Below are positions 1-64,000 of a DNA stretch of 64,000 nt, one piece after another (positions within the stretch are counted from its first letter, which is position 1; every line of letters starts with the position of its first letter). The stretch comes from Actinoplanes derwentensis (lineage in GTDB: Bacteria > Actinomycetota > Actinomycetes > Mycobacteriales > Micromonosporaceae): the NCBI RefSeq assembly GCF_900104725.1, contig NZ_LT629758.1, positions 1,054,001 to 1,118,000 on the forward strand. The letters run 5' to 3'. The notes below the pieces were generated by a model. That model worked only from the letters and a program-made list of their open reading frames with translations, ran no database searches and was not told where the DNA came from. The position numbers and the translations under genes were made by a program.

Positions 1-394
1 CGCCGAACGTCCACCGCCAGATGACCCCGGTGACGATCGGTGAGATCAGCCAGGGCAGAAAGAAGATCACCTTCGCGGGGGTACGGCCTTTGGCGCGCTC
101 GTTGGTCAGCAGCACCGCCACGCCGAGCGACATCACGTAGATCAGCGGCACCGAGCAGCAGACGAACAGCACCGTCCGCAGCAGCGAACTCCAGAAGTCG
201 GCGTCGCCGGCCAGTTCGGTGTAGTTCTCGAAGCCCACGAAGTCGAGCGAGCCGATCCCGCGGTAGTCGGTGAACGAGTAGATCAGCCCGAGCGCTCCGG
301 GCCAGACGAAGAAGAGGGCGAACAGCACCGCTGCCACCGCGGTCAGCAGCAGCGGCGCCACGGTGTAGCGGCCCGATTTGTGGGCTCTGGTCAA
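1..394 (-). CDS. Sugar ABC transporter permease (MalF type), cut by the window edge
   Basis: This is the N-terminal 131 residues of an inner-membrane permease for carbohydrate uptake. A TTG start at 394 is chosen because GGAGGA lies 5 nt upstream on this strand. After a short basic N-terminus there is one hydrophobic helix ending VWPGALGLIYSFTDY, the typical first helix of MalF/UgpA-type permeases. It is followed by a second helix and the sequence FFLPWLISPIVTGVIWRW, which is normal for this family. The gene follows the binding protein at 453-1697 by 58 nt on the same strand, so the two form an import operon. A second permease would be expected beyond the window. Confidence 0.85.
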   Translation of the reverse strand, partial: MTRAHKSGRYTVAPLLLTAVAAVLFALFFVWPGALGLIYSFTDYRGIGSLDFVGFENYTELAGDADFWSSLLRTVLFVCCSVPLIYVMSLGVAVLLTNERAKGRTPAKVIFFLPWLISPIVTGVIWRWTFG

Positions 395-452
395 CGGGTC
401 CTCCGGTACCGTGCGCCGGCGGACCTGAGAAGGCCCGCCGGCGCGGCTGTCA

Positions 453-1697
453 CTACTTGCTGTACTGCTTGGTGGTGTCGTCGCCGATCGCCTTGACCGT
501 GGTCGCCAGGTCCTGCTCGCCGGCCAGGTACTTGATGGTCTGGTCCTTGAGCGGCTCGGAGTTCAGCAGCCGGCCCTCGTAGCTGTCGGCCAGCGCGGTG
601 GTCGCCTGATAACCGGCGATCTCGTCGGAGGCGGCGATCTCGGCGTTGAACATCGCGAACGCGTCCTGGCTGGTCTTGTAGGTGACGCTCAGGCCCTCCT
701 CGGCGGGCAGGAAGCCGGCGATCTGCGACAACTCGGTGTAGTTGTCCTGCCGGTACAGCCAGGACAGGAACTCCTTGGTCTCCTTCTCCACACCGGTGCC
801 GTCGAACGCGACGATCCAGTTGGTGCCGATGTTGGTGGCGCGCACCGGCTGGGCCGGCATCAGCGCGGTGGTCCACTCGAAATCGGTGATGTTCTCGGCG
901 AAGTCGGTGACCTGCCAGACCCCGGAGTAGTACGCGGCCACCTGACCGCTCTTGAACAGTGCCGACGGGTCGTCACCGGACACCCACACCGACTTGGGCA
1001 TCACCTTGTCGTCGTTGAGGCCTTTGAAATACTCCAGGGCCTGACCGCCGGTGGCGTCGAGCGCGTAGGAACCGTCGGCCTGCTTCTGCACACCCTTGGA
1101 GCCGAACTGGTAAAGGAACGAGCGCAGCCGGTGGGCGGAGCCGTCCATCACCATGCCGTACTTGGCGCCGGTGGCCGCCTGCACCTTCTTGAGGGCGGCG
1201 ACGTACTCGTCCCAGGTCCACGGCTTGTCGTCGATCCCCGGGTACTTCACACCGGCCTTGTCGAACAGTGTCTTGTTGAGGAACAGGCCGACCGCGGTCA
1301 GGTCGCTGGGCAGCGCCTGCACCTCGTCGTCGGCGTTGCGGACCAGCAGCGACGGCAGCACCTTCTCCTTTTCGGCGATGTCGCTGAGGTCCTGCAGGGC
1401 GCTCTGCCAGAGCGGGTCGACCTCGGAGGCGCGAGCCAGGGCGGGCAGGTTGTTCGCCTGGGCGCCGCTGCGCAGCCGGGTGGTCAGGTCGTCGTAGGGC
1501 ACGTCGACGATCTCGACGTGGACGCCGGTCTCCTTCTCGTACTTGTCGGCCATGGCCTGGTAGCCGCCGCCCTGGCTGGCGTCGCCGGAGAGCAGGAACT
1601 GCAGGGACTTGGCGCCGGCCGCGTCATCGGAACCGGAGCAGCCGCTGAGGACAAGGGCACCGGCGAGCAGTGCTGAAATCAAGGAGTACTTGCGCAT
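453..1697 (-). CDS. Extracellular solute (sugar)-binding lipoprotein of an ABC importer
   Basis: A 414-residue lipoprotein that captures a sugar or oligosaccharide outside the membrane and delivers it to the permease encoded just downstream. The signal peptide ends in a lipobox LSGC with the lipidated Cys at residue 20. Family 1 features follow: a segment with YDDLTTRLRSG, DLTAVGLFLNKTLFDKAGV and PWTWDEYVAALKKV, all typical of MalE/UgpB-like proteins. Length is normal for the family. GAGAGG lies 5 nt before the ATG. It is divergent from the ROK regulator at 1880, which probably controls it. The substrate cannot be read from the sequence; the adjacent beta-galactosidase suggests a galactoside. 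Confidence 0.88.
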   Translation of the reverse strand: MRKYSLISALLAGALVLSGCSGSDDAAGAKSLQFLLSGDASQGGGYQAMADKYEKETGVHVEIVDVPYDDLTTRLRSGAQANNLPALARASEVDPLWQSALQDLSDIAEKEKVLPSLLVRNADDEVQALPSDLTAVGLFLNKTLFDKAGVKYPGIDDKPWTWDEYVAALKKVQAATGAKYGMVMDGSAHRLRSFLYQFGSKGVQKQADGSYALDATGGQALEYFKGLNDDKVMPKSVWVSGDDPSALFKSGQVAAYYSGVWQVTDFAENITDFEWTTALMPAQPVRATNIGTNWIVAFDGTGVEKETKEFLSWLYRQDNYTELSQIAGFLPAEEGLSVTYKTSQDAFAMFNAEIAASDEIAGYQATTALADSYEGRLLNSEPLKDQTIKYLAGEQDLATTVKAIGDDTTKQYSK

Positions 1698-1733
1698 GCT
1701 GACCTCTCGGAAAGTCCTGGGGCCTCATTTGTT

Positions 1734-1790
1734 ATCAGTCTGATGAGAAAGCCCTCAAGGCCTCTGACCTGGAATTAACGCAACTTAACG
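1734..1790. promoter_or_regulatory. Candidate operators between the ABC importer and the ROK operon
   Basis: The 182-bp divergent intergenic region contains an 11-bp inverted repeat, ATCAG-T-CTGAT (1734-1744), and two direct TTAACG copies at 1775 and 1785, 10 bp apart, which is about one helical turn. The region is also more AT-rich than its surroundings. These are visible features; assigning them to the ROK protein is an inference. Confidence 0.4.
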
Positions 1791-1879
1791 ACCGCGAAAC
1801 CTGGGAAACAGCCTCTTGAACGGAGCACGCAAGTCGTGGTTTCATCTCGCATTGATGACAAAGGGCGGGGAGGGCTGAG

Positions 1880-2924
1880 ATGACCAGAGGGACCACACGA
1901 ACCGCTACGACCAAGGTCGTCACGGACATCAACCGCACGGCCGTGCTCGACACCCTCGAACAGCGCGGACCGCTGACCCGGACGGCCCTGCGCGAACACA
2001 CCGGCCTGAGCCCGGCGACCGTCGACCGGCTCTGCTCGGCCCTGCTCGACGAGGGCCTGATCGAACGGTCCGGCGTCACCGCGTCCCAGGGCGGACGCCC
2101 GTCCACCCTGTTCCGGTTCGCCGGCGAGCGCCGGGTCATCGTCGCCGCCGCGATCGCCGCCGACGGTCCCCGCGGCATGCTGGTCGGCGTCGACGGGTCG
2201 ATCGTGGAACGCGCCGTCCGCCCCGCCGACGGTGATCAGCTCGACAGCGCCCTCGACCTGATCGCGCACCTGCTCGGCCGGGCCGCCGCCACCGGCCGGT
2301 CCAGCCTCGGCGTCGCCCTGTCGGTCCCCGGAGTCGTCGACGCCGAGGGCCGGGTCTCCAACTCGGTCGAACTCGGCTGGCAGCGCCTCGCCGTCGGCTC
2401 GGTGATCGAACACCGGTTCGGCCTGCCCTGCCTGGTGGAGAACGACGCCAACGCGATCGCCGTCGGGGAGTGGACCCAGGGCGCCGGAACCGGCACCGAC
2501 AGCCTGGTCGCCGTGGTGCTCGGCATCGGTGTGGGCGCCGGCCTGGTCTCCGGCGGCCAGCTCGTGCGCGGCGCCCGGTCCGGCGCCGGCGAGATCGGCT
2601 ACCTGCTCACCGGCCGCGACTCGCTCAGCCGCCTGTTCACCCGGCAGGGCGACCTGGAATCCCGCATCTCCGGTGATCAGCCCACCGACGAGGTCCTCGA
2701 CTACCTGGCCCTCGCGATCGCCGCCCTGGCCAGCGTCTTCGACCCGGAGATGGTGATCCTGTCCGGGCGCCTGCCGGAGAAGTCCATCGTCCCCGCGCTG
2801 GAACAGCGCCTGACCGGCCGCATCCCGTTCGTCCCGCAGATCACAGCCGGCAAGCTCGGTGCCGACGCCGCTCTGCTCGGCGTCGCGGAGTTGCTGGCCC
2901 GCCGCACGAAGGGCTCCGTCTACC

Positions 2925-2932
<8 letters not shown>
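1880..2932 (+). CDS. ROK family transcriptional regulator
   Basis: A 350-residue DNA-binding sugar-responsive regulator. The N-terminus (about residues 10-65) is a winged helix reading TAVLDTLEQRGPLTRTALRE and then a recognition segment, TGLSPATVDRLCSALLDEGL. The remainder is a glucokinase-like ROK domain with VENDANAIAVGEW and GIGVGAGLVSGG. The usual cysteine-rich zinc motif of ROK proteins is absent: the segment after GAGEIGYLL contains no Cys. The ATG at 1880 follows GGGGAGGG. It is first in an overlapping four-gene operon and divergent from the sugar importer, so it most likely represses both units until a sugar binds. Confidence 0.88.
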
Positions 2933-7992
<5,060 letters not shown>

Positions 7993-8549
7993 TCAAGGGC
8001 TCCACCCGACGGCGACACCGTCCTGGCCGATCGGTCTCCCGCAGCTCCGTTGCCGGTTACCGGCTTCGGTTCTGGCTGTCGGTTCCGTTTCTGGCTGGCG
8101 GGCCGGTGTGGCTGGTGGATTCGGTGAGTTCGAGGCGAGTCGCGACATCCGAGTTCGGGAAGCGAGAACGGCGGCATTCCTCGGAGATTGGATAGTGGTG
8201 TTCCGAAGGGTGTATCTTTGGGTGGCTTATATGGCGAAGATTGGCTTCGCCTACACCATTCTCGAAGATCTCGCGCAATGCACAGAGAATCAGACGAAGG
8301 CCCGTGGGATTTTTCCTCGGCCATCGCACGGTGACCACCACATGCACGGTCGTCCGGAGATACACCGAGTGTTACCGTGGCCAGCGCCCGACCGACACCA
8401 CACTCATTCAATAGAATCCCACCCCGGCCCGATCGAGGCGGCGGCGTTCCCTGCTGGAGGCAGACCGGCACGAGAACGTTCGGTGCCGTCCGATCCGTGC
8501 CCGCCGATCGCCGAACGGAAGCCCCAAGCCGGGCCGCCGCGACCGGCGG
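7993..8549. other. Gene-poor stretch with lower GC
   Basis: No convincing gene is visible. Part of the stretch (about 8130-8330) is much richer in A and T than the rest of the window. A 102-codon minus-strand frame (8057-8365) and a 201-codon plus-strand frame overlap here, but neither shows a recognisable domain or a good ribosome binding site. The stretch may be a decayed gene or acquired DNA. Confidence 0.4.
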
Positions 8550-8978
8550 CGTAGTCGCCAGCGCTGGCTGAGCAGTTGCCGCATCACAGGCCGAGGGTTC
8601 CGGCCCCAGTTCCGGCTTCGGTCCAGGCTCCGGTTCCCGCCTCACCTCGGGCTCCGGGACTGGCTCCGGCTCCTGGGTTGGCTCCGGGACTGGCTTCGGG
8701 GGCGAGGGGGCGGGCTGGGGCGCGGTCGAAGTCTGTGGCTGCTCAGGGGATGGCGGAGTCTGTGGCGTGAGAGAGGCCAACCACTCCCGGTCCTCGGGGG
8801 AGAGGTGCATGGAGTCGCGCGCTCGGATACGGCGAAGTTTCTCGGCGTGGCGGCGCTGAAGTCCCCAAGCGCGACGCATTTCATGCTCACGACGAAATTC
8901 GTCTCGGCTGGGAGAATAGTTCCTCGCCTTGGTCCGGTCACGCATTCCGGCAACGCTGAACAACGCTGGCTGACTCAT
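8550..8978 (-). CDS. Unrecognised Pro/Glu-tailed protein, 3' end uncertain
   Basis: A plausible start: ATG at 8978 follows GGGAG with 10 nt spacing, giving MSQPALFSVAGMRDRTKARN. The first 80 residues are rich in Arg and Glu with helical character (RREHEMRRAWGLQRRHAEKL). Then comes a low-complexity PEP/PEPxPEP tail to about residue 135. The frame has no stop until 7311, deep inside the MFS gene on the other strand, so the true C-terminus is unclear and the gene may have lost its stop or be decayed. No family is recognised. The coordinates given cover only the part that looks protein-like. Confidence 0.35.
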
Positions 8979-9381
8979 ACAAGAATTCTCCCGCACCCCT
9001 ACGGAAAACTGTAAGAAGTGAATCATGCCAATTTCACCGGCGCCCCTCACCGAATAGGAGGCCGCCGGTGTGATCTCAGTGAGAAGCACATTTAGACCGC
9101 CGCATTCCCGAGTCTCGGGCACATCCGGGATGAACGTGGAGCCGTCGACAGGCAGACAGCCGAGGGACTTCGTCCGCCACCGCCTGCCACCCCGCTCCAC
9201 TCCGGTCCGATCCCTCGAAGGGGTGCCGCCGGTCGGCAGGCGCGGGCTCGGCGTTAACCCGTGTGGATGACGGCCCTCCCTGTCCGGCCCCGGCCTGGCC
9301 CAGAATGGGGCGTCCGCCGGTTCAGCCCTGAGCCGTCCGTATGCATCGCCGGATCGCGGCTGGTCAGGTGGAGGGCGAACG
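8979..9381. other. Intergenic region without a supported gene
   Basis: It lies between the divergent start at 8978 and the FAD-binding protein at 9382. A small hairpin, CCCGA-GTC-TCGGG, is visible at 9107-9119. I see no conserved coding sequence here; short open frames on both strands look like composition artefacts. Confidence 0.4.
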
Positions 9382-10371
9382 GTGATGCCCAGGACGGTCG
9401 AATATCTCGCCGCGCGTACCGTCGACGACGTGTTGTCGGCGCTGGCAGACGGTTCCACGGCGGTGCTCGCCGGTGGGCAGAGCCTGGCCGTCGAACTCGG
9501 CCGGGCGGATCTGCCGGTTCGCCGGCTCGTCGACATCAACCACGTCGCGGGGCTCGCCACCCTCCGGCAGAGCGACGGTGTGCTGCGGGTCGGCCCGTTG
9601 GTGCGGCACCGGGTCTTCGAGACGGGCCGGGTCGGCGGCGCCCTCGGTGACCTGATGCGTGACGTCGTACGCCATATCGGGCATCCGCCGATCCGGGCCA
9701 GGGGCACGATGGTCGGCAGCCTCGCTTACGCCCATCCGGCCGCCGAATGGCCGGCTCTGGCGGTGACCGTCGACGCGCGGCTGCGCCTGACCGGCCCGGA
9801 CGGCACTCGCATCGTGTCGGCCGAGGACTTCTTCACCGGGCCTTTCACCACCGTACGCCGCCCGGAGGAACTGCTGGCCGAGTCGATCCTGCCGGTACTG
9901 CCCGCAGGAACCGGGGTGGGTTACGCCGAGGACCGCCGGTTCACGATCTTCCCGCAGGCCGGTGCCCTGGCGATCGTGACGGTCACCGAGGGGCGGGTCA
10001 GTGCGGCGGCGATCGGCCTGGTCAACGCCGGTCCGCGCCCGCTCCGGGCACCCGCCGCCGAACGTGTCCTGCTCAGCTGTGGCCTCAGCGACGCCGCCAT
10101 CACGGCCGCCGCCGAGACCGCTGCCGACACCGACGCGGACCTGCCGCTGACCGGCCACGATCACCGCCGGGAACGCCGTAACGCACTGCGAACCCTGGTC
10201 CGCCGAGCCCTGACCCAGGCCCGCTCCCGAGCGGACTCCCACCCGGTCTCCGCCACTCCGAGCGGCCAGGAGACGAGGCCAGGAGACGCGGATGGGAGAC
10301 GCGGACGGGAGACAGGGATAGGAGACGCGGACGGAGACTGGGCGGGAGACGCGGATAGGAGACGCGGATAG
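9382..10371 (+). CDS. FAD-binding subunit of a molybdenum hydroxylase (CoxM-like), isolated
   Basis: A 329-residue protein of the medium-subunit family of xanthine/CO dehydrogenases, which carries FAD and passes electrons. The first FAD motif, STAVLAGGQSLAVEL, is at about residue 28, and the second, RGTMVGSLAYAHPAAEWPA, at about residue 107; both match the family. The GTG at 9382 is chosen because GGAGG precedes it by 8 nt; ATG 9385 follows directly. The large molybdopterin and small iron-sulfur subunits normally encoded alongside are missing on both sides. The last 45 residues are a low-complexity Gly/Asp/Arg tail made by a short DNA repeat, so the C-terminus may be eroded. Confidence 0.8.
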   Translation: MMPRTVEYLAARTVDDVLSALADGSTAVLAGGQSLAVELGRADLPVRRLVDINHVAGLATLRQSDGVLRVGPLVRHRVFETGRVGGALGDLMRDVVRHIGHPPIRARGTMVGSLAYAHPAAEWPALAVTVDARLRLTGPDGTRIVSAEDFFTGPFTTVRRPEELLAESILPVLPAGTGVGYAEDRRFTIFPQAGALAIVTVTEGRVSAAAIGLVNAGPRPLRAPAAERVLLSCGLSDAAITAAAETAADTDADLPLTGHDHRRERRNALRTLVRRALTQARSRADSHPVSATPSGQETRPGDADGRRGRETGIGDADGDWAGDADRRRG

Positions 10372-10381
10372 GAGACGCGGA
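10282..10381. repeat. Short tandem repeat GGAGACGCGGA
   Basis: The 11-mer GGAGACGCGGA occurs six times, at 10282, 10295, 10321, 10345, 10358 and 10371, with diverged copies between. It covers the end of the FAD-protein gene and reaches almost to the end of the convergent SARP gene at 10411. Confidence 0.85.
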
Positions 10382-10410
10382 CCGGAGAACGTGGGCGGGA
10401 GACGTCCTGA

Positions 10411-13125
10411 TCAGCGCCGAGGTGTCTCCGGGGTGGCCAGTTTCGCGGCCACGTGGGTCCGGTCGGGGTGGCCCAGTTCGTCGAGGATCCGGTGGGCGTC
10501 CTGCCAGGCCGCACGCGCCTGGCCGGGCCGGGACGCGGCAGCGTGGGTGTCGCCGATCGCTACCAGGCTCTCCGCCACCAGCAGGCGTTCGCCGGTCTCC
10601 CGGCGTAGGGTCAGCGCCGTCTCGTGGCAGGTCACCGCGGCCCGGTCCCGGCCCAGCGCGGCGTTGATCAGCCCACAGCCGGACCACGCCACCGCCTCGC
10701 CGATGCGGTCGCCGATCGCCCGGTAGGCGGCCACCGCCGCCTGGCAGACCTCCAGCGCCCGAGGGCGGTCCCCGGTCAGGTAGTGGACGCAGGCGAACAG
10801 GTACAAGGCGAACGCCGGGCCCGCCCGCAGACCCGCCGTCACCGACAGTTGCAGCACCTCGTGGATGTGCCGCAGCGCCTCGGACTGCTGCCCGCCGCGC
10901 CAGCACAGCATGGCCAGGTCGCGGTGGGCGCGGGCCCGGCCGATCCGGTCGTCGTGCTGTTCGGCCAGGGCCAGTGCCGCACCGGCCAGGTCGGCGGCCG
11001 CATCGTGATGGCCGAGCCGGGCGTACGCGGTGCCGAGCACCCGCAGCACGTGGCTCTGCCCCACCGGATCGTCCCGTTCGCGGGCCGCGGCCAGGGCCTG
11101 CCGTAGCGCGGCGACCTCCTCGTCCCAGTAGCCGTGCCGGTCCAGGAACGTGACCAGGGCCAGGGCGAGCCGGAACGCGTGTGCCGGGAATCCGGACGCG
11201 AGCGCCTGATCGACCACGGCCAGCAGGATCGGGCGTTCGGCGGCCAGCCACGCGGCCGCGTCCCGGTCGGAGGCGAACGTCTCCGGTTGCACGCCGTCGC
11301 CGGGCGGGTCCAGGTCGACCTCGTCGCGATGCGGATAGAGCAGACCGTCCGCCGCGTACGCGCTGTGCAGGTAGTAGTCGAAGACCCGCCGCAATGGTTG
11401 CGCCGGGTCCTCCGGCTGGCGCCCGGCCGCGTACGCCCGCAGTAGATCGTGCATGCTGAACCGGCCGGCCACGTCTTCGACGACCAGGTTCGCGTCGGCG
11501 AGTTCGGCGAAGAGCGCTCCCGCCCGCCGGACCGGCACCCCCATCATCGCGGCTGCCGCCGGTGCCGTGACGGCCGGACCACAATGCAGCCCCAGCAGCC
11601 GGAACAGTGTCGCGGCATCCGCCGACAGGCCATCGAAGGACCACGAGAACACCATGCGTACGTCGATACTGCGGTCCACGCTGGACAGTGCGTCCAGCGG
11701 ATCGGTGGTGGCCCGCAGCTCGCCGGCCACGGCCGCCAGGGTGAACCGCCGGTTCACCGCGGCCCGGGTCGCGACGAGTGTCATCGCCAGCGGCAGGCCC
11801 GCGCACCGGTCGATGATCTCGTCCACCGGCGACGGTTCGGCCGCCACCTGGTCCGCGCCGAGCCGGGCGGCCAGCAACTGCCGGGACTCGGCGACGCTGA
11901 GCGGCTCCACCGGCAGCGGGTAGGCGCCGTCCGTCACCACCAGCGCCGACAGCACGTGCCGGCTGGTCACCACGGCCAGGCAGCCGGCCGAGTTCGGCAG
12001 CAGCGGGCGGACGTCGTCGGCGTCGCGCGCGTTGTCGAGCAGCACCAGCATCCGTTTGCCGGCGACCAGCCGCCGGTAGAGGCCGATCTGGGCGGCCGGG
12101 GTGACCGGAACGCTCTGCGGTGGGACGTCGAACGCCTCCAGGAACCCGCGGATCGCCTCGGCGGGTGTCGTCCCGGCCCCGCCGGGGTCGTAGCCGCGCA
12201 GGTTGACGTGCAGGATCCCGTCCGGGAACCGGCTCGCCATCGTGGTCGCCCAGTGCACGGCCAGGGTGGTCTTGCCGACGCCGGCCATGCCCGAGATGAG
12301 GATCAGCGGCCGTCCGGCGGCGGCGTCGAGCCGGTCCAGGTCGGCCCGGCGGCCGGCGAAGGCCGGAATGTCCGCCGGGAGCTGGGCGGGCCGGGGCTCG
12401 TGCACCTCGTTGCGCAGCACCCGGCGGTGGGCGTCCTGGACCAGCCGGCCCGGGTCGAGGCCCAGTTCGCTGCTCAGCCGCTCGCGGGCCTCGGTGTGCA
12501 CCCGCAGCGCCGCCTCGGTGTGCCCGCTCTCGTGCAGGGCGGTCATCAGCAGCGCCTGGAACCGTTCCCGGAACGGCTCCTCGCCGACCGCCTGGTACAG
12601 CTCGCTGACGATCCGCTGGTGGCCACCGAGCCGGAGTTCCACCTCGAACAGGTCTTCCAGCGCGGTCAGGCGGCGCTCGGCCAGCGCCGGCCCCTCCAAC
12701 TCCGCGAGGGATCCGCACGTGCCGCCGAGTGCGGGGCCGCGCCACATCGCCAGCGCTGCCCGCAGTCGTTTCGCCGCGTCGGGGTCCCGCCCGGCTGCCA
12801 GGTCGGCCCGGGCCAGCCGAGCCTCACTGTCGAACTCGGCCAGGTCGAGTTCGGCGGGATCGACGGTGATCCGGTAGCCGCCGCCGTGGTGGGCGATCTC
12901 CCGGCCGTTGAGGGCTTTGCGCAGCCGCGACACGTAGAGCTGAAGTTGCCCGCGCACTCCGGCCGGTGGCCGATCACCCCAGGTCAGGTCGGTGAGGGTG
13001 CTCTCGCGCACCACCCGGTTCGCGTTCAGCAGCAGGGCCGCGAGCACCGTCCGCTGTTTCGGGCCACCCAGCGGCACGGAACCGCCGTCCCACACCTCGA
13101 CCGGTCCGAGGAGCCGGAAACGCAT
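10411..13125 (-). CDS. AfsR/SARP-family regulator with BTAD, NB-ARC and TPR domains
   Basis: A 904-residue transcriptional activator of the AfsR type. The ATG at 13125 gives MRFRLLGPVEVWDGGSVPLG, the standard start of these proteins. Domains in order: OmpR-like winged helix (about 1-90), bacterial transcriptional activator domain (about 95-240), NB-ARC ATPase with P-loop ISGMAGVGKTTLAV (about 275-292) and DNARDADDVRPLLP, then TPR-like helices from about 600. Such proteins switch on secondary metabolism or development after an ATP-dependent change. It is divergent from the secreted FG-GAP gene at 13313, and four direct repeats lie between them. Confidence 0.9.
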   Translation of the reverse strand: MRFRLLGPVEVWDGGSVPLGGPKQRTVLAALLLNANRVVRESTLTDLTWGDRPPAGVRGQLQLYVSRLRKALNGREIAHHGGGYRITVDPAELDLAEFDSEARLARADLAAGRDPDAAKRLRAALAMWRGPALGGTCGSLAELEGPALAERRLTALEDLFEVELRLGGHQRIVSELYQAVGEEPFRERFQALLMTALHESGHTEAALRVHTEARERLSSELGLDPGRLVQDAHRRVLRNEVHEPRPAQLPADIPAFAGRRADLDRLDAAAGRPLILISGMAGVGKTTLAVHWATTMASRFPDGILHVNLRGYDPGGAGTTPAEAIRGFLEAFDVPPQSVPVTPAAQIGLYRRLVAGKRMLVLLDNARDADDVRPLLPNSAGCLAVVTSRHVLSALVVTDGAYPLPVEPLSVAESRQLLAARLGADQVAAEPSPVDEIIDRCAGLPLAMTLVATRAAVNRRFTLAAVAGELRATTDPLDALSSVDRSIDVRMVFSWSFDGLSADAATLFRLLGLHCGPAVTAPAAAAMMGVPVRRAGALFAELADANLVVEDVAGRFSMHDLLRAYAAGRQPEDPAQPLRRVFDYYLHSAYAADGLLYPHRDEVDLDPPGDGVQPETFASDRDAAAWLAAERPILLAVVDQALASGFPAHAFRLALALVTFLDRHGYWDEEVAALRQALAAARERDDPVGQSHVLRVLGTAYARLGHHDAAADLAGAALALAEQHDDRIGRARAHRDLAMLCWRGGQQSEALRHIHEVLQLSVTAGLRAGPAFALYLFACVHYLTGDRPRALEVCQAAVAAYRAIGDRIGEAVAWSGCGLINAALGRDRAAVTCHETALTLRRETGERLLVAESLVAIGDTHAAASRPGQARAAWQDAHRILDELGHPDRTHVAAKLATPETPRR

Positions 13126-13157
13126 GCCACCGCCTCGCCACGTCGACTGTCTTCTTT

Positions 13158-13215
13158 GCCGAGGAAACCACCGCCGAGGAGCCATCGCCGAGAAACCACC
13201 GCCGAGGAAACCACC
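13158..13215. repeat. Four direct repeats in the SARP / FG-GAP divergent promoter
   Basis: Four consecutive 14-15 bp units, consensus GCCGAGGAAACCACC, start at 13158, 13173, 13187 and 13201. They lie 33 bp upstream of the SARP start. SARP proteins are known to bind direct repeats, so these are candidate autoregulatory sites; that role is inferred. Confidence 0.6.
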
Positions 13216-13312
13216 CTAGGTCAAGCACGACACCAGTACACCTTTCGGGTGAACAAGGATGTGTGAAAGATTGATGCGGCACGTTGGCGGGGGCGGAGGG
13301 GTCGGAAGCGAC

Positions 13313-14827
13313 ATGGTGAGAGTCCTGAGTGGACCACATTCGGGCCGGAGGGTGCTGTCCGTGGTCACCGTCGCAGCCGCAGTGCTGGCCCCGGCCGCTC
13401 CGGTGGCCGCGGCGCCGCCGGTGGCACTCGCGGCACCGGCCAAGATCGCCCCGTGCGGGCCGGACGAGGTGACCGCCGCCGACACCGCGATCGCCGATCA
13501 GGTGCGGCCGTCGATGAACGGCCCGCGGCTCGGCCGGGCGATCAACGGCCGCGGCATCGCCTGTGCCCGCGCGATCGTCGCCACCGTCCAGGACCGCGGT
13601 CTGGGTCACCGGGCCGCAGTGATCGCGCTGACCACCGCGATCGCCGAGAGCACCCTGAACAACCACACCGTGGCGTACGACCATGACAGCCTCGGCCTGT
13701 TCCAGCAGCGGCCGTCGCAGGGCTGGGGCCGGCCCGATCAGCTGATCGACCCGGTGTTCGCCACCAACGCCTTCCTCAGTTCGATGCTGCGCAAGTACCC
13801 CGGCGACCGGTGGATGAGCGGGGACATCGGCGCGATCTGCCAGCGTGTGCAGGGCTCGGCGTTCCCGCTGGCCTACGCACCCGAGGCCCACGACGCGCTG
13901 CTCATCGTGTCGAGGCTGTGGGGGACGAAGACGAAGGAACCGGCGGCGGCACCGTCGGCGGCGGTGCCGTCCGGCCCGTTCCAGAAGGCCCTCGTCGTCT
14001 CCGGAGCCGAGCTGGGCCCGCTGGGTGAGCGGCACGAACTGGCGCTGACCGACTGGAACGGCGACGGCAAGCCCGATCTGACCGTCGTCAAGGGCTCCGG
14101 CACGGTCACCGGCAAGACCGAGGTCCGCATCCTGGACGGGGCCAGCGGGTTCGCCAACCTGCTGCTGGACAGTGCGACCGCGCTCGGCCCGACCGACGCC
14201 ACCCACGCGTACGCGTTCACCGACTGGAACGGCGACAAGAAACCCGACCTGGTGGTGGTGCAGCGGTCCGGTGCCACCGCCGACGGCCTCACCCGGGTCA
14301 GTGTCCTGGACGGGGCGTCGTCGTTCCGCCGGTTCCTGATCCCGGCCGGAAGCGTGCCGGCCGTCACCGGTGACCGGCACCAGTTCGCGGTGGCGGACTG
14401 GAACGGCGACGGCCGCCCCGACCTGGTGATCACCCAGACGTCCGGTACGGCCAGTAAGAAGATGGAGATCCAGGTGCTCGACGGCGCCGCCGGTTTCCAG
14501 CGGCACCTGACCCCGACGCTCGTCACCTCGGAGCCGGAGAGCACCGACCGGCAGGTGATCGTGACCGATTTCGACGCCGACAAGCGGCCCGACCTCGCGG
14601 CGATCCAGAAGGCGACCGCAGCCGACGGCAAGACCCGGCTCAACGTTCTCGACGGTGCCTCGAACCTGCAGGACGTGCTGCTGAGCGCCGACACCGCGCC
14701 CGGTGCCAGCGCTCACCTGGACGTGCTGGTCACCGCCTGGAACGGCGATCGCAAGCTGGACCTGATGATGGTGCAGAAGACCGGCACCCCGAGCGGCCGG
14801 GCCGAACTGGTCGTCCTCGGCGGCTGA
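13313..14827 (+). CDS. Secreted protein with a lysozyme-like motif domain and FG-GAP repeats
   Basis: A 504-residue exported protein. ATG 13313 (MVRVLSGPHSGRRVLSVV) is chosen because GGAAG precedes it and a signal peptide with an Ala-rich cleavage region follows; ATGs at 13259 and 13274 are alternatives. Residues about 60-200 contain ALTTAIAESTLNNH and then SLGLFQQRPSQGWG, which resembles the Glu-Ser and GLMQ motifs of lytic transglycosylases. The C-terminal half has five FG-GAP/VCBS-like repeats with calcium-type motifs (DWNGDGKPDL, DWNGDKKPDL, DWNGDGRPDL, DFDADKRPDL, AWNGDRKLDL). Catalysis on peptidoglycan is inferred, not shown. A paralogue of the first domain is at 49338. Confidence 0.75.
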   Translation: MVRVLSGPHSGRRVLSVVTVAAAVLAPAAPVAAAPPVALAAPAKIAPCGPDEVTAADTAIADQVRPSMNGPRLGRAINGRGIACARAIVATVQDRGLGHRAAVIALTTAIAESTLNNHTVAYDHDSLGLFQQRPSQGWGRPDQLIDPVFATNAFLSSMLRKYPGDRWMSGDIGAICQRVQGSAFPLAYAPEAHDALLIVSRLWGTKTKEPAAAPSAAVPSGPFQKALVVSGAELGPLGERHELALTDWNGDGKPDLTVVKGSGTVTGKTEVRILDGASGFANLLLDSATALGPTDATHAYAFTDWNGDKKPDLVVVQRSGATADGLTRVSVLDGASSFRRFLIPAGSVPAVTGDRHQFAVADWNGDGRPDLVITQTSGTASKKMEIQVLDGAAGFQRHLTPTLVTSEPESTDRQVIVTDFDADKRPDLAAIQKATAADGKTRLNVLDGASNLQDVLLSADTAPGASAHLDVLVTAWNGDRKLDLMMVQKTGTPSGRAELVVLGG

Positions 14828-14833
14828 CCCCCG

Positions 14834-14940
14834 CGTACCACCCGGCCCAGGGTGGGCGCGACACGGCGTACCGCAGCGGTCTTTTCGGTCTCGACGTCTC
14901 CAACGGCTCCGGCATCGTCCAGAACGTGACTGTCTCGTAG
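14834..14940 (+). pseudogene. Relic of the C-terminus of a secreted beta-rich protein
   Basis: Directly after the FG-GAP stop codon, a different frame reads YHPAQGGRDTAYRSG and then LFGLDVSNGSGIVQNVTVS before a TAG at 14938-14940. It looks like a genuine protein tail but has no start. It could be the end of a gene lost by deletion. A small hairpin, CCACCC-GGCCCA-GGGTGG (14838-14855), lies at its front. Confidence 0.35.
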
Positions 14941-14961
14941 TCCTGACCCGGCCGGCGTGAC

Positions 14962-14973
14962 TACACTGCCGCG
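14962..14973 (+). promoter_or_regulatory. Leaderless promoter -10 (TACACT) of the TPR-GGDEF gene
   Basis: TACACT at 14962-14967 is followed by exactly 6 nt and the ATG at 14974, the spacing expected if transcription begins at the start codon. No ribosome binding site is present. Confidence 0.6.
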
Positions 14974-16758
14974 ATGCGGCGAGTCACCCGGCTGGGCCGG
15001 CCGTCCTGTTCTTGGTCGCCGATGAGTGCTCATGATCGGGCCGAGCCGGCCGATGATGCGCCCAGCTCGATCGGTGGCCACTCGGCCCCGGGGCTGAAGG
15101 GGGACGGCTTGACCACCGTGAACGCCACCGCCAGTGCTGCCCTGCCGGTCGACGTCCTGTTGGCGCGGGCCGAGGAGAAACGGCTGGCCGGTGACTACCG
15201 GGCCGGAGGCGAGCTGGCCCGGACCGCCGCGGATCTGGCGGCCGCCACCGGGGACGCCGCCGGTGAGGCCGCCGCGCTGCGTTCCCTGGCCAACCAGTTG
15301 ATGCGGCTCGGCCGGCAGGAGGAGGCGATCGCGGCCTGCCGCAAGGCGGTCGTGACATTGGAGGCACTCGACGACCCGGTCGGCCTCTGCGAGGTGCTCA
15401 CCCTGCAGGCCATGCCGCTCATCGACCTCGGCATGCACGACGAGGCCCTGGACGTGCTGGCCACCGCCCGGGACATCGCGCAGCGCCTCGGCGACCGGGA
15501 ACTGCTCTACTGGGTGCACAACCGGACCGGCGTGGTGCACGGCCGGATGGGCGAGCACGAGCTGAGCACCACCTACCTGATGCGGGCCCTCGGGATGGCC
15601 GACGGGATGAACGCCGAGGCCCGGTTCTGCATCCTCAACAACGTCAGCGACAACGCGGTGTACGAGGTACCCCGGCTCCGTGGCCGTGGCGACCTGGAAG
15701 CCGCCGACCAGGTGCTCACCGGTGCTCTCGGCTACGTGGCCGAGGCCCTGCGCCTGGCCCGGGAGGCGCGGCATCCGTACCGGGAGGCGATCAGCCTCGA
15801 CAACCACGGGATGCTGCTGGCCCTGGCCGGTGACCTGGACGGCGCGGGCCGGTCGGTCGAGGAGTCCCGGCTGATCGCGGTCCGGGCCGGTTACCGCTCG
15901 CTGGAGTCCGCGGCACTCCAGCACCAGGCCCGGATCCGGATGATGCGCGGCCATCACACCGAGGCCATCGAGGGCCTGCGGCTGGCACTGGAGCGGGCGC
16001 ATCAGGCGGGCGAGAAGCCGATGGCGATGGAGATCTCCCAGGAGCTGTCCGAGGCACACGAACGGATCGGTGACTTCGTCGCGGCTCTGGCCCACTACCG
16101 GGACTTCCACGATCTGGAACGTGAGCTGCACAATCAGGTCGCCGCGGCCCGGGCCCGGATGGCCGCGCACCACTTCGAACTGGACAACGTCCGCCTTGAG
16201 GCGGAGAACGCGCGCCTGGAAGCGGAACTGCACCGGGCTCGCAGCGCCGAACTGGCCGCCGACAACGTGGTGTGGCAGCGCCAGGCCACCGAGGACGCGC
16301 TGACCGGCCTGCCGAACCGGCGATCGGCTGACGAACGGCTGCCGAAACTGGTCGCCGCCGGAGGCCCGGTCTGTGTGGCGGTGGCCGACGTCGACCGGTT
16401 CAAACGGGTCAACGACGAGTACGGCCACTTCATCGGCGACGAGGTGCTGCGCCGGATCGCGGCGATCCTGCTGGACCGGATCGGCGAGACCGATCTGGTG
16501 GCCCGGTTCGGTGGCGAGGAGTTCCTGATCGCGCTGCACGGCTCCGGTATCGAGGAGGCGCGGGCGCGGTGCGAGCTGCTGCGGGCGAGTGTCGCGGCGT
16601 ACCCGTGGGACACGATCGAACCCGGTCTGACCGTCACCCTCAGCATGGGCCTGACCGAGGTCACCGGCCCGGCGTCGCTGGCGGACGCGATGAGCCAGGC
16701 CGACCAGCGCCTCTACCAGGCGAAACGAAACGGGCGCAACCGGGTGCAGGCGGACTGA
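14974..16758 (+). CDS. Diguanylate cyclase with N-terminal TPR repeats
   Basis: A 594-residue cytoplasmic protein that should make cyclic di-GMP. Residues about 45-390 are helical TPR-like repeats (LRSLANQLMRLGRQEEAIAA, HDEALDVLATARDIAQRLGD). A coiled coil around 390-430 (AEELHRAR-type heptads) follows, and a GGDEF domain occupies about 440-594 with ALTGLPNRRSADERL, DVDRFKRVNDEYGHFIGDEV and the active loop ARFGGEEFLIAL. The inhibitory RxxD site before the loop is not conserved (GETD). There is no membrane segment. ATG 14974 fits a leaderless start; a TTG at 15109 behind AAGGGGGA is an alternative that would remove 45 poorly structured residues. Input is probably protein binding by the TPRs. 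Confidence 0.88.
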   Translation: MRRVTRLGRPSCSWSPMSAHDRAEPADDAPSSIGGHSAPGLKGDGLTTVNATASAALPVDVLLARAEEKRLAGDYRAGGELARTAADLAAATGDAAGEAAALRSLANQLMRLGRQEEAIAACRKAVVTLEALDDPVGLCEVLTLQAMPLIDLGMHDEALDVLATARDIAQRLGDRELLYWVHNRTGVVHGRMGEHELSTTYLMRALGMADGMNAEARFCILNNVSDNAVYEVPRLRGRGDLEAADQVLTGALGYVAEALRLAREARHPYREAISLDNHGMLLALAGDLDGAGRSVEESRLIAVRAGYRSLESAALQHQARIRMMRGHHTEAIEGLRLALERAHQAGEKPMAMEISQELSEAHERIGDFVAALAHYRDFHDLERELHNQVAAARARMAAHHFELDNVRLEAENARLEAELHRARSAELAADNVVWQRQATEDALTGLPNRRSADERLPKLVAAGGPVCVAVADVDRFKRVNDEYGHFIGDEVLRRIAAILLDRIGETDLVARFGGEEFLIALHGSGIEEARARCELLRASVAAYPWDTIEPGLTVTLSMGLTEVTGPASLADAMSQADQRLYQAKRNGRNRVQAD

Positions 16759-16914
16759 CCGTTCGGGTGACGGTGACCTGTGCGGGTAGACGGTCGTCAG
16801 TGTGTCCGTCAACACGAATCAGGCCGTTCTCCCGTATTTGTTCATCTTGCACTCGTAGCTTCGGGTGTTGCCGCAAACGGCGGGTGAACCAGAGGTGAAG
16901 GTGGAGCGCGCTCA

Positions 16915-19900
16915 GTGACCGTGACGACTGATCTGCAGCTGATCGAATTACCTGAATTGTCGCTCGCACCCGAGGCTCCGGCGGTTTTCCGCTCCAGCTC
17001 CGCCCCGCTCCGCCGCACCCTGATCGACATCCTCGACGCCACCGTGCAGGCCCACCCGGGCGCCCTCGCGATCGACACCGGCACCGCCACCCTCACCTAC
17101 CGGCAGCTCGCCACCGAGGTCGAGACGCTGCGCACCACCCTGACCGGGCACGGGATCGGCCCCGGCGACCGGGTCGGCATCCGGATCGCCTCCGGCACGG
17201 CCGACCTCTACCTGGCGATCCTGGGCGTGCTGGCGGCCGGGGCGGCGTACGTGCCGGTCGACGCCGACGATCCCGGCGAGCGTGCCGAACTCGTGTTCAC
17301 CGAAGCGCGTGTGTGCGCGGTGCTCGGGGACGGCATGAGCCTGTCGGTCCGGCGTGACCCCGGCGGCGAGACCGGCCGACCGGAGACCGCCGACGACGCC
17401 TGGATCATCTTCACCTCCGGCTCCACCGGCACCCCGAAGGGGGTGGCGGTCTCGCACGGTGCCGCCGCCGCGTTCGTCGACGCCGAGGCCCAGCTGTTCC
17501 TGGTCGACGACGACGTGGAACCTCTCGGCCCGGCCGACCGGGTGCTGGCCGGCCTGTCGGTGGCCTTCGACGCGTCCTGCGAGGAGATGTGGCTCGCCTG
17601 GCGGCACGGCGCCTGCCTGGTGCCGGCCGCGCGTTCGCTGGTCCGCAGCGGTGTCGACCTGGGCCCGTGGCTGGCCGAGCAGCGCATCAGCGTGGTGTCC
17701 ACGGTGCCGACGCTGGCCGCGCTCTGGCCGGCCGAAGCCCTCGAGGACGTCCGGCTGCTGATCTTCGGCGGCGAGGCCTGCCCGCCCGAACTCGCCGAAC
17801 GGCTGGCCGTCGAAGGCCGCGAGTTGTGGAACACCTACGGCCCGACCGAGGCGACCGTGGTGGCGTGCGCCGCCCGGCTGACCGGTGACGGCCCGGTCCG
17901 GATCGGCCTGCCCCTGGCCGGCTGGGAACTCGCCGTCGTCGACGCGGCCGGTCAACCGGTCACCATGGGTGAGACCGGTGAACTGGTCATCGGTGGTGTG
18001 GGCCTGGCCCGCTACCTGGACGAGGCCAAGGACGCCGAGAAGTTCGCCCCGCTGCCCGCTCTGGACTGGGCCCGCGCCTACCGCAGCGGCGACGTGGTCC
18101 GCGCCGAAGCCGAGGGCCTGCTGTTCCTCGGCCGCGGCGACGAGCAGGTCAAACTCGGCGGCCGCCGGATCGAGCTGGGCGAGGTGGACGCCGCCCTGCA
18201 GGCGCTGCCCGGAGTGGCCGGTGCGGCCGCCGCGGTGAAACGTACCGCCGCCGGTAATCAGCTCCTGGTCGGCTATCTGGTGCCGCACGACGCCGCCGGC
18301 TTCGACGTCGCGGCCGCCACCGCGCGCATCCGCGAACAGTTGCCGGCCGCGCTCGTGCCGCTGCTGGCCGTGATCGACGACCTGCCCACCCGCACGTCCG
18401 GAAAGGTCGACCGGGCCGCCCTGCCCTGGCCGCTGGCCGTCACCGGCCCGGCCGACGCCGAGCTGACCACGGCCGAAGAGTGGCTGGCCAGTGGCTGGGA
18501 GGAGATCCTCGGGGTTCGCCCGGCCGAGGCCGGCGCCGACTTCTTCAGCAGCGGTGGCGGCAGCCTGTCCGCGGCCCAGCTGGTGGCCTGGATCCGGCGG
18601 ACCCACCCGCAGGTGTCGGTGGCCGACATCTACCAGAACCCCCGCCTCGCCGAGATGGCGACGGTACTCGACGGCCTCGACGCGGCGACCACGGTCCGCC
18701 GCGCGGTGCGGCCGACTCCGCTGCGGGCCGGGCTGGTGCAGTTCCTGCTGATGCTGCCGATGCTGGCGCTGGTCGGGCTGCGCTGGCTGACGGTGCTGGC
18801 CGCGCTGGGCACGGTGACGGCGCTGCTGCCGACGGTCTCCTGGTGGTGGCTGGCGGTGTCCTGGCTCGTGCTGTTCAGCCCACCGGGGCGGGTGCTGCTG
18901 GCCGCCGGTGTGGCCCGGCTGCTGCTGCGCGGCGTCGGCCCCGGGAAGTACCCCCGCGGCGGTGGCGTCCACCTGCGGCTGTGGGCCGCCGAACGGTTCG
19001 CCGAGTTGACCGGTGCGACCGGTATCGGCGGGGCGGGCTGGATGACCACGTACGCGAAACTGCTCGGCGCCCGCCTCGGCCGCGACGTCGACCTGCACTC
19101 GGCACCCCCGGTCACCGGGCTGCTCAAACTCGGCCGTGGTGCCGCCATCGAACCGGAGGTGGACCTCTCCGGCTACTGGGTGGACGGTGACGTCGTCCGG
19201 GTCGGCACGGTCCGGGTCGGTGCCGGTGGCCGGGTCGGGGCGCGCAGCACCCTGATGCCCGGTGCCCGGGTCGGCAAGGGCGCGAAGATCGCCGCCGGGT
19301 CGACCGTGACCGCCGCGGTTCCGGCGAACCAGAGCTGGGCCGGTTCCCCGGCCGTCCCCGTCACCGGTAAGGGCGCCACCACCTGGCCGTCGCAGCGTCC
19401 GGCCCGGTCCCGGCTGAGCAGCCGGTCCTGGGTGGCGGCCTACAGCCTGACCGCGCAGCTGCTGGCCCTGCTGCCGGTGGTGGCCGCGCTGCCCGCGCTC
19501 GCGCTGCTCGGCTGGGGGCTGAACGGGGGCGGCCTGCTGATCGCGGTTCCGGCCGCCGCCGTCGCGTACCTGACCGGTTACGCCCTGCTCGTCCTGGTCG
19601 CCGTCCGGCTGCTGGGCATCGGCCTGCGGACCGGGTTCCACCCGGTTCAGGGGCGGGTGGCGTGGCAGGTGTGGACCACCGAGCACCTGATGGGGATGGC
19701 CCGGGTCGCGCTGTTCCCGATCTACTCCAGCCTGTTCACCCCGGTCTGGCTGCGGCTGCTCGGCGCCAAGGTGGGCCGGGGCACGGAGATCTCCACGGTG
19801 CTAGCGGTCCCGGCGATGACCACCGTCGACGACGGCGCGTTCCTGGCCGACGACACCATGGTCGCCACCTACGAACTCGACCACGGGTGGCTGCGGGTCG

Positions 19901-20802
19901 CCCCGGCCCGGATCGGCAAGCAGGCGTTCCTCGGCAACTCCGGGATGGCCGCGCCCGGCCGGTCGGTGCCGAAACGGGGTCTCGTCGGGGTGCTGTCGTC
20001 GGCGCCGCACAAGGCCAAGAAGGGCTCGTCGTGGCTGGGCGCCCCGCCGATGCCGTTGCGCCGGATCGTCGAGACCGCCGACAACGGCCGCACCTTCGAC
20101 CCGCCGGCCCGCCTCAAGGTGGCCCGGGCCGTGGTCGAACTGTGCCGGGTCGTCCCGGTGATCCTCGCCGGGGCCCTCGCCGTCCTGGTGCTGGCCGCAC
20201 TGACGCTGATCTGGGACACCGCCGGTGGCTGGGCGGCCGCGCTGGCCGCCGGGCCGGTGCTGTTCGCCGCCGCGATCACCGGCGCGCTGACCGCGACCGC
20301 CGCCAAGTGGCTGCTGGTCGGCCGGTTCCGGGCCGGGGAACGCGCGCTGTGGACGTCGTTCGTCTGGCGCAACGAGCTGGCCGACACGTTCGTCGAGGTG
20401 CTCGCGACGCCGTGGCTGTTCCGGTTCGCCGCCGGCACCCCGCTGCTGACCCTGTGGCTGCGCACGCTCGGCGCGAAGATCGGCCGTGGTGTCTGGCTGG
20501 AGACGCTGTGGCTGCCGGAGTTCGATCTGGTTCGTCTCGGCGCCGGCGCGACTGTGAACCGGGGGTGCGTTGTTCAGACCCACCTGTTCCATGATCGGAT
20601 CATGAGTATGGATGAGGTCACTCTGGCCGCGGGCGCCACACTCGGCCCGCACGGGATCGTGTTGCCCGGCGCGAGCATCGGCGCCCGGACCACCGTGGGT
20701 CCCGGCTCGCTCGTCACCCGCGGTGACGCCGTGCCCGACGACAGCCGGTGGCTCGGCAACCCGGTCGCGACCTGGCCCGCGACGGCCTCCCGCCGGGTAT
20801 GA
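16915..20802 (+). CDS. Pls/PosA-family NRPS: A-PCP with membrane-embedded hexapeptide C-terminal domains
   Basis: A 1295-residue single-module synthetase like the epsilon-poly-L-lysine synthetase of Streptomyces, which links one amino acid to itself at the membrane. The adenylation domain (about 40-510) has IIFTSGSTGTPKGVAVSH, FDASCEEMWLAW, NTYGPTEATVV and SGKVDRAALPW. A carrier domain follows with GGGSL (phosphopantetheine Ser about 550). Then there are hydrophobic pairs separated by three soluble domains with left-handed-helix-like repeats (LGARLGRDVDLHS, LGAKVGRGTEISTV, LGAKIGRGVWLETL). There is no condensation or thioesterase domain, as in Pls. Aligned by eye to PheA, the specificity residues read D-A-E-S-I-G-T-V-V-K, like lysine codes. 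GTG 16915 follows GGTGGAG. Confidence 0.88.
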   Translation: MTVTTDLQLIELPELSLAPEAPAVFRSSSAPLRRTLIDILDATVQAHPGALAIDTGTATLTYRQLATEVETLRTTLTGHGIGPGDRVGIRIASGTADLYLAILGVLAAGAAYVPVDADDPGERAELVFTEARVCAVLGDGMSLSVRRDPGGETGRPETADDAWIIFTSGSTGTPKGVAVSHGAAAAFVDAEAQLFLVDDDVEPLGPADRVLAGLSVAFDASCEEMWLAWRHGACLVPAARSLVRSGVDLGPWLAEQRISVVSTVPTLAALWPAEALEDVRLLIFGGEACPPELAERLAVEGRELWNTYGPTEATVVACAARLTGDGPVRIGLPLAGWELAVVDAAGQPVTMGETGELVIGGVGLARYLDEAKDAEKFAPLPALDWARAYRSGDVVRAEAEGLLFLGRGDEQVKLGGRRIELGEVDAALQALPGVAGAAAAVKRTAAGNQLLVGYLVPHDAAGFDVAAATARIREQLPAALVPLLAVIDDLPTRTSGKVDRAALPWPLAVTGPADAELTTAEEWLASGWEEILGVRPAEAGADFFSSGGGSLSAAQLVAWIRRTHPQVSVADIYQNPRLAEMATVLDGLDAATTVRRAVRPTPLRAGLVQFLLMLPMLALVGLRWLTVLAALGTVTALLPTVSWWWLAVSWLVLFSPPGRVLLAAGVARLLLRGVGPGKYPRGGGVHLRLWAAERFAELTGATGIGGAGWMTTYAKLLGARLGRDVDLHSAPPVTGLLKLGRGAAIEPEVDLSGYWVDGDVVRVGTVRVGAGGRVGARSTLMPGARVGKGAKIAAGSTVTAAVPANQSWAGSPAVPVTGKGATTWPSQRPARSRLSSRSWVAAYSLTAQLLALLPVVAALPALALLGWGLNGGGLLIAVPAAAVAYLTGYALLVLVAVRLLGIGLRTGFHPVQGRVAWQVWTTEHLMGMARVALFPIYSSLFTPVWLRLLGAKVGRGTEISTVLAVPAMTTVDDGAFLADDTMVATYELDHGWLRVAPARIGKQAFLGNSGMAAPGRSVPKRGLVGVLSSAPHKAKKGSSWLGAPPMPLRRIVETADNGRTFDPPARLKVARAVVELCRVVPVILAGALAVLVLAALTLIWDTAGGWAAALAAGPVLFAAAITGALTATAAKWLLVGRFRAGERALWTSFVWRNELADTFVEVLATPWLFRFAAGTPLLTLWLRTLGAKIGRGVWLETLWLPEFDLVRLGAGATVNRGCVVQTHLFHDRIMSMDEVTLAAGATLGPHGIVLPGASIGARTTVGPGSLVTRGDAVPDDSRWLGNPVATWPATASRRV

Positions 20803-22142
20803 CCCCACCTGCCGTGCCGGTCGGCGCCGCCCCGGGCGCCGACCGTTCGACCGACCCGTACCTGCCGGAGAACGGCAACGGCGGCTACCGGGTTCTGCAC
20901 TACGACCTGGAACTCGACTACCGGGTGGTGTCGAACCGGCTGGCCGGCCGGGCCGTGGTCACCGCGCGGGCCGTTCAGCCGCTGTCCCGGTTCAGCCTCG
21001 ACCTGGCCCGGCTGCAGGTCAAAGACGTGCGGGTGGACGGGCGGCCGGCCAAATTCGACCATCGGGCCGGCAAGCTCCGGATCAAACCCGAGCGCCCGAT
21101 CGGCTACGGAGCGACATTCAAGACCGAGATCCGGTACGGCGGGAAACCCGGTCCCGTCTCCGGCCGCTGGGGTGACATCGGCTGGGACGAACTCAGCGAC
21201 GGGGTGCTGGTGGCCAGTCAGCCCAACGGGTCGGCGTCCTGGTTCCCGTGCAACGACCGGCCCGACGACAAGGCCACCTTCCTGGTCACGATGACCACGG
21301 CGACGCCGTACACCGTGCTCGTCACCGGTGACCTGGTGTCCAAGAGCCGCGGGGCGGGCACCACCACCTGGGTGTACGAACGGGAGGAGCCGACCGCCCC
21401 GTACCTGATGAGTGTCCAGATCGGCCGTTACGAACTGGTCGACCTGGCCACCGGGGGAGTGCCGCAGCGGGCCGCGATCACGCCCCGGGTGCGCCGCGTC
21501 TTCCAGCACGACTTCGGCCGGCACGGCGAGATCATGGACGTGATGCAGCGGCTGTTCGGGCCGTACCCGTTCCGGGAGTACATGGTGGTCGTCGCCGACG
21601 ACGATCTGGACGACCCGATCGAGGCACAGGGCATGGCCGTCTTCGGGCGCAACCACCTCGACGGGCGGCGCACGCACGAGCGGCTGGTCGCGCACGAACT
21701 CGCCCATCAGTGGTTCGGCAACAGTCTGACCGTCGCCGACTGGCGGCACATCTGGCTCAACGAGGGCTTCGCGACGTACGCCGAATGGTTGTGGTCCGGC
21801 GCCTCCGGCGGCCCCTCGACCAACGCCCACGCCACCGGATGGCACGCCTGGCTCGCGGCCCACCCGGCGAACGTCGTGGTCGCCGACCCGGGTGTCGACC
21901 GGATGTTCGACCCGCTGGTCTACAAGCGTGGCGCGCTGACCCTGCACGCCCTGCGCGCAAGCGTCGGCGAGCAGGCGTTCTTCGCGCTGCTGCGCACGTG
22001 GGTCGCCGAACACCGGCACCGGACCGTGACGACCACCCAGTTCCGCGAACACGCCGCCCGTTATGCGACCGGGTCCCTCGACGGCCTGTTCACCGCGTGG
22101 CTGGACCGTCCCGCGCTGCCGCCGCTGCCCCGAATCCTCTGA
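20799..22142 (+). CDS. Short M1-family zinc aminopeptidase coupled to the NRPS
   Basis: A 447-residue metallopeptidase. The N-terminal beta domain (YDLELDYRVVSNRLAGRAVV) is followed by the catalytic domain with HELAHQWFGNSL (zinc motif, about residue 299) and NEGFATYAEWL, giving the third ligand Glu 22 residues later. The exopeptidase GAMEN motif is replaced by EAQGMAVFG. It lacks the long C-terminal helical domain of classic aminopeptidase N. No signal peptide is visible. The ATG at 20799 overlaps the NRPS stop codon (ATGA), so the two proteins are made together. By analogy with epsilon-poly-lysine systems it may trim or degrade the polymer, giving self-protection; that is inferred. Confidence 0.85.
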   Translation: MTPPAVPVGAAPGADRSTDPYLPENGNGGYRVLHYDLELDYRVVSNRLAGRAVVTARAVQPLSRFSLDLARLQVKDVRVDGRPAKFDHRAGKLRIKPERPIGYGATFKTEIRYGGKPGPVSGRWGDIGWDELSDGVLVASQPNGSASWFPCNDRPDDKATFLVTMTTATPYTVLVTGDLVSKSRGAGTTTWVYEREEPTAPYLMSVQIGRYELVDLATGGVPQRAAITPRVRRVFQHDFGRHGEIMDVMQRLFGPYPFREYMVVVADDDLDDPIEAQGMAVFGRNHLDGRRTHERLVAHELAHQWFGNSLTVADWRHIWLNEGFATYAEWLWSGASGGPSTNAHATGWHAWLAAHPANVVVADPGVDRMFDPLVYKRGALTLHALRASVGEQAFFALLRTWVAEHRHRTVTTTQFREHAARYATGSLDGLFTAWLDRPALPPLPRIL

Positions 22143-22192
22143 ACTTTCCCCAATCCGGCCACCGGCGACGTGTGCCCGGCGACGATGGAGGC

Positions 22193-22822
22193 ATGCTCTC
22201 CACCGCCGAACGCTACGACTGGTTTCGTAAGCAGTACGCCCGGTTCGCCGACTCCTACTGCCTGACCCTGGTCGGGGAACTCACGCTGGACGAGGCGATC
22301 CAGCGCATCGGGGGCGAGAACCCCCAGGCCGTACCGGGTCCGCTGGTCGTGCACGGGCTGCCGGCCGAGGTCGTCGCCGAACTGCCCGGCGACCTGGGTC
22401 CGGTCTTCGAACGGCTGGAGACCGAGCGGGTCGTCGCCGTTACCCAGCTGCCCGGCTGGGTGCTGCTGGTCGAGTGGGGTGGCGACTTCCTCGGCCGGGA
22501 GGGCGCGGTCCGGCTCTCCCGGGGCACCACCCTGGTCGCGCACGGTAACGAACAGAGCGGGGCGCATTTCCTGTGGATGCAGGACGGGGCGGTCCAGCTC
22601 GCCTTCGACCCGGCGCACGCCGGACTGCGGACCGGGGAGAAGGCCGACTCGCTGGTGCAGATCATGGCCGAGGTCGGGTTCGTGCTGGAGGCGGGCGGGC
22701 ACCGGGCCGGGCCGCACGATCCGGCGGCCTCCCTGGCGCTCGCGGACTTCCTCACCGGCCTGCGACTCGGGCCGTCGGTGCTGCACGAGGCGGTCTATGT
22801 CTGCGTGACCCCCACCGAGTGA
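22193..22822 (+). CDS. DUF6461-type protein
   Basis: A 209-residue soluble protein beginning MLSTAERYDWFRKQYARFAD with features of the actinobacterial DUF6461 family: SYCLTLVGELTLDEAIQRIG, GWVLLVEWGGDFLGREGAVRL and FLWMQDGAVQLAFDP. Its function is unknown. The start is ATG 22193. Only GGAG very close to the ATG is present, while GACGAT lies exactly 6 nt before it, so it may be leaderless. It is 50 nt downstream of the M1 peptidase on the same strand but probably has its own promoter. Confidence 0.65.
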   Translation: MLSTAERYDWFRKQYARFADSYCLTLVGELTLDEAIQRIGGENPQAVPGPLVVHGLPAEVVAELPGDLGPVFERLETERVVAVTQLPGWVLLVEWGGDFLGREGAVRLSRGTTLVAHGNEQSGAHFLWMQDGAVQLAFDPAHAGLRTGEKADSLVQIMAEVGFVLEAGGHRAGPHDPAASLALADFLTGLRLGPSVLHEAVYVCVTPTE

Positions 22823-22873
22823 TCGTAGCCGTTATCTTTCCGTTACCGTCGGTCTGAAATCAGGGCTCCGTAC

Positions 22874-22907
22874 GGGGCGTGTCCATGGCGATTGCAGGAC
22901 ACGCCCC
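22874..22907 (+). promoter_or_regulatory. Strong hairpin in the leader of the 22925 gene
   Basis: A perfect 11-bp stem, GGGGCGTGTCC / GGACACGCCCC, encloses a 12-nt loop (22885-22896). It lies after a TACCGT hexamer (22843-22848) and just before the AAGGAG ribosome site of the next gene. It could end transcription of the upstream gene or act as a structured leader; there is no U-tract. Confidence 0.55.
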
Positions 22908-22924
22908 CTTGAAGGAGCACCCCC

Positions 22925-23233
22925 ATGCGTTCGTTCGTCTTCGGAGCTGTCGCGGTTCTGAGCGCCGCCACCCTGTCCGCCCGCGCCAACGGCACCCCGG
23001 CTGCTTATCTCCCCGCAGCCGCGCCGGCCGCTTCGTCTGCCGCTGTGCCGGCCGCCCCGGCCACTTCCTTGAAGGCGACCGCCGCGACCGCTAAGCCGAA
23101 GGTCACCAAAGCGCCGGTCTCGGACCTGAGCCAGTTGAATCGGTTCGGCATCGACGTCGGGAAGAGTGTGCTGATCGACGTCGCGGACGACGGCCAGGAC
23201 CGCTGGCGCTCGATCAGCAAGAACGGCGTCGAC
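22925..23233 (+). pseudogene. Truncated secreted protein, 5' part of a broken gene
   Basis: It begins at ATG 22925 behind AAGGAG with a signal peptide (MRSFVFGAVAVLSAATLSAR), then an Ala/Pro linker and the domain start SDLSQLNRFGIDVGKSVLID followed by VADDGQDRWRS. Convincing protein sequence stops at about 23233; after that the same frame reads only Arg/Pro-rich nonsense. The visible domain is homologous to the middle of the next fragment (SDVTKLRELGVDLETGVLLD and VADDGIDLW). So the gene has lost its 3' part, apparently by a deletion that joined it to its neighbour. Function unknown. Confidence 0.55.
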
Positions 23234-23906
23234 ACACCTCCAGCACACCGCCGGCCTGGCACCCTCCGCGGAGATCCGCCGCCGCGGCGACCGGCGGCGC
23301 CGCAAGCGGGCCGCCGGCGCCGCCTTCACCGCCGTCCTGATCACCGCCGCCGGCCTGGGTTTCCTGACCCGCGGCCCCAACCCGGACCGCCCGATCCTGC
23401 CGGCCGAGACACCGGCACCATCAGCCTCAGTGCGGGCCCCGCGGCCGTCCGCGATGCCGTCCTGGACCGGCGGAGTGACCTCGGACGTCACCAAGCTGCG
23501 GGAACTCGGCGTCGACCTGGAGACCGGCGTCCTGCTCGACGTGGCCGACGACGGCATCGACCTGTGGCTGGCCGCCAGTCCCGACGACGTCGTCGACTTC
23601 ACCGGAACGGCCCGCGACGCCACCACCGAGATGTCCCTGACCCCGGCCCCGGTGCGCGCCGCCGACCGGGTGCTCATCGTGCCGGTGGCGCGCACCGGCT
23701 GGTGCGTGACGGCCACCTCCGGAGTCCCGCTGGCCCTGCAGCCGTGCCGAGAGGGCGACGCCGCCCAGACCTGGCGGGTGATCCCGGCCGGCGACTCCGG
23801 CCAGATCAACCTGAGTGGCCCGAACGGCGAACTGCGCATCGACGAGACCGGCCTGGTGGCCACCGGCGGTCGCACCGGCTTGCAGACGCTGCCCTTCAAC
23901 CGCTGA
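23232..23906 (+). pseudogene. 5'-truncated membrane-anchored paralogue of the preceding gene
   Basis: A frame different from the preceding one carries HTAGLAPSAEIRRRGDRRRR and then a transmembrane helix (AFTAVLITAAGLGFL), a Pro/Ala linker, and a domain from TSDVTKLRELGVDLETGVLL to the end at 23906. The basic stretch and helix look like the middle of a membrane-anchored protein whose N-terminal part is gone. No start codon exists in frame before GTG 23430, which would remove the helix. If expressed from 23430 it would be a 158-residue soluble piece. Homology to the upstream fragment points to a tandem duplication followed by deletion. Confidence 0.55.
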
Positions 23907-24048
23907 CCGTTCCAGCCGTCGCCGGATCAGAGGACCGTCACGGGATCGACATGAGTTCGACTGACGTTCGACTGACGTTCGTTGAAATGCGGCAGCAAGA
24001 TCAGGCCGCTGAACGTCCCTTGTGACCGTGCGAGCCCCACCCGCACGG

Positions 24049-24085
24049 CGCCACCTGGCATTTTCCCCCGAAATGCCAGGTGGCG
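24049..24085. terminator. Bidirectional hairpin terminator between convergent genes
   Basis: A perfect 15-bp inverted repeat (CGCCACCTGGCATTT and its complement) with a 7-nt loop (24064-24070) lies between the end of the fragment at 23906 and the end of the minus-strand lipase at 24097. The inner A/T pairs give a short U-run on each strand. Confidence 0.75.
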
Positions 24086-24096
24086 GCATGGGCGGA

Positions 24097-25401
24097 TCAG
24101 CGTAGTGACGCGCAGTTCGAGGTCGCGGGGGTGCCGGTCAGGCGGCGGGTCAGCCAGTCGACGGCGGTGGGCTGGTCGGTGAGCAGCGGGCCGAAATGGT
24201 TGAGCAGCGGGCTGACCGTCCACGGCAGCACGATCGGGTCGTAGACCACGGTGCCGCCGAGCCGGCACCAGTCGGCGGCCATCGTGCGGGCCTGGGCGTG
24301 CGGGACCAGGTTGTCGAAGACGCCGGTGGCGACCCGGATGACACCCGACGGTTTACGGGTGCCGATCGTCTGGTCGTCGATGAAGGCTTTCAGGGCGGGT
24401 TCGGCGGCGATGACGGCGGCGAGGGTCTTGCCGTCACGGGTCCAGGCCGAGCTGCGTTTGCCGGCGTAGGACAGGATCGCGTCACCGACACACATGGTGG
24501 ACAGCCTGGTGAGGACGGCCCGGCCGGCGTCGGTGAGGTAGGCGTCGAGGATCGGCCGCAGCTCCGGTTCGGCCTGGGCGAACCCGTTGATCGACCAACC
24601 GAGGGCGCCGGCGAGTTCGCTGCCGTCGATTCCGGCGACGACACCGGTCAGATCGGCCGGCGGCGCCCCGGCGTAGCCCGCGGTCACCGCGATCTCGGGA
24701 GCGTAGGTGGCCTGCAGTTCGGCCGCCGCGGCGACCGCCCCGCCGCCCTGGCTGTACCCGTAGAGCCCGACCCGGGAGTCCGCGGTGACCGAGGTGCCCG
24801 GCAGCGCCCGGGCCGCGCGGGCGGCGTCGAGGACGGCGTGCCCCGAGTCCACCCGGTTGACGTAGGTGTGCACCCGGTCGGTGGTGCCCAGCCCCGCGTA
24901 GTCGGTGGTGACCACCGCGATGCCTTTGGCCAGCAGCCGGTAGACGGCCAGGACCTCGTAGCCGACCGACAGTGTCGTCTGGTTGTTCTCGGTGCCCACG
25001 ATCAGGCCGCGTTGCAGGGCGAGCGAGGTGGAACACTGGTCGCCCTGGCCCATCGTGCCGGGCGCGAGCACCACCAGCGGGCGGGCGCCGCCGCCGGTCC
25101 AGCGCGCGGCCGGTTCGAGGTAGGCGCCGGTGATCGCGACCGGCCCGCCGGTGGAGTCGGTCGACTTGTACATGATCCGGGTGGCCCGGCCGGGCAGTGG
25201 CCCGCTGATACCGGGCAGTGACAGGGCCAGGGGCAGCGGTTCGGTGCGGATCAGCGCCCCGTCGGCGGCGGGCAGGGTGTTCGGCGGGGTGTAGAAGGCG
25301 GGGATGGTGACGGCGGCCCGGGCGGGCTGAGCGGGGACTAGCGCAGCGGTGCTGAGGAGAAGAGCGAGAACGACTGCGGGCATGCGGGTACGCGGTGACA
25401 T
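24097..25401 (-). CDS. Secreted lipase of the secretory-lipase (LIP) family
   Basis: A 434-residue exported alpha/beta hydrolase. It has a signal peptide MSPRTRMPAVVLALLL with an AQPARA cleavage region, then PAFYTPPNTLPAADGALIR, typical of the LIP family. The nucleophile elbow is GYSQGGGAVA at about residue 217, and late Asp and His candidates occur near VFDNLVPHAQA. ATG 25401 is preceded by GGAGGG, so this start is preferred over the inner Met at residue 7. It should release fatty acids from esters outside the cell. It converges on the plus-strand fragment, with a hairpin between. Confidence 0.85.
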   Translation of the reverse strand: MSPRTRMPAVVLALLLSTAALVPAQPARAAVTIPAFYTPPNTLPAADGALIRTEPLPLALSLPGISGPLPGRATRIMYKSTDSTGGPVAITGAYLEPAARWTGGGARPLVVLAPGTMGQGDQCSTSLALQRGLIVGTENNQTTLSVGYEVLAVYRLLAKGIAVVTTDYAGLGTTDRVHTYVNRVDSGHAVLDAARAARALPGTSVTADSRVGLYGYSQGGGAVAAAAELQATYAPEIAVTAGYAGAPPADLTGVVAGIDGSELAGALGWSINGFAQAEPELRPILDAYLTDAGRAVLTRLSTMCVGDAILSYAGKRSSAWTRDGKTLAAVIAAEPALKAFIDDQTIGTRKPSGVIRVATGVFDNLVPHAQARTMAADWCRLGGTVVYDPIVLPWTVSPLLNHFGPLLTDQPTAVDWLTRRLTGTPATSNCASLR

Positions 25402-25454
25402 TGGCCCTCCACTGACGGGGATTGTCAGTTACTGATGTCTATGGAAACCGCGCG

Positions 25455-25470
25455 GTTACCGGACGGTAAC
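25455..25470. promoter_or_regulatory. 16-bp inverted repeat upstream of the lipase and STAS genes
   Basis: GTTACCG-GA-CGGTAAC, with perfect 7-bp arms, lies in the divergent region between the lipase (start 25401) and the STAS gene (start 25563). Its size and symmetry fit an operator; the cognate protein is unknown. Confidence 0.4.
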
Positions 25471-25550
25471 GAGGGGAACCGAGAACTGACAGGGGGCCGC
25501 GTTCTCACTCCGGAGAGGGGCCACGGCGGGCGGGCCGGCCCGATCACCGC

Positions 25551-25562
25551 TACCGTCGACGC
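25551..25562 (+). promoter_or_regulatory. Leaderless promoter -10 (TACCGT) of the STAS gene
   Basis: TACCGT at 25551-25556 is followed by 6 nt and the ATG at 25563, with no ribosome binding site. Confidence 0.6.
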
Positions 25563-25892
25563 ATGTCCGGAAGCGCTTTGATCATGTACGAGACCAGCAA
25601 CGACGGCGTCACCCTGCGTGCCGCGCTATCCGGGGAACTGGACCTCAGGGACGCTGACGAGGTCCGTGACAACCTGGCGGCGGCAGCCAAGGCGTCCACG
25701 TACCAGGTTCTTCAGATCGACGTCTCCGAGGTGACCCTGATGGATTCGTACGCCCTGGGTGCCCTGGTCAGTGTCCGCAACACCGCCGCGGCGGCCGGCG
25801 TCACCGTGACACTTGTCAACCCGTCACCGCCGGTGGCCAAGGCGATCCAGGTGACCGGGCTGTCCGACGTGTTCGGGCTGCCCACCGAGTGA
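25563..25892 (+). CDS. STAS-domain anti-anti-sigma factor
   Basis: A 109-residue single-domain protein of the SpoIIAA/RsbV type. It starts MSGSALIMYETSNDGVTLRA and contains ALSGELDLRDADEVRDNL and LQIDVSEVTLMDSYALGALV, where the conserved Asp-Ser pair in LMDSYALG is the usual site phosphorylated by an anti-sigma kinase. It would bind an anti-sigma factor and free a stress-type sigma factor. No anti-sigma partner is adjacent. It appears leaderless. The next gene starts 50 nt downstream with its own matching promoter hexamer. Confidence 0.85.
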   Translation: MSGSALIMYETSNDGVTLRAALSGELDLRDADEVRDNLAAAAKASTYQVLQIDVSEVTLMDSYALGALVSVRNTAAAAGVTVTLVNPSPPVAKAIQVTGLSDVFGLPTE

Positions 25893-25930
25893 GCTGATTT
25901 AACCGGGTGCGGGCGGCCCGGCCCGGGCGT

Positions 25931-25942
25931 TACCGTCGCCCG
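25931..25942 (+). promoter_or_regulatory. Leaderless promoter -10 (TACCGT) of the RNA-repair gene
   Basis: TACCGT at 25931-25936 lies 6 nt before the ATG at 25943, an identical hexamer and spacing to the STAS gene just upstream. This hexamer decides the start. Confidence 0.6.
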
Positions 25943-28792
25943 ATGCGCACCAGTGCGGAGATCTATCACCGGGTGCGATGGGATCCCCGGCTCGATCCGG
26001 CCCGGTTCGTGTTCGGCGTCGACGTGCGCGGGCCGCAGGCCGAGCGGGTGCCGTTGCCCGCGTTCGTGCCCGGCGGCGACATCCCCTGGCATCGGGTGCT
26101 GTTCATCGAGGCCGACGGCGAACGGCTCTGGGACCGGGCCTCCGGCGTGGACCGGCTCGACACGTCGGCCGCCGGCCGGGTCCGTGTCCCGCGCCGGCTC
26201 GGTGCCCCGTTCTTCACCGCGCGCACCCCACACGCCTGGTGCGAAGACGGCGGCTGGGTTCCGGCTACGGCGAACCCGGCCGCACCGGCCACCGCGCTGC
26301 GAGTGCTCACCTGGAACACACTGTGGGACCGCTACGACGCCGACCGGATCGACACCGCCCGGCGACGCCCGCTTCTGATCGCCGCACTGGAGCGCGCCGA
26401 CGCCGACGTGATCGCGCTGCAGGAAGTGGAACGCGACCTCCTCGAACGGCTGCTCGCGGCGGACTGGGTGCGCCGGAACTACACGCTGTGCACCGATCCG
26501 GCCGGTAAGGACGTCGACGACAGTGGCGTGCTGCTGCTCAGCCGGGTTCCGGTGCTGGAGGCGGGCCGGCACGTGCTGGGCCCGTTCAAGCAGGTCACCG
26601 CAATCACCGTGGCCGGGCCGGTCGCCGAGAGTGGGCCGGTCGCCGTGGCCGGGCCGATCGTGGTGGCCGCGGTTCATTTCACCAGTGATCACGCCGCTGA
26701 CGGTCCGGGGCGCCGGGCCGCTGAGCTGGCCGATCTCGCCACCGGGCTGGCCGGACTGGACGTGCCGGTGGTGGTGGCCGGGGACGTCAACGACAGTGGG
26801 GACACTCCGGCCCGTCGGCTCGGGATGCGTGACGCGTGGCTCGAAGCGCACGGGCCGGACGACCGGACCGCGACCTTCGACCCGGTTCGTAACCCGCTCG
26901 CCGCCGTCGGGTCGCTGACCGGCCGGGCGTCGCGGCTGGATCGGGTGCTGCTGCGGGGCGGGGACCTGACGGTGTCGTCGGCGGGGCTGCTCGGTGACGT
27001 ACCGGACGGCGGGTTGTTCGTTTCTGATCATTTCGGTGTGGTCGTTGATCTTGCGGTGGGAGCGGACCCGACGGCGACGGCTGCGGCCGTGGGGCCGACG
27101 GCTCGGACCGCGGTGGCGTGGCTGCCGCCGGGACGGCTGTGGCCGCCGGTTCAGGAGGTGCGCCGGGTGCTCGACCCGCAGTTCGACAGGTGGCCGCCGC
27201 ACGTCAACGTGCTTTTCGGCTTCCTTCCGGAAGCCGATTTCGAGGACGCGGCGGCACATCTGGCAGGCGCGGCGGCCGAGGTCTCCCCGTTCGAAGTGAC
27301 AATTGCGGGGGTACGGACATTCGAGCACCGCTCCGACGCCACGGTCTGGCTCGACCCGGCCGCCGCCGACCCGGCACCGTGGGCGGCACTGCACCGGGCG
27401 TTGCAGAGCCGGTTCCCGCAGTGCCGTGGCCGGGCCGAGGGCTACACGCCACACCTGACGTTGGGCCGTGCCGAGAGCGACGCCCCGCACCCGGGATCGG
27501 GTCGGGCCGGGAGTGACACTCCACATTCGGGATCGGGGCGCGCAGGGGGCCACACCTCGCACCGGACATCGGATCGGGTCGCCGCGACCATTGCCGGTCG
27601 GCTGCAACCGATGGCGGCGACGGTGGACCGGCTTACGCTGCTGTCGCGTCGTGGTGACGAGCCGATGCGGCCACGGGCGGAACTGCTGCTGGGCGCCGGT
27701 GCACTGCGCTGGCTGCCCGAACCGGACGGGCCGGAGCCGGTCGCGATCGGCACCACCGGGGTTCTCGGTGGACTGCGGGCGGCGCTGCCCGAGGCTGCCG
27801 TTCACCTCGTCGGGTCGCGGCGTCTCGGCTGTGAGCTGCCCGGTGCCGACCTCGACCTGGTGGCCGTGTTCCCCGGGGCGGTGGATCTGCGGCGACGACT
27901 CGCCGTCGATGGCTGGTCGGTGCGGCAGGTGATCGGTGCTCGCGTACCCGGCCTGCGATTGTCCCGTGGTGGTCTCGACGTCGACCTGGTCACCGTCGAC
28001 TCCGGCGGGCTGCCGGTGGCTGCCACGGTGGCTCGGCGGGCGGAACTCGACGAGGCGCCGGCCGTCGCGCTGAGTGCGGTGGCGGACGCCGAAGCGGTAC
28101 TGGCGGCTACGGCCGAGGTGCCCGGGTTCACCGGCCTGGCGCGCTCGGTGAAAGCCTGGGCACGGGTGCGGGGCCTGGATTCGGCACCGTTCGGTGGACT
28201 GCCGGGCCTGGCGTGGGTGGTGCTCGCGGCCCGGACCGCCCGCGACGCCGGTGACCTGCCTCCGGATGAGCTGCTGCGACACTTCTTCGGCACCTGGGCG
28301 GCCTGGGACTGGGCTGAAACGGTCACGCTCGACGGGATCGGCACAGCGCCTCCGGGGGCGTACCCGCTGACGGTCTTGACCCCGTCCTTCCCGGTCCGCA
28401 GCTGCACCGGTCAGGTCGGCGCGGGCCTGCGGGACCTGCTGACCCAGGAGCTGTACCAGTCGTGGGAGGGCCAGCCGGCGACCCCACCACACCGGCGGCA
28501 CCGAACCTGGGTGGTGCTGACCGTGGACGCGGTGACCGGCGAGCCGTTCGAGGAGACCATCGGCCGGTTCCGCGGACGGATCCGTGCCCTGCTGACCGCC
28601 CTGGAAGAGGCCGGTGTCACCGATGCGCACGCGTGGCCACGACCGTTCAAAATCGGACATGCCCGGCGTGAGTACGCGGTCGGCCTCGGCCGCCACCCCG
28701 GTGACGACTCGGTCCTGTCCGGCTGGGCCACCGGCCTACCGGGAGTCCGCGCCGAGATCGTGGACGGAGCGGCGGTGCCGACGCTGTACTGA
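25943..28792 (+). CDS. Four-domain predicted RNA-repair protein (MJ1316/DUF504, EEP, 2H, nucleotidyltransferase)
   Basis: A 949-residue soluble protein. Residues 1-75 are a DUF504/MJ1316 domain (MRTSAEIYHRVRWDPRLDPA, IPWHRVLFIE), proposed to recognise cyclic-phosphate RNA ends. Residues about 118-380 are an EEP nuclease/phosphatase fold with LTWNTLW, ALQEVE, GDVNDSG and VSDHFGV. Residues about 400-560 are a 2H phosphoesterase with HVNVLFG (about 420) and HLTLGR (about 504). Residues about 600-800 are a poly(A)-polymerase-like nucleotidyltransferase with GSRRLGCELPGADLDLV and LDVDLVTVD. All catalytic signatures look intact. A linker after the 2H motif has Gly/Ser repeats. It would process and repair broken RNA ends; the substrate is unknown. 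Confidence 0.85.
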   Translation: MRTSAEIYHRVRWDPRLDPARFVFGVDVRGPQAERVPLPAFVPGGDIPWHRVLFIEADGERLWDRASGVDRLDTSAAGRVRVPRRLGAPFFTARTPHAWCEDGGWVPATANPAAPATALRVLTWNTLWDRYDADRIDTARRRPLLIAALERADADVIALQEVERDLLERLLAADWVRRNYTLCTDPAGKDVDDSGVLLLSRVPVLEAGRHVLGPFKQVTAITVAGPVAESGPVAVAGPIVVAAVHFTSDHAADGPGRRAAELADLATGLAGLDVPVVVAGDVNDSGDTPARRLGMRDAWLEAHGPDDRTATFDPVRNPLAAVGSLTGRASRLDRVLLRGGDLTVSSAGLLGDVPDGGLFVSDHFGVVVDLAVGADPTATAAAVGPTARTAVAWLPPGRLWPPVQEVRRVLDPQFDRWPPHVNVLFGFLPEADFEDAAAHLAGAAAEVSPFEVTIAGVRTFEHRSDATVWLDPAAADPAPWAALHRALQSRFPQCRGRAEGYTPHLTLGRAESDAPHPGSGRAGSDTPHSGSGRAGGHTSHRTSDRVAATIAGRLQPMAATVDRLTLLSRRGDEPMRPRAELLLGAGALRWLPEPDGPEPVAIGTTGVLGGLRAALPEAAVHLVGSRRLGCELPGADLDLVAVFPGAVDLRRRLAVDGWSVRQVIGARVPGLRLSRGGLDVDLVTVDSGGLPVAATVARRAELDEAPAVALSAVADAEAVLAATAEVPGFTGLARSVKAWARVRGLDSAPFGGLPGLAWVVLAARTARDAGDLPPDELLRHFFGTWAAWDWAETVTLDGIGTAPPGAYPLTVLTPSFPVRSCTGQVGAGLRDLLTQELYQSWEGQPATPPHRRHRTWVVLTVDAVTGEPFEETIGRFRGRIRALLTALEEAGVTDAHAWPRPFKIGHARREYAVGLGRHPGDDSVLSGWATGLPGVRAEIVDGAAVPTLY

Positions 28793-28809
28793 CGGTTGCT
28801 CAGCGAGCT

Positions 28810-29298
28810 TCAGTAGCCGAAGTCCTGGGTGTAGTAGGGGGCGCCGTTGGCGGCGCGGGCGATGCCGATGCCGGTGGTCTTGGACTTGCAGTTGAGGATG
28901 TTGGTGCGGTGGCCGGGGCTCTTCATCCAGCCGTCGACGACGGCCGACGCGGTCTGGTAGCCCCAGGCGATGTTCTCGGCCGACGGCTTGGTGTAGCCGG
29001 CGTTCTTGATCCGGGTGGAGAAGCGGGAGTTGTTCTTGCCGGTGTGGGAGAACTTGCCGGTCTGGGCCATGTAGGCGCTGTGGGCGCGGGCGGCCTTGGT
29101 GATCTGGGTGTTGACCTTCAGGGAGCTGCAGCCGTGCTTGACGCGCTCGGCGTTGACGAGCTTGTTGACCTGGGTTTCGAGTGCCTGCGCGGAGGCCTTC
29201 GCGGCGTTGGCCGGGTTCGCGGTCATCGTGGCGGCGCCGAGTGCGGCGACCGGGGCGAGGAGGGCGGTCACGGCGAGGCGGCGAAGGATCTGGCGCAA
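28810..29298 (-). CDS. Secreted CAP (SCP/PR1) domain protein
   Basis: A 162-residue exported protein. A TTG start at 29298 is chosen because AAAGGA precedes it by 7 nt and a clean signal peptide follows (LRQILRRLAVTALLAPVAAL, cleavage near ANA). The CAP domain shows AENIAWGYQTA, WMKSPGHRTNIL and YYTQDFGY, with the His and Glu positions of the family. Bacterial CAP proteins are extracellular and of varied, mostly unknown function. The ribosome site sits at the edge of the repeat copied at 54532. It converges with the RNA-repair gene, leaving a 17-nt gap. Confidence 0.85.
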   Translation of the reverse strand: MRQILRRLAVTALLAPVAALGAATMTANPANAAKASAQALETQVNKLVNAERVKHGCSSLKVNTQITKAARAHSAYMAQTGKFSHTGKNNSRFSTRIKNAGYTKPSAENIAWGYQTASAVVDGWMKSPGHRTNILNCKSKTTGIGIARAANGAPYYTQDFGY

Positions 29299-29301
29299 GA
29301 A

Positions 29302-29430
29302 GTCGTCCTTTGTTCGGGTCGTGCTCGCGGCGTTGCGGGCACACTGATGACTTCGGTCCGGCCCGGGAAGCGGTGATCGCAGACCCGGTGCGTGATCGTT
29401 TCGGATCGGTTGCCAGGATCGCGGCATGTC
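29302..29430. repeat. Dispersed repeat, copy 1 (matches 54532-54660)
   Basis: Positions 29302-29420 are identical to 54532-54650, and the similarity continues with one mismatch to 29430 and weaker matches to about 29450. It contains a hairpin GTGCTCGC-GGCGTT-GCGGGCAC (29321-29342) and ends in a leaderless-type CAGGAT-6nt-ATG (ATG 29426). On the minus strand it supplies the AAAGGA site of the CAP gene. Confidence 0.9.
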
Positions 29431-29497
29431 GCTGGAGCTTGGCGAGCTGTCCGCCGAGGTCGTCGCGGCCACCGCTATCACGGCACGGTGTGGCTGA
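29426..29497 (+). CDS. Tiny ORF behind the repeat promoter
   Basis: The ATG that follows the repeat's CAGGAT hexamer by 6 nt opens a 23-codon frame, MSLELGELSAEVVAATAITA then RCG. Its first residues match the start of the histidine kinase at 54656 (MSPELGE). It may be only the fused beginning of a lost gene or a leader peptide; its stop overlaps the GTG of the next frame. Confidence 0.25.
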   Translation: MSLELGELSAEVVAATAITARCG

Positions 29498-29864
29498 TCC
29501 GCGACGTCGACGCCGTCTCGACGAGGTCGACGTGCGCCTCGATCAGCCTTTTCCGCTGGTCCGGGCGATGATCGGGTCGCCGCAGTACCGCGACGTGTTG
29601 CTCAACCGGCTTCGGCTGGAGCTACCGGGCGGCCCGGTGACGCTGACCGTGAAGAGCTGGCCCAATCCGATCGACCTGGAGTATCAGGCGGTCACCCCGT
29701 TCTGCCCGGAGGGGGGTTACCGGTTCGACGAGGCCGACACCGATGCCGAGGCGCGGGCCGCGAGGCTGAGGGACGGTTTCTGGGGTCATCTCAGACCAAC
29801 CGTCACCGCGACCTTCCGTCACCTGCCGGACCGCACCCTACCCAGTCCCGCCTACATCGACTGA
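29490..29864 (+). CDS. Unrecognised small protein
   Basis: A 124-residue frame with convincing codon use from DEVDVRLDQPFPLVRAMIGS to HLPDRTLPSPAYID. GTG 29490 is the most upstream start; GTG 29532 (VRLDQPFPL) is a reasonable alternative. No family is recognised. The middle (RLRLELPGGPVTLTVKSWPN) suggests beta strands, and an acidic segment (DEADTDAEARAARL) follows. It may be the remaining part of a longer gene, since it begins abruptly after the repeat. Its end overlaps the convergent MarR gene by 27 nt. Confidence 0.5.
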   Translation: MADPRRRRRLDEVDVRLDQPFPLVRAMIGSPQYRDVLLNRLRLELPGGPVTLTVKSWPNPIDLEYQAVTPFCPEGGYRFDEADTDAEARAARLRDGFWGHLRPTVTATFRHLPDRTLPSPAYID

Positions 29865-30347
29865 ACTCGACTGAAGAGTCGCCAGCAATCGCCGTAACGC
29901 CGGCTCCAGCACGGCCTGGTCCTCGGCCGGCAACTCCGCCAGCCACGACGACTCCAGCCGCTGGATCGCCTCCAGGGCGGGGGCGACGACGGCCCGGCCC
30001 CGCTCGGTCACGTCGAGCATCACGCTGCGGCCGTCCTGCCCGTGCGGGTACCGGACGATCAGGCCGGCCGCCTCGATCTGGCGCACCCGTTTGGTGATGC
30101 CGGCTCGGGTCAGGTGCAGGTCGTCGGCGATCTGAGCGGGCGGAACCGGCCGCCCGGCCCGCACGATCACCGACAGCACCTCGAACCCGGCCCGGTCGAC
30201 GCCGTGCTCGGCCAGCGCCGCGTCGGCGTGCTGGTGCACGAGCCGGGAGATCCGCATGATCCGCAAAAACACCCCGGCCGGGCCGACGTCGAGATCAGGC
30301 CGTGAGAGACGCCACTGTTGCTGGATCCGGTCCACCTCGTCACGCAT
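29838..30347 (-). CDS. MarR-family regulator, divergent from the FUSC gene
   Basis: A 169-residue winged-helix repressor. The start MRDEVDRIQQQWRLSRPDLD leads to the core: PAQIADDLHLTRAGITKRVR is the recognition helix region and YPHGQDGRSVMLDVTERGRAV the wing (Asp-x-Arg-Ser motif). Helices at both ends form the dimer. It is divergent from the FUSC membrane protein, with a TTAAC-TG-GTTAA repeat between the starts, so it likely represses itself and that transporter until a small ligand binds. Confidence 0.88.
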   Translation of the reverse strand: MRDEVDRIQQQWRLSRPDLDVGPAGVFLRIMRISRLVHQHADAALAEHGVDRAGFEVLSVIVRAGRPVPPAQIADDLHLTRAGITKRVRQIEAAGLIVRYPHGQDGRSVMLDVTERGRAVVAPALEAIQRLESSWLAELPAEDQAVLEPALRRLLATLQSSSVDVGGTG

Positions 30348-30360
30348 GCCACCATGATAG

Positions 30361-30372
30361 TTAACTGGTTAA
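30361..30372. promoter_or_regulatory. Probable MarR operator TTAAC-TG-GTTAA
   Basis: A perfect 5-bp-arm inverted repeat at an AT-rich point between the MarR start (30347) and the FUSC start (30396). The position and the TTAAC half site fit MarR-type operators. Confidence 0.6.
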
Positions 30373-30395
30373 TCAGATGGCGACGGGAGTGGGCG

Positions 30396-31433
30396 ATGAC
30401 GGCGACGGCGACGGCTCTGCGGCAGATGTGGCACGTCGCCCCGCATGCCGGAGCACACCGCCCGGCCTTGCGGATGGGCATCGCCGCCCTGGTCCCGATG
30501 GTCCTGCTCACCCTGACCGGCCACCCCGAGTGGGGCGGCTGGGCCTTGCTCGGCACCGTGACCGCGGCGTACGCCCGCTCCGACTCGCCACGCCGGCGGT
30601 TCCGCGTACAGGCGATCGCTGGTCTGTTCCTGCTCCTCCTCGTGATCGTCGCGACCGTGCTGGTCGCCGCGGCCGTGCCCGGCGTCGTCCTGGTCGGGGC
30701 CACCGCCGTGGTCGCGGGCGTCGCCACGGTCCTCGCCGACACCGGCCGCTGGAGCCCACCCGGCGCGCTCTTCCCGGTGTTCGTCTTCGGCGCGGCGACC
30801 GCGATCCCGGCCACCTTCGGTGACCTTCCGGCCGCCGCCGGTTTCTCCACCGCTGGCTTGGCGTGGGCGCTATCGGTCACGGCGTCAGGCGACAGCTTGC
30901 GTACGAGGATCGCCCGCCATCGTGCGAACCCGGCACCGTCACCGGCACCGCCGCGGCCCGCCGCCCGGTTGACCGCCCTGCACGCCGCGATCTGTTTCGC
31001 CGGTGCGGGAATCGCCGGCGTGCTGGCACTGGCGGCTGGCCTTCAGCACCCGGCGTGGGCGATGGTCGCCGCCGTGGTGCCGGTCGTCGGCACCGCCACC
31101 ACCGGCCAGATCGTGCGCGCCGGCCACCGTCTCGTCGGCACGCTGCTCGGTGTCCTGGTCGCCGGAGTGCTGTTCCTGCACACTCCCGGCCCGCTGGAGA
31201 TCGCGGTGCTGACGGCGGTCCTGTTGTTCGGCGCGGAACTCCTGATCGCCCGCAACTACTCCCTCGCACTGCTGTGCATCACCCCGGTGACGATCGGACT
31301 GGCCCACCCGGGCAGCCCGCAGCGGCTGCTCACCCTGATGGCCGACCGGGCCCTGGAGACAACGATCGGCGTCGTGGTCGCGGTGACTCTGATTCTCGCC
31401 GTGCACCGTCTCCGGATTAGGCTGGTCGGGTGA
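30396..31433 (+). CDS. FUSC-family membrane protein
   Basis: A 345-residue inner-membrane protein of the aromatic-acid exporter / fusaric-acid-resistance-like group. ATG 30396 follows GGGAGTGGGCG and lies downstream of the operator; ATGs at 30318 and 30354 would lie upstream of or before the operator and are less likely. It has two blocks of about five helices, for example ALVPMVLLTLTGHPEWGGWA and LQHPAWAMVAAVVPVVGTAT, and the short HRLVGTLLGVLVAG motif typical of FUSC. The divergent MarR suggests inducible efflux of a toxic compound. Its stop overlaps the start of the APH gene. Confidence 0.82.
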   Translation: MTATATALRQMWHVAPHAGAHRPALRMGIAALVPMVLLTLTGHPEWGGWALLGTVTAAYARSDSPRRRFRVQAIAGLFLLLLVIVATVLVAAAVPGVVLVGATAVVAGVATVLADTGRWSPPGALFPVFVFGAATAIPATFGDLPAAAGFSTAGLAWALSVTASGDSLRTRIARHRANPAPSPAPPRPAARLTALHAAICFAGAGIAGVLALAAGLQHPAWAMVAAVVPVVGTATTGQIVRAGHRLVGTLLGVLVAGVLFLHTPGPLEIAVLTAVLLFGAELLIARNYSLALLCITPVTIGLAHPGSPQRLLTLMADRALETTIGVVVAVTLILAVHRLRIRLVG

Positions 31434-32251
31434 TCGAGAGTCGCCAGCGGGAACTGTTGGACGAGTGGTTCCCCGGAGCGGAGATCGTCCGGGACCACAG
31501 CTGGGGTCTGGTGCAGACCACGGTGCTCGAGTTGGCGTACGACAGCAGGCAATTGATCGTGAAAGCCGGCGGCGACAGCGACCATCACATCGCCCGGGAA
31601 CTGCACGCCCACCGGCACTGGCTGCGACCGTGGACCGGTCTCGGCCGGGCGCCGACGCTGCTGCACGGCGACAGCGAGGCGAAACTGCTGGCCACCACCT
31701 ATCTGCCGGGCCGGCTGGTGCTGGACACGCCACACGTCGGCGATCCGGAGACGTTCCGGCAGGCCGGCGAGTTGCTGGCCCGGTTCCACGGGCAGACCGC
31801 AGTCGCCGACGACGGCCACGAACGGCGTGAGAACGAGAAGTCGCTGCGCCTGCTCGACGGCCCGCACCGCATCGACCCCGCGACGGTCCGGCGGCTCCGA
31901 GCCGAGATCAGCGGCTGGCCGGCCCCGCCGGTGACACTGGTGCCCACCCACGGCGACTGGCAGCCGCGCAACTGGCTCGTCCACGACGGTGTCGTCAGCA
32001 TCATCGACTTCGGCCGGGCCGCGCTGCGTCCCACCTGGACCGATTTCATCCGGCTGGCCGTGCAGGATTTCCGTGCCCGCCCCGACCTCGAAGAGGCTTT
32101 CCTGCGCGGGTACGGGTCCGACCCGCGCGAGCCGCAAGCTTGGTACCACACCCGCGTCCGGGAGGCGATCGGCACCGCCTGCTGGGCCTACGCGGTGGGC
32201 GACGAGGTGTTCGAGGCCCAGGGGCATCGGATGATCGCTGAGTTACCGTGA
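31430..32251 (+). CDS. Aminoglycoside phosphotransferase-like (APH) kinase
   Basis: A 273-residue protein-kinase-fold enzyme. It has a weak N-lobe (QLIVKAGGDSDHHIARELHA), the catalytic loop THGDWQPRNWLV and the magnesium loop IIDFGRAALRPT, all intact. Family members phosphorylate aminoglycosides, choline, homoserine or unknown metabolites; nothing here selects among them. The GTG at 31430 overlaps the FUSC stop codon, but TAGGCT lies exactly 6 nt before it, so it can also be transcribed alone as a leaderless message. The ASCH gene follows after 4 nt. Confidence 0.82.
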   Translation: MIESRQRELLDEWFPGAEIVRDHSWGLVQTTVLELAYDSRQLIVKAGGDSDHHIARELHAHRHWLRPWTGLGRAPTLLHGDSEAKLLATTYLPGRLVLDTPHVGDPETFRQAGELLARFHGQTAVADDGHERRENEKSLRLLDGPHRIDPATVRRLRAEISGWPAPPVTLVPTHGDWQPRNWLVHDGVVSIIDFGRAALRPTWTDFIRLAVQDFRARPDLEEAFLRGYGSDPREPQAWYHTRVREAIGTACWAYAVGDEVFEAQGHRMIAELP

Positions 32252-32255
32252 GACC

Positions 32256-32687
32256 GTGACGACTGACGAACCGGCCCGGATGGAGTTCGCCTTCCCGGGG
32301 CCGCTGCGGGACAAGTTGGTGGCCGCGGTGCTGTCCGGTGCCAAGACGACAACCACCGGACTGCTTGCGGGGTACGAGGTGGACGGTGAGCCGCTGCCCG
32401 AAGCGGGTCAACGGCTCACCGTGATCGACTCGGCCGAGCAGCCGGTGGCGACGATCGAACTGACCGAGGTGCGGGTGCTCCGGCTCGCCGACGTCGACCT
32501 GCGGCACGCGATCGACGAGGGCGAGGGCGACGAGACCGTGGCGCAGTGGCGGGCCGGTCACGAGGAGTTCTGGAACACCGCCGAGGTCCGCGGCGAACTG
32601 GCCGACCCCACGTTCACCGTCGGCGACGACACCCCGGTCGTGACGAAACGATTCCGGCTCGTCCAGTACGGCAGCCGCCATTCGTGA
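32256..32687 (+). CDS. ASCH-domain protein
   Basis: A 143-residue single-domain protein of the ASCH family, a PUA-like fold thought to bind RNA or modified nucleotides. It has MEFAFPGPLRDKLVAAVLSG, the conserved KTTTTGLLAGYEVDGEPLP segment and VLRLADVDLRHAIDEGEG, with the ending FTVGDDTPVVTKRFRLV. GTG 32256 is chosen by the TACCGT hexamer ending 6 nt before it. It is 4 nt downstream of the APH gene but apparently has its own leaderless promoter. Confidence 0.82.
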   Translation: MTTDEPARMEFAFPGPLRDKLVAAVLSGAKTTTTGLLAGYEVDGEPLPEAGQRLTVIDSAEQPVATIELTEVRVLRLADVDLRHAIDEGEGDETVAQWRAGHEEFWNTAEVRGELADPTFTVGDDTPVVTKRFRLVQYGSRHS

Positions 32688-32812
32688 CCATGGCTGGAGC
32701 TCGCTGGGGCGGGCAGATCGGCGGCCAGCCGGTCGGCGCGACAGCGGGTCTTACCCGCGTCGGCCGGCACAAGGAGACCGCCAGGACCTAGCCCAGCCGG
32801 AGTTTGCGCAGT

Positions 32813-33655
32813 TCACTGCGTAGCCGGCTTAGCGGCGGCGGTGACATATTCCGTCACGAATGTGTCGAACGCGGCGCTGCGTACCCCGTCGGTCGCCGCC
32901 ATGTCGGCGAGATCCCGCGCGTTGCGCTTCACGCACTCGGTCGCGCCCCCAGGGGAGCCGAGCGAGTTCTCGTACGGGTACTTGACGAAGGCCAGCAGCG
33001 GCTCGCTTTCCATCCGGCTGGCCGAGCCCTCGTTGTACGGGATGATCAGCCGAAACCGGTACACGGTCGCGCCGACGATGTTCGGGCCAGCGCCCTCGGT
33101 GCCCAGCCGTAGAACGAATCGGTCGACTTTGCCCGGTGCGACCTCGTGGTCGAGTGCGAACCGGCGGGTGTACGGCAGGTCCTCCGGCTCGGCGGGCAGG
33201 GCGATGTCGTAGGTCGCGGTCACCGGTACTGGCATCGGGGCGGTGCACCCGTCGATCCGGCGCGAGTCGAGGATCTCGATCTCGACGCCCTTGATATAGC
33301 CGACCTCGTCGCCCTTGGACCGGACCTTCACATCCACGTCCGCGGTGTTGGTGCCCGGTTCGAGGTCGTGGACGGCGACGTCGACCAAGCCGAGGATGTC
33401 GTCGTCACTGGTCAGCGCCGGCACGACCGCCACGACGACGCTGATGACGCCGGCGATGGCGGTGGTGGCCAGCGGTACGGCGATCGCGATCCGGTTGGCC
33501 AGCGTCGTGGACCGCCACCACGCGGCCAGGCGTGCCGTTCGGGAGGCCGAGACAGCCGGAGTCCCCGGGGTGGCTGAAGCAGCCGGGGTGGCCGGGGAAG
33601 CAGCCGCCGACACGGTTTTCGGCGTCCCGCTCCTGGGTTTCTGCTTCTTGCTCAA
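32813..33655 (-). CDS. Single-pass membrane protein of unknown function
   Basis: A 280-residue protein. A TTG at 33655 (LSKKQKPRSGTPK) preceded by AGAGGG is chosen; the frame extends upstream but would run into the WD40 gene. A Lys/Pro/Ala-rich cytoplasmic N-terminus is followed by one helix (IAIAVPLATTAIAGVISVVV) and an extracellular beta-rich domain of about 190 residues with DVDVKVRSKGDEVGYIKGVE and SRRIDGCTAPMPVPVTATYD. No family is recognised. It starts 16 nt after the WD40 gene, so the two are probably one operon acting at the membrane. Confidence 0.7.
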   Translation of the reverse strand: MSKKQKPRSGTPKTVSAAASPATPAASATPGTPAVSASRTARLAAWWRSTTLANRIAIAVPLATTAIAGVISVVVAVVPALTSDDDILGLVDVAVHDLEPGTNTADVDVKVRSKGDEVGYIKGVEIEILDSRRIDGCTAPMPVPVTATYDIALPAEPEDLPYTRRFALDHEVAPGKVDRFVLRLGTEGAGPNIVGATVYRFRLIIPYNEGSASRMESEPLLAFVKYPYENSLGSPGGATECVKRNARDLADMAATDGVRSAAFDTFVTEYVTAAAKPATQ

Positions 33656-33671
33656 CAGACCCTCTTCCCGC

Positions 33672-36041
33672 TCAACAGACTCTCGCGAAATCGACGGCAT
33701 CGAGATACTGCCGGGTCTCGTCCTCGGTGAAGTCGGTGCGGATCGTGCGGCACAGCCGGTCGAGCACGGCCGCCTCGTCGGTGTCCCACAGGTACAGGCG
33801 CCAACCGCGCGGCTGACCGCCGACGGCCGTCGCGATCCATTTCCCATCGTCGCTCACCGCGACCGCGCTCGCCCAGCCGTGCATCCCAGTGATCGTCACC
33901 GGGACGTCGCCCGGGTCACCCAGCGACCAGATCCGCATCGTCGTGTCCAACCCGGAGGTCACCAGCGTGCGACCGTCCTTGCGGTACACGGCCGCGAGGA
34001 TCGTGTCGGTATGGCCACCCAGCGCCGGACCGACCGATGTCCGGGCTGCCATGTCCCACCGGCGGACCATCTGGTCCCGCCCGACCGTCACCAACTCGCC
34101 GCCGTCGGGGCTCACCGCGATGTCGAAGATCGCGCCACGGTAGTCCCGGAGCGGTTTGCGGACCGCCTCGAAGGTGCGCATGTTCCAGAACTGGACACCC
34201 TCGTCGGCGGGTGTGTCGTAGGCGGCGGTGACCACGGTCTGGCCGTCGGCGCTGAACCTGGCCCGGGTCACGGTCGGCGCTGCCTCATGGTACTGGTCAC
34301 CGCCGGTGAAGATCGGCTCGTTGACGGCGGCGCCGGAGGCCGTCTCCCAGACCCGGATGGTCCCGTCGTCGCCTCCCGACACCAGCTGGGCGCCGTCCGG
34401 GCGGAAGGCCACCGTCCGGACCGGACCGCGGTGCCCGACCAGGTCAGGACCCCGCTGGCGGCGACCCGCGACATCCCAGATGCGGACCGTCCCGTCCTGC
34501 CCGCCGCTGGCCAGCAGCGTGCCGTCCGGGCTGAACGCCACCGCGTACACGGCACCCCGATGGCCGGTCAGTGCCGCGCCCGCGGTCTTTCGGGCGGCCA
34601 CGTCGAACAGGTTGACCGCCGCGCTCGCCCCGGCCGTCGCGAGCAGCGTGCCGTGGGGTTGCATCGCCATGCCGAAGACCGGCTGAGTGTCCGGCGAGAT
34701 TGTCCGCACCGGCTCCCACAGCATGATGCCGCCGTCGAGGGCGGCACTGACGACCAGGTCACCGCGTGCCGCGTAGGCGATGCCCATCGCCACGTCCCGG
34801 TGCCCGGCCAGCGGTGGTGCCATCACCTGCTGGGTGCCGACGTCCCAGAGGTAGATCTTCTTCTCCTGGGTGGACCCGGCCAGGTATTTCCCGTCGGGGC
34901 TGAATTCGACATCGGTGGTCGCGTCGCCGCCGTAGGTGACCATCGGGGATCCGATGACCCGCCGGGTCCGGGTGTCCCAGAGCAGCGCCTTCTCGTCGTC
35001 GCCGGCGCTCGCCAGCCGCGTGCCGTCCGGGCTGAACTCGACCGTCCGGACCGGCCCCCGATGCCCGGTCAGCGGACCGCCGATCTGCCGCCGGTCGGAC
35101 ACCCGCCAAAGCCGGACCGCGTTGTCCCCGCCGCCGGTCGCCAGGACCGTGCCGGCCCGGTTGAACGCGACAGTGTGGAACGCTTCCTGACCCGTCGGTA
35201 ACAGTCCCGGCACGGAGAGGCTACCGACCTCCGCGCCGGTCCGCACGTTCCACAGCACGACGTCGCCGTTCTGCTGCGCCCCGGCCACCATGGTGCTGTC
35301 CGGGCTGAACGCCACGTCAAGGGTCGCGCCGTGGCGTAGCCCCAATTCCATCTGGATCCCCAGATCCTGGGCGAACCCCTGGGTGAGCGGCTCACCCAGG
35401 GGCTTGCCGACCGGTGCGCCGGTCCGCGCGTCCCACACCCGGATCGACTCGTCATGGCTCGCCGAGGCGATCAACCGGCCATCGGGGGAGTACGCCACCG
35501 CGTTGACCTGCTCCAAGTGCCCGTGCAGCGGAGGGAAGGCCGGGCGGCGGGTCCGCAGATCCCAGACGCTGACAGTGCCGTCGGAGACAGCCGCGGCGAT
35601 CTGGTCGCCGGTCGGATTGATGGCGACGTCGCGCAGCGGCCCCGGCCCGTCCATCGCGCCGACGAACTGCTGTGCCTGGGTGCTGAGCAGGGCCCCGCGC
35701 GCCTCGACGGTCGGTGCGGCCCGCCACGCAGCCGCGGCGAGCAGCATGGACTCCCGCGGTCGGTTGGCCGCGAGGTTGACCGCCAAGGCGGCAAGCTGCC
35801 GCGACGTGGCTGTCCGATCGGCCGCGCCGCGCTGCCGGTACAGGTGTGCGGAGGTCGCCATGCCCGCTGCCGCTGTCACCAGGGCGACGACTGTCATGGC
35901 GATCATCGGGAAACGCGACCTGTGACGTTCGCCGGGCAGGTCGCCCTCTGTCGACTCCAAGTGAGCGATGATATCGACGACCGGCCATGATTCGAACCCC
36001 CGCGTTCGGTGGTGTCGCGTTCCAGACCCTGTCCTTGACAC
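33672..36041 (-). CDS. Membrane-anchored WD40-repeat protein
   Basis: A 789-residue protein with one transmembrane helix near the N-terminus (MIAMTVVALVTAAAGMATSA) and about 13-14 WD40 repeats, enough for two propellers. Examples are VAYSPDGRLIASASHDESI then RVWDARTG, and VAFSPDGTLLASGGQDGTV then RIWDVAGR. The stretch between helix and propellers (RESMLLAAAAWRAAPTVEAR) is typical of actinobacterial proteins that usually carry an N-terminal NTPase or kinase; that part is absent here. The GTG at 36041 follows GGAAAGG. The C-terminal ending DFTEDETRQYLD is also family-typical. It probably scaffolds protein complexes. Confidence 0.82.
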   Translation of the reverse strand: MSRTGSGTRHHRTRGFESWPVVDIIAHLESTEGDLPGERHRSRFPMIAMTVVALVTAAAGMATSAHLYRQRGAADRTATSRQLAALAVNLAANRPRESMLLAAAAWRAAPTVEARGALLSTQAQQFVGAMDGPGPLRDVAINPTGDQIAAAVSDGTVSVWDLRTRRPAFPPLHGHLEQVNAVAYSPDGRLIASASHDESIRVWDARTGAPVGKPLGEPLTQGFAQDLGIQMELGLRHGATLDVAFSPDSTMVAGAQQNGDVVLWNVRTGAEVGSLSVPGLLPTGQEAFHTVAFNRAGTVLATGGGDNAVRLWRVSDRRQIGGPLTGHRGPVRTVEFSPDGTRLASAGDDEKALLWDTRTRRVIGSPMVTYGGDATTDVEFSPDGKYLAGSTQEKKIYLWDVGTQQVMAPPLAGHRDVAMGIAYAARGDLVVSAALDGGIMLWEPVRTISPDTQPVFGMAMQPHGTLLATAGASAAVNLFDVAARKTAGAALTGHRGAVYAVAFSPDGTLLASGGQDGTVRIWDVAGRRQRGPDLVGHRGPVRTVAFRPDGAQLVSGGDDGTIRVWETASGAAVNEPIFTGGDQYHEAAPTVTRARFSADGQTVVTAAYDTPADEGVQFWNMRTFEAVRKPLRDYRGAIFDIAVSPDGGELVTVGRDQMVRRWDMAARTSVGPALGGHTDTILAAVYRKDGRTLVTSGLDTTMRIWSLGDPGDVPVTITGMHGWASAVAVSDDGKWIATAVGGQPRGWRLYLWDTDEAAVLDRLCRTIRTDFTEDETRQYLDAVDFARVC

Positions 36042-36254
36042 GGCGCCTTTCCAGTGATTGGCGCATTATGGGTGGCGGCGGTGTCCGGGTCCGTCGAAGG
36101 CTTCGATACCGCGGGTGAGCAGATCCTGCCCCGAGTGCGTCGAGGTGCGATCGCCGCTGGGCGAGTCTTCAGGGCCGATGACGGTCGGCGTACGGCAGCC
36201 GCCCCTCGTGATCAGGGCGAGGGTGGTGAACCGGGTGCCAGGAGTTCCAGGCGG

Positions 36255-36764
36255 CTAGTCCTCGTCCTTGTTGTCGTCCTTCTTCTTCTCGGCGCGTTCC
36301 AGCGCCAGGTCCAGGGCGATCACACTGCCGATGATCAGCAGCGGTTCGACCCCGGCGGCGACCTTGACGGCATAGGTGTCCCGGATCGACAGCCAGCGCT
36401 TCGACACCGACGCGACCTCGGTGCCACCCTGCTCGATCACATACTCGTGGTCGAGCAGGTCACCTTTCATCTCCAGGTCATCCGGTCCCGGCACGTCGAT
36501 GGTGAACTTGTCCCGGAACGGGGTGAACAGGTTCTTGCGAACCTCGGCCGCCTTCTCCCCACCGATCCGGATCTCGTAGGTGGGCCGCAACGCGATCAGA
36601 TGCCGGTGCACGGTGGCGACCTCCGTACCGTCCGGATCCTCGATGATCACCTTGTCCCGCACGCTGAGCACTTTGCCGTCCACGTGATAGACCTTCGTCC
36701 CGTGTTCGTCCAGCACGTCGAAGTCGTCACCGATGGCGAAGAACCGTTCCCTGATCACATACAT
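36255..36764 (-). CDS. LURP-one-related / phospholipid-scramblase-like protein
   Basis: A 169-residue protein with the Tubby-like LURP-one fold: MYVIRERFFAIGDDFDVLDE, VYHVDGKVLSVRDKVIIEDP, and FTIDVPGPDDLEMKGDLLDH, where the strand pattern and EMKGDLLDHEY are characteristic. A hydrophobic segment near the end (VEPLLIIGSVIALDLAL) and a charged tail (KKKDDNKDED) follow. Function is poorly known in bacteria. GATACT lies exactly 6 nt before the ATG, so it appears leaderless. Confidence 0.82.
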   Translation of the reverse strand: MYVIRERFFAIGDDFDVLDEHGTKVYHVDGKVLSVRDKVIIEDPDGTEVATVHRHLIALRPTYEIRIGGEKAAEVRKNLFTPFRDKFTIDVPGPDDLEMKGDLLDHEYVIEQGGTEVASVSKRWLSIRDTYAVKVAAGVEPLLIIGSVIALDLALERAEKKKDDNKDED

Positions 36765-36886
36765 GCGTCAAGTATCGACCTCCGCCGAGGCGCGCGCTGA
36801 TCCGACCCGGTCGCCACTCCACCCGATTCCGCTGCGTCCCCAGCGAGAGCTGGATCGCGGCTTCCATCAGCCACTTCCGTAATGTT

Positions 36887-36932
36887 TGGCTAGCCACATG
36901 ATTTCCTGCTACGGTGATTAGGTGGCCAGCCA
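36887..36932. promoter_or_regulatory. Paired TGGCYAGCCA operators around the oxidoreductase promoter
   Basis: Two copies, TGGCTAGCCA (36887-36896) and TGGCCAGCCA (36923-36932), lie 36 bp apart on either side of a TACGGT hexamer (36910-36915). The first is a perfect palindrome. The 3' one is extended to GTGGC-CA-GCCAC. They are likely bound by the MarR protein encoded at 39008. Confidence 0.55.
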
Positions 36933-36964
36933 CACTTGGGGTGGCCGTACGGAACGGAGTCGTC

Positions 36965-37870
36965 ATGAAGGCAATCGTTTTCGATCAGTTCGGTGGCCCG
37001 GACGAGCTGCACGAGATGGATGTCGAGGTCCCGCAGCCTGGCCCCGGCCAGGTCCGGGTCCGGGTGAAGGCCGCCGGGCTGAACGCGGTGGACGGCAAGG
37101 TCCGCGCCGGGTTGATGGCGGCCGTCCGTCAGACGGTCTTCCCCGCCGTCCCCGGTGGTGAGGTCGCCGGCGTGGTGGACGCCCTGGGTGCGGGGGTGAC
37201 CGAGGTGCGGGTCGGCGACGAGGTGCTGGGCTGGTCGGACACCGGTTCGTACGCCGAGTACGCGCTGGCCACCGCCGTGGCCCCCAAGCCCGCCGACCTC
37301 GACTGGCAACACGCGGCCGCGCTTCCGGTCGCCAGCGAGACGGCCGAGCGCGTCCTGAACCTGCTGGGGGTGGCCGCCGGTGAGACCGTGCTGATGCACG
37401 GCGCGTCCGGAGCGGTCGGAACCCTCGCGATCCAACTCGCCGCGGCCCGCGGAGCACGCGTGATCGCCACCGCTGGGCCCGCCAACCAGGAATACCTCAC
37501 CTCGCTCGGCGCCACCGCGACCCTTTACGGGGAGGGCCTGGTCGAACGGGTTCGCGCGCTCGCGCCCGATGGGGTGGACGCGGTGTTCGACCTCGCCGGG
37601 AAGGGAGCCCTCGAAGACTCCATCACCCTGCGCGGCGGGACCGAGCGCATCGTCACCATCGCCGACTTCGGGGCCCGGCAGCTGGGCATCACCTTCTCCC
37701 AGGGATCGCCGCAACGCTCGACCGTCCGCCTGGCCGCTGTGGCGCAGGCCGCCGCGGCCGGCAAGCTCGTCACTACCGTCACCGCCTACCCGCTCGATCA
37801 GGCGGCCACCGCCCAGCGGGTCAGCGACGCCGGGCACGTGCGGGGCAAGCTCGTCCTGACCGTCGACTGA
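36965..37870 (+). CDS. Zinc-independent quinone oxidoreductase (MDR superfamily)
   Basis: A 301-residue NADPH-dependent oxidoreductase of the quinone-reductase type. It begins MKAIVFDQFGGPDELHEMDV, and the Rossmann part has VLMHGASGAVGTLAIQLAAA and GARVIATAGPANQEYLTSLG. The structural and catalytic zinc cysteines are absent, as expected for this subgroup. ATG 36965 follows GGAG. It is the first gene of a three-gene set with an ene-reductase and a MarR regulator, suggesting reduction of electrophilic quinones or enones. Confidence 0.85.
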   Translation: MKAIVFDQFGGPDELHEMDVEVPQPGPGQVRVRVKAAGLNAVDGKVRAGLMAAVRQTVFPAVPGGEVAGVVDALGAGVTEVRVGDEVLGWSDTGSYAEYALATAVAPKPADLDWQHAAALPVASETAERVLNLLGVAAGETVLMHGASGAVGTLAIQLAAARGARVIATAGPANQEYLTSLGATATLYGEGLVERVRALAPDGVDAVFDLAGKGALEDSITLRGGTERIVTIADFGARQLGITFSQGSPQRSTVRLAAVAQAAAAGKLVTTVTAYPLDQAATAQRVSDAGHVRGKLVLTVD

Positions 37871-37934
37871 GCACGCCCGCCACTACTTCAGTGCGGTGGC
37901 CGGCCGGTCACCGCCCGATGAAAGGACCCCCCTC

Positions 37935-38996
37935 ATGCTGGATTCCCTATGGACGCCGACCGCTCTCGGTGGCATTTCTCTGCCGCACCGTCTGGTCATG
38001 GCCCCGATGACCCGTGACCGCTCGACACCCGAAGGCGTACCGACCGAGCTGAACGCCGAGTACTACGCCCAGCGGGCCTCGCACGCCCTCATCATCACCG
38101 AAGGGACCCAGCCGTCCGCCGACGGCCAGGGCTACCTGCTCACCCCCGGCATCCACGACGACGCCCAGATCGCCGGATGGCGCAAGGTCACCGACGCCGT
38201 GCACGCGGCCGACGGCCGGATCGTCATCCAGCTGATGCACACCGGCCGTATCGCGCACCCCGACAACACCCCGCACGGGCGCCAGCCGGTCGCACCGTCA
38301 GCGGTCCGGCCCGCAGGCGTGATGTTCACCGCGTCCGGGCCGCAGGAGATGCCGACGCCCCGCGCGCTGTCGACGCGGGAGGTCACGGCTACCGTCGACG
38401 ACTTCCGCCGCGCCGCGGCCGCCGCCGTCGCGGCCGGCGCCGACGGTGTGGAGATCCACGGCGCCAACGGCTACCTGGTGCACCAGTTCCTGTCCGGCAA
38501 CACCAACCAGCGCACCGACGAGTACGGCGGCTCGATCGAGGGTCGCATCCGCTTCGCCGTCGAGGCCGCCACCGCCGTGGCCGGCGAGATCGGCGCGGAG
38601 CGCACCGGGATCCGTATCTCTCCCGGCAACCCCTACAACGACATCGCCGAGTCCGACACCGCCGAGCTGTACCCGGCGCTCGTGAACGCCCTCAGCCCGC
38701 TCGGCCTGGCCTACCTGCACGTCATGCACGTGGGCGACGAGGAACTGCTCGGCACCCTGCGCGCGTTGTGGCCGAGCACGCTGATCCTCAACCGGGGCGG
38801 CACCGACCTGCCCGTCCGTGCCAAGGACATCGACAACGGCACCGCCGATCTCGTCTCCGTCGGGGCTCTCGCGCTCGCCAACCCGGACCTGGTGGAAAGG
38901 CTCCGCACCGGCGCACCGCTGAACACCCCCGACCCGGCGAGCTTCTACGGCGGCGGAGCGGCCGGCTACACCGATTACCCCACCCACACCGCCTGA
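37935..38996 (+). CDS. Old-yellow-enzyme family alkene reductase (NADH:flavin oxidoreductase)
   Basis: A 353-residue FMN enzyme that reduces activated C=C bonds with NAD(P)H. It starts MLDSLWTPTALGGISLPHRL with AAAGGAC upstream, and has MAPMTRDRSTPEGVPTELNA, QLMHTGRIAHPDN, the substrate-binding region DGVEIHGANGYLVHQFLSGN (His...Asn pair) and TNQRTDEYGGSIEGR, all signatures of the NemA/OYE group. It lies 64 nt downstream of the quinone reductase and 11 nt upstream of the MarR gene, all on one strand. Confidence 0.9.
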   Translation: MLDSLWTPTALGGISLPHRLVMAPMTRDRSTPEGVPTELNAEYYAQRASHALIITEGTQPSADGQGYLLTPGIHDDAQIAGWRKVTDAVHAADGRIVIQLMHTGRIAHPDNTPHGRQPVAPSAVRPAGVMFTASGPQEMPTPRALSTREVTATVDDFRRAAAAAVAAGADGVEIHGANGYLVHQFLSGNTNQRTDEYGGSIEGRIRFAVEAATAVAGEIGAERTGIRISPGNPYNDIAESDTAELYPALVNALSPLGLAYLHVMHVGDEELLGTLRALWPSTLILNRGGTDLPVRAKDIDNGTADLVSVGALALANPDLVERLRTGAPLNTPDPASFYGGGAAGYTDYPTHTA

Positions 38997-39007
38997 GGAA
39001 ACGAACC

Positions 39008-39484
39008 GTGGCCCTTCCCGAACCCCGCATCCCCACGACAGCAGGCGCAGGACCGGTGAGTTACGCGATCTTCCAACTCGCCCGCGCCCACCGCGCCTAC
39101 GCCGCCGCCCTGCTCCGCGAGATGGACCTGCACCCCGGACAGGAACTGCTGCTCATGCACCTGCTCGACCGAGACGGTCAAACCCAGTCCGAACTACTCG
39201 ACAGCGTCGGCCTGGACCACTCCACCGTCTCCAAGGCGCTACGCCGCATGCAGGAAGCCGGACTACTCGTCCGCGAACCGGCCGCCCACGACCGGCGCGT
39301 CCTGGTCGTCCGCCTCACCGACAAGGGCCGGGCCATGCGCGAGCCAATCGCAGCCCTGTGGAAGGCCCTGGAGGAGACCTCCGCCCAGAATCTGTCACAG
39401 CAGCAGACGGAGTCCTTCATCGAGACCGCGTACGCCATCACCGAAGCGATCGGCGGCCGCGCACTGCCGGAACAACCCAGGTGA
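39008..39484 (+). CDS. MarR-family regulator of the oxidoreductase cluster
   Basis: A 158-residue winged-helix regulator. The GTG at 39008 is chosen because GAGGAA precedes it by about 8 nt. The core shows LLLMHLLDRDGQTQSELLDS, the recognition region VGLDHSTVSKALRRMQEAGL and the wing PAAHDRRVLVVRLTDKGRAM. There are no obvious redox cysteines. Being last in the operon and having palindromes around the operon promoter, it most likely represses the whole set until an electrophile or drug binds. Confidence 0.87.
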   Translation: MALPEPRIPTTAGAGPVSYAIFQLARAHRAYAAALLREMDLHPGQELLLMHLLDRDGQTQSELLDSVGLDHSTVSKALRRMQEAGLLVREPAAHDRRVLVVRLTDKGRAMREPIAALWKALEETSAQNLSQQQTESFIETAYAITEAIGGRALPEQPR

Positions 39485-39534
39485 CTCCCGCTACCCACCG
39501 AACCCCTCGCATGACCTGACGGACCCGGTCGAGA

Positions 39535-39690
39535 CGGGTCGACATCGGCCGGGACCGTCCGGTCAACATGCGAGAGGTGGCCGATGCGATCGGCAGACGG
39601 GCCGGAGAGAAGATCGAGGTGCGGGCCGTCCCGTCCGCCGTCGCCCGCACCGTGGGAGCCGTCACCGGTCGCTACCGGCAGTTTTGCTCG
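39535..39690 (+). pseudogene. Relic of an NAD(P)-binding SDR/epimerase tail
   Basis: The frame VDIGRDRPVNMREVADAIGR then RAGEKIEVRAVPSAVARTVG looks like the C-terminal part of an extended or atypical SDR. It has no usable start and runs out at about 39690 just before the next gene. It is most simply a fragment of a deleted gene. Confidence 0.45.
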
Positions 39691-39715
39691 GCACCACTCG
39701 AGGAGGGACACACTC

Positions 39716-40102
39716 ATGCACGGATCGATCATGCAGACGTACGCCGCCGAGTGCGCGGAGGAACTTCCCGGAGCCCATCTGGAGCATCCCTTCGGCCCGG
39801 ACTGGGAGGTCTTCACGGTACGCGGCAAGATTTTCGTGCTGATGACCGAAGTCCCCGGGCGGCCCGTCGTGATCCTCAAGGCTGATCCCGGCGACGCCCA
39901 GGCTCTCCGGGAGCACAACCGCCACATCACACCCGGCTACCACATGAACAAGAGACATTGGATCACGCTGGAAGGCGGGTCAGGCATCGACAAGGAACTC
40001 GTCAGGGAACTCGTCACCGACTCCTACCTGCTCGTCGTCTCCCGCCTGCCCAAGGTCGAGCAGCCCGTCGACCCGGCCACCTTTGGCGCCGGCTCGCGGT
40101 GA
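39716..40102 (+). CDS. MmcQ/YjbR-family protein
   Basis: A 128-residue small protein of the MmcQ/YjbR (CyaY-like fold) family. It has HPFGPDWEVFTVRGKIFVLM, ILKADPGDAQALREHNRHIT and GYHMNKRHWITLEGGSGIDK, the last being the family hallmark with its conserved His-Met-x-Lys-x-His-Trp pattern. ATG 39716 follows GGAGGG. Usually called DNA-binding, but the biochemical role is not established. It is followed by the long kinase-GGDEF gene, probably in a separate unit. Confidence 0.85.
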   Translation: MHGSIMQTYAAECAEELPGAHLEHPFGPDWEVFTVRGKIFVLMTEVPGRPVVILKADPGDAQALREHNRHITPGYHMNKRHWITLEGGSGIDKELVRELVTDSYLLVVSRLPKVEQPVDPATFGAGSR

Positions 40103-40114
40103 CCTGGTGAGCGC

Positions 40115-40150
40115 GGAAGGCCTCCCGGTTCCTCAGCGACACGGCCTTCC
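40115..40150 (+). promoter_or_regulatory. Inverted repeat GGAAGGCC / GGCCTTCC before the kinase-GGDEF gene
   Basis: Perfect 8-bp arms (40115-40122 and 40143-40150) with a 20-nt loop end 15 nt before the start. It may end the upstream transcript or be an operator or leader hairpin. There is no U-tract. Confidence 0.35.
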
Positions 40151-40164
40151 TTGCCGAACAGGGT

Positions 40165-43100
40165 TTGGTGAGCTCTGGTGGCGTGGAAGACGTCCTCTAC
40201 GAGAGCGAGCGCACCCGTGTGGTCCGGGTGCGTCCCGCCGATGGTTCCCGCCCCGTCGTGCGTAAGCGGCCACTCGGGCCGAGCGCGGGTAGTCGGCTGC
40301 GCAACGAGTTGTTCATGCTGCGCCGGCTCGCGGGAGTCGAGGGGATTCCGGAACTCGCCGACGACCCCACGCCCGGCATCGTCGCCTTCGTCGACGTCCC
40401 GTCGCGTTCGCTGGCCTCGTTGCCGTCGCCGTGGAAGGCCGGGCCGCTGTTGAAGCTGGCCGGTGGACTGGCCACTCTGCTGGCGGCCATCCATCGTCGC
40501 GGTGTCGTACACCGCGATGTCAGTCCGGGCAACATCCTGGTGCCGCTGGTCGACGGTGTTGCGATGGTGGACCGGCGGCCCGTCCTGATCGACTTCGAAC
40601 TGGCCACCTCGCTCACCGAGGACCGCTTCACCCCGGCCCGGGAGGAAGGCCTTGCTGGCACATTGCCCTACCTGGCCCCCGAGCAGACCGGCCGTACCGG
40701 CCGTCCGGTCGACAACCGCGCCGACCTGTACGCCCTGGGTGCCACCCTGTACGAACTGGAGACCGGGAATCCGCCGTTCGGCCGGGACGGGGACCCGCTT
40801 CAGCTGGTCCACTACCACCTGGCCCTGATGCCAGTACCGCCGGCCGAGCTGAACCCGGCGCTCCCCCGTCTGCTGTCCGACATCACGATGCGGCTTCTGT
40901 GTAAGGAACCGGAGCAGCGTTACCAGAGCGGCGAGGGGCTCGCCTACGACCTGGCGCGGCTCTGCGGCGGCGACACGGGATTCCCCCTCGGCGAGCGGGA
41001 TTTTCCGATGCGACTTGCCCCACCGAGTCGACTGATCGGCCGGGACGAGGCCCTTGCGACACTGAACGGGAAGTTCGCTGGCGCAACCGCCGGTAGCCAC
41101 GGCGTCGTCCTGGTAACCGGCCCGCCCGGGGCCGGTAAGACCGCGCTCGTCGACCGGCTGCGACCTGCCGTGACGGTGTCCGGTGGCCGGTTCGTCACCG
41201 GCAAGTTCGACCAGTACCGGCGAGACCTCGGCGCGGACGCCGTCGGGCAGGCGTTCTGCGCACTGGGCTCCCAGCTGCTGACGGAGCCGGACGAGGAGGT
41301 GGCCCGGCTGCGTGGGCGTCTGTTGGAGGTGCTGGGCCCGAATGCGAGCCTCGCGGCCGCTGTCATGCCACCGTTCGCGGCGCTGCTCGGCGTGACGCCC
41401 GATGAGAAAGCCGAGGATCCGCGCCTGATCGGAGCCCGTATCCTCCAGATCGGCCTGGGCTTGCTGCGTACGATCGCGAGCGGCACCCACCCGATTGTCT
41501 TCTTCCTCGACGACCTGCAGTGGGCCGGCCCGACCGCGTACGGCTTCTTGGACGCGGTCCTGGACGAGCCGGAGCTGCCAGGATTGTTGGTCTTGGGTGC
41601 GTTCCGCGAGGCCGAGGTGGACGAAGCGCACCCGCTCACCGCGATCCTGGCCCGGCTGCGCCGCATCGGTGGCGCAGCCACCGGGGAGTTGCGTCTGGAC
41701 AATCTCTCCCCGGACGATATGGGTGCGCTGCTGGCCGAGATGCTGCGGCTGCCCGACCGGGAGGTGCAGCCGCTGGCGGAACTGCTCGGCGCGCGCACCG
41801 GCGGGAACCCGTTCGACACGGTGGAGTTGGTCAACGCACTGCGCCGGGAGGGCGCACTGGTGCCCGACGGCGACCGGTGGCGATGGGACCCCATGACGCT
41901 ACGCAGGTTCGTCGGCCGTGGTGACGTGGTCGATCTGCTCGGCGCACGGATCGAGGCGCTGCCAGCGGCCACCCGAGAGATCCTTGAGGTGATGGCCTGC
42001 CTGGGCGGGGAAGTCGACCTGGAGTTGCTGAGGGCGGCGTCCGGCCTGACCGCTGAGGCGGTCGCGGCCGGGCTGCGGCCCGCGGCCGAGGACGGCCTGG
42101 TCACGGTGAACCGGGAGGGCATACCGGCAGCGAGCTTCCGGCACGACCGTGTGCAGCAGGCCGCGTACGGCCGGATGAACGCGGCCGTACGTTCCAGGCT
42201 GGGACTGGCCGTCGCTCGCCGGCTCGCCACCGTGCCCGAACACGCGCACGCCGCGGCCCGGCAGTACCTGTCCACGCTGGACGAGGTGATCGACCCCGGC
42301 GAACGTCGGCGGGCAGCGTCGGTGCTCCGCGGCGCGGCGGCCGCGGTCAGACTGGTCGCCAACCACGCCGCCGCGGAGACGTTCCTGGCCGGGGCGCTGG
42401 GCCTTCTCGACCCGGCTGATGACGACTACCGACCGATTCAGGCCGAGCGGCACGCCGCACTGTGCAACCTGGGCCGCTTCGCCGAGGCCGACGTGGTGTA
42501 CGAGGTTCTGGAGGCGGCCGGCTCCGACCCGGTACAGCACGCCGCCACGGCCTGCGAGCAGATCGTCAGCCTCGCCAACCGCAACATGATGCCGGAGGCA
42601 CTCCGGTTCGGCTTGGCAATGCTCGGCCGCCTCGGCATGCCGGTGCCGGCACCGGCCGAGATGGAAACAACCGCCCGCGCCGGCCTGGAGGCGGTGTACG
42701 CGTGGCTGGCCGGTGGCAGCGCAGCGGAGGACCTACGCCGGCCCGAGGTCACCGACTCGCGACTGGTCGCTGTGGCCGGCGTGATCGACCGCCTGCTCCC
42801 GCCCGCCTTCGTCTGCGATCACCCCACCATGGCCTGGCTGGTGTCATGGACCGCGATCATGTGGGCGGAGCACGGCCCGGCGGCTGCGCTGGTCGGCCCG
42901 CTCAGCCACGCCGGGCTCGTCACCATCCCGCTGTGCGGCGACTACCGCTCCGGGTACGAGGCAGTCCGCCGGGTGCTCGCGGTCAGCGAGGCGCGCGGGT
43001 ACGAGCCGGCCACGGCGCAGGCCAAGTTCCGGCACGCGGTCGCCACGATTGCCTGGTTCGAGCCGCTCGAGGAAGGGGTGCGGCTGGCCCACGCGGCCCG

Positions 43101-45060
43101 CGACGGGCTGCTGCGCGGTGGGGACCTGCAGAACGCCTCATCGACCTACCTCGTGTCCACCGCCTACCTGCTCGACTGTGCTCCCGCCCTGGACACGTTC
43201 AGCGCCGAGGTAGAGGCCGCCCTGGCCCTGTGCGACCGGATCGGCAACCAGCACGCGGCCGCGAACCTCATCTCGTACCGCCAGCTGGGGCGAGCCCTGC
43301 GTGGGGAGACCGCACGACAGGACAGTTTCACGGACGCCACATTCGACGAGGGCACCTACCTGGAGAAGAACCGGGCCGCCTTCCCGATGGCGTGTGTCGC
43401 TTACCACGCCTGCCGGGCATTGGCTGCGGCTCTGTACGGCGATGAGGCGGCGCTCATACACCACAGCGCCGCATCGATGCGGCGGCCGCCCTTTCTCACC
43501 GCGACCTACGGCCAGGCGGTCGTCCACGTGCTGGGCGTGCTGGCCGCAGCCGTCCGAGCCCGCGATGCCGCCGGCCCCGACCGCGACGCCGCGCTCGCGG
43601 ATCTGAGGCTCAGCCGAGAGTTCCTGGCCGCCCGCGCGGCCGACCAGCCCGGCAACTTCCGGCACCTGTGCCGCCTCGCCGAGGCGGAGACCGCCCGGCT
43701 GGCCGGCGACTTCGCCTCCGCCGCGGCAGCCTACGATCGCGCCGTCGACGATTCCGCCGGTGCCGGTCGCCCCTGGCACGCCGCGCTCATCGCCGAACGA
43801 GCCGGCCACTTCTTCCGGGCACACGGCCTCGATCACACCGGGCGGCACCTGCTGAGCGAGGCTTGCCGGCGGTACGCCGAGTGGGGCGCGCACGGAAAGG
43901 TCCGCCACCTGCAACAGGACCACATCGTCGTACCGCAAGCACCGGCCCGGGCCTCTCTGGGGATCACGAGCAGCATCACTCTCTCCGCTGACGTGATCGA
44001 CCTGCTCGCCGTGCTGGAGGCGGCGCGGGCACTGAGCTCGGAGACCGACCTGGCGCGGCTGAGGGTGCGGGTCGAGCAAGTGCTCAGCGCGATGACCGGT
44101 GCCACCGCCGTGCACATGGTGCTCTGGGACGACGTCACCGCAATGTGGGTGCTGCCCGCCGATGCCGACTCGGGCCGCCCGGCGCTGGCCCTGCCGGACG
44201 CCGCCGGGCGCGGCCTGCTGCCGTTGACCGCACTGCGATACGCCGAGCGGACCCAGGAACCGATGCTGGTGGACGACGCGTCCCGGGACGACCGTGTCTC
44301 CCGGGATCCGTACTTCTCCGGCCTCGACCACTGCTCACTGCTGGTGGTCCCGGTACTCAGCCAGGGCGTCCCCCGCGCCATGCTGGTGCTGGAGAACCGG
44401 CTCACCCGGCGGGCCTTCTCAGCGGGCCGGCTCGACGCCGTGCAACTCATCGCCGGGCAACTGACCGTCTCCCTGGACAACGCCCTCGCCTACGCCTCAT
44501 TGGAACGCAAGGTCATCGAGCGCACCAAGGCGCTGGGCGAGATGAACCGGCAGCTCGAACTGCTGACGCTCACCGACCCGCTGACCGGCCTCGCCAACCG
44601 GCGCCGACTCACCGACACACTCGACGCCGAGTGGCAGCGTGGGCTGCGTCTTGGCGAGCCGATCGGGCTCGCCATGATCGACATCGACAACTTCAAGAAG
44701 TACAACGACCACTACGGCCACCAGGGTGGCGACGAATGCCTCCGGCGTGTCGCCGGCACCCTCGCCGGCGCCGTACGCAACACCGACCTGGTCGCCCGCT
44801 ACGGCGGCGAGGAATTCGCCGTCATCATGCCCGGCACGGCACTCGCCGATGCCGTCCGGGTGGCCGAACGGGTCCGCCGGACGGTGGCCGACCTGCACGA
44901 ACCGCACGCCCTCTTGGATAGCGGCATCGTCACCATCAGCGTCGGCGTCAACGCCACGACACCGACCAGCGACAGCCACCCCGACCACCTCATCAAAATC
45001 GCCGATGAGGCGCTCTACCAGGCAAAGCGCGGTGGCCGCAACCGGGTCGCCACCAGTTGA
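40165..45060 (+). CDS. Giant signalling protein: Ser/Thr kinase, AAA ATPase, helical repeats, GAF, GGDEF
   Basis: 1631 residues. Residues about 1-265 are a protein kinase with VVHRDVSPGNILVP and PVLIDFELATS (DFE rather than DFG). Residues about 290-640 are an AAA/STAND ATPase with P-loop VTGPPGAGKTALV and Walker B VFFLDDLQWA. A long helical TPR-like region to about 1280 follows, then a GAF domain (about 1290-1440) and a GGDEF domain with LTDPLTGLANRRRLT, DIDNFKKYNDHYGHQGGDEC and ARYGGEEFAVIMPG. An RxxD inhibitory site (RNTD) lies 5 residues before the loop. It should make cyclic di-GMP in response to kinase, ATPase and GAF inputs. TTG 40165 is taken as the start; GTG 40168 and 40183 are alternatives. 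Confidence 0.88.
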   Translation: MVSSGGVEDVLYESERTRVVRVRPADGSRPVVRKRPLGPSAGSRLRNELFMLRRLAGVEGIPELADDPTPGIVAFVDVPSRSLASLPSPWKAGPLLKLAGGLATLLAAIHRRGVVHRDVSPGNILVPLVDGVAMVDRRPVLIDFELATSLTEDRFTPAREEGLAGTLPYLAPEQTGRTGRPVDNRADLYALGATLYELETGNPPFGRDGDPLQLVHYHLALMPVPPAELNPALPRLLSDITMRLLCKEPEQRYQSGEGLAYDLARLCGGDTGFPLGERDFPMRLAPPSRLIGRDEALATLNGKFAGATAGSHGVVLVTGPPGAGKTALVDRLRPAVTVSGGRFVTGKFDQYRRDLGADAVGQAFCALGSQLLTEPDEEVARLRGRLLEVLGPNASLAAAVMPPFAALLGVTPDEKAEDPRLIGARILQIGLGLLRTIASGTHPIVFFLDDLQWAGPTAYGFLDAVLDEPELPGLLVLGAFREAEVDEAHPLTAILARLRRIGGAATGELRLDNLSPDDMGALLAEMLRLPDREVQPLAELLGARTGGNPFDTVELVNALRREGALVPDGDRWRWDPMTLRRFVGRGDVVDLLGARIEALPAATREILEVMACLGGEVDLELLRAASGLTAEAVAAGLRPAAEDGLVTVNREGIPAASFRHDRVQQAAYGRMNAAVRSRLGLAVARRLATVPEHAHAAARQYLSTLDEVIDPGERRRAASVLRGAAAAVRLVANHAAAETFLAGALGLLDPADDDYRPIQAERHAALCNLGRFAEADVVYEVLEAAGSDPVQHAATACEQIVSLANRNMMPEALRFGLAMLGRLGMPVPAPAEMETTARAGLEAVYAWLAGGSAAEDLRRPEVTDSRLVAVAGVIDRLLPPAFVCDHPTMAWLVSWTAIMWAEHGPAAALVGPLSHAGLVTIPLCGDYRSGYEAVRRVLAVSEARGYEPATAQAKFRHAVATIAWFEPLEEGVRLAHAARDGLLRGGDLQNASSTYLVSTAYLLDCAPALDTFSAEVEAALALCDRIGNQHAAANLISYRQLGRALRGETARQDSFTDATFDEGTYLEKNRAAFPMACVAYHACRALAAALYGDEAALIHHSAASMRRPPFLTATYGQAVVHVLGVLAAAVRARDAAGPDRDAALADLRLSREFLAARAADQPGNFRHLCRLAEAETARLAGDFASAAAAYDRAVDDSAGAGRPWHAALIAERAGHFFRAHGLDHTGRHLLSEACRRYAEWGAHGKVRHLQQDHIVVPQAPARASLGITSSITLSADVIDLLAVLEAARALSSETDLARLRVRVEQVLSAMTGATAVHMVLWDDVTAMWVLPADADSGRPALALPDAAGRGLLPLTALRYAERTQEPMLVDDASRDDRVSRDPYFSGLDHCSLLVVPVLSQGVPRAMLVLENRLTRRAFSAGRLDAVQLIAGQLTVSLDNALAYASLERKVIERTKALGEMNRQLELLTLTDPLTGLANRRRLTDTLDAEWQRGLRLGEPIGLAMIDIDNFKKYNDHYGHQGGDECLRRVAGTLAGAVRNTDLVARYGGEEFAVIMPGTALADAVRVAERVRRTVADLHEPHALLDSGIVTISVGVNATTPTSDSHPDHLIKIADEALYQAKRGGRNRVATS

Positions 45061-45079
45061 CAGCTGGCCTCGCCGGGTG

Positions 45080-45592
45080 TCAATCCGTCTCGGGTGACTC
45101 CTCGTGCGCGTGCAGTGAGCAGGCGTCGCTCTGGTGGGCTTCGAGGCCGTTCAGGACGGTCCGGGTGATCGTCGCGAGAGTGTCGAGACCGTCCGGCCCG
45201 AGGGGTTCGATGAACAGGGCGTGCACGGCTGCCGCGTGCTGGGGTGCCGCCCGGGCGATGACGGCGAGTCCTTCCTCGGTCAGGACGGCGTCGGGGTAGC
45301 GCGCCTCGTCCGAGGGCACGCGGTCGATCAGGCCGCGTTTGCCGGTCCGGGCGAGTTGATGGGAGAGCCGGCTCGGTTCCCATCCGGTGACGGTGGCCAG
45401 GGTGGCGACCGGCAGGCGGTGTCCCGGTGCCTCGGACAGCCGGGCGAGCAGTTCGAATTCGGTCACCGACATGCCGCTCGCCCGCTGGAGATGCTGCCGT
45501 AGATGGCGGTCGAGTTCGCGGACCATCGTCAGGTAGGCGCGCCAGGCCTTCTGCTGGCTGTCGTCGAGCCAATGTTCTTCCACCATGGTCAC
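45080..45592 (-). CDS. MarR-family regulator, divergent from the NmrA gene
   Basis: A 170-residue winged-helix protein: AYLTMVRELDRHLRQHLQRA, MSVTEFELLARLSEAPGHRL, the recognition region VTGWEPSRLSHQLARTGKRG and the wing VPSDEARYPDAVLTEEGLAV. A His/Cys-containing tail (SDACSLHAHEESPETD) is unusual and may bind metal or sense oxidation. GTG 45592 is the longest start; ATG 45586 is close by. The divergent region holds two near-identical palindromes, which are its likely sites. Confidence 0.85.
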   Translation of the reverse strand: MTMVEEHWLDDSQQKAWRAYLTMVRELDRHLRQHLQRASGMSVTEFELLARLSEAPGHRLPVATLATVTGWEPSRLSHQLARTGKRGLIDRVPSDEARYPDAVLTEEGLAVIARAAPQHAAAVHALFIEPLGPDGLDTLATITRTVLNGLEAHQSDACSLHAHEESPETD

Positions 45593-45600
45593 TGATCCTA

Positions 45601-45656
45601 CCGGCTAGCTTGACGTATCAAGCTAGCCGGGCCTACCGTTGCTTGACGCGTCAAGC
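45601..45656. promoter_or_regulatory. Double MarR operator overlapping the NmrA promoter
   Basis: Site 1 (45601-45630) has perfect 13-bp arms, CCGGCTAGCTTGA and its complement, around CGTA. Site 2 (45641-45656) is the 16-bp palindrome GCTTGACGCGTCAAGC. Shared core: GCTTGACGYRTCAAGC. A promoter TTGACG (45610) - 18 nt - TACCGT (45634-45639) is embedded, so site 1 covers the -35 and site 2 the transcription start. Confidence 0.75.
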
Positions 45657-45673
45657 TAGCGAAGGGCTCACGG

Positions 45674-46639
45674 ATGAGCGACAGACGAGTGATCACAGTT
45701 CTCGGAGCGACCGGCCGGCAGGGCGGCAGCGTGGTGCGGGCGATCGCCGCCGATCCGGACGGCGGATTCACCGCACGGGCAGTGACGCGTGACAAGAACA
45801 GCGCGAAGGCGAAGGAACTCGGCGACCTGGGCGTCGAGGTCGTCGAAGCCGATCTCGACGACGAGGCGGGCCTTCGGCGTGCGTTCGACGGTGCCCACGG
45901 TGCGTTCGTGGTGACGAACTTCTGGGAGCCGCTGGATGCCGGTTCGCAAGCGACGACCCGTACCGAACGCGAACGGGCGCAGGTCCGCAACGCGGCCGGC
46001 GCCGCCGCGGCGGCGGGGCTCCAGCACGTCATCTGGTCCACCCTCGAGGACACCCGGCGATACCTGCCGGGCGCTTCCCGGCCGGAGGGCGGCTACCCGG
46101 TGCCGCACGCCGACGGCAAGGCGGACGCGGACGCCTTCTTCCGGGACGCGGGGGTGCCGACGACCTTCGTCAACGCGCCGATGTACTACGAGATGCCGTT
46201 GACGTTGACCCCACCCCGGCGCGCCGAGAACGGCGCCGTCGTCCTGGCGTTGCCGATCGGAGCGGTCCAAGTGGTCAGCGGCACCGTCGAGAACGTCGGC
46301 CGCGTCGCGTACGGGATCTTCAAAGCCGGCGACCCGATGATCGGCCGGACCGTACCGATCGCCTCCGATCTGACCACCGGAGAGCAGTTCGCCGAAGGGA
46401 TCGCCGCGGCGCTCGGTGAGCCCGTCCGATATGTTCCGCTCGACCCCGCCGCTCTTCTGGCGTCCGGCATGCCCGACGCCGAAGAAGTAGTGAACATGTT
46501 CCAGTTCTTCATCAACGCGGAGAAGGACCTGGTCGCCGGCGTCGACTTCGACCTGCTACGCCGCTTCGGCGCGGATCTCCAGCCCTTCGCCGACTGGGCG
46601 GTCGCCAACCGGGACCGCTTCCGTGCTCTGGGCCTCTGA
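45674..46639 (+). CDS. NmrA-like NAD(P)-binding protein
   Basis: A 321-residue atypical short-chain dehydrogenase. It begins MSDRRVITVLGATGRQGGSV with the GxxGxxG nucleotide motif and continues GFTARAVTRDKNSAKAKELG, HVIWSTLEDTRRYLPG and PTTFVNAPMYYEMPLTL. There is no canonical YxxxK catalytic pair, as in NmrA and HSCARG, which sense NADPH/NADP ratio rather than catalyse. GAAGGG lies 7 nt upstream of the ATG. Expression is probably repressed by the divergent MarR. Confidence 0.87.
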   Translation: MSDRRVITVLGATGRQGGSVVRAIAADPDGGFTARAVTRDKNSAKAKELGDLGVEVVEADLDDEAGLRRAFDGAHGAFVVTNFWEPLDAGSQATTRTERERAQVRNAAGAAAAAGLQHVIWSTLEDTRRYLPGASRPEGGYPVPHADGKADADAFFRDAGVPTTFVNAPMYYEMPLTLTPPRRAENGAVVLALPIGAVQVVSGTVENVGRVAYGIFKAGDPMIGRTVPIASDLTTGEQFAEGIAAALGEPVRYVPLDPAALLASGMPDAEEVVNMFQFFINAEKDLVAGVDFDLLRRFGADLQPFADWAVANRDRFRALGL

Positions 46640-46666
46640 CCGCGGGGCACCCTTCGGGGCATGACC

Positions 46667-46912
46667 GACCCGGGTCTCCGCCTCGGCGAAGCCGGTGTCC
46701 TCGCCGCCGAGAGTCTCGCCCAGCTCGGTGCCGCCGTCGCTGATCGGCGTGGACAGGCTGGTGGAGTTGTAGGCGCGGGCACCTTCGAGGCCTTCGATGA
46801 CCTCGTCCTCGCTGATCTCCAGGTACGTGGCGATGTCGGTGACGGTCGGCGCACGCCCGAGGGTGTGGCTGAGCGTGTTGTTGGCGCCGGTGATCGCCAG
46901 ACGCGAGGACGA
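46667..46912 (-). pseudogene. Fragment of a SigB/SigF-type sigma factor
   Basis: On the minus strand the frame reads LAITGANNTLSHTLGRAPTV, then TDIATYLEISEDEVIEGLEG and ARAYNSTSLSTPISDGG, ending near LGETLGGEDTGFAEAE. This is region 3 of stress-type sigma factors (compare ELGRxPTVxELAxxL). Regions 2 and 4 are missing, and flanking sequence in the frame is unrelated. It is a decayed remnant of about 80 codons. Confidence 0.65.
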
Positions 46913-47030
46913 GGGACTCGCACTCCACTGCCGGATACCATGCGCAAGTCCGGTACCCCGGCCGGGTGATGTCAGAGCTTCACGACGAGGCCACGGCAGT
47001 CGTAAACGGCTCCGACTCCGGTGGGGCTGA

Positions 47031-47042
47031 CAGTATCGGGAC
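47031..47042 (+). promoter_or_regulatory. Leaderless promoter -10 (CAGTAT) of the M15 peptidase gene
   Basis: CAGTAT at 47031-47036 is followed by 6 nt and the GTG at 47043. No ribosome site is present. Confidence 0.5.
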
Positions 47043-47699
47043 GTGCGTTCCTTGCTGCTTACCTCGATCATGGCGGCCGTGACCAGCGTCGTAATCGGTG
47101 TTGTCGCACCCGCCGCGGCCGACGACGGCTACCGGGCCTCGATCAAGACCATAGGTCTCGCTGACGCGCGCGCGATGACCGGGGTCTCGTGGCACCGGGG
47201 CTGTCCGGTGCCGATCTCGGACCTGCGCCGGGTGAAGTTGACACACTGGGGCTTCGACGGGGTCCGGCACCGCGGCGAGTTGATCGTCCACCAGAAGGTG
47301 GCGCGCAGCGTGGTGGATGCGTTCCGCGTGCTGTACTCGACGCGTTTTCCGGTCCGGACGATGCTTCCGGTGGATCGTTTCGGTGGCGATGATGACGCGT
47401 CGATGGCCGCCGACAACACCTCGGCGTTCAACTGCCGGCCGAAAACCGGCTCGACGAGCGGCTTCTCGGTGCACTCGTACGGCAAGGCCATCGACATCAA
47501 CACGCTGGAGAACCCGTACGTCAAGGGCACGGTCGTGCAACCGCCGGCCGGCAAGACGTTCACGAACCGTGCGAACGTCCGGCCGGGCATGATCAAGCAC
47601 GGTGACCGGGTCTGGCGGGCATTCACGACGCGCGGTTTCACCTGGGGCGGGGACTGGACGTCACTCAAGGACTACCAGCATTTCGAGGCCCCGATCTGA
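47043..47699 (+). CDS. Secreted M15-family D-Ala-D-Ala carboxypeptidase-like protein
   Basis: A 218-residue exported zinc peptidase. The signal peptide is MRSLLLTSIMAAVTSVVIGV with AAADD cleavage. The catalytic motifs are SGFSVHSYGKAIDINTLENP (SxHxxGxAxD) and DYQHFEAPI near the end, giving the His-Asp-His zinc set of the VanY/M15 group. It would trim peptidoglycan stem peptides outside the membrane. GTG 47043 is chosen by the leaderless hexamer. It converges with the SDR gene at 47740. Confidence 0.87.
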   Translation: MRSLLLTSIMAAVTSVVIGVVAPAAADDGYRASIKTIGLADARAMTGVSWHRGCPVPISDLRRVKLTHWGFDGVRHRGELIVHQKVARSVVDAFRVLYSTRFPVRTMLPVDRFGGDDDASMAADNTSAFNCRPKTGSTSGFSVHSYGKAIDINTLENPYVKGTVVQPPAGKTFTNRANVRPGMIKHGDRVWRAFTTRGFTWGGDWTSLKDYQHFEAPI

Positions 47700-47739
47700 C
47701 AGCGGCCGCAACCGTACGGCGAATCAAAGGACCCGGCCG

Positions 47740-48483
47740 TCAGACCGAGAAGCCGCCGTCGACGTTGATCACCGCGCCGGTGATGTACCGGGCGCCGTCG
47801 CCGGCGAGGTAGGCGACCGCCGTCGCGATCTCGGCCGGTGTTCCATAGCGGCCGAGCGCGGTGAAACCGGTGATCGTGGCTGCGGCCGGTCCGTCAGCCG
47901 GGTTCAGGTCTGTGCCGATCGGGCCGGGGTTGACCAGATTGACGGTGATACCGCGCGGGCCGAGGTCCCGGCTGAGCCCCTTCGTCAGGCCTACCAGGGC
48001 GGTCTTGCTCATCGAATACAGCGAGAAGCCCGGGAACACCGTGCGTTCCACTATGTTGCTTCCGATGGTGATGATCCGTCCACCGTCACCCATGTGCCTG
48101 GCCGCAGCCTTCGACGCTAGGAACGGCGCCCGCACGTTGACCGCCATCATGCGATCGAACTCCTCCAGCCCGAGATCCTCCACCGGCCCGACGAAGAACC
48201 ACGCCGCGTTGTTGACCACAATGTCCAACCGCCCGAACTGGGCGACCGCACGGTCTACCGCGGTGGTCACCGCCTCCGGGGCGGCGCAATCCACCTGCAG
48301 CGCCATGCCGCGGCGGCCGAAGCCCTCGATCTGCTTCATCACGCCCGCGGCCTTGTCGTCGCGGTGCTGGAAGGTCAGCACCACGTCAGCGCCGTCCTCG
48401 GCCAACCGTGCCGCCACACCGGCGCCGATGCCCCGGCTCCCGCCGATCACCAATGCCACCTTGCCGTCGAGATCGTTTGTCAT
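47740..48483 (-). CDS. Short-chain dehydrogenase/reductase
   Basis: A 247-residue classical SDR. MTNDLDGKVALVIGGSRGIG carries the TGxxxGxG-type loop (here GGSRGIG), followed by NNAAWFFVGP, Ser in ITIGSN, and the catalytic YSMSK; PGPIGTDLNPADG follows. The ATG at 48483 is preferred: GACAGT lies 6 nt before it and GGGGAC just upstream. An extension to 48525 is possible. Substrate unknown; FabG-like ketone reduction is the default expectation. Confidence 0.88.
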   Translation of the reverse strand: MTNDLDGKVALVIGGSRGIGAGVAARLAEDGADVVLTFQHRDDKAAGVMKQIEGFGRRGMALQVDCAAPEAVTTAVDRAVAQFGRLDIVVNNAAWFFVGPVEDLGLEEFDRMMAVNVRAPFLASKAAARHMGDGGRIITIGSNIVERTVFPGFSLYSMSKTALVGLTKGLSRDLGPRGITVNLVNPGPIGTDLNPADGPAAATITGFTALGRYGTPAEIATAVAYLAGDGARYITGAVINVDGGFSV

Positions 48484-48893
48484 GTCCCCACTGTCGTCTT
48501 CACACGCGCGCTCGTCTGGCGACAATCGGACCCGGCGTTCGCCAGCGGGGTCGTCTCTGACCGCGCCCCGACAGCCGCCCGCAGCGACTGGTCGAACGAC
48601 GAGCGAACCGGAATCACCGGACAGTCTGGACCTCGCCGGGCCTCAACGAGTGGCACAGGATCACCAAGGCCCTCCGGCGTGGTGGCCAGGTGCAACTACC
48701 CATGGCTGACCTCGATCAGGTGGGTCAACAGAATCGGCCCGGGCGACGCTCCAGGTGTTCGCGTTGAATTACCGGGCGGGAGACACCGGGAGAACCGGGT
48801 TCGTTGGTGTGGTGTTCAACCGGGCGCCGTGCCGGTGTCGTGCGGGGTGGGCAACCATCGGTGGAGACGACATCGATCGATCGAGGTCTGGAC
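48484..48893. other. Intergenic region without a supported gene
   Basis: About 410 bp between the divergent SDR and the small membrane protein. One plus-strand stretch near 48637-48720 (NEWHRITKALRRGGQVQLP) looks protein-like but has no start or family and stops soon after. Nothing else is evident. Confidence 0.35.
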
Positions 48894-49064
48894 ATGTTCG
48901 TTCTGACAGTGGGCGCGCTCGCGCTGCTCGGTGGTACCACCTGGCTTGCTCTGCAGGAGTCGGTGGCCGCCGACCCGGACCGGCATCACCGGCTGACCGC
49001 GACCGGCCTGCTCCTGTGCCTGCTGACCGGCCTGGCCGCCGTGGCGGCAGCCATGCTGATCTGA
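48894..49064 (+). CDS. Small two-helix membrane protein
   Basis: A 56-residue frame from ATG 48894, MFVLTVGALALLGGTTWLAL then a charged turn (ESVAADPDRHHRL) and a second helix, LLLCLLTGLAAVAAAML. GAGG lies upstream at about 10 nt. A longer frame from 48804 exists but its first 30 residues look non-coding. No family is recognised. The 3' end including its stop codon is duplicated in the tandem repeat that follows. Confidence 0.45.
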   Translation: MFVLTVGALALLGGTTWLALQESVAADPDRHHRLTATGLLLCLLTGLAAVAAAMLI

Positions 49065-49116
49065 CCGTGAGAACGTGCCGGGCAGCCATGCTGACCTGAC
49101 CGCGGGAACGTGCCGG
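49047..49116. repeat. 35-bp tandem duplication
   Basis: Two adjacent 35-bp units (49047-49081 and 49082-49116) differ at three positions. The first includes the last codons and stop of the small membrane protein, so the second copy is non-coding. Confidence 0.85.
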
Positions 49117-49337
49117 CCCGCCGTACCGGAATGAAATCTGCTCGGATTTTGAACCGTCGGGTGGGGTGCCGCCGTAATGCCCTGTGGAAGTCCAGGTGGT
49201 TACGGAAGGGCGGGGCGGGTTTCGTGGCACCGGCACTCCACACGGAGTACTCGACTGACCCTGCGCAGTATCGGCGGCAGGGTGGGATTCCGCGGCAGCG
49301 TGTCGCGTTCGTCCAGACGGGCGAGGACGAAACGCCG

Positions 49338-50111
49338 ATGATGCCCGGCTCCGGACCGGACATGTATCAGACCGACTGGGCGCCGCGCCGCCGCCGTAAG
49401 GGCCGCCGCCGGGCCAAACGGACCGGTCGCACGGTGGCGCTGCTGGTGGCGGTCAGTGCGGTCGGCGCCGCCGTGGGCGGGGTCATCGCCGTCGGCGGGA
49501 CCGGGCTGCCGGGTACGGCACCGGTCACGGTCGACGCCGCGGTCCAGCAACGGCAGATCGTCCCGGAGGCCGCCAGCCGGGGCCGCGTGCGAGTATCGCC
49601 GGCGCCGTCGGCGTCGTCGAAGGCCGCGTCCACGAAGTCGGCCCAGGTCACCAAGTCGCCGGCGAAACCGCAACCGCCGGAGCCGGTGACCGGTCTCAGC
49701 CAGGCGCAGATGAACAACGCCGCGGTGATCGTGCGGGTCGCCCAGAAGCGCAAACTGCCCCGCCGGGCGATGCTGGTCGCGATGATGACCGGCCTGCAGG
49801 AGTCCAGCCTGCGTAACCTGGCCAACCCGACCGTCGCGGGCTCGCTGAGCCTGCCGCACGAGGACAGCGGCGACAACTTCGACTCGCTCGGTGTCTTCCA
49901 GCAGCGCCCGAGTCAGGGCTGGGGTTCGGTGAAGGAGCTGATGACGCCGAGTTACGCCGCGGGCGCCTTCTACGAGAAGCTGGTCGAGATCGACGACTGG
50001 GAGTCGAAGGATCTCGGTGAGGCGGCGCAGGCGGTGCAGCGGTCGGGGGTTCCGGACGGCTACGACAAGCATGAGGACCGGGCGGCCGAGGTCGTCGACG
50101 CGCTGTTGTGA
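49338..50111 (+). CDS. Membrane-anchored protein with a lysozyme-like FQQRPSQGWG domain
   Basis: A 257-residue protein. ATG 49338 gives a short N-terminus, a basic run (RRRRKGRRRAKR) and one membrane helix (VALLVAVSAVGAAVGGVIAV), then a Ser/Lys/Pro linker. The C-terminal domain (about 140-257) has AMLVAMMTGLQESSLRNLAN and DSLGVFQQRPSQGWGSVKEL, the same motif pair as in the FG-GAP protein at 13313. The spacing of the Glu-Ser and GxFQQRP motifs resembles lytic transglycosylases, so a role in peptidoglycan cleavage is inferred. A frame open upstream to 49110 is less convincing. A SARP gene begins 20 nt downstream. Confidence 0.75.
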   Translation: MMPGSGPDMYQTDWAPRRRRKGRRRAKRTGRTVALLVAVSAVGAAVGGVIAVGGTGLPGTAPVTVDAAVQQRQIVPEAASRGRVRVSPAPSASSKAASTKSAQVTKSPAKPQPPEPVTGLSQAQMNNAAVIVRVAQKRKLPRRAMLVAMMTGLQESSLRNLANPTVAGSLSLPHEDSGDNFDSLGVFQQRPSQGWGSVKELMTPSYAAGAFYEKLVEIDDWESKDLGEAAQAVQRSGVPDGYDKHEDRAAEVVDALL

Positions 50112-50119
50112 GTCAGGCG

Positions 50120-50131
50120 TAGGTTGGTCCG
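50120..50131 (+). promoter_or_regulatory. Leaderless promoter -10 (TAGGTT) of the second SARP gene
   Basis: TAGGTT at 50120-50125 is followed by 6 nt and the ATG at 50132. Confidence 0.55.
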
Positions 50132-53100
50132 ATGCGGCTGGACGCGTTCGGGGTTCTCACGGCCGAAGTGGATGGTCAACCGGTCAATCTGGGGCCGCTC
50201 AAGCAGCGCATGCTTCTCGGGTTGCTGCTGTGCGGGGCCGGTGCGGAGATCCCCTCCGAGGAGTTGATCGCGGCGCTGTGGAGTTCGCCGCCGCCGGCGT
50301 CGGCCGGAAACAACCTACGGACTTATGTGTACGGGTTGCGCAGAGTCCTCGGCAAGGACGTCATCACCGGCAACGGGCGCCCGGGCTACCGGTTCCAGGC
50401 CGGCGGGCTGGCGGTGGACGTCCTGGAGTTCGAGGAGTCGTGCCGCGCGGCGGAGGCGGCCACCGGCCCGGACGAGCAGCGTGCCGCTCTGACGGCCGCG
50501 GTGGCGCTGCGGCGAGGGCCGGCGTTCGCGGACATCGGTGAGTCGCGGGTGATCGCCGCCGAGGCGGCCCGGCTGGAGGAGCGCTGGCTGCTGGCCGTGG
50601 AGCAGCTCCGCGAGCTGGATCTGCGACAGGGCCGGGCCGAGGAGCTGGTGGGGGAGCTGACCGGACTGGTGGACCGTCACCCGTACCGGGAAAGGCTCAT
50701 CTCGCTCTTGATGCTGGCGTTGTATCGCTCGGGGCGGCAGACCGAGGCGCTGGCGGTCTATCGGCGGGCGGCGGCCACGCTCGCCGAGGAGTTGGCGGTG
50801 GAGCCGGGGCCGGAGCTGACCGAATTGCATCGGTCGATGCTGCGGCAGGACACCGGGCTGGACCGGCCGGCCCCGCCGGTGGCCACCACGTCGGTGCGGC
50901 CGGCCGAGATTCCGCCGGGGTCGGTGCATTTCACCGGGCGGATCCGGGAGAGTGACGCCCTGACCGCGGCGCTGGCGGCCGGCCGGAGTTCCCGGACGGT
51001 GCCGGTGATCGCGGTGGTGGGCCCGGCCGGGGTGGGCAAGACGTCGCTGGTGGTGGAGTGGTCCCAGCAGATCGCGCCGGAGTTCCCGGACGGGCAGATC
51101 TTCGCGGACCTGCGCGGGTTCAGTGCCGAGCCGGCGACCGGGACCGCGGACGCGCTACGGCGGCTGCTGTGGTCGCTCGGCGTGGAGGCGAACCGGGTGC
51201 CGGGGACAGTCGAGCAGGCGTCCGCGTTGCTGCGGTCGATGCTGTACAGCAAGCGGCTGCTGATGGTGCTGGACAACGTGAGTTCGGCGGCTCAGGTGGC
51301 GCCGCTGATGCCCGGCGGGCACGGCAACGCGGTCGTCGTCACCAGCCGTAGCCGGCTCGGCGGGCTGACCGCCCGGTACGGTCTGCAGCAGGTGCAACTC
51401 GACGCGCTGGCCGAGAACGAGGCGTTGTCGCTGGTGCGCCGGATCGTCGGGCCGCGCCGGTCGGAGGCCGAACCGGCCGCGGTCCGGGAGCTGGCCCTGC
51501 GGTGCGGGCACCTTCCGCTGGCGCTGTGCATCGCGGCGGCCAACATCGCCGAGGAACCGGCCCGCAGCATCGGCGACTACCTGGCCGCTTACCGGGACGG
51601 GATCTGGGTGCGCGCGCTGCGAGCGGCCGGCGACCCGGACCGTACCGTGGTGGCCGCTTTTGATCTGTCGTTGCGGCGTCTTACCGAGAGCCAGCAACGG
51701 CTGCTGATCCTGCTCGGCCTGGTGCCGGGGCCGAACTTCACGGCGGACGTCGCCGCGGCTCTGGCCGACGTCGATCTGATCACCGCCGAGGACGATCTGT
51801 TGCGGCTGGTCGACGCGCACCTGGTCCGGCGTACGGCGACGGCGCGTTTCGCTTTTCACGATCTGATTCGGGAGTACGCGCGAGGCAGGTCGGAGATGGT
51901 CGGGGAGAGGGACCGGGCTGCCGCACTGACCAGGCTCTACGCCTTCTACCGGGACATGTCGGACGTGGCGGACCGGGTGCTGCAGCCCGGGGCGCTGCGG
52001 CTGCCGATGCAACGCCGGATCATGAAGACCGACCGGCAGGCCGCCCAGACCTGGTTCGCCGAGGAACGTGACAACCTGGTCGCCGCCTGCCGGGCCGGTG
52101 TCGAACCCGAGGTGACCACCCGCCTTGCGGACGCCACCGCCGGATACCTGTGGACCCGGGTCGACCTGGACGCCTGGTCGTCGATCGCCGAGGCGGAGGC
52201 GCACGCGGCCACCGCCACCGGGGACGTGCAGGCCTCGGCCGCCGCGGAGATCGCCCTGGCCCGGATCGCCGACGCCCGGTGCGACTTCACCGCCGGGGTG
52301 GCCCGCTACGGCGCCGCGGTGGAACTGGCCCGCAAGGCGCGCTGGCGTGAGGGTGAGGGGGTTGCGCTCGGGTCGATGGCGGCACTGCACGGCGAGCTGG
52401 GCAACCCTGATCTCGCGGTACGCCAGCTGCAGGCCGCTCGGGTGATCAACCAGGAGATCGGGTCCCGTCTGCAGGAGGGCCGGACCCTGCTGCTGATGGG
52501 CGCCTACCGGGTCGACCAGGGCGAACTGGACCTGGCCGAGGACCTGTTCAGGCAGGCCATGGCGTTGATCGAGCAGGAGGGCTCGCGGATCGGCCGGGCC
52601 ATCATCCTGGACAACATGGCCGAACTCGCCCTGATGCGGCGCCGGTTCGACGAGGCCGCCGGTCACGCCGAGGAAGCGGTCCGGATCTGCGACGAGATCA
52701 ACCACGTCGCCTGCAAGATCTCGTCGACCGTCGCGCTGTCGGCCGTACATCGGGGCCGGGGTGACGCGGCGGCGGCTCTGCCGTTCGCGCAGCGGGCCCT
52801 CGCCATGTCGACCACGCCGGACGCCCGGGATCTGGGCGTCGCCCTGCACGAGACGGCCGAGGTGTACGACGCGCTGGGTGAGCCGGTGCGGGCGGTCGAA
52901 TACCACCGGGCCGCGTACCGGCTGACCAACGACGCCCAGACCCGCTGGCTGGGCATCTCGCACGCGATCGCGCTCGGGCTGGCCGAGGCGCGCCTGCCGG
53001 TGTCGGGTGACCGCCCGGCCCCGCCCGATCTGGATCAGGCGCTGGCCGACGCCAGGGACTGCGGGTACCGCGGTCTGGAAGGTGCCGCCCTGGCCGCGCT

Positions 53101-53233
53101 GGCCGAAGTCCACGGGGACGCCGATCAGGCCTGGCAGGCGCGGAAACTGCAGAGCGAGTCCGGCTGGCGTACCGACCCGCGCCTGCTGGACGCACTGGTG
53201 GCCGGCGCGGAAGGTGCTCCGCGCCGGCCGTGA
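50132..53233 (+). CDS. AfsR/SARP-family regulator, second copy
   Basis: A 1033-residue activator. MRLDAFGVLTAEVDGQPVNL opens the winged helix (about 1-90), followed by the BTAD (about 95-240; YRERLISLLMLALYRSGRQT), an NB-ARC ATPase with P-loop VVGPAGVGKTSLVVEWSQQI (about 295) and LLMVLDNVSSAAQV, and long TPR-type helices from about 620. It appears leaderless. It lies 20 nt after the FQQRPSQGWG protein and 3 nt before the end of the convergent secreted gene at 53237. It probably controls its neighbours or a distant metabolite cluster. Confidence 0.9.
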   Translation: MRLDAFGVLTAEVDGQPVNLGPLKQRMLLGLLLCGAGAEIPSEELIAALWSSPPPASAGNNLRTYVYGLRRVLGKDVITGNGRPGYRFQAGGLAVDVLEFEESCRAAEAATGPDEQRAALTAAVALRRGPAFADIGESRVIAAEAARLEERWLLAVEQLRELDLRQGRAEELVGELTGLVDRHPYRERLISLLMLALYRSGRQTEALAVYRRAAATLAEELAVEPGPELTELHRSMLRQDTGLDRPAPPVATTSVRPAEIPPGSVHFTGRIRESDALTAALAAGRSSRTVPVIAVVGPAGVGKTSLVVEWSQQIAPEFPDGQIFADLRGFSAEPATGTADALRRLLWSLGVEANRVPGTVEQASALLRSMLYSKRLLMVLDNVSSAAQVAPLMPGGHGNAVVVTSRSRLGGLTARYGLQQVQLDALAENEALSLVRRIVGPRRSEAEPAAVRELALRCGHLPLALCIAAANIAEEPARSIGDYLAAYRDGIWVRALRAAGDPDRTVVAAFDLSLRRLTESQQRLLILLGLVPGPNFTADVAAALADVDLITAEDDLLRLVDAHLVRRTATARFAFHDLIREYARGRSEMVGERDRAAALTRLYAFYRDMSDVADRVLQPGALRLPMQRRIMKTDRQAAQTWFAEERDNLVAACRAGVEPEVTTRLADATAGYLWTRVDLDAWSSIAEAEAHAATATGDVQASAAAEIALARIADARCDFTAGVARYGAAVELARKARWREGEGVALGSMAALHGELGNPDLAVRQLQAARVINQEIGSRLQEGRTLLLMGAYRVDQGELDLAEDLFRQAMALIEQEGSRIGRAIILDNMAELALMRRRFDEAAGHAEEAVRICDEINHVACKISSTVALSAVHRGRGDAAAALPFAQRALAMSTTPDARDLGVALHETAEVYDALGEPVRAVEYHRAAYRLTNDAQTRWLGISHAIALGLAEARLPVSGDRPAPPDLDQALADARDCGYRGLEGAALAALAEVHGDADQAWQARKLQSESGWRTDPRLLDALVAGAEGAPRRP

Positions 53234-53236
53234 ACG

Positions 53237-53677
53237 TCACCTGGTGCTGAGGGTCGCCCGGATCGCGACCGGGTGCGTGGTGCGGGCCTCGACGTCGATG
53301 GTGACCGCCCGGGTGGTGCGGTTCTTCCAGTAGAGGCGCTTGATGCCGTTCGGCGCGAGCTGCACGGCCGGGCTGGCCACCACTCGCCCGGTGGCCCGGT
53401 CCTTGATCCGGAACTGGACCCGGCGGCCAGACGAGCTGTTCAGAGCCAGGAAGACCTGCTGGTTGCGGCTGACCTTGACCCCGTCACCGGTGCACTTGGT
53501 CCAGGTCGCGGCCCGCCGGACCGTACAGCCGATCCGTTTGGTCACGGCCTTCGCGGTGACCGCGGACGCCGTGGTGACCGTGGGCGCCGCCGGTGCGGCC
53601 TGGGCCGGGGCTCCGACCGCCAAGGCGGCGGCGAGGAGCGTGACGATGATGCCGGCGCGGTTCCCGATGGGCGTCAT
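53237..53677 (-). CDS. Secreted protein of unknown function (second gene of a coupled pair)
   Basis: A 146-residue exported protein. The signal peptide MTPIGNRAGIIVTLLAAALA ends near AQA; the mature part is basic and beta-rich with two cysteines (IGCTVRRAATWTKCTGD) and the segment VQFRIKDRATGRVVASPAVQ. No family is recognised. Its ATG shares one base with the stop of the upstream gene (TGATG), so the two are translated together and probably act together outside the cell. Confidence 0.75.
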   Translation of the reverse strand: MTPIGNRAGIIVTLLAAALAVGAPAQAAPAAPTVTTASAVTAKAVTKRIGCTVRRAATWTKCTGDGVKVSRNQQVFLALNSSSGRRVQFRIKDRATGRVVASPAVQLAPNGIKRLYWKNRTTRAVTIDVEARTTHPVAIRATLSTR

Positions 53678-54321
53678 CAGACGTTCTTGATCTTGCCGCG
53701 GTACGTGTACTTACCGTTGCCGTAGAGCCCGAACGAGCCCTCGACCCCGTTGCCACCGATGCAGCCCAACTTCGGGACGCACTGGTGCCAGATGCCGGTG
53801 ACGGTGACCGCGAGGCTGTAGTGGTTCGCCCGGGTCCAGACCTTCGCCGCCTTCACGCTCTTGATCCGGACACCCGGGTACTCGCCGTGACCCTTGAGGT
53901 AACCGGTCGTGGTTCCCTTGTTGAGAATCTTCTTGCCGTTGTACGTCCAGGCCGCGGTCAGGTGGAACTCGAAGCCGTTACCGACGCTCAGGAACGACTT
54001 GACCTTCACGTACCGATCGACCTTCTTGGTCTTCCACTTCTTCACGGCCGTGACCGTGACCTTCTCGGTGACCTTCGCACTGGTCACGTCCAGGGTCTGC
54101 GCGGCCAGGTCCGGCCGGGTCAGCAGAGCGGTCCGCTGCGCGCCACTGTAGACACCGGCGTCCGCTCCGGCCGCCACGATCTGGTAGAACTGCACGTCGC
54201 TGAGGGCGACGGGCTTACTCGGAACAGCGGCACTGGCGGCCCCCGGAGCAGCGACCAGAGTGCCGGCCATGGCGACCAGCCCAGCGGTGACACAGGCGAG
54301 CCGGATGAATGTTCTACGCAT
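53677..54321 (-). CDS. Secreted protein of unknown function (first gene of a coupled pair)
   Basis: A 214-residue exported protein. ATG 54321 (MRRTFIRLACVTAGLVAMAG) is chosen because GGAAGG precedes it by 8 nt and a signal peptide follows; a start at 54354 would add 11 residues. The mature region is very Lys-rich (VKKWKTKKVDRYVKVKSFLS) and beta-rich, with two cysteines near the end (HQCVPKLGCIGGNG). No family is recognised. It is coupled to the gene at 53237. Confidence 0.75.
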   Translation of the reverse strand: MRRTFIRLACVTAGLVAMAGTLVAAPGAASAAVPSKPVALSDVQFYQIVAAGADAGVYSGAQRTALLTRPDLAAQTLDVTSAKVTEKVTVTAVKKWKTKKVDRYVKVKSFLSVGNGFEFHLTAAWTYNGKKILNKGTTTGYLKGHGEYPGVRIKSVKAAKVWTRANHYSLAVTVTGIWHQCVPKLGCIGGNGVEGSFGLYGNGKYTYRGKIKNV

Positions 54322-54391
54322 CGACGATGCCTTCCGTTGTGGATTTCCCGACATCCACGAACTTAGGTATCCGCTGTATACGCCCCGTATA

Positions 54392-54531
54392 TCATCTGTA
54401 CGCCGCTGCCCCCATGCGTTCGTGGAGGGCCCGAAGCTCGGTGCCGCCTGCCTGGCGGCGGGAACGGTCCAGCAGGAGCCGGATGGCGGCGGCCAGCTCG
54501 GGACACGTGCGCACGTGCTGCGGCGCGACGC
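54392..54531 (-). pseudogene. Short minus-strand relic beside the repeat
   Basis: The frame VRTCPELAAAIRLLLDRSRR and then QAGGTELRALHERMGAAAYR ends at 54392. It looks like the helical start of a DNA-binding (helix-turn-helix) protein cut off early, adjoining the dispersed repeat. Start and function are uncertain. Confidence 0.3.
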
Positions 54532-54660
54532 GTCGTCCTTTGTTCGGGTCGTGCTCGCGGCGTTGCGGGCACACTGATGACTTCGGTCCGGCCCGGGAAG
54601 CGGTGATCGCAGACCCGGTGCGTGATCGTTTCGGATCGGTTGCCAGGATCACGGCATGTC
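54532..54660. repeat. Dispersed repeat, copy 2 (matches 29302-29430)
   Basis: Identical to copy 1 over 54532-54650. It contains the same hairpin (54551-54572) and CAGGAT (54644-54649) located 6 nt before ATG 54656, here driving the histidine kinase. The sequence on the other side of the repeat differs from copy 1, so about 129 bp was moved as a unit. Confidence 0.9.
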
Positions 54661-55918
54661 ACCGGAGCTTGGAGAGCGCCGCTCGCTGGAGCCTGGCGAG
54701 CGGCGCTCATCGGAGCCTGGCGAGCGTTGCGAGGTGGCGGGAGTCTCGGAGCAGCGCACGTTTCTCGCCGCGCGGATCGACCGGTGGGGGCGGGAGCGGC
54801 CCAGCTCGCAGGACCTTCTGGTCGCCGGGCTGATGTGGCTGTTCCTCGGGTTGCCGGGGCTGGCGCTGGCCGGGGTCACCGGGCTGGCCGTGGGCACGCT
54901 GACGATCGGGGCGCTGGCGTTGCGGCGGCGGTCTCCGGTGGGGGTGCTGGGGTGGTCGGTGGGCGTGTTCGCCGTACAACTGCTGGTGGTCCCGATTCCG
55001 CTGCCGGCCAACGCGGCGCAGGCGGTGGTCGTCTACACCGTGGCCGCCCACGTCGGCTCGTCGGCCGTACGAACGCTGGCTCTGGGTCTGGGGGTCCTCG
55101 GGTCTCTGGCCGGTGGGTTCCGGTGGAGCACCCCGCCCCGGTACCTGCCGAACGCACTGGTGATCGGCGTGATCCTCGCGGTCTGCACAGCGCTGATCTG
55201 GGTGATCGGGGAGCTGGTGCGCGGTGGGCGGGTCAACACGGCGGCGCTGCACGAGGCCCTGCGCCGGCAGGAACGCCTGGTGGCCCAGCAGCGGCGGGTG
55301 CTCGCGGCCGCGGAGATCCACGACATCGTGGCGCACTCGCTCACCGTGGTGATCGTGCAGGCCGACGCAGCCGCGTATGCCGCCGAGCACGGGCGGTCGT
55401 GGCAGCGGGCCGACGCGGGCGCGGCGCTCACCACGGTCGCGGGTACGGCCCGGACGGCTCTCGCCGAGGTTCGCGGGGTGATCGAGATGCTGCACCGGCC
55501 GGAGCCCGCCGAACAATCGCCGGGTGCCGCGGTGACCTGGGACCAAGTGCGCCGGTTGATCGAGTCGGTGCGGGCCGCCGGCCTGCCGGTCGACCACACG
55601 GGCGCACCCGCGTGGTTCGACGAGCTGCCGGGCGAGGTCCGGCTCACGGTGTTCCGTGCGGTCCGCGAGGCGTTGACGAACGTCCTCAAACACGCCGGCG
55701 CCGGAGCCACCGCCGAGCTGACGTTCGACCGTGACGGTGACACGGTCCGCGTGCGTGTCGAGGACGACGGCCCGGCCGGGAACACGCCGGTGGAGCCGGG
55801 GCACGGCCTGACCGGGCTGCGGGAACGGCTGCGCCCGCTGGACGGGGTGCTGACGGCCGGGCCCCGGCTGTCCGGCGGGTTCGCCGTCGACGTCACGATC
55901 CCGGGAGGACGGCGATGA
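54656..55918 (+). CDS. NarL-type sensor histidine kinase
   Basis: A 420-residue membrane kinase. The N-terminus has three 8-residue repeats (SPELGERR, SLEPGERR, SSEPGERC) encoded by 24-bp DNA repeats, apparently an add-on. Then come about five transmembrane helices (AGLMWLFLGLPGLALAGVTG) and a coiled region. The phospho-acceptor His is in EIHDIVAHSLTVVIVQ (about residue 222); the N box is FRAVREALTNVLKHAG and the G box EPGHGLTGLRERLRPL. The ATG is dictated by the repeat-borne promoter, but the ancestral start was probably further in, near residue 30. Its stop overlaps the response regulator start. Confidence 0.88.
   Translation: MSPELGERRSLEPGERRSSEPGERCEVAGVSEQRTFLAARIDRWGRERPSSQDLLVAGLMWLFLGLPGLALAGVTGLAVGTLTIGALALRRRSPVGVLGWSVGVFAVQLLVVPIPLPANAAQAVVVYTVAAHVGSSAVRTLALGLGVLGSLAGGFRWSTPPRYLPNALVIGVILAVCTALIWVIGELVRGGRVNTAALHEALRRQERLVAQQRRVLAAAEIHDIVAHSLTVVIVQADAAAYAAEHGRSWQRADAGAALTTVAGTARTALAEVRGVIEMLHRPEPAEQSPGAAVTWDQVRRLIESVRAAGLPVDHTGAPAWFDELPGEVRLTVFRAVREALTNVLKHAGAGATAELTFDRDGDTVRVRVEDDGPAGNTPVEPGHGLTGLRERLRPLDGVLTAGPRLSGGFAVDVTIPGGRR
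54659..54730 (+). repeat. Three 24-bp tandem repeats in the kinase 5' end
   Basis: Units at 54659, 54683 and 54707 each encode S-x-E-x-G-E-R-R/C. Copy 1 of the dispersed repeat has only one related unit, so the array expanded at this site. Confidence 0.8.
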
Positions 55919-56580
55919 GCGGCGGGCCGATCCGGGTGTTCCTGGTCGACGACCAGGAACTGGTCCGGACCGGATTCGAGCTGATCCTGGGTACGACATC
56001 CGACCTGCTCGTGGTCGGTTCGGCCGGGGACGCGGCGACCGCGATCGCCCGGCTCAGCACCACCGCCCCGCGGGCCGACGTCGTCCTGATGGACATCCGG
56101 ATGCCCGGAATGGACGGTGTCACGGCCACCCGGCATCTGACGGCGCTCCCGGACCCGCCGCGAGTGGTCATGCTGACCACGTTCGACGCGGACGATCTGC
56201 TGGTCGCGGCGTTACGGGCGGGTGCGGCCGGCTACCTGCTCAAGGACGCGGGCGCCGCCGAGCTGGTGGCCGCGGTCCGGGCCGCCGCCGCGGGTGAGGC
56301 GCCGGTGTCACCCCGGCTGGTGCGCCACCTGATCGACTCCTTCCTGCTGTCCGCCCCGCCGGAACCGGCCCGCCGTCCGGCTCATCCCGGCCTGGAGCGG
56401 CTCACCGGGCGGGAGCGGGAGATCCTGGCAGCGGTGGGTCTCGGCCTGACCAACACCGAGATCGCGGTACGCCTGTCGGTGGCCGAGTCGACCGTCAAGA
56501 CCCATCTGGGGTCGGTGCTGCGCAAGCTCGGCATCCGGGATCGGGTGCAGGCCGTCATCGTCGCGCAGACGATCGGCTGA
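55915..56580 (+). CDS. NarL/LuxR-family response regulator
   Basis: A 221-residue partner of the upstream kinase. The receiver domain has VFLVDDQELVRTGFELILGT and the phosphorylated Asp in DVVLMDIRMPGMDG (about residue 60), plus the Lys in GYLLKDAG. The C-terminal LuxR helix-turn-helix is LTGREREILAAVGLGLTNTE followed by IAVRLSVAESTVKTHLGSVL. The ATG at 55915 overlaps the kinase stop (ATGA). The 3' end overlaps the convergent CPBP gene by 26 bp. Confidence 0.92.
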   Translation: MSGGPIRVFLVDDQELVRTGFELILGTTSDLLVVGSAGDAATAIARLSTTAPRADVVLMDIRMPGMDGVTATRHLTALPDPPRVVMLTTFDADDLLVAALRAGAAGYLLKDAGAAELVAAVRAAAAGEAPVSPRLVRHLIDSFLLSAPPEPARRPAHPGLERLTGREREILAAVGLGLTNTEIAVRLSVAESTVKTHLGSVLRKLGIRDRVQAVIVAQTIG

Positions 56581-57340
56581 CGGCGAGCACCGCGACACAC
56601 GCGGCGGTGCCGAGCAGCACGAACAGTCCGGTGTCCCCGGCCAGGTATTCGTCGACGAGCGCCGGCCGGTCCGTCGTGATGACGTGGGCGCCCAGCATCG
56701 CGAAGGTGGCGTTGTGGGCGAAGTGGGCCAGCACCGCCGGCCAGACACTGCCGGTGTCGTCACGGAACCGGCCGAACAGCAGGGAGAACACCAGCACCGA
56801 GGCGGCGAACAGCGGCAGGACCAGCCAGAGTGACCCGTCGGCGTGGTAGTACGGGGTGAACACGATGTACGGCACGTGCCAGGCCACCCACACCACGCCG
56901 ACCGCCAGCCGCGCCGCCCGCTCGCCGAGGAACCTCAGCCGTGGTTGCAGATAGCCGCGCCAGCCGAGTTCCTCGGCGAACGCCAGCAGCGGCCCGGTGA
57001 CGCACAGCGCCAGCAGGTCGGTGGCCCACGCGCCGTCCGGCAGGGTCAGCCGGGCGAACCCGGCGGCGGCGACCGCACCGGTGGCGACGACCGAGACCCC
57101 CGTGGTGGTCAGCAGGACGAGGGTCCAGGAGCGCACCCCGAGCCGGGCGAGCCCGAGCCGCCGCCAGCCCGCCCGGGAGTGCCCTTCGCGGGTCACCGCG
57201 AGCATCATCACCAGCGTGACCAGAAGTGGTGACAACGCCAGCAGGAGCCCGCCGGCGACGGTGGCCGTGCCCGCGGAGACCGCGAGGACGAGCACGATGA
57301 AGGTGATCGCGGTGGCGCGATCGGAGAGGTTCACGAACAT
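56555..57340 (-). CDS. CPBP-family intramembrane metalloprotease
   Basis: A 261-residue polytopic membrane protein. ATG 57340 (MFVNLSDRATAITFIVLVLA) is chosen over the longer frame from 57379, whose first 13 residues do not look coding. The family motifs are intact: EELGWRGYLQPRLRFL (EExxxR), WVAWHVPYIVF (FxxxH-type) and HFAHNATFAM (HxxxN/B). CPBP proteases cleave or modify membrane or prenylated proteins, and some give bacteriocin immunity. Here the convergent two-component system is the only contextual hint. Confidence 0.87.
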   Translation of the reverse strand: MFVNLSDRATAITFIVLVLAVSAGTATVAGGLLLALSPLLVTLVMMLAVTREGHSRAGWRRLGLARLGVRSWTLVLLTTTGVSVVATGAVAAAGFARLTLPDGAWATDLLALCVTGPLLAFAEELGWRGYLQPRLRFLGERAARLAVGVVWVAWHVPYIVFTPYYHADGSLWLVLPLFAASVLVFSLLFGRFRDDTGSVWPAVLAHFAHNATFAMLGAHVITTDRPALVDEYLAGDTGLFVLLGTAACVAVLAVSRSSARR

Positions 57341-57442
57341 GCGCCAAGTCTTCGGATTCCGGGCCCGGCAGGCTTCCACCCCGGATCGGATCTTCCCGGC
57401 GCTCCTGGTCCCCCGGGACTAGTACCGCGGTCGGGCCACCGG

Positions 57443-59089
57443 CTACCGCAGGCAGGCGTCCGGGAGCAGGAACCAGCGGAGCCTCTCGAAGGCCGGTGGC
57501 AGGTTCAGGCGGGTGCCGTCGCTGGGGCAGGTACGGGCCGCGAGCAGGGTGCGGGCCTCGGCCAGGTAGCCGGCCAGGGCGTCCTCGCCGGTGCGGGCGG
57601 CCGGGACCGGGGGAGCGGTGACCGTGCCGTCGGCGTTCAGGTGCAGGTCGGCCAGCCGGATCGGCGGCGGGGTGTGCCGCAGATGGGTCCAGCGGCCGGT
57701 GTGCGGGTCGAACCGGTAGTCGGGCAGCAGCCGCGCGCCGTACCGGGCGGCCAGCAGCACCGCCTCGATCAGATAATCCGCGACCGTGTCGGTGATGAAG
57801 TAGTTCAGGTTGAGGCGGCTCCAGCCTGGTTTGATGCCCTCCCAGCCGTCGATGATCTCGCCCCGGAACTCGCGGGAGTGGGCCTCGTCGATGCCGAGGA
57901 GGCGGTGGCCGTAGGGGCCCGCGCATGAGCATCCGCTGCGCGCCTGGATGCCGAACAGGTCGTTGAGCAGCGCGGCGACGTAGTTGTGGTGCAGGTGGCG
58001 GTGACCGGCCCGGATCTGGAACGAGATGATCGACAGGCGGTGGGCGTCCAGGTCGCCGAGGATCTCGATGGCCGGTTCGGTCGCCCACCGGGTCCGGGCG
58101 CGCTGCCACAGTTCCTGTTCACGTTCCTCGATCACCGCGGTGCCGACCGCCTCCTTCACCGCGAAGACCAGTCCGGCCCGGATCGATTCGACGATCGCGG
58201 GGGTGCCGCCCTCCTCACGGGCGACCGGGTCGGTCAGGTAGCGGTGCCCGCCCGGGTCGACGTAGGCGACGGTGCCGCCGCCGGGCACCACCGGCACCGG
58301 GTTGGTCATCAGCCGGCGGTGCACGACGAGCACGCCGGGGGTCTGCGGGCCGCCGGGGAACTTGTGCGGGGACAGGAAGATCGCGTCCTTGCCGTCCATG
58401 GTGATCGGCACGTACGGCCCGGCCGCGGCATAGTCCCAGATCGACACCGCACCGTGTTCCCGCAGCAGGCGGCAGACTTCGACGGTGTCCGTACGGATGC
58501 CGGTCACGTTGGAGGCCGCCGAGAAACTGCCGAGACGCAAGGGCCGATCGCGGTACGCGACCAGAGCCGCCCGCAGCACCCCGAGATCCACGTGGCCGGT
58601 GTGGTCGGCGTCGATCTCGACCACGTCGGCGATCGATTCCCGCCACGGCAGTTCGTTGGAGTGATGCTCGTACGGCCCGACGAACACCACCGGACGTTCG
58701 GAAGGTGGGATCCGGGCGCTCCACCCGTACCGCCGATCGAGGTTCTCCGGAATGCGCAGCCCGAGCAGACCGGCGAGCTTGGCCACCGCGGCCGTGGCCC
58801 CGGAACCACAGAAGATCACCACATGGTCGGGGCTCGCACCGGTGGCCCGGTGGATGATCCGGCGGGCCTCCTCGCGCAGTGCCCCGGTCTGGGCTCCGGT
58901 CGCGGACGCCTCGGTGTGGGTGTTGGCGTACCGGGGCAGGACGTGGTCGCGCAGGAAGTCCTCGACGAAGTCGAGTGCCTGGCCGGAGGCCGTGTAGTCG
59001 GCGTAGGTGATCCGGCGCGGCCCGAACGGCCCGTCCAGGGTCTGCCCGGTGCCGACGAGTCCGTCACGAACGCGATCCAGCATGCTCAT
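57443..59089 (-). CDS. Class-V-fold PLP-dependent aminotransferase/desulfurase-like enzyme
   Basis: A 548-residue PLP enzyme. ATG 59089 (MSMLDRVRDGLVG) is chosen over a TTG frame at 59137. The fold shows ITYADYTASGQALDFVEDFL, ANTHTEASATGAQTG, the Schiff-base Lys in LSPHKFPGGPQTPG, and the late Cys motif ARSGCSCAGPYGHRLLG that marks this large SufS/NifS-related subgroup. The C-terminal region (PDYRFDPHTGRWTHLRHTPP) is an extra domain of about 100 residues. Members may use cysteine or related amino acids; the reaction is not known. It lies 90 nt downstream of the chemoreceptor gene. Confidence 0.85.
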   Translation of the reverse strand: MSMLDRVRDGLVGTGQTLDGPFGPRRITYADYTASGQALDFVEDFLRDHVLPRYANTHTEASATGAQTGALREEARRIIHRATGASPDHVVIFCGSGATAAVAKLAGLLGLRIPENLDRRYGWSARIPPSERPVVFVGPYEHHSNELPWRESIADVVEIDADHTGHVDLGVLRAALVAYRDRPLRLGSFSAASNVTGIRTDTVEVCRLLREHGAVSIWDYAAAGPYVPITMDGKDAIFLSPHKFPGGPQTPGVLVVHRRLMTNPVPVVPGGGTVAYVDPGGHRYLTDPVAREEGGTPAIVESIRAGLVFAVKEAVGTAVIEEREQELWQRARTRWATEPAIEILGDLDAHRLSIISFQIRAGHRHLHHNYVAALLNDLFGIQARSGCSCAGPYGHRLLGIDEAHSREFRGEIIDGWEGIKPGWSRLNLNYFITDTVADYLIEAVLLAARYGARLLPDYRFDPHTGRWTHLRHTPPPIRLADLHLNADGTVTAPPVPAARTGEDALAGYLAEARTLLAARTCPSDGTRLNLPPAFERLRWFLLPDACLR

Positions 59090-59179
59090 GACCGGGGCCC
59101 CATTCGACGAAGTTCGATGGACCCCCAGTCTGCTCAACTCGTGACATGTATTCCAGGACTGTTTCGTGCGGATCCGGCG

Positions 59180-60766
59180 TCAGACCCGGAAACGGGCGAC
59201 CAATGTGGTCAGTTCCGATGACATCCGGGCCAGTTCGGCGATCGCCTGCTGCGTCTCGGCGACGCCCAGGCTGGTGTTCTGGGCCGCCTGGGCCACGCCG
59301 GTGATGCTGCGGGAGATGTCGCCGGTGCCGGAGGCCGCCTCGCTGACGCTGCGGTTCATCTCCGCGGTCGTCGCGGTCTGTTCCTCGACGGCCGAGGCGA
59401 TCGTCGTCTGGAAGTCGCTGATCCGGCCGATGACCTCGGAGATCTGTTCGATCGCGGTGACCGCCCCGGCGGTGTCGCTCTGGATCGTCTCGACCCGTCG
59501 CGAGATGTCCTCGGTGGCTCGGGCGGTCTCCTGCGCCAGGTCCTTGACCTCGGAGGCCACCACGGCGAAACCTTTGCCGAGTTCCCCGGCGCGCGCCGCT
59601 TCGATGGTGGCGTTCAGGGCCAGCAGGTTGGTCTGCTCGGCGATCGCGGTGATCGTCTTGATCACGTTGCCGATCTCGGCGGACGAGTCGCCCAGCTTGT
59701 TCATGGTCGCCGACGTGGTCGCGGCGAGGCTGACGGCTTCGGCCGCCACCTGAGCCGCCTCGCTGGCGTTCTGCGAGATCTCCCGGATCGACGCGCCCAT
59801 CTCCTCACTGCCGGCCGACACCGTGTCGACACTGCGGGAGATCTCCTCGGCCGCGCTGGACACCGCTACCGACTGCTGCGAGGCCTCCTGCGCCGATCCG
59901 GCGATCTGGGCGGCGGTGCTGGTCATCTCCTCCGCGGCCCCGGCCAGCGACAGCGCCGAACTCTCGATGGTCCGCACCGCGTCCCGCAGCGACTCGGTGG
60001 CCAGGTCCAGGGCACGGCCCATCCGGCCGGTCTCGTCGTCGCTGGTCAGCCCGGTGCGGTGGGTGAGGTCGCCGGCGGCCAGGGCCTCGGCCACGTCCTG
60101 GACCGTACCCAGCGACTTCACGATCCGGGTCGCCACCCAGTAGCCCAGGCCCAGGGCGGCGATCAAACCCACGATCAAGATCACCAGCTGGGTCGTACGG
60201 CTGGACTCGTACTCGGATTTGGCGAACGCCGCATTCTTGGCCGCGTCCGCGGTCTCGGCCTGGTCCAGTTCGGCGAGGTCCGCGGCCATCGCCTCGACGA
60301 GCGGCGCCACCTCAGCATCCCGGATCTTCGACCAGGTGGCGAGCTGGTTGGCCGCTCCCGCGGGCAGCAGCTCCTCCTTGGCGACGGTGACGTACTCCTG
60401 CCACTGGGCCTCGAGATGCTCGAGCGTGTCCATGTTGCCGGCCGGGAGACTGTTCCGGTAGGCCGTGAACGCGGTGGCGACCGTCTCCAGGTCGGTGTTG
60501 AACGCCTCGGTGTACTTGGTCGTGCCGGCCTGGTCCGGCGACAGCGCCTGGTTCGTCAGGTCGACCCGTGCCTGGTTGACCGCCGATTTGATCTGGCCGA
60601 CCGCCTTGATACTGGTGATGTTGCTCTCCGAGATCAGGTTCGCGGTCTCGCTGCTGTTGGCGAGCGCGATCAGCCCGAAGACGCCGACGATCACGGCCAC
60701 CGTCGCGGCGACCGCGATCGCACCGAGAATCTTGATCCGGACACTGAGGTCGGCGAATGACGGCAC
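59180..60766 (-). CDS. Methyl-accepting chemotaxis protein
   Basis: A 528-residue receptor. It has a transmembrane helix at about 12-35, an extracellular helical bundle of about 150 residues ([20 protein letters not shown]), a second helix at about 190-212, a HAMP domain ([20 protein letters not shown]) and the long cytoplasmic coiled coil. The CheA/CheW-contact hairpin is [20 protein letters not shown] then [20 protein letters not shown]. No CheR-binding pentapeptide is present. TACCTT lies exactly 6 nt before the GTG at 60766, so it appears leaderless. Its presence suggests a motile stage, as in zoosporic actinomycetes. No other chemotaxis gene is in the window. Confidence 0.9.
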
Positions 60767-60828
60767 GTGATCAAGGTAGGCCGCACCGGACGTTCATGCG
60801 GCCCACTTACCGGTTCCGCTCCCCGCTA

Positions 60829-61488
60829 TCAGGTGGGGCCGAGCATCGGCGCGTTGTCCACGTCGGCGAGCTGGCCCGCGACGTGCCGCCGCAGCGCCTC
60901 CCGGTAGTACCCCGCGAGGCTGGTGAGCTGCTGGATCTCGTCCAGTGCCGTGGCCCGGCGGACGGCCAGGCCGTCGAGCGCGTCCGCGTGCCGGCGCACC
61001 GCCTCGCTCTCGATGGCGGCGGCTCTCGCCTGGACCTCCTCGGCCAGCTGGCCGGCCCGGTCCCGGGCGTCGGCGATCAGGCCCTCGGACTCGCGCTGGG
61101 CGTCCCGCAGATGCTCGTCGGCGGTCCGCTGGGCCATCGCGAGTACCCGCAGGTTGCCCTCGCCGCTTCCCGGGCCGGGCCGGGGCCCGCCCTGATGCGC
61201 CCGATCCAGTTCGGCCCGCAGCTCCCGCGCGTTCTGCTCGGCGAAGTCCCGCTCCTGCTCCATCCGCTGCAGGTGGGCAGCCAGAGCACGGACCTCGTCG
61301 TAGTCGCCGGGCGGATCACCGTGCTGGACGGCCATGGTGCGGAGCGTGCCGTTCTCGGTGAGGAGCCGGGCCAGTTCCCGTTCGGCCTCGTCCAGGAAGG
61401 CGTCTACCTCCTCCTCCACATACGCACCGCGGCCGACGGCCGGCTTGGTGAAGGAGACGTTGTGAATGTCAGCGGGGGTGAGCGGCAT
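60829..61488 (-). CDS. DivIVA-domain protein
   Basis: A 219-residue coiled-coil protein. ATG 61488 follows AGGGAG and gives [20 protein letters not shown] then [20 protein letters not shown], the DivIVA membrane- and pole-binding start. The rest is predicted coiled coil ([40 protein letters not shown]). It is shorter than the polar-growth DivIVA (Wag31) and may be a paralogue guiding apical growth or septation. It lies 86 nt downstream of the GGDEF-EAL gene on the same strand. Confidence 0.87.
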
Positions 61489-61574
61489 GCTGCTCCCTAG
61501 GAGACACCGTCGCGAGTCGCACACGTTACGCGCATCCGCCCATGAACGGATCCCCCTAACAGGTCATCAGAGAG

Positions 61575-63872
61575 TCACGAGGCCGTCGCCATGTCGTGCA
61601 GCATGCTGGTGATCACGTCGGCGCCGACCGGCTTGGCGAACAGGTAACCCTGGCCGTAGGTGCAGCCCAGCCCGGTCAGCAGCGCCTGCTGGTCGGGCTG
61701 CTCGATGCCCTCGGCGACGGTCTGCAACCGCAGTGCCTTGCCCAGGCCGACCACCGCCTCGGCCAGCGCGGCGTCCTCCCGGTTGGCGGTGATGCCGTCG
61801 ACGAACGCCTTGTCGATCTTCAGGATGTCGATCGGGAACCGGCTCAGGTACGACAGCGACGAGTACCCGGTGCCGAAGTCGTCGATGGCCAGCCGCACAC
61901 CCAGCTCCCGCAGCCGGTGCAGGACCACCACTGTGGCGTCCACGTCCTCCATCAGCATCGACTCGGTGATCTCCAGAACCACCGTCTCCGGCGCGATCCC
62001 GGTCTCGGTCAGCACGTCGCGCACCGTGTCCAGCAGGTTCGGCTCCTGGAACTGGCGGGCCGACAGGTTGACACTGACCCGCATCGTGTCGGCGCCCGGG
62101 ATCTCCCGGTGCCAGCGGGCCATCTCCTGGCAGGCCACCCGCAGCACACCCGCGCCGAGCGGGACGATCAGGCCGGTACGTTCGGCGTGCGCGATGAACT
62201 CGTTCGGCCCCAGCAGGCCACGTTCCGGATGCTGCCAGCGGACCAGCGCCTCCACCCCGATCGGCCGGCCCGACGGCAGGTCCACGATCGGCTGGTAGAA
62301 CACCACGAACTCGTTGCGGTCCAGAGCCCGCTCCAGCTCGGAGCGGGCCTCGGCCTCGGCGACCGCGGCGGCGAACATCGAGTCCTCGTAGCTGACGGCC
62401 CGGTCCCGGCCGGCCTTCTTGGCCGCGTACATGGCCAGGTCGGCGTCCCGGATCAGCTCGTCGGTCAGATCGATGTCGCTGCTCTCGCCGGCTTTCACGG
62501 TGGCGATGCCGATGCTGGCGCTGCCGCCCAGGACGTTGCTCCCGATCCGGACCGGCTCGTGCACCGCTGCGAGCAGCCGCTGGGCCAGCGAGTGCAGGCC
62601 GATCTCGTCGAGGTCCTCGACCAGTACCGCGAACTCGTCGCCGCCGAGCCGGGCCAGCGTGTCGCCGGGCCGCACGGTGGCCGCCATCCGCCGGGCCTGG
62701 GCCAGCAGGAACTCGTCGCCGGTCAGGTGCCCCAAGGTGTCGTTGACCTTCTTGAAGTCGTCCAGGTCGATCAACAACAGCGAGACCCGCCCGGCGGTAC
62801 GGGTGTGCCTGCGCACCGCCGTACCGATCCGGTCGCGCAGCAGGGCCCGGTTCGGCAGCCCGGTGAGTGGGTCGGAGATCGCCTGCCGGTCCAGTTCGCC
62901 GCGCAGCGCCTTCTGCGTGCTGACGTCCCGGATCGTCAGGATGACCGCGCCGATCAGCGGGTCGTGCAGGTGATTGGTGCCGATCACCTCGACGTCGAGG
63001 TAGCCGCCGTCCCGATTGCGGCTGCGCGACTCGATCCGGCCGGTGTGCCGGGGCGGGCCGGCGATCAGCTCGCCGAGGAACCCGGCCACCCGTTCCTTCT
63101 CGTCCGGATGGATCATCGCGGTCAGGGCGTCCATGGTGAGTTCGCCGGATTCGTGGCCCAGCACCCGGCCGGACGACGAACTGACGTAGCCCACCCCGTC
63201 GGAGTTCACCGCCAGGATCGCGTCCGAACCGTTCTCCAGCAGGGCGGCCGTCCGGTACCCGACCTCGTCCCGCTGCTCCTGCTGCAACTGCCGGTTGTGA
63301 GTGGTGATCGCGCACAGCACGGTCACCACCGCCATGATGATCAGCAGCGACAGGTTCAGGTAGTTGTCGTGCGCGCCGTCCAGGGCCAGCACCGTCAGGA
63401 ACCCGGTGACGGCGGTCGCGCCGACCCAGAGACCGTCGCGGACACCGCAGGTGGTCGCCGCGGCCACCATGATGGCGAGCGCGCCGGCCGGGAACATCAC
63501 GGTGCCGTGCGGGTCGGCGACCGAGAACAGGGCGTGCGCGACGAGGGTCGCGATGTAGACGCCCGCCAGCATCGGCCGGATCTGTGGCCGCGCCGCCAGC
63601 TTCTCCAGCGGCAACCGGGTCGCGGCGGCGAGCACCAGCATCGACAGCCCCAGCGGCACCAGCGCCCAGCGCGTCTCGGCCGGCCAGTCGAAAGCGACCC
63701 GCACCAGGCCCATCGCGGTCAGCGCCGTGAAGATCCACAGGTTGTGCCGGATCTGGCGGGCCAGGTGCCCGTGCTCCCGCGACTCGAAGTTCGCCCAGCG
63801 TTTCACGGGGCCTTGCATCGGCGCGGACGCCACCGATCTGAGCCCCCGCCGGGGTCCGAAACGCCTGATCAT
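61575..63872 (-). CDS. Membrane PAS-GGDEF-EAL cyclic di-GMP protein
   Basis: A 765-residue bifunctional-type protein. About six transmembrane helices fill residues 45-205. A PAS domain (about 215-330; LENGSDAILAVNSDGVGYVS) follows. The GGDEF domain has SDPLTGLPNRALLRDRI, DLDDFKKVNDTLGH and ARLGGDEFAVLV, with an RxxD site (RPGD) 5 residues before the loop. The EAL domain has GVEALVRWQHPERGLL, NLSARQF, DDFGTGYSSLSYL and AEGIEQPDQQ, all metal-binding residues intact. It may make or break cyclic di-GMP. ATG 63872 is the longest start; ATG 63818 is an alternative. Confidence 0.9.
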   Translation of the reverse strand: MIRRFGPRRGLRSVASAPMQGPVKRWANFESREHGHLARQIRHNLWIFTALTAMGLVRVAFDWPAETRWALVPLGLSMLVLAAATRLPLEKLAARPQIRPMLAGVYIATLVAHALFSVADPHGTVMFPAGALAIMVAAATTCGVRDGLWVGATAVTGFLTVLALDGAHDNYLNLSLLIIMAVVTVLCAITTHNRQLQQEQRDEVGYRTAALLENGSDAILAVNSDGVGYVSSSSGRVLGHESGELTMDALTAMIHPDEKERVAGFLGELIAGPPRHTGRIESRSRNRDGGYLDVEVIGTNHLHDPLIGAVILTIRDVSTQKALRGELDRQAISDPLTGLPNRALLRDRIGTAVRRHTRTAGRVSLLLIDLDDFKKVNDTLGHLTGDEFLLAQARRMAATVRPGDTLARLGGDEFAVLVEDLDEIGLHSLAQRLLAAVHEPVRIGSNVLGGSASIGIATVKAGESSDIDLTDELIRDADLAMYAAKKAGRDRAVSYEDSMFAAAVAEAEARSELERALDRNEFVVFYQPIVDLPSGRPIGVEALVRWQHPERGLLGPNEFIAHAERTGLIVPLGAGVLRVACQEMARWHREIPGADTMRVSVNLSARQFQEPNLLDTVRDVLTETGIAPETVVLEITESMLMEDVDATVVVLHRLRELGVRLAIDDFGTGYSSLSYLSRFPIDILKIDKAFVDGITANREDAALAEAVVGLGKALRLQTVAEGIEQPDQQALLTGLGCTYGQGYLFAKPVGADVITSMLHDMATAS

Positions 63873-63888
63873 TCGCGGTCTGCAGGCG

Positions 63889-63900
63889 TAAAGTCAGTCC
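63889..63900 (+). promoter_or_regulatory. Leaderless promoter -10 (TAAAGT) of the edge gene
   Basis: TAAAGT at 63889-63894 is followed by 6 nt and the GTG at 63901. Confidence 0.5.
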
Positions 63901-64000
63901 GTGGGTCGTCGCCCGGGTCGCTCATCGGTGGCGTTGCTGGCGGTGTTCCTCATCAGTCTGACCAGCACCGTCTCGGTGGTTGCCGCCCTGCGGCGCGGGG
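63901..64000 (+). CDS. Start of an exported or membrane protein, cut by the window end
   Basis: 33 codons from GTG 63901: MGRRPGRSSVALLAVFLISL then TSTVSVVAALRRG. A basic start followed by one hydrophobic stretch indicates a signal peptide or membrane anchor. The rest lies outside the window, so no product is assigned. It is divergent from the GGDEF-EAL gene. Confidence 0.6.
   Translation, partial: MGRRPGRSSVALLAVFLISLTSTVSVVAALRRG

What the first reader, a model, noticed from the sequence alone, without database searches (positions are those of the whole stretch)
16915..22142. Poly-amino-acid synthetase (Pls/PosA type) coupled to an M1 peptidase, with a lysine-like code
The 1295-residue NRPS has one A domain, one PCP and then membrane segments alternating with three hexapeptide-like domains, and no C or TE domain. 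That is the architecture of epsilon-poly-L-lysine synthetase. Aligning the A domain by eye to PheA gives D-A-E-S-I-G-T-V-V-K at the ten specificity positions, close to the lysine signatures I recall (DAE[D/S]IG[T/S]V[V/A]K). The next gene overlaps by ATGA and encodes a short M1 zinc peptidase with an altered GAMEN motif. This suggests synthesis and trimming or self-protection by one transcript. If so, the host may make poly-lysine or a related cationic polymer.
Basis: partly seen in the sequence, partly recalled or inferred. Interest (0 to 1): 0.85.

Follow-up and report, generated by a model that had tools for sequence, protein, structure and literature searches.

The report
Poly-lysine synthetase with partner peptidase
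This pair of genes very probably makes the antimicrobial polymer epsilon-poly-lysine and a peptidase that cuts it, a known kind of gene pair, but here and in most relatives examined the peptidase appears to stay inside the cell instead of being exported as in the best-studied producer.

Summary
Window 16915-20802 (+) encodes a 1295-residue A-PCP synthetase with six hydrophobic segments and three acyltransferase-like domains. A short M1 zinc peptidase follows with an ATGA overlap (20799-22142). The ten-residue code is DAESIGTVVK, identical to the solved epsilon-poly-L-lysine synthetase A domain (PDB 7wew) and to the functionally proven Corynebacterium variabile Pls; poly-ornithine- and poly-diaminobutyrate-type relatives carry other codes. 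The protein is 57% identical to C. variabile Pls and about 30-34% identical to those others. The M1 gene lies beside pls in 80 of 80 homologous loci and in 63 of 63 pls-bearing genomes of the host's genus; the 4 without pls lack that M1. The pls-pldII operon is published, and an Actinoplanes epsilon-poly-lysine cluster was already called by antiSMASH. One difference I did not find in the papers seen: S. albulus-type PldII has a Tat-like leader and an ENQT motif, whereas the M1 here and 102 others of 105 examined show no leader by my test, and 99 of 104 read E-A at the GAMEN site. I call it a new member of a known kind with a PldII-like, probably intracellular partner. Nothing biochemical was tested.

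The parts
16915..20802 (+). pls-type synthetase, 1295 aa: A domain (about 34-508), PCP (522-584), then three units of hydrophobic helices plus an acyltransferase-like domain
17569..18405 (+). stretch holding the ten specificity residues D219 A220 E223 S262 I283 G285 T307 V315 V316 K497
   Evidence: same letters in 7wew and in C. variabile Pls
18478..18666 (+). peptidyl carrier domain with GGGSL serine site
18682..20799 (+). C-terminal part (TIGR02353), six hydrophobic segments and three hexapeptide-like domains
20799..20802 (+). ATGA: start codon of the peptidase gene overlapping the stop codon of pls
   Evidence: a PMC4361855 passage states a 4-bp overlap for pls-pldII in S. albulus
20799..22142 (+). 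PldII-like M1 zinc peptidase, 447 aa from ATG 20799, no leader peptide detected, GAMEN replaced by DPIEA

Best explanation
The two genes form a pls-pldII-type operon in an actinomycete whose nearest named relative at this locus is Actinoplanes italicus (86%). The synthetase adenylates L-lysine with its A domain, loads it on its PCP, and its membrane-embedded tandem domains join lysines through epsilon-amino groups to make epsilon-poly-L-lysine, which leaves the cell. The M1 peptidase, whose gene overlaps pls, hydrolyses the polymer, for self-protection, length control or lysine recovery. Shown here: domain anatomy, code identity, clade membership, co-occurrence and adjacency, intact zinc site, no leader detected. 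Inferred: lysine as the substrate (strong), epsilon linkage and export (from proven relatives), epsilon-poly-lysine as the M1 substrate (from PldII), intracellular action of this M1 (from the missing leader).
For: Best PDB match is 7wew, epsilon-poly-L-lysine synthase A domain, 674 bits against 352 for the next; 330 of 477 aligned A-domain residues identical. Code DAESIGTVVK in the window, in 7wew, in C. variabile Pls, in 80 of 80 loci L008-L087 and in 29 of 29 same-genus loci read (of 62 other pls-bearing genomes of the genus); seven other-clade synthetases have other codes, including DMEHNGTVSK for A. baumannii PosA and DFECLSAVTK beside dat and ask genes. 57.2% identity over 1326 positions to C. 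variabile Pls, whose product was shown to be epsilon-poly-lysine (PMC8117764, parts 1 and 2 of 4 read). M1 beside pls in 80 of 80 loci and in 63 of 63 pls-bearing genomes of the genus; the other 4 of 67 lack both. PldII, next to pls, degrades the polymer (PMC9223678 passages).
Against: No biochemistry. C. variabile itself made no polymer under its own control (PMC8117764), so the host may be silent. The M1 differs from the PldII type in leader and GAMEN motif and is only 42-43% identical to it, so its substrate is less certain than the synthetase's. A review states that chain-length diversity comes from the synthetase and not from the degrading enzyme (PMC9205021 passage), against a length-control role. 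Three relatives with the lysine code gave no M1 hit: L126 (a cysteine-synthase-family gene lies upstream), L127 and L099; L099 holds only about 1.5 kb downstream. So the M1 is not strictly obligatory.
Confidence: 0.8

Rival explanations
1. The synthetase makes another cationic homopolymer (ornithine, diaminobutyrate, beta-lysine) despite the lysine-type code.
For: Codes predict; they do not prove. Relatives of the same architecture make poly-ornithine (PMC10522769, passages).
Against: Position 2 is Ala, as in Lys-activating members, against Met in PosA and Phe in the PDAP/PDAB type (PMC10522769); full code identity with two proven lysine enzymes; the immediate neighbours are an M1 and a TPR-GGDEF gene, not dat or ask; about 30-34% identity to PosA- and Dab-type enzymes.
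Confidence: 0.06
2. The M1 peptidase is an ordinary aminopeptidase that happens to sit in the operon and does not act on the polymer.
For: No leader detected in it, while the S. albulus enzyme acts at the cell surface (PMC9205021); GAMEN altered; only 42-43% identical to PldII-type M1s.
Against: Co-occurrence in the genus without exception (63 with both, 4 with neither); beside pls in 80 of 80 loci; M1 tree broadly parallel to the synthetase tree by eye.
Confidence: 0.15
3. The operon is intact but silent or non-functional in this host.
For: C. variabile gave no polymer and no detected Pls protein in its own culture (PMC8117764); no consensus promoter found in 16700-22500, though such scans do not cover other promoter types.
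Against: A relative at high identity is kept in 63 of 67 genomes of the genus (in one of them, G926, the match is in four pieces), which dead genes would not show.
Confidence: 0.2

Closest known systems
epsilon-poly-L-lysine synthetase Pls with PldII, Streptomyces albulus
   Same: A-PCP-TM/C1-C3 architecture, same ten-residue code, following M1 peptidase gene with 4-bp overlap
   Different: Synthetase 56% identical over 1298 positions to the S. albulus-type copy L116; the M1 of that type has a Tat-like leader and ENQT motif, this M1 shows no leader and reads DPIEA
Corynebacterium variabile Pls and its neighbouring peptidase
   Same: Same code, 57.2% identity, M1 next door without a detected leader and with IPLEAQG motif
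   Different: M1 proteins only 41% identical; the family differs in the tool's grouping (f2 against f1)
Actinoplanes sp. SE50/110 NAPAA cluster 'epsilon-poly-L-lysine'
   Same: antiSMASH called such a cluster in this genus (PMC11626248 passages)
   Different: Table entry only in the passages seen; no gene-level account or product test of that cluster seen
PosA, delta-poly-L-ornithine synthetase, Acinetobacter baumannii
   Same: Same overall architecture and Pls/PosA family
   Different: Code DMEHNGTVSK, 29.8% identity over 1327 positions, no M1 hit beside it

Membership tests
Pls (epsilon-poly-L-lysine synthetase) | TIGR02353 C-terminal domain above curated cut-off | tested here: met
   703.7 against 423.1 bits
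Pls (epsilon-poly-L-lysine synthetase) | one A domain, one PCP, no condensation or thioesterase domain | tested here: met
   PCP serine motif
Pls (epsilon-poly-L-lysine synthetase) | six membrane segments separating three acyltransferase-like domains | tested here: met
   by hydropathy and a predicted model only, Pfam alone saw just the first domain
Pls (epsilon-poly-L-lysine synthetase) | specificity code of proven Lys enzymes | tested here: met
   DAESIGTVVK equal to 7wew and C. variabile Pls
Pls (epsilon-poly-L-lysine synthetase) | groups with proven Pls and apart from other polymer synthetases in a tree | tested here: met
   (SH-aLRT 100, quick method; long outgroup branches flagged by the program)
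Pls (epsilon-poly-L-lysine synthetase) | operon with an M1 peptidase gene | tested here: met
Pls (epsilon-poly-L-lysine synthetase) | activates L-lysine and makes epsilon-linked polymer | not testable with these tools
   needs enzyme assay or culture
PldII (epsilon-poly-lysine-degrading M1 peptidase) | M1 family with HExxH-18-E zinc site | tested here: met
PldII (epsilon-poly-lysine-degrading M1 peptidase) | gene coupled to pls by a 4-bp overlap | tested here: met
   S. albulus statement in PMC4361855
PldII (epsilon-poly-lysine-degrading M1 peptidase) | located on the outside of the membrane | tested here: not met
   no signal-like N-terminus from any of 3 start codons (hydropathy rule, no trained predictor); S. 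albulus-type M1s L116 and L117 have a Tat-like leader by eye
PldII (epsilon-poly-lysine-degrading M1 peptidase) | degrades epsilon-poly-lysine | not testable with these tools
   needs assay
PosA (delta-poly-L-ornithine synthetase) | code D-M-E-H-N-G-T-V-S-K | tested here: not met
   code from PMC10522769
gamma-poly-diaminobutyrate synthetase | dat and ask genes directly beside the synthetase | tested here: not met
   immediate neighbours are an M1 and a TPR-GGDEF gene (genes further off were not scanned); dat and ask lie beside L123

The most novel reading that the evidence does not exclude
Most pls operons, including this one and the proven C. variabile one, pair the synthetase not with an exported PldII but with a separate lineage of leaderless M1 enzymes (P-x-E-A in place of GAMEN) that work inside the cell, editing or destroying polymer that appears on the cytoplasmic side. 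The pair is close to a core trait of this genus, so the polymer would have a regular physiological or ecological role there and not be an occasional antibiotic.
Probability: 0.35. Interest if true: 0.55.

Novelty: new member of a known kind. Interest (0 to 1): 0.38.

Why it matters
It places a food-preservative polymer pathway as a near-universal trait of a genus, inferred to be Actinoplanes, whose members form sporangia, and for which I saw no product reported in the passages read. If the partner peptidase is really intracellular in most lineages, the picture of self-protection by a surface enzyme applies to only a part of the family, and how the polymer crosses the membrane and how its length is set become directly testable.

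Tried and rejected
Upstream link: the TPR-GGDEF gene 14974-16758 ends 156 bases before pls, which suggested c-di-GMP control. In the 80 loci only 5 show any match to it (14-46% of its length, two of the five downstream of pls), none a full-length relative (several loci hold less than 10 kb upstream), so I dropped it. A consensus promoter and terminator scan found nothing. TIGR02353-like proteins far from polymer synthetases: the same-phylum search gave 25 of 396 genomes with a match, the window's own genome included. Among its loci L088-L115, 21 resemble the window gene (57-63% identity) and 7 do not (L093, L110-L115; 23-32%), and those 7 show no M1 hit in the 2-5 kb held.

Rows dropped: the tree used 38 of 123 synthetase rows on hand; that used 36 of 124 and left out the two decoys L119 and L121, which had long branches. 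The M1 tree used 25 of 106 rows. For the structure job 29 of the 34 sequences first sent were used. Results against a tidy story: the 7wew group splits from all the other Pls rows, with the window among those others; when C. variabile is added the base of the Pls clade is unresolved, so the window is not shown to be nearer to either proven enzyme. My automatic leader test flagged 1 of 105 M1s (L117); L116, 74% identical to it, has the same leader by eye but falls under my threshold.
Full report
The observation. The 1295-residue ORF at 16915-20802 (+) and the M1 peptidase ORF ending at 22142 are as described. Pfam gives one AMP-binding domain, one carrier domain and one hexapeptide match, and no condensation or thioesterase domain. 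NCBIfam gives TIGR02353, 'Pls/PosA family', at 703.7 bits against a cut-off of 423.1. In the whole genome (10.65 Mb, one contig) this is the only match over that cut-off, of 7 matches. Six hydrophobic segments lie in three pairs after residue 600, one of them at my threshold. In an AlphaFold2 model of residues 590-1295 built on 29 sequences (mean pLDDT 83.4, pTM 0.85) I read the same unit three times, long helices followed by a beta-helix-like run. Its best PDB matches are hexapeptide acetyltransferases (Foldseek E 1.7e-5 at best, low TM-scores, aligned ranges not given). That agrees with the published C1-C3 and TM1-TM6 layout (PMC8117764).

The code. Read from an alignment, the ten positions are D219 A220 E223 S262 I283 G285 T307 V315 V316 K497, that is DAESIGTVVK. 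The PheA numbering behind these positions rests on recalled motif anchors (FDxS, NxYGPTE and the A10 lysine); PheA itself was not put in the alignment. The read-out is checked by the A. baumannii enzyme, which gives the very code that PMC10522769 prints for PosA. The same letters as in the window stand in 7wew, in 80 of 80 loci L008-L087, in 29 of 29 same-genus loci read (62 other genomes of the genus have the gene) and in the C. variabile enzyme. Seven other-clade synthetases have other codes: A. baumannii DMEHNGTVSK (for the printed code), Sphingomonas DMEHNGTVTK, Rhizobium DLEDIGTVVK, Azospirillum DLEDIGSVVK, Streptomyces NBC_01527 DFECLSAVTK next to dat and ask genes, R. erythropolis DFEYLGTVTK and Streptomyces NBC_00648 DSECYGGVTK. 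The PosA paper says that Lys-activating members have Ala, PosA Met and PDAP/PDAB enzymes Phe at the second position; the window has Ala.

Kinship. The best solved relative is 7wew at 674 bits, the next 352; 330 of 477 aligned A-domain residues are identical. C. variabile Pls was sought by a 28-base stretch of a published primer: 0 of 301 genomes of one family, then 1 of 242 of one genus. The reverse primer of the same paper also matches at the stop codon (my comparison by eye), and its 50.9% identity to the S. albulus-type copy L116 fits the published 51%. The window protein is 57.2% identical to that enzyme over 1326 positions, 56.3% to L116 over 1298, 29.8% to PosA over 1327 and 33.8% to the Dab-type L123 over 1351. 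Trees put the window in the Pls clade with SH-aLRT 100 (quick method); the outgroup branches are long and flagged by the program, and the order of branches inside the clade is not settled.

The partner gene. The M1 gene follows pls in 80 of 80 loci L008-L087, most often directly; in L060 and L074 some 0.65 kb lies between. Of the 21 Pls-like loci among the same-phylum genomes, 20 show it within the 5 kb held. In the host's genus 63 of 67 genomes, the host included, have the synthetase and 67 of 67 some M1 relative, but the close M1 (69% identity or more; the next are at 43% or less) is in exactly the 63 with the synthetase. In all 63 it lies on the same strand and contig, and in 62 within 210 bases, the exception being G914 at 1.4 kb; the synthetase match of G926 is in four pieces. 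In the window the two genes overlap as ATGA, as stated for pls-pldII of S. albulus (PMC4361855). Of 104 neighbouring pairs examined by script, at least 39 have a 4-base overlap and 13 a 1-base one (L116 was missed by the script and has the 4-base overlap). Exceptions: L099, L126 and L127, which have the lysine code, gave no M1 hit; L099 holds only about 1.5 kb downstream.

How the M1 differs from PldII. The M1 of L116 is 1404 nt with its stop codon, the length given for pldII, and the residues that PMC9223678 names in PldII (D44, T45, D173, K174, T194, E281) all stand at those numbers in it, so it is a good stand-in for PldII. L116 and L117 start MTRCSRRALLRG(A/V)ALLPLAA, a Tat-like leader (label recalled, by eye), and read V-E-N-Q-T at the GAMEN site. 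PldII activity is reported on the outside of the membrane (PMC9205021 passages). The window M1 starts MTPPAVPVGAAPGADRSTDPYLP and shows no signal-like N-terminus from any of its three start codons; of 105 M1s (104 loci, the window's own among them, plus C. variabile) the automatic test flagged 1 and I add L116 by eye, so 2 of 105. At the GAMEN site 99 of 104 read E-A, 2 E-S, 2 E-N (L116, L117) and 1 falls out of register. The zinc site is intact in all 104. The host genome holds two short M1s with lipoprotein-like leaders by eye elsewhere (L168, L170), so an exported enzyme could still guard the outside. In the M1 tree, rooted on them, the two leader-bearing rows split from the other 23 with support 100.

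Mechanism. Lysine activation, carrier loading and epsilon-linked polymerisation by the membrane domains follow from the proven relatives; the code identity is the strongest evidence here. The peptidase most likely cuts the polymer. Repression of pldII in S. albulus gave longer polymer and lowered tolerance (PMC9223678 passages), though a review holds that chain length is set by the synthetase and not by the degrading enzyme (PMC9205021 passages). Whether the window's M1 acts on the polymer from inside the cell is inference.

Novelty. The gene pair is published, and antiSMASH had called an epsilon-poly-lysine cluster in Actinoplanes sp. SE50/110 (PMC11626248 passages). That the host's genus is Actinoplanes is inferred from the nearest named loci. 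I saw no mention of a leaderless M1 lineage in the listings of the paper searches, nor in the papers looked into (PMC8117764 parts 1 and 2 of 4; passages of PMC9223678, PMC4361855, PMC9205021, PMC11626248 and PMC13010261; passages and section 10 of PMC10522769). The library holds open-licence papers only, and the primary PldII paper is not held.

Noticed in passing
L121 (Streptomyces sp. NBC_00648 plasmid, 82504-92433): A synthetase of this architecture with code DSECYGGVTK, the code PMC10522769 prints for a Bdellovibrionales enzyme whose A domain preferred L-arginine; three more plasmid records of about 220 kb listed match alike (H32-H34, codes not read). A possible arginine polymer synthetase in Streptomyces.
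   Followed up: partly
L126 (Mycobacterium avium plasmid pHP17a): A Pls with the lysine code lies on a plasmid downstream of a cysteine-synthase-family gene; no M1 hit, and an IS1601 transposase gene follows on the other strand.
   Followed up: partly
G000:C1:1070915-1076139 and same-genus genomes: pls plus its M1 is present in 63 of 67 genomes of the host's genus, against 25 of 396 genomes drawn from the phylum with any strong TIGR02353 match.
   Followed up: yes
window 14974-16758 (+): A TPR-GGDEF (diguanylate cyclase-like) gene ends 156 bases before pls; no full-length relative near pls in the 80 loci.
   Followed up: partly
L093, L112, L113: Open frames of 946, 919 and 860 aa with a full TIGR02353 match but no A-domain code aligned: perhaps the membrane polymerisation part without its own adenylation domain.
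   Followed up: no
window 10411-13185 (-): By eye in the ORF listing, a regulator resembling the SARP/AfsR type (name recalled, not tested); partial matches occur in 8 of the 80 loci, at no fixed place.
   Followed up: no
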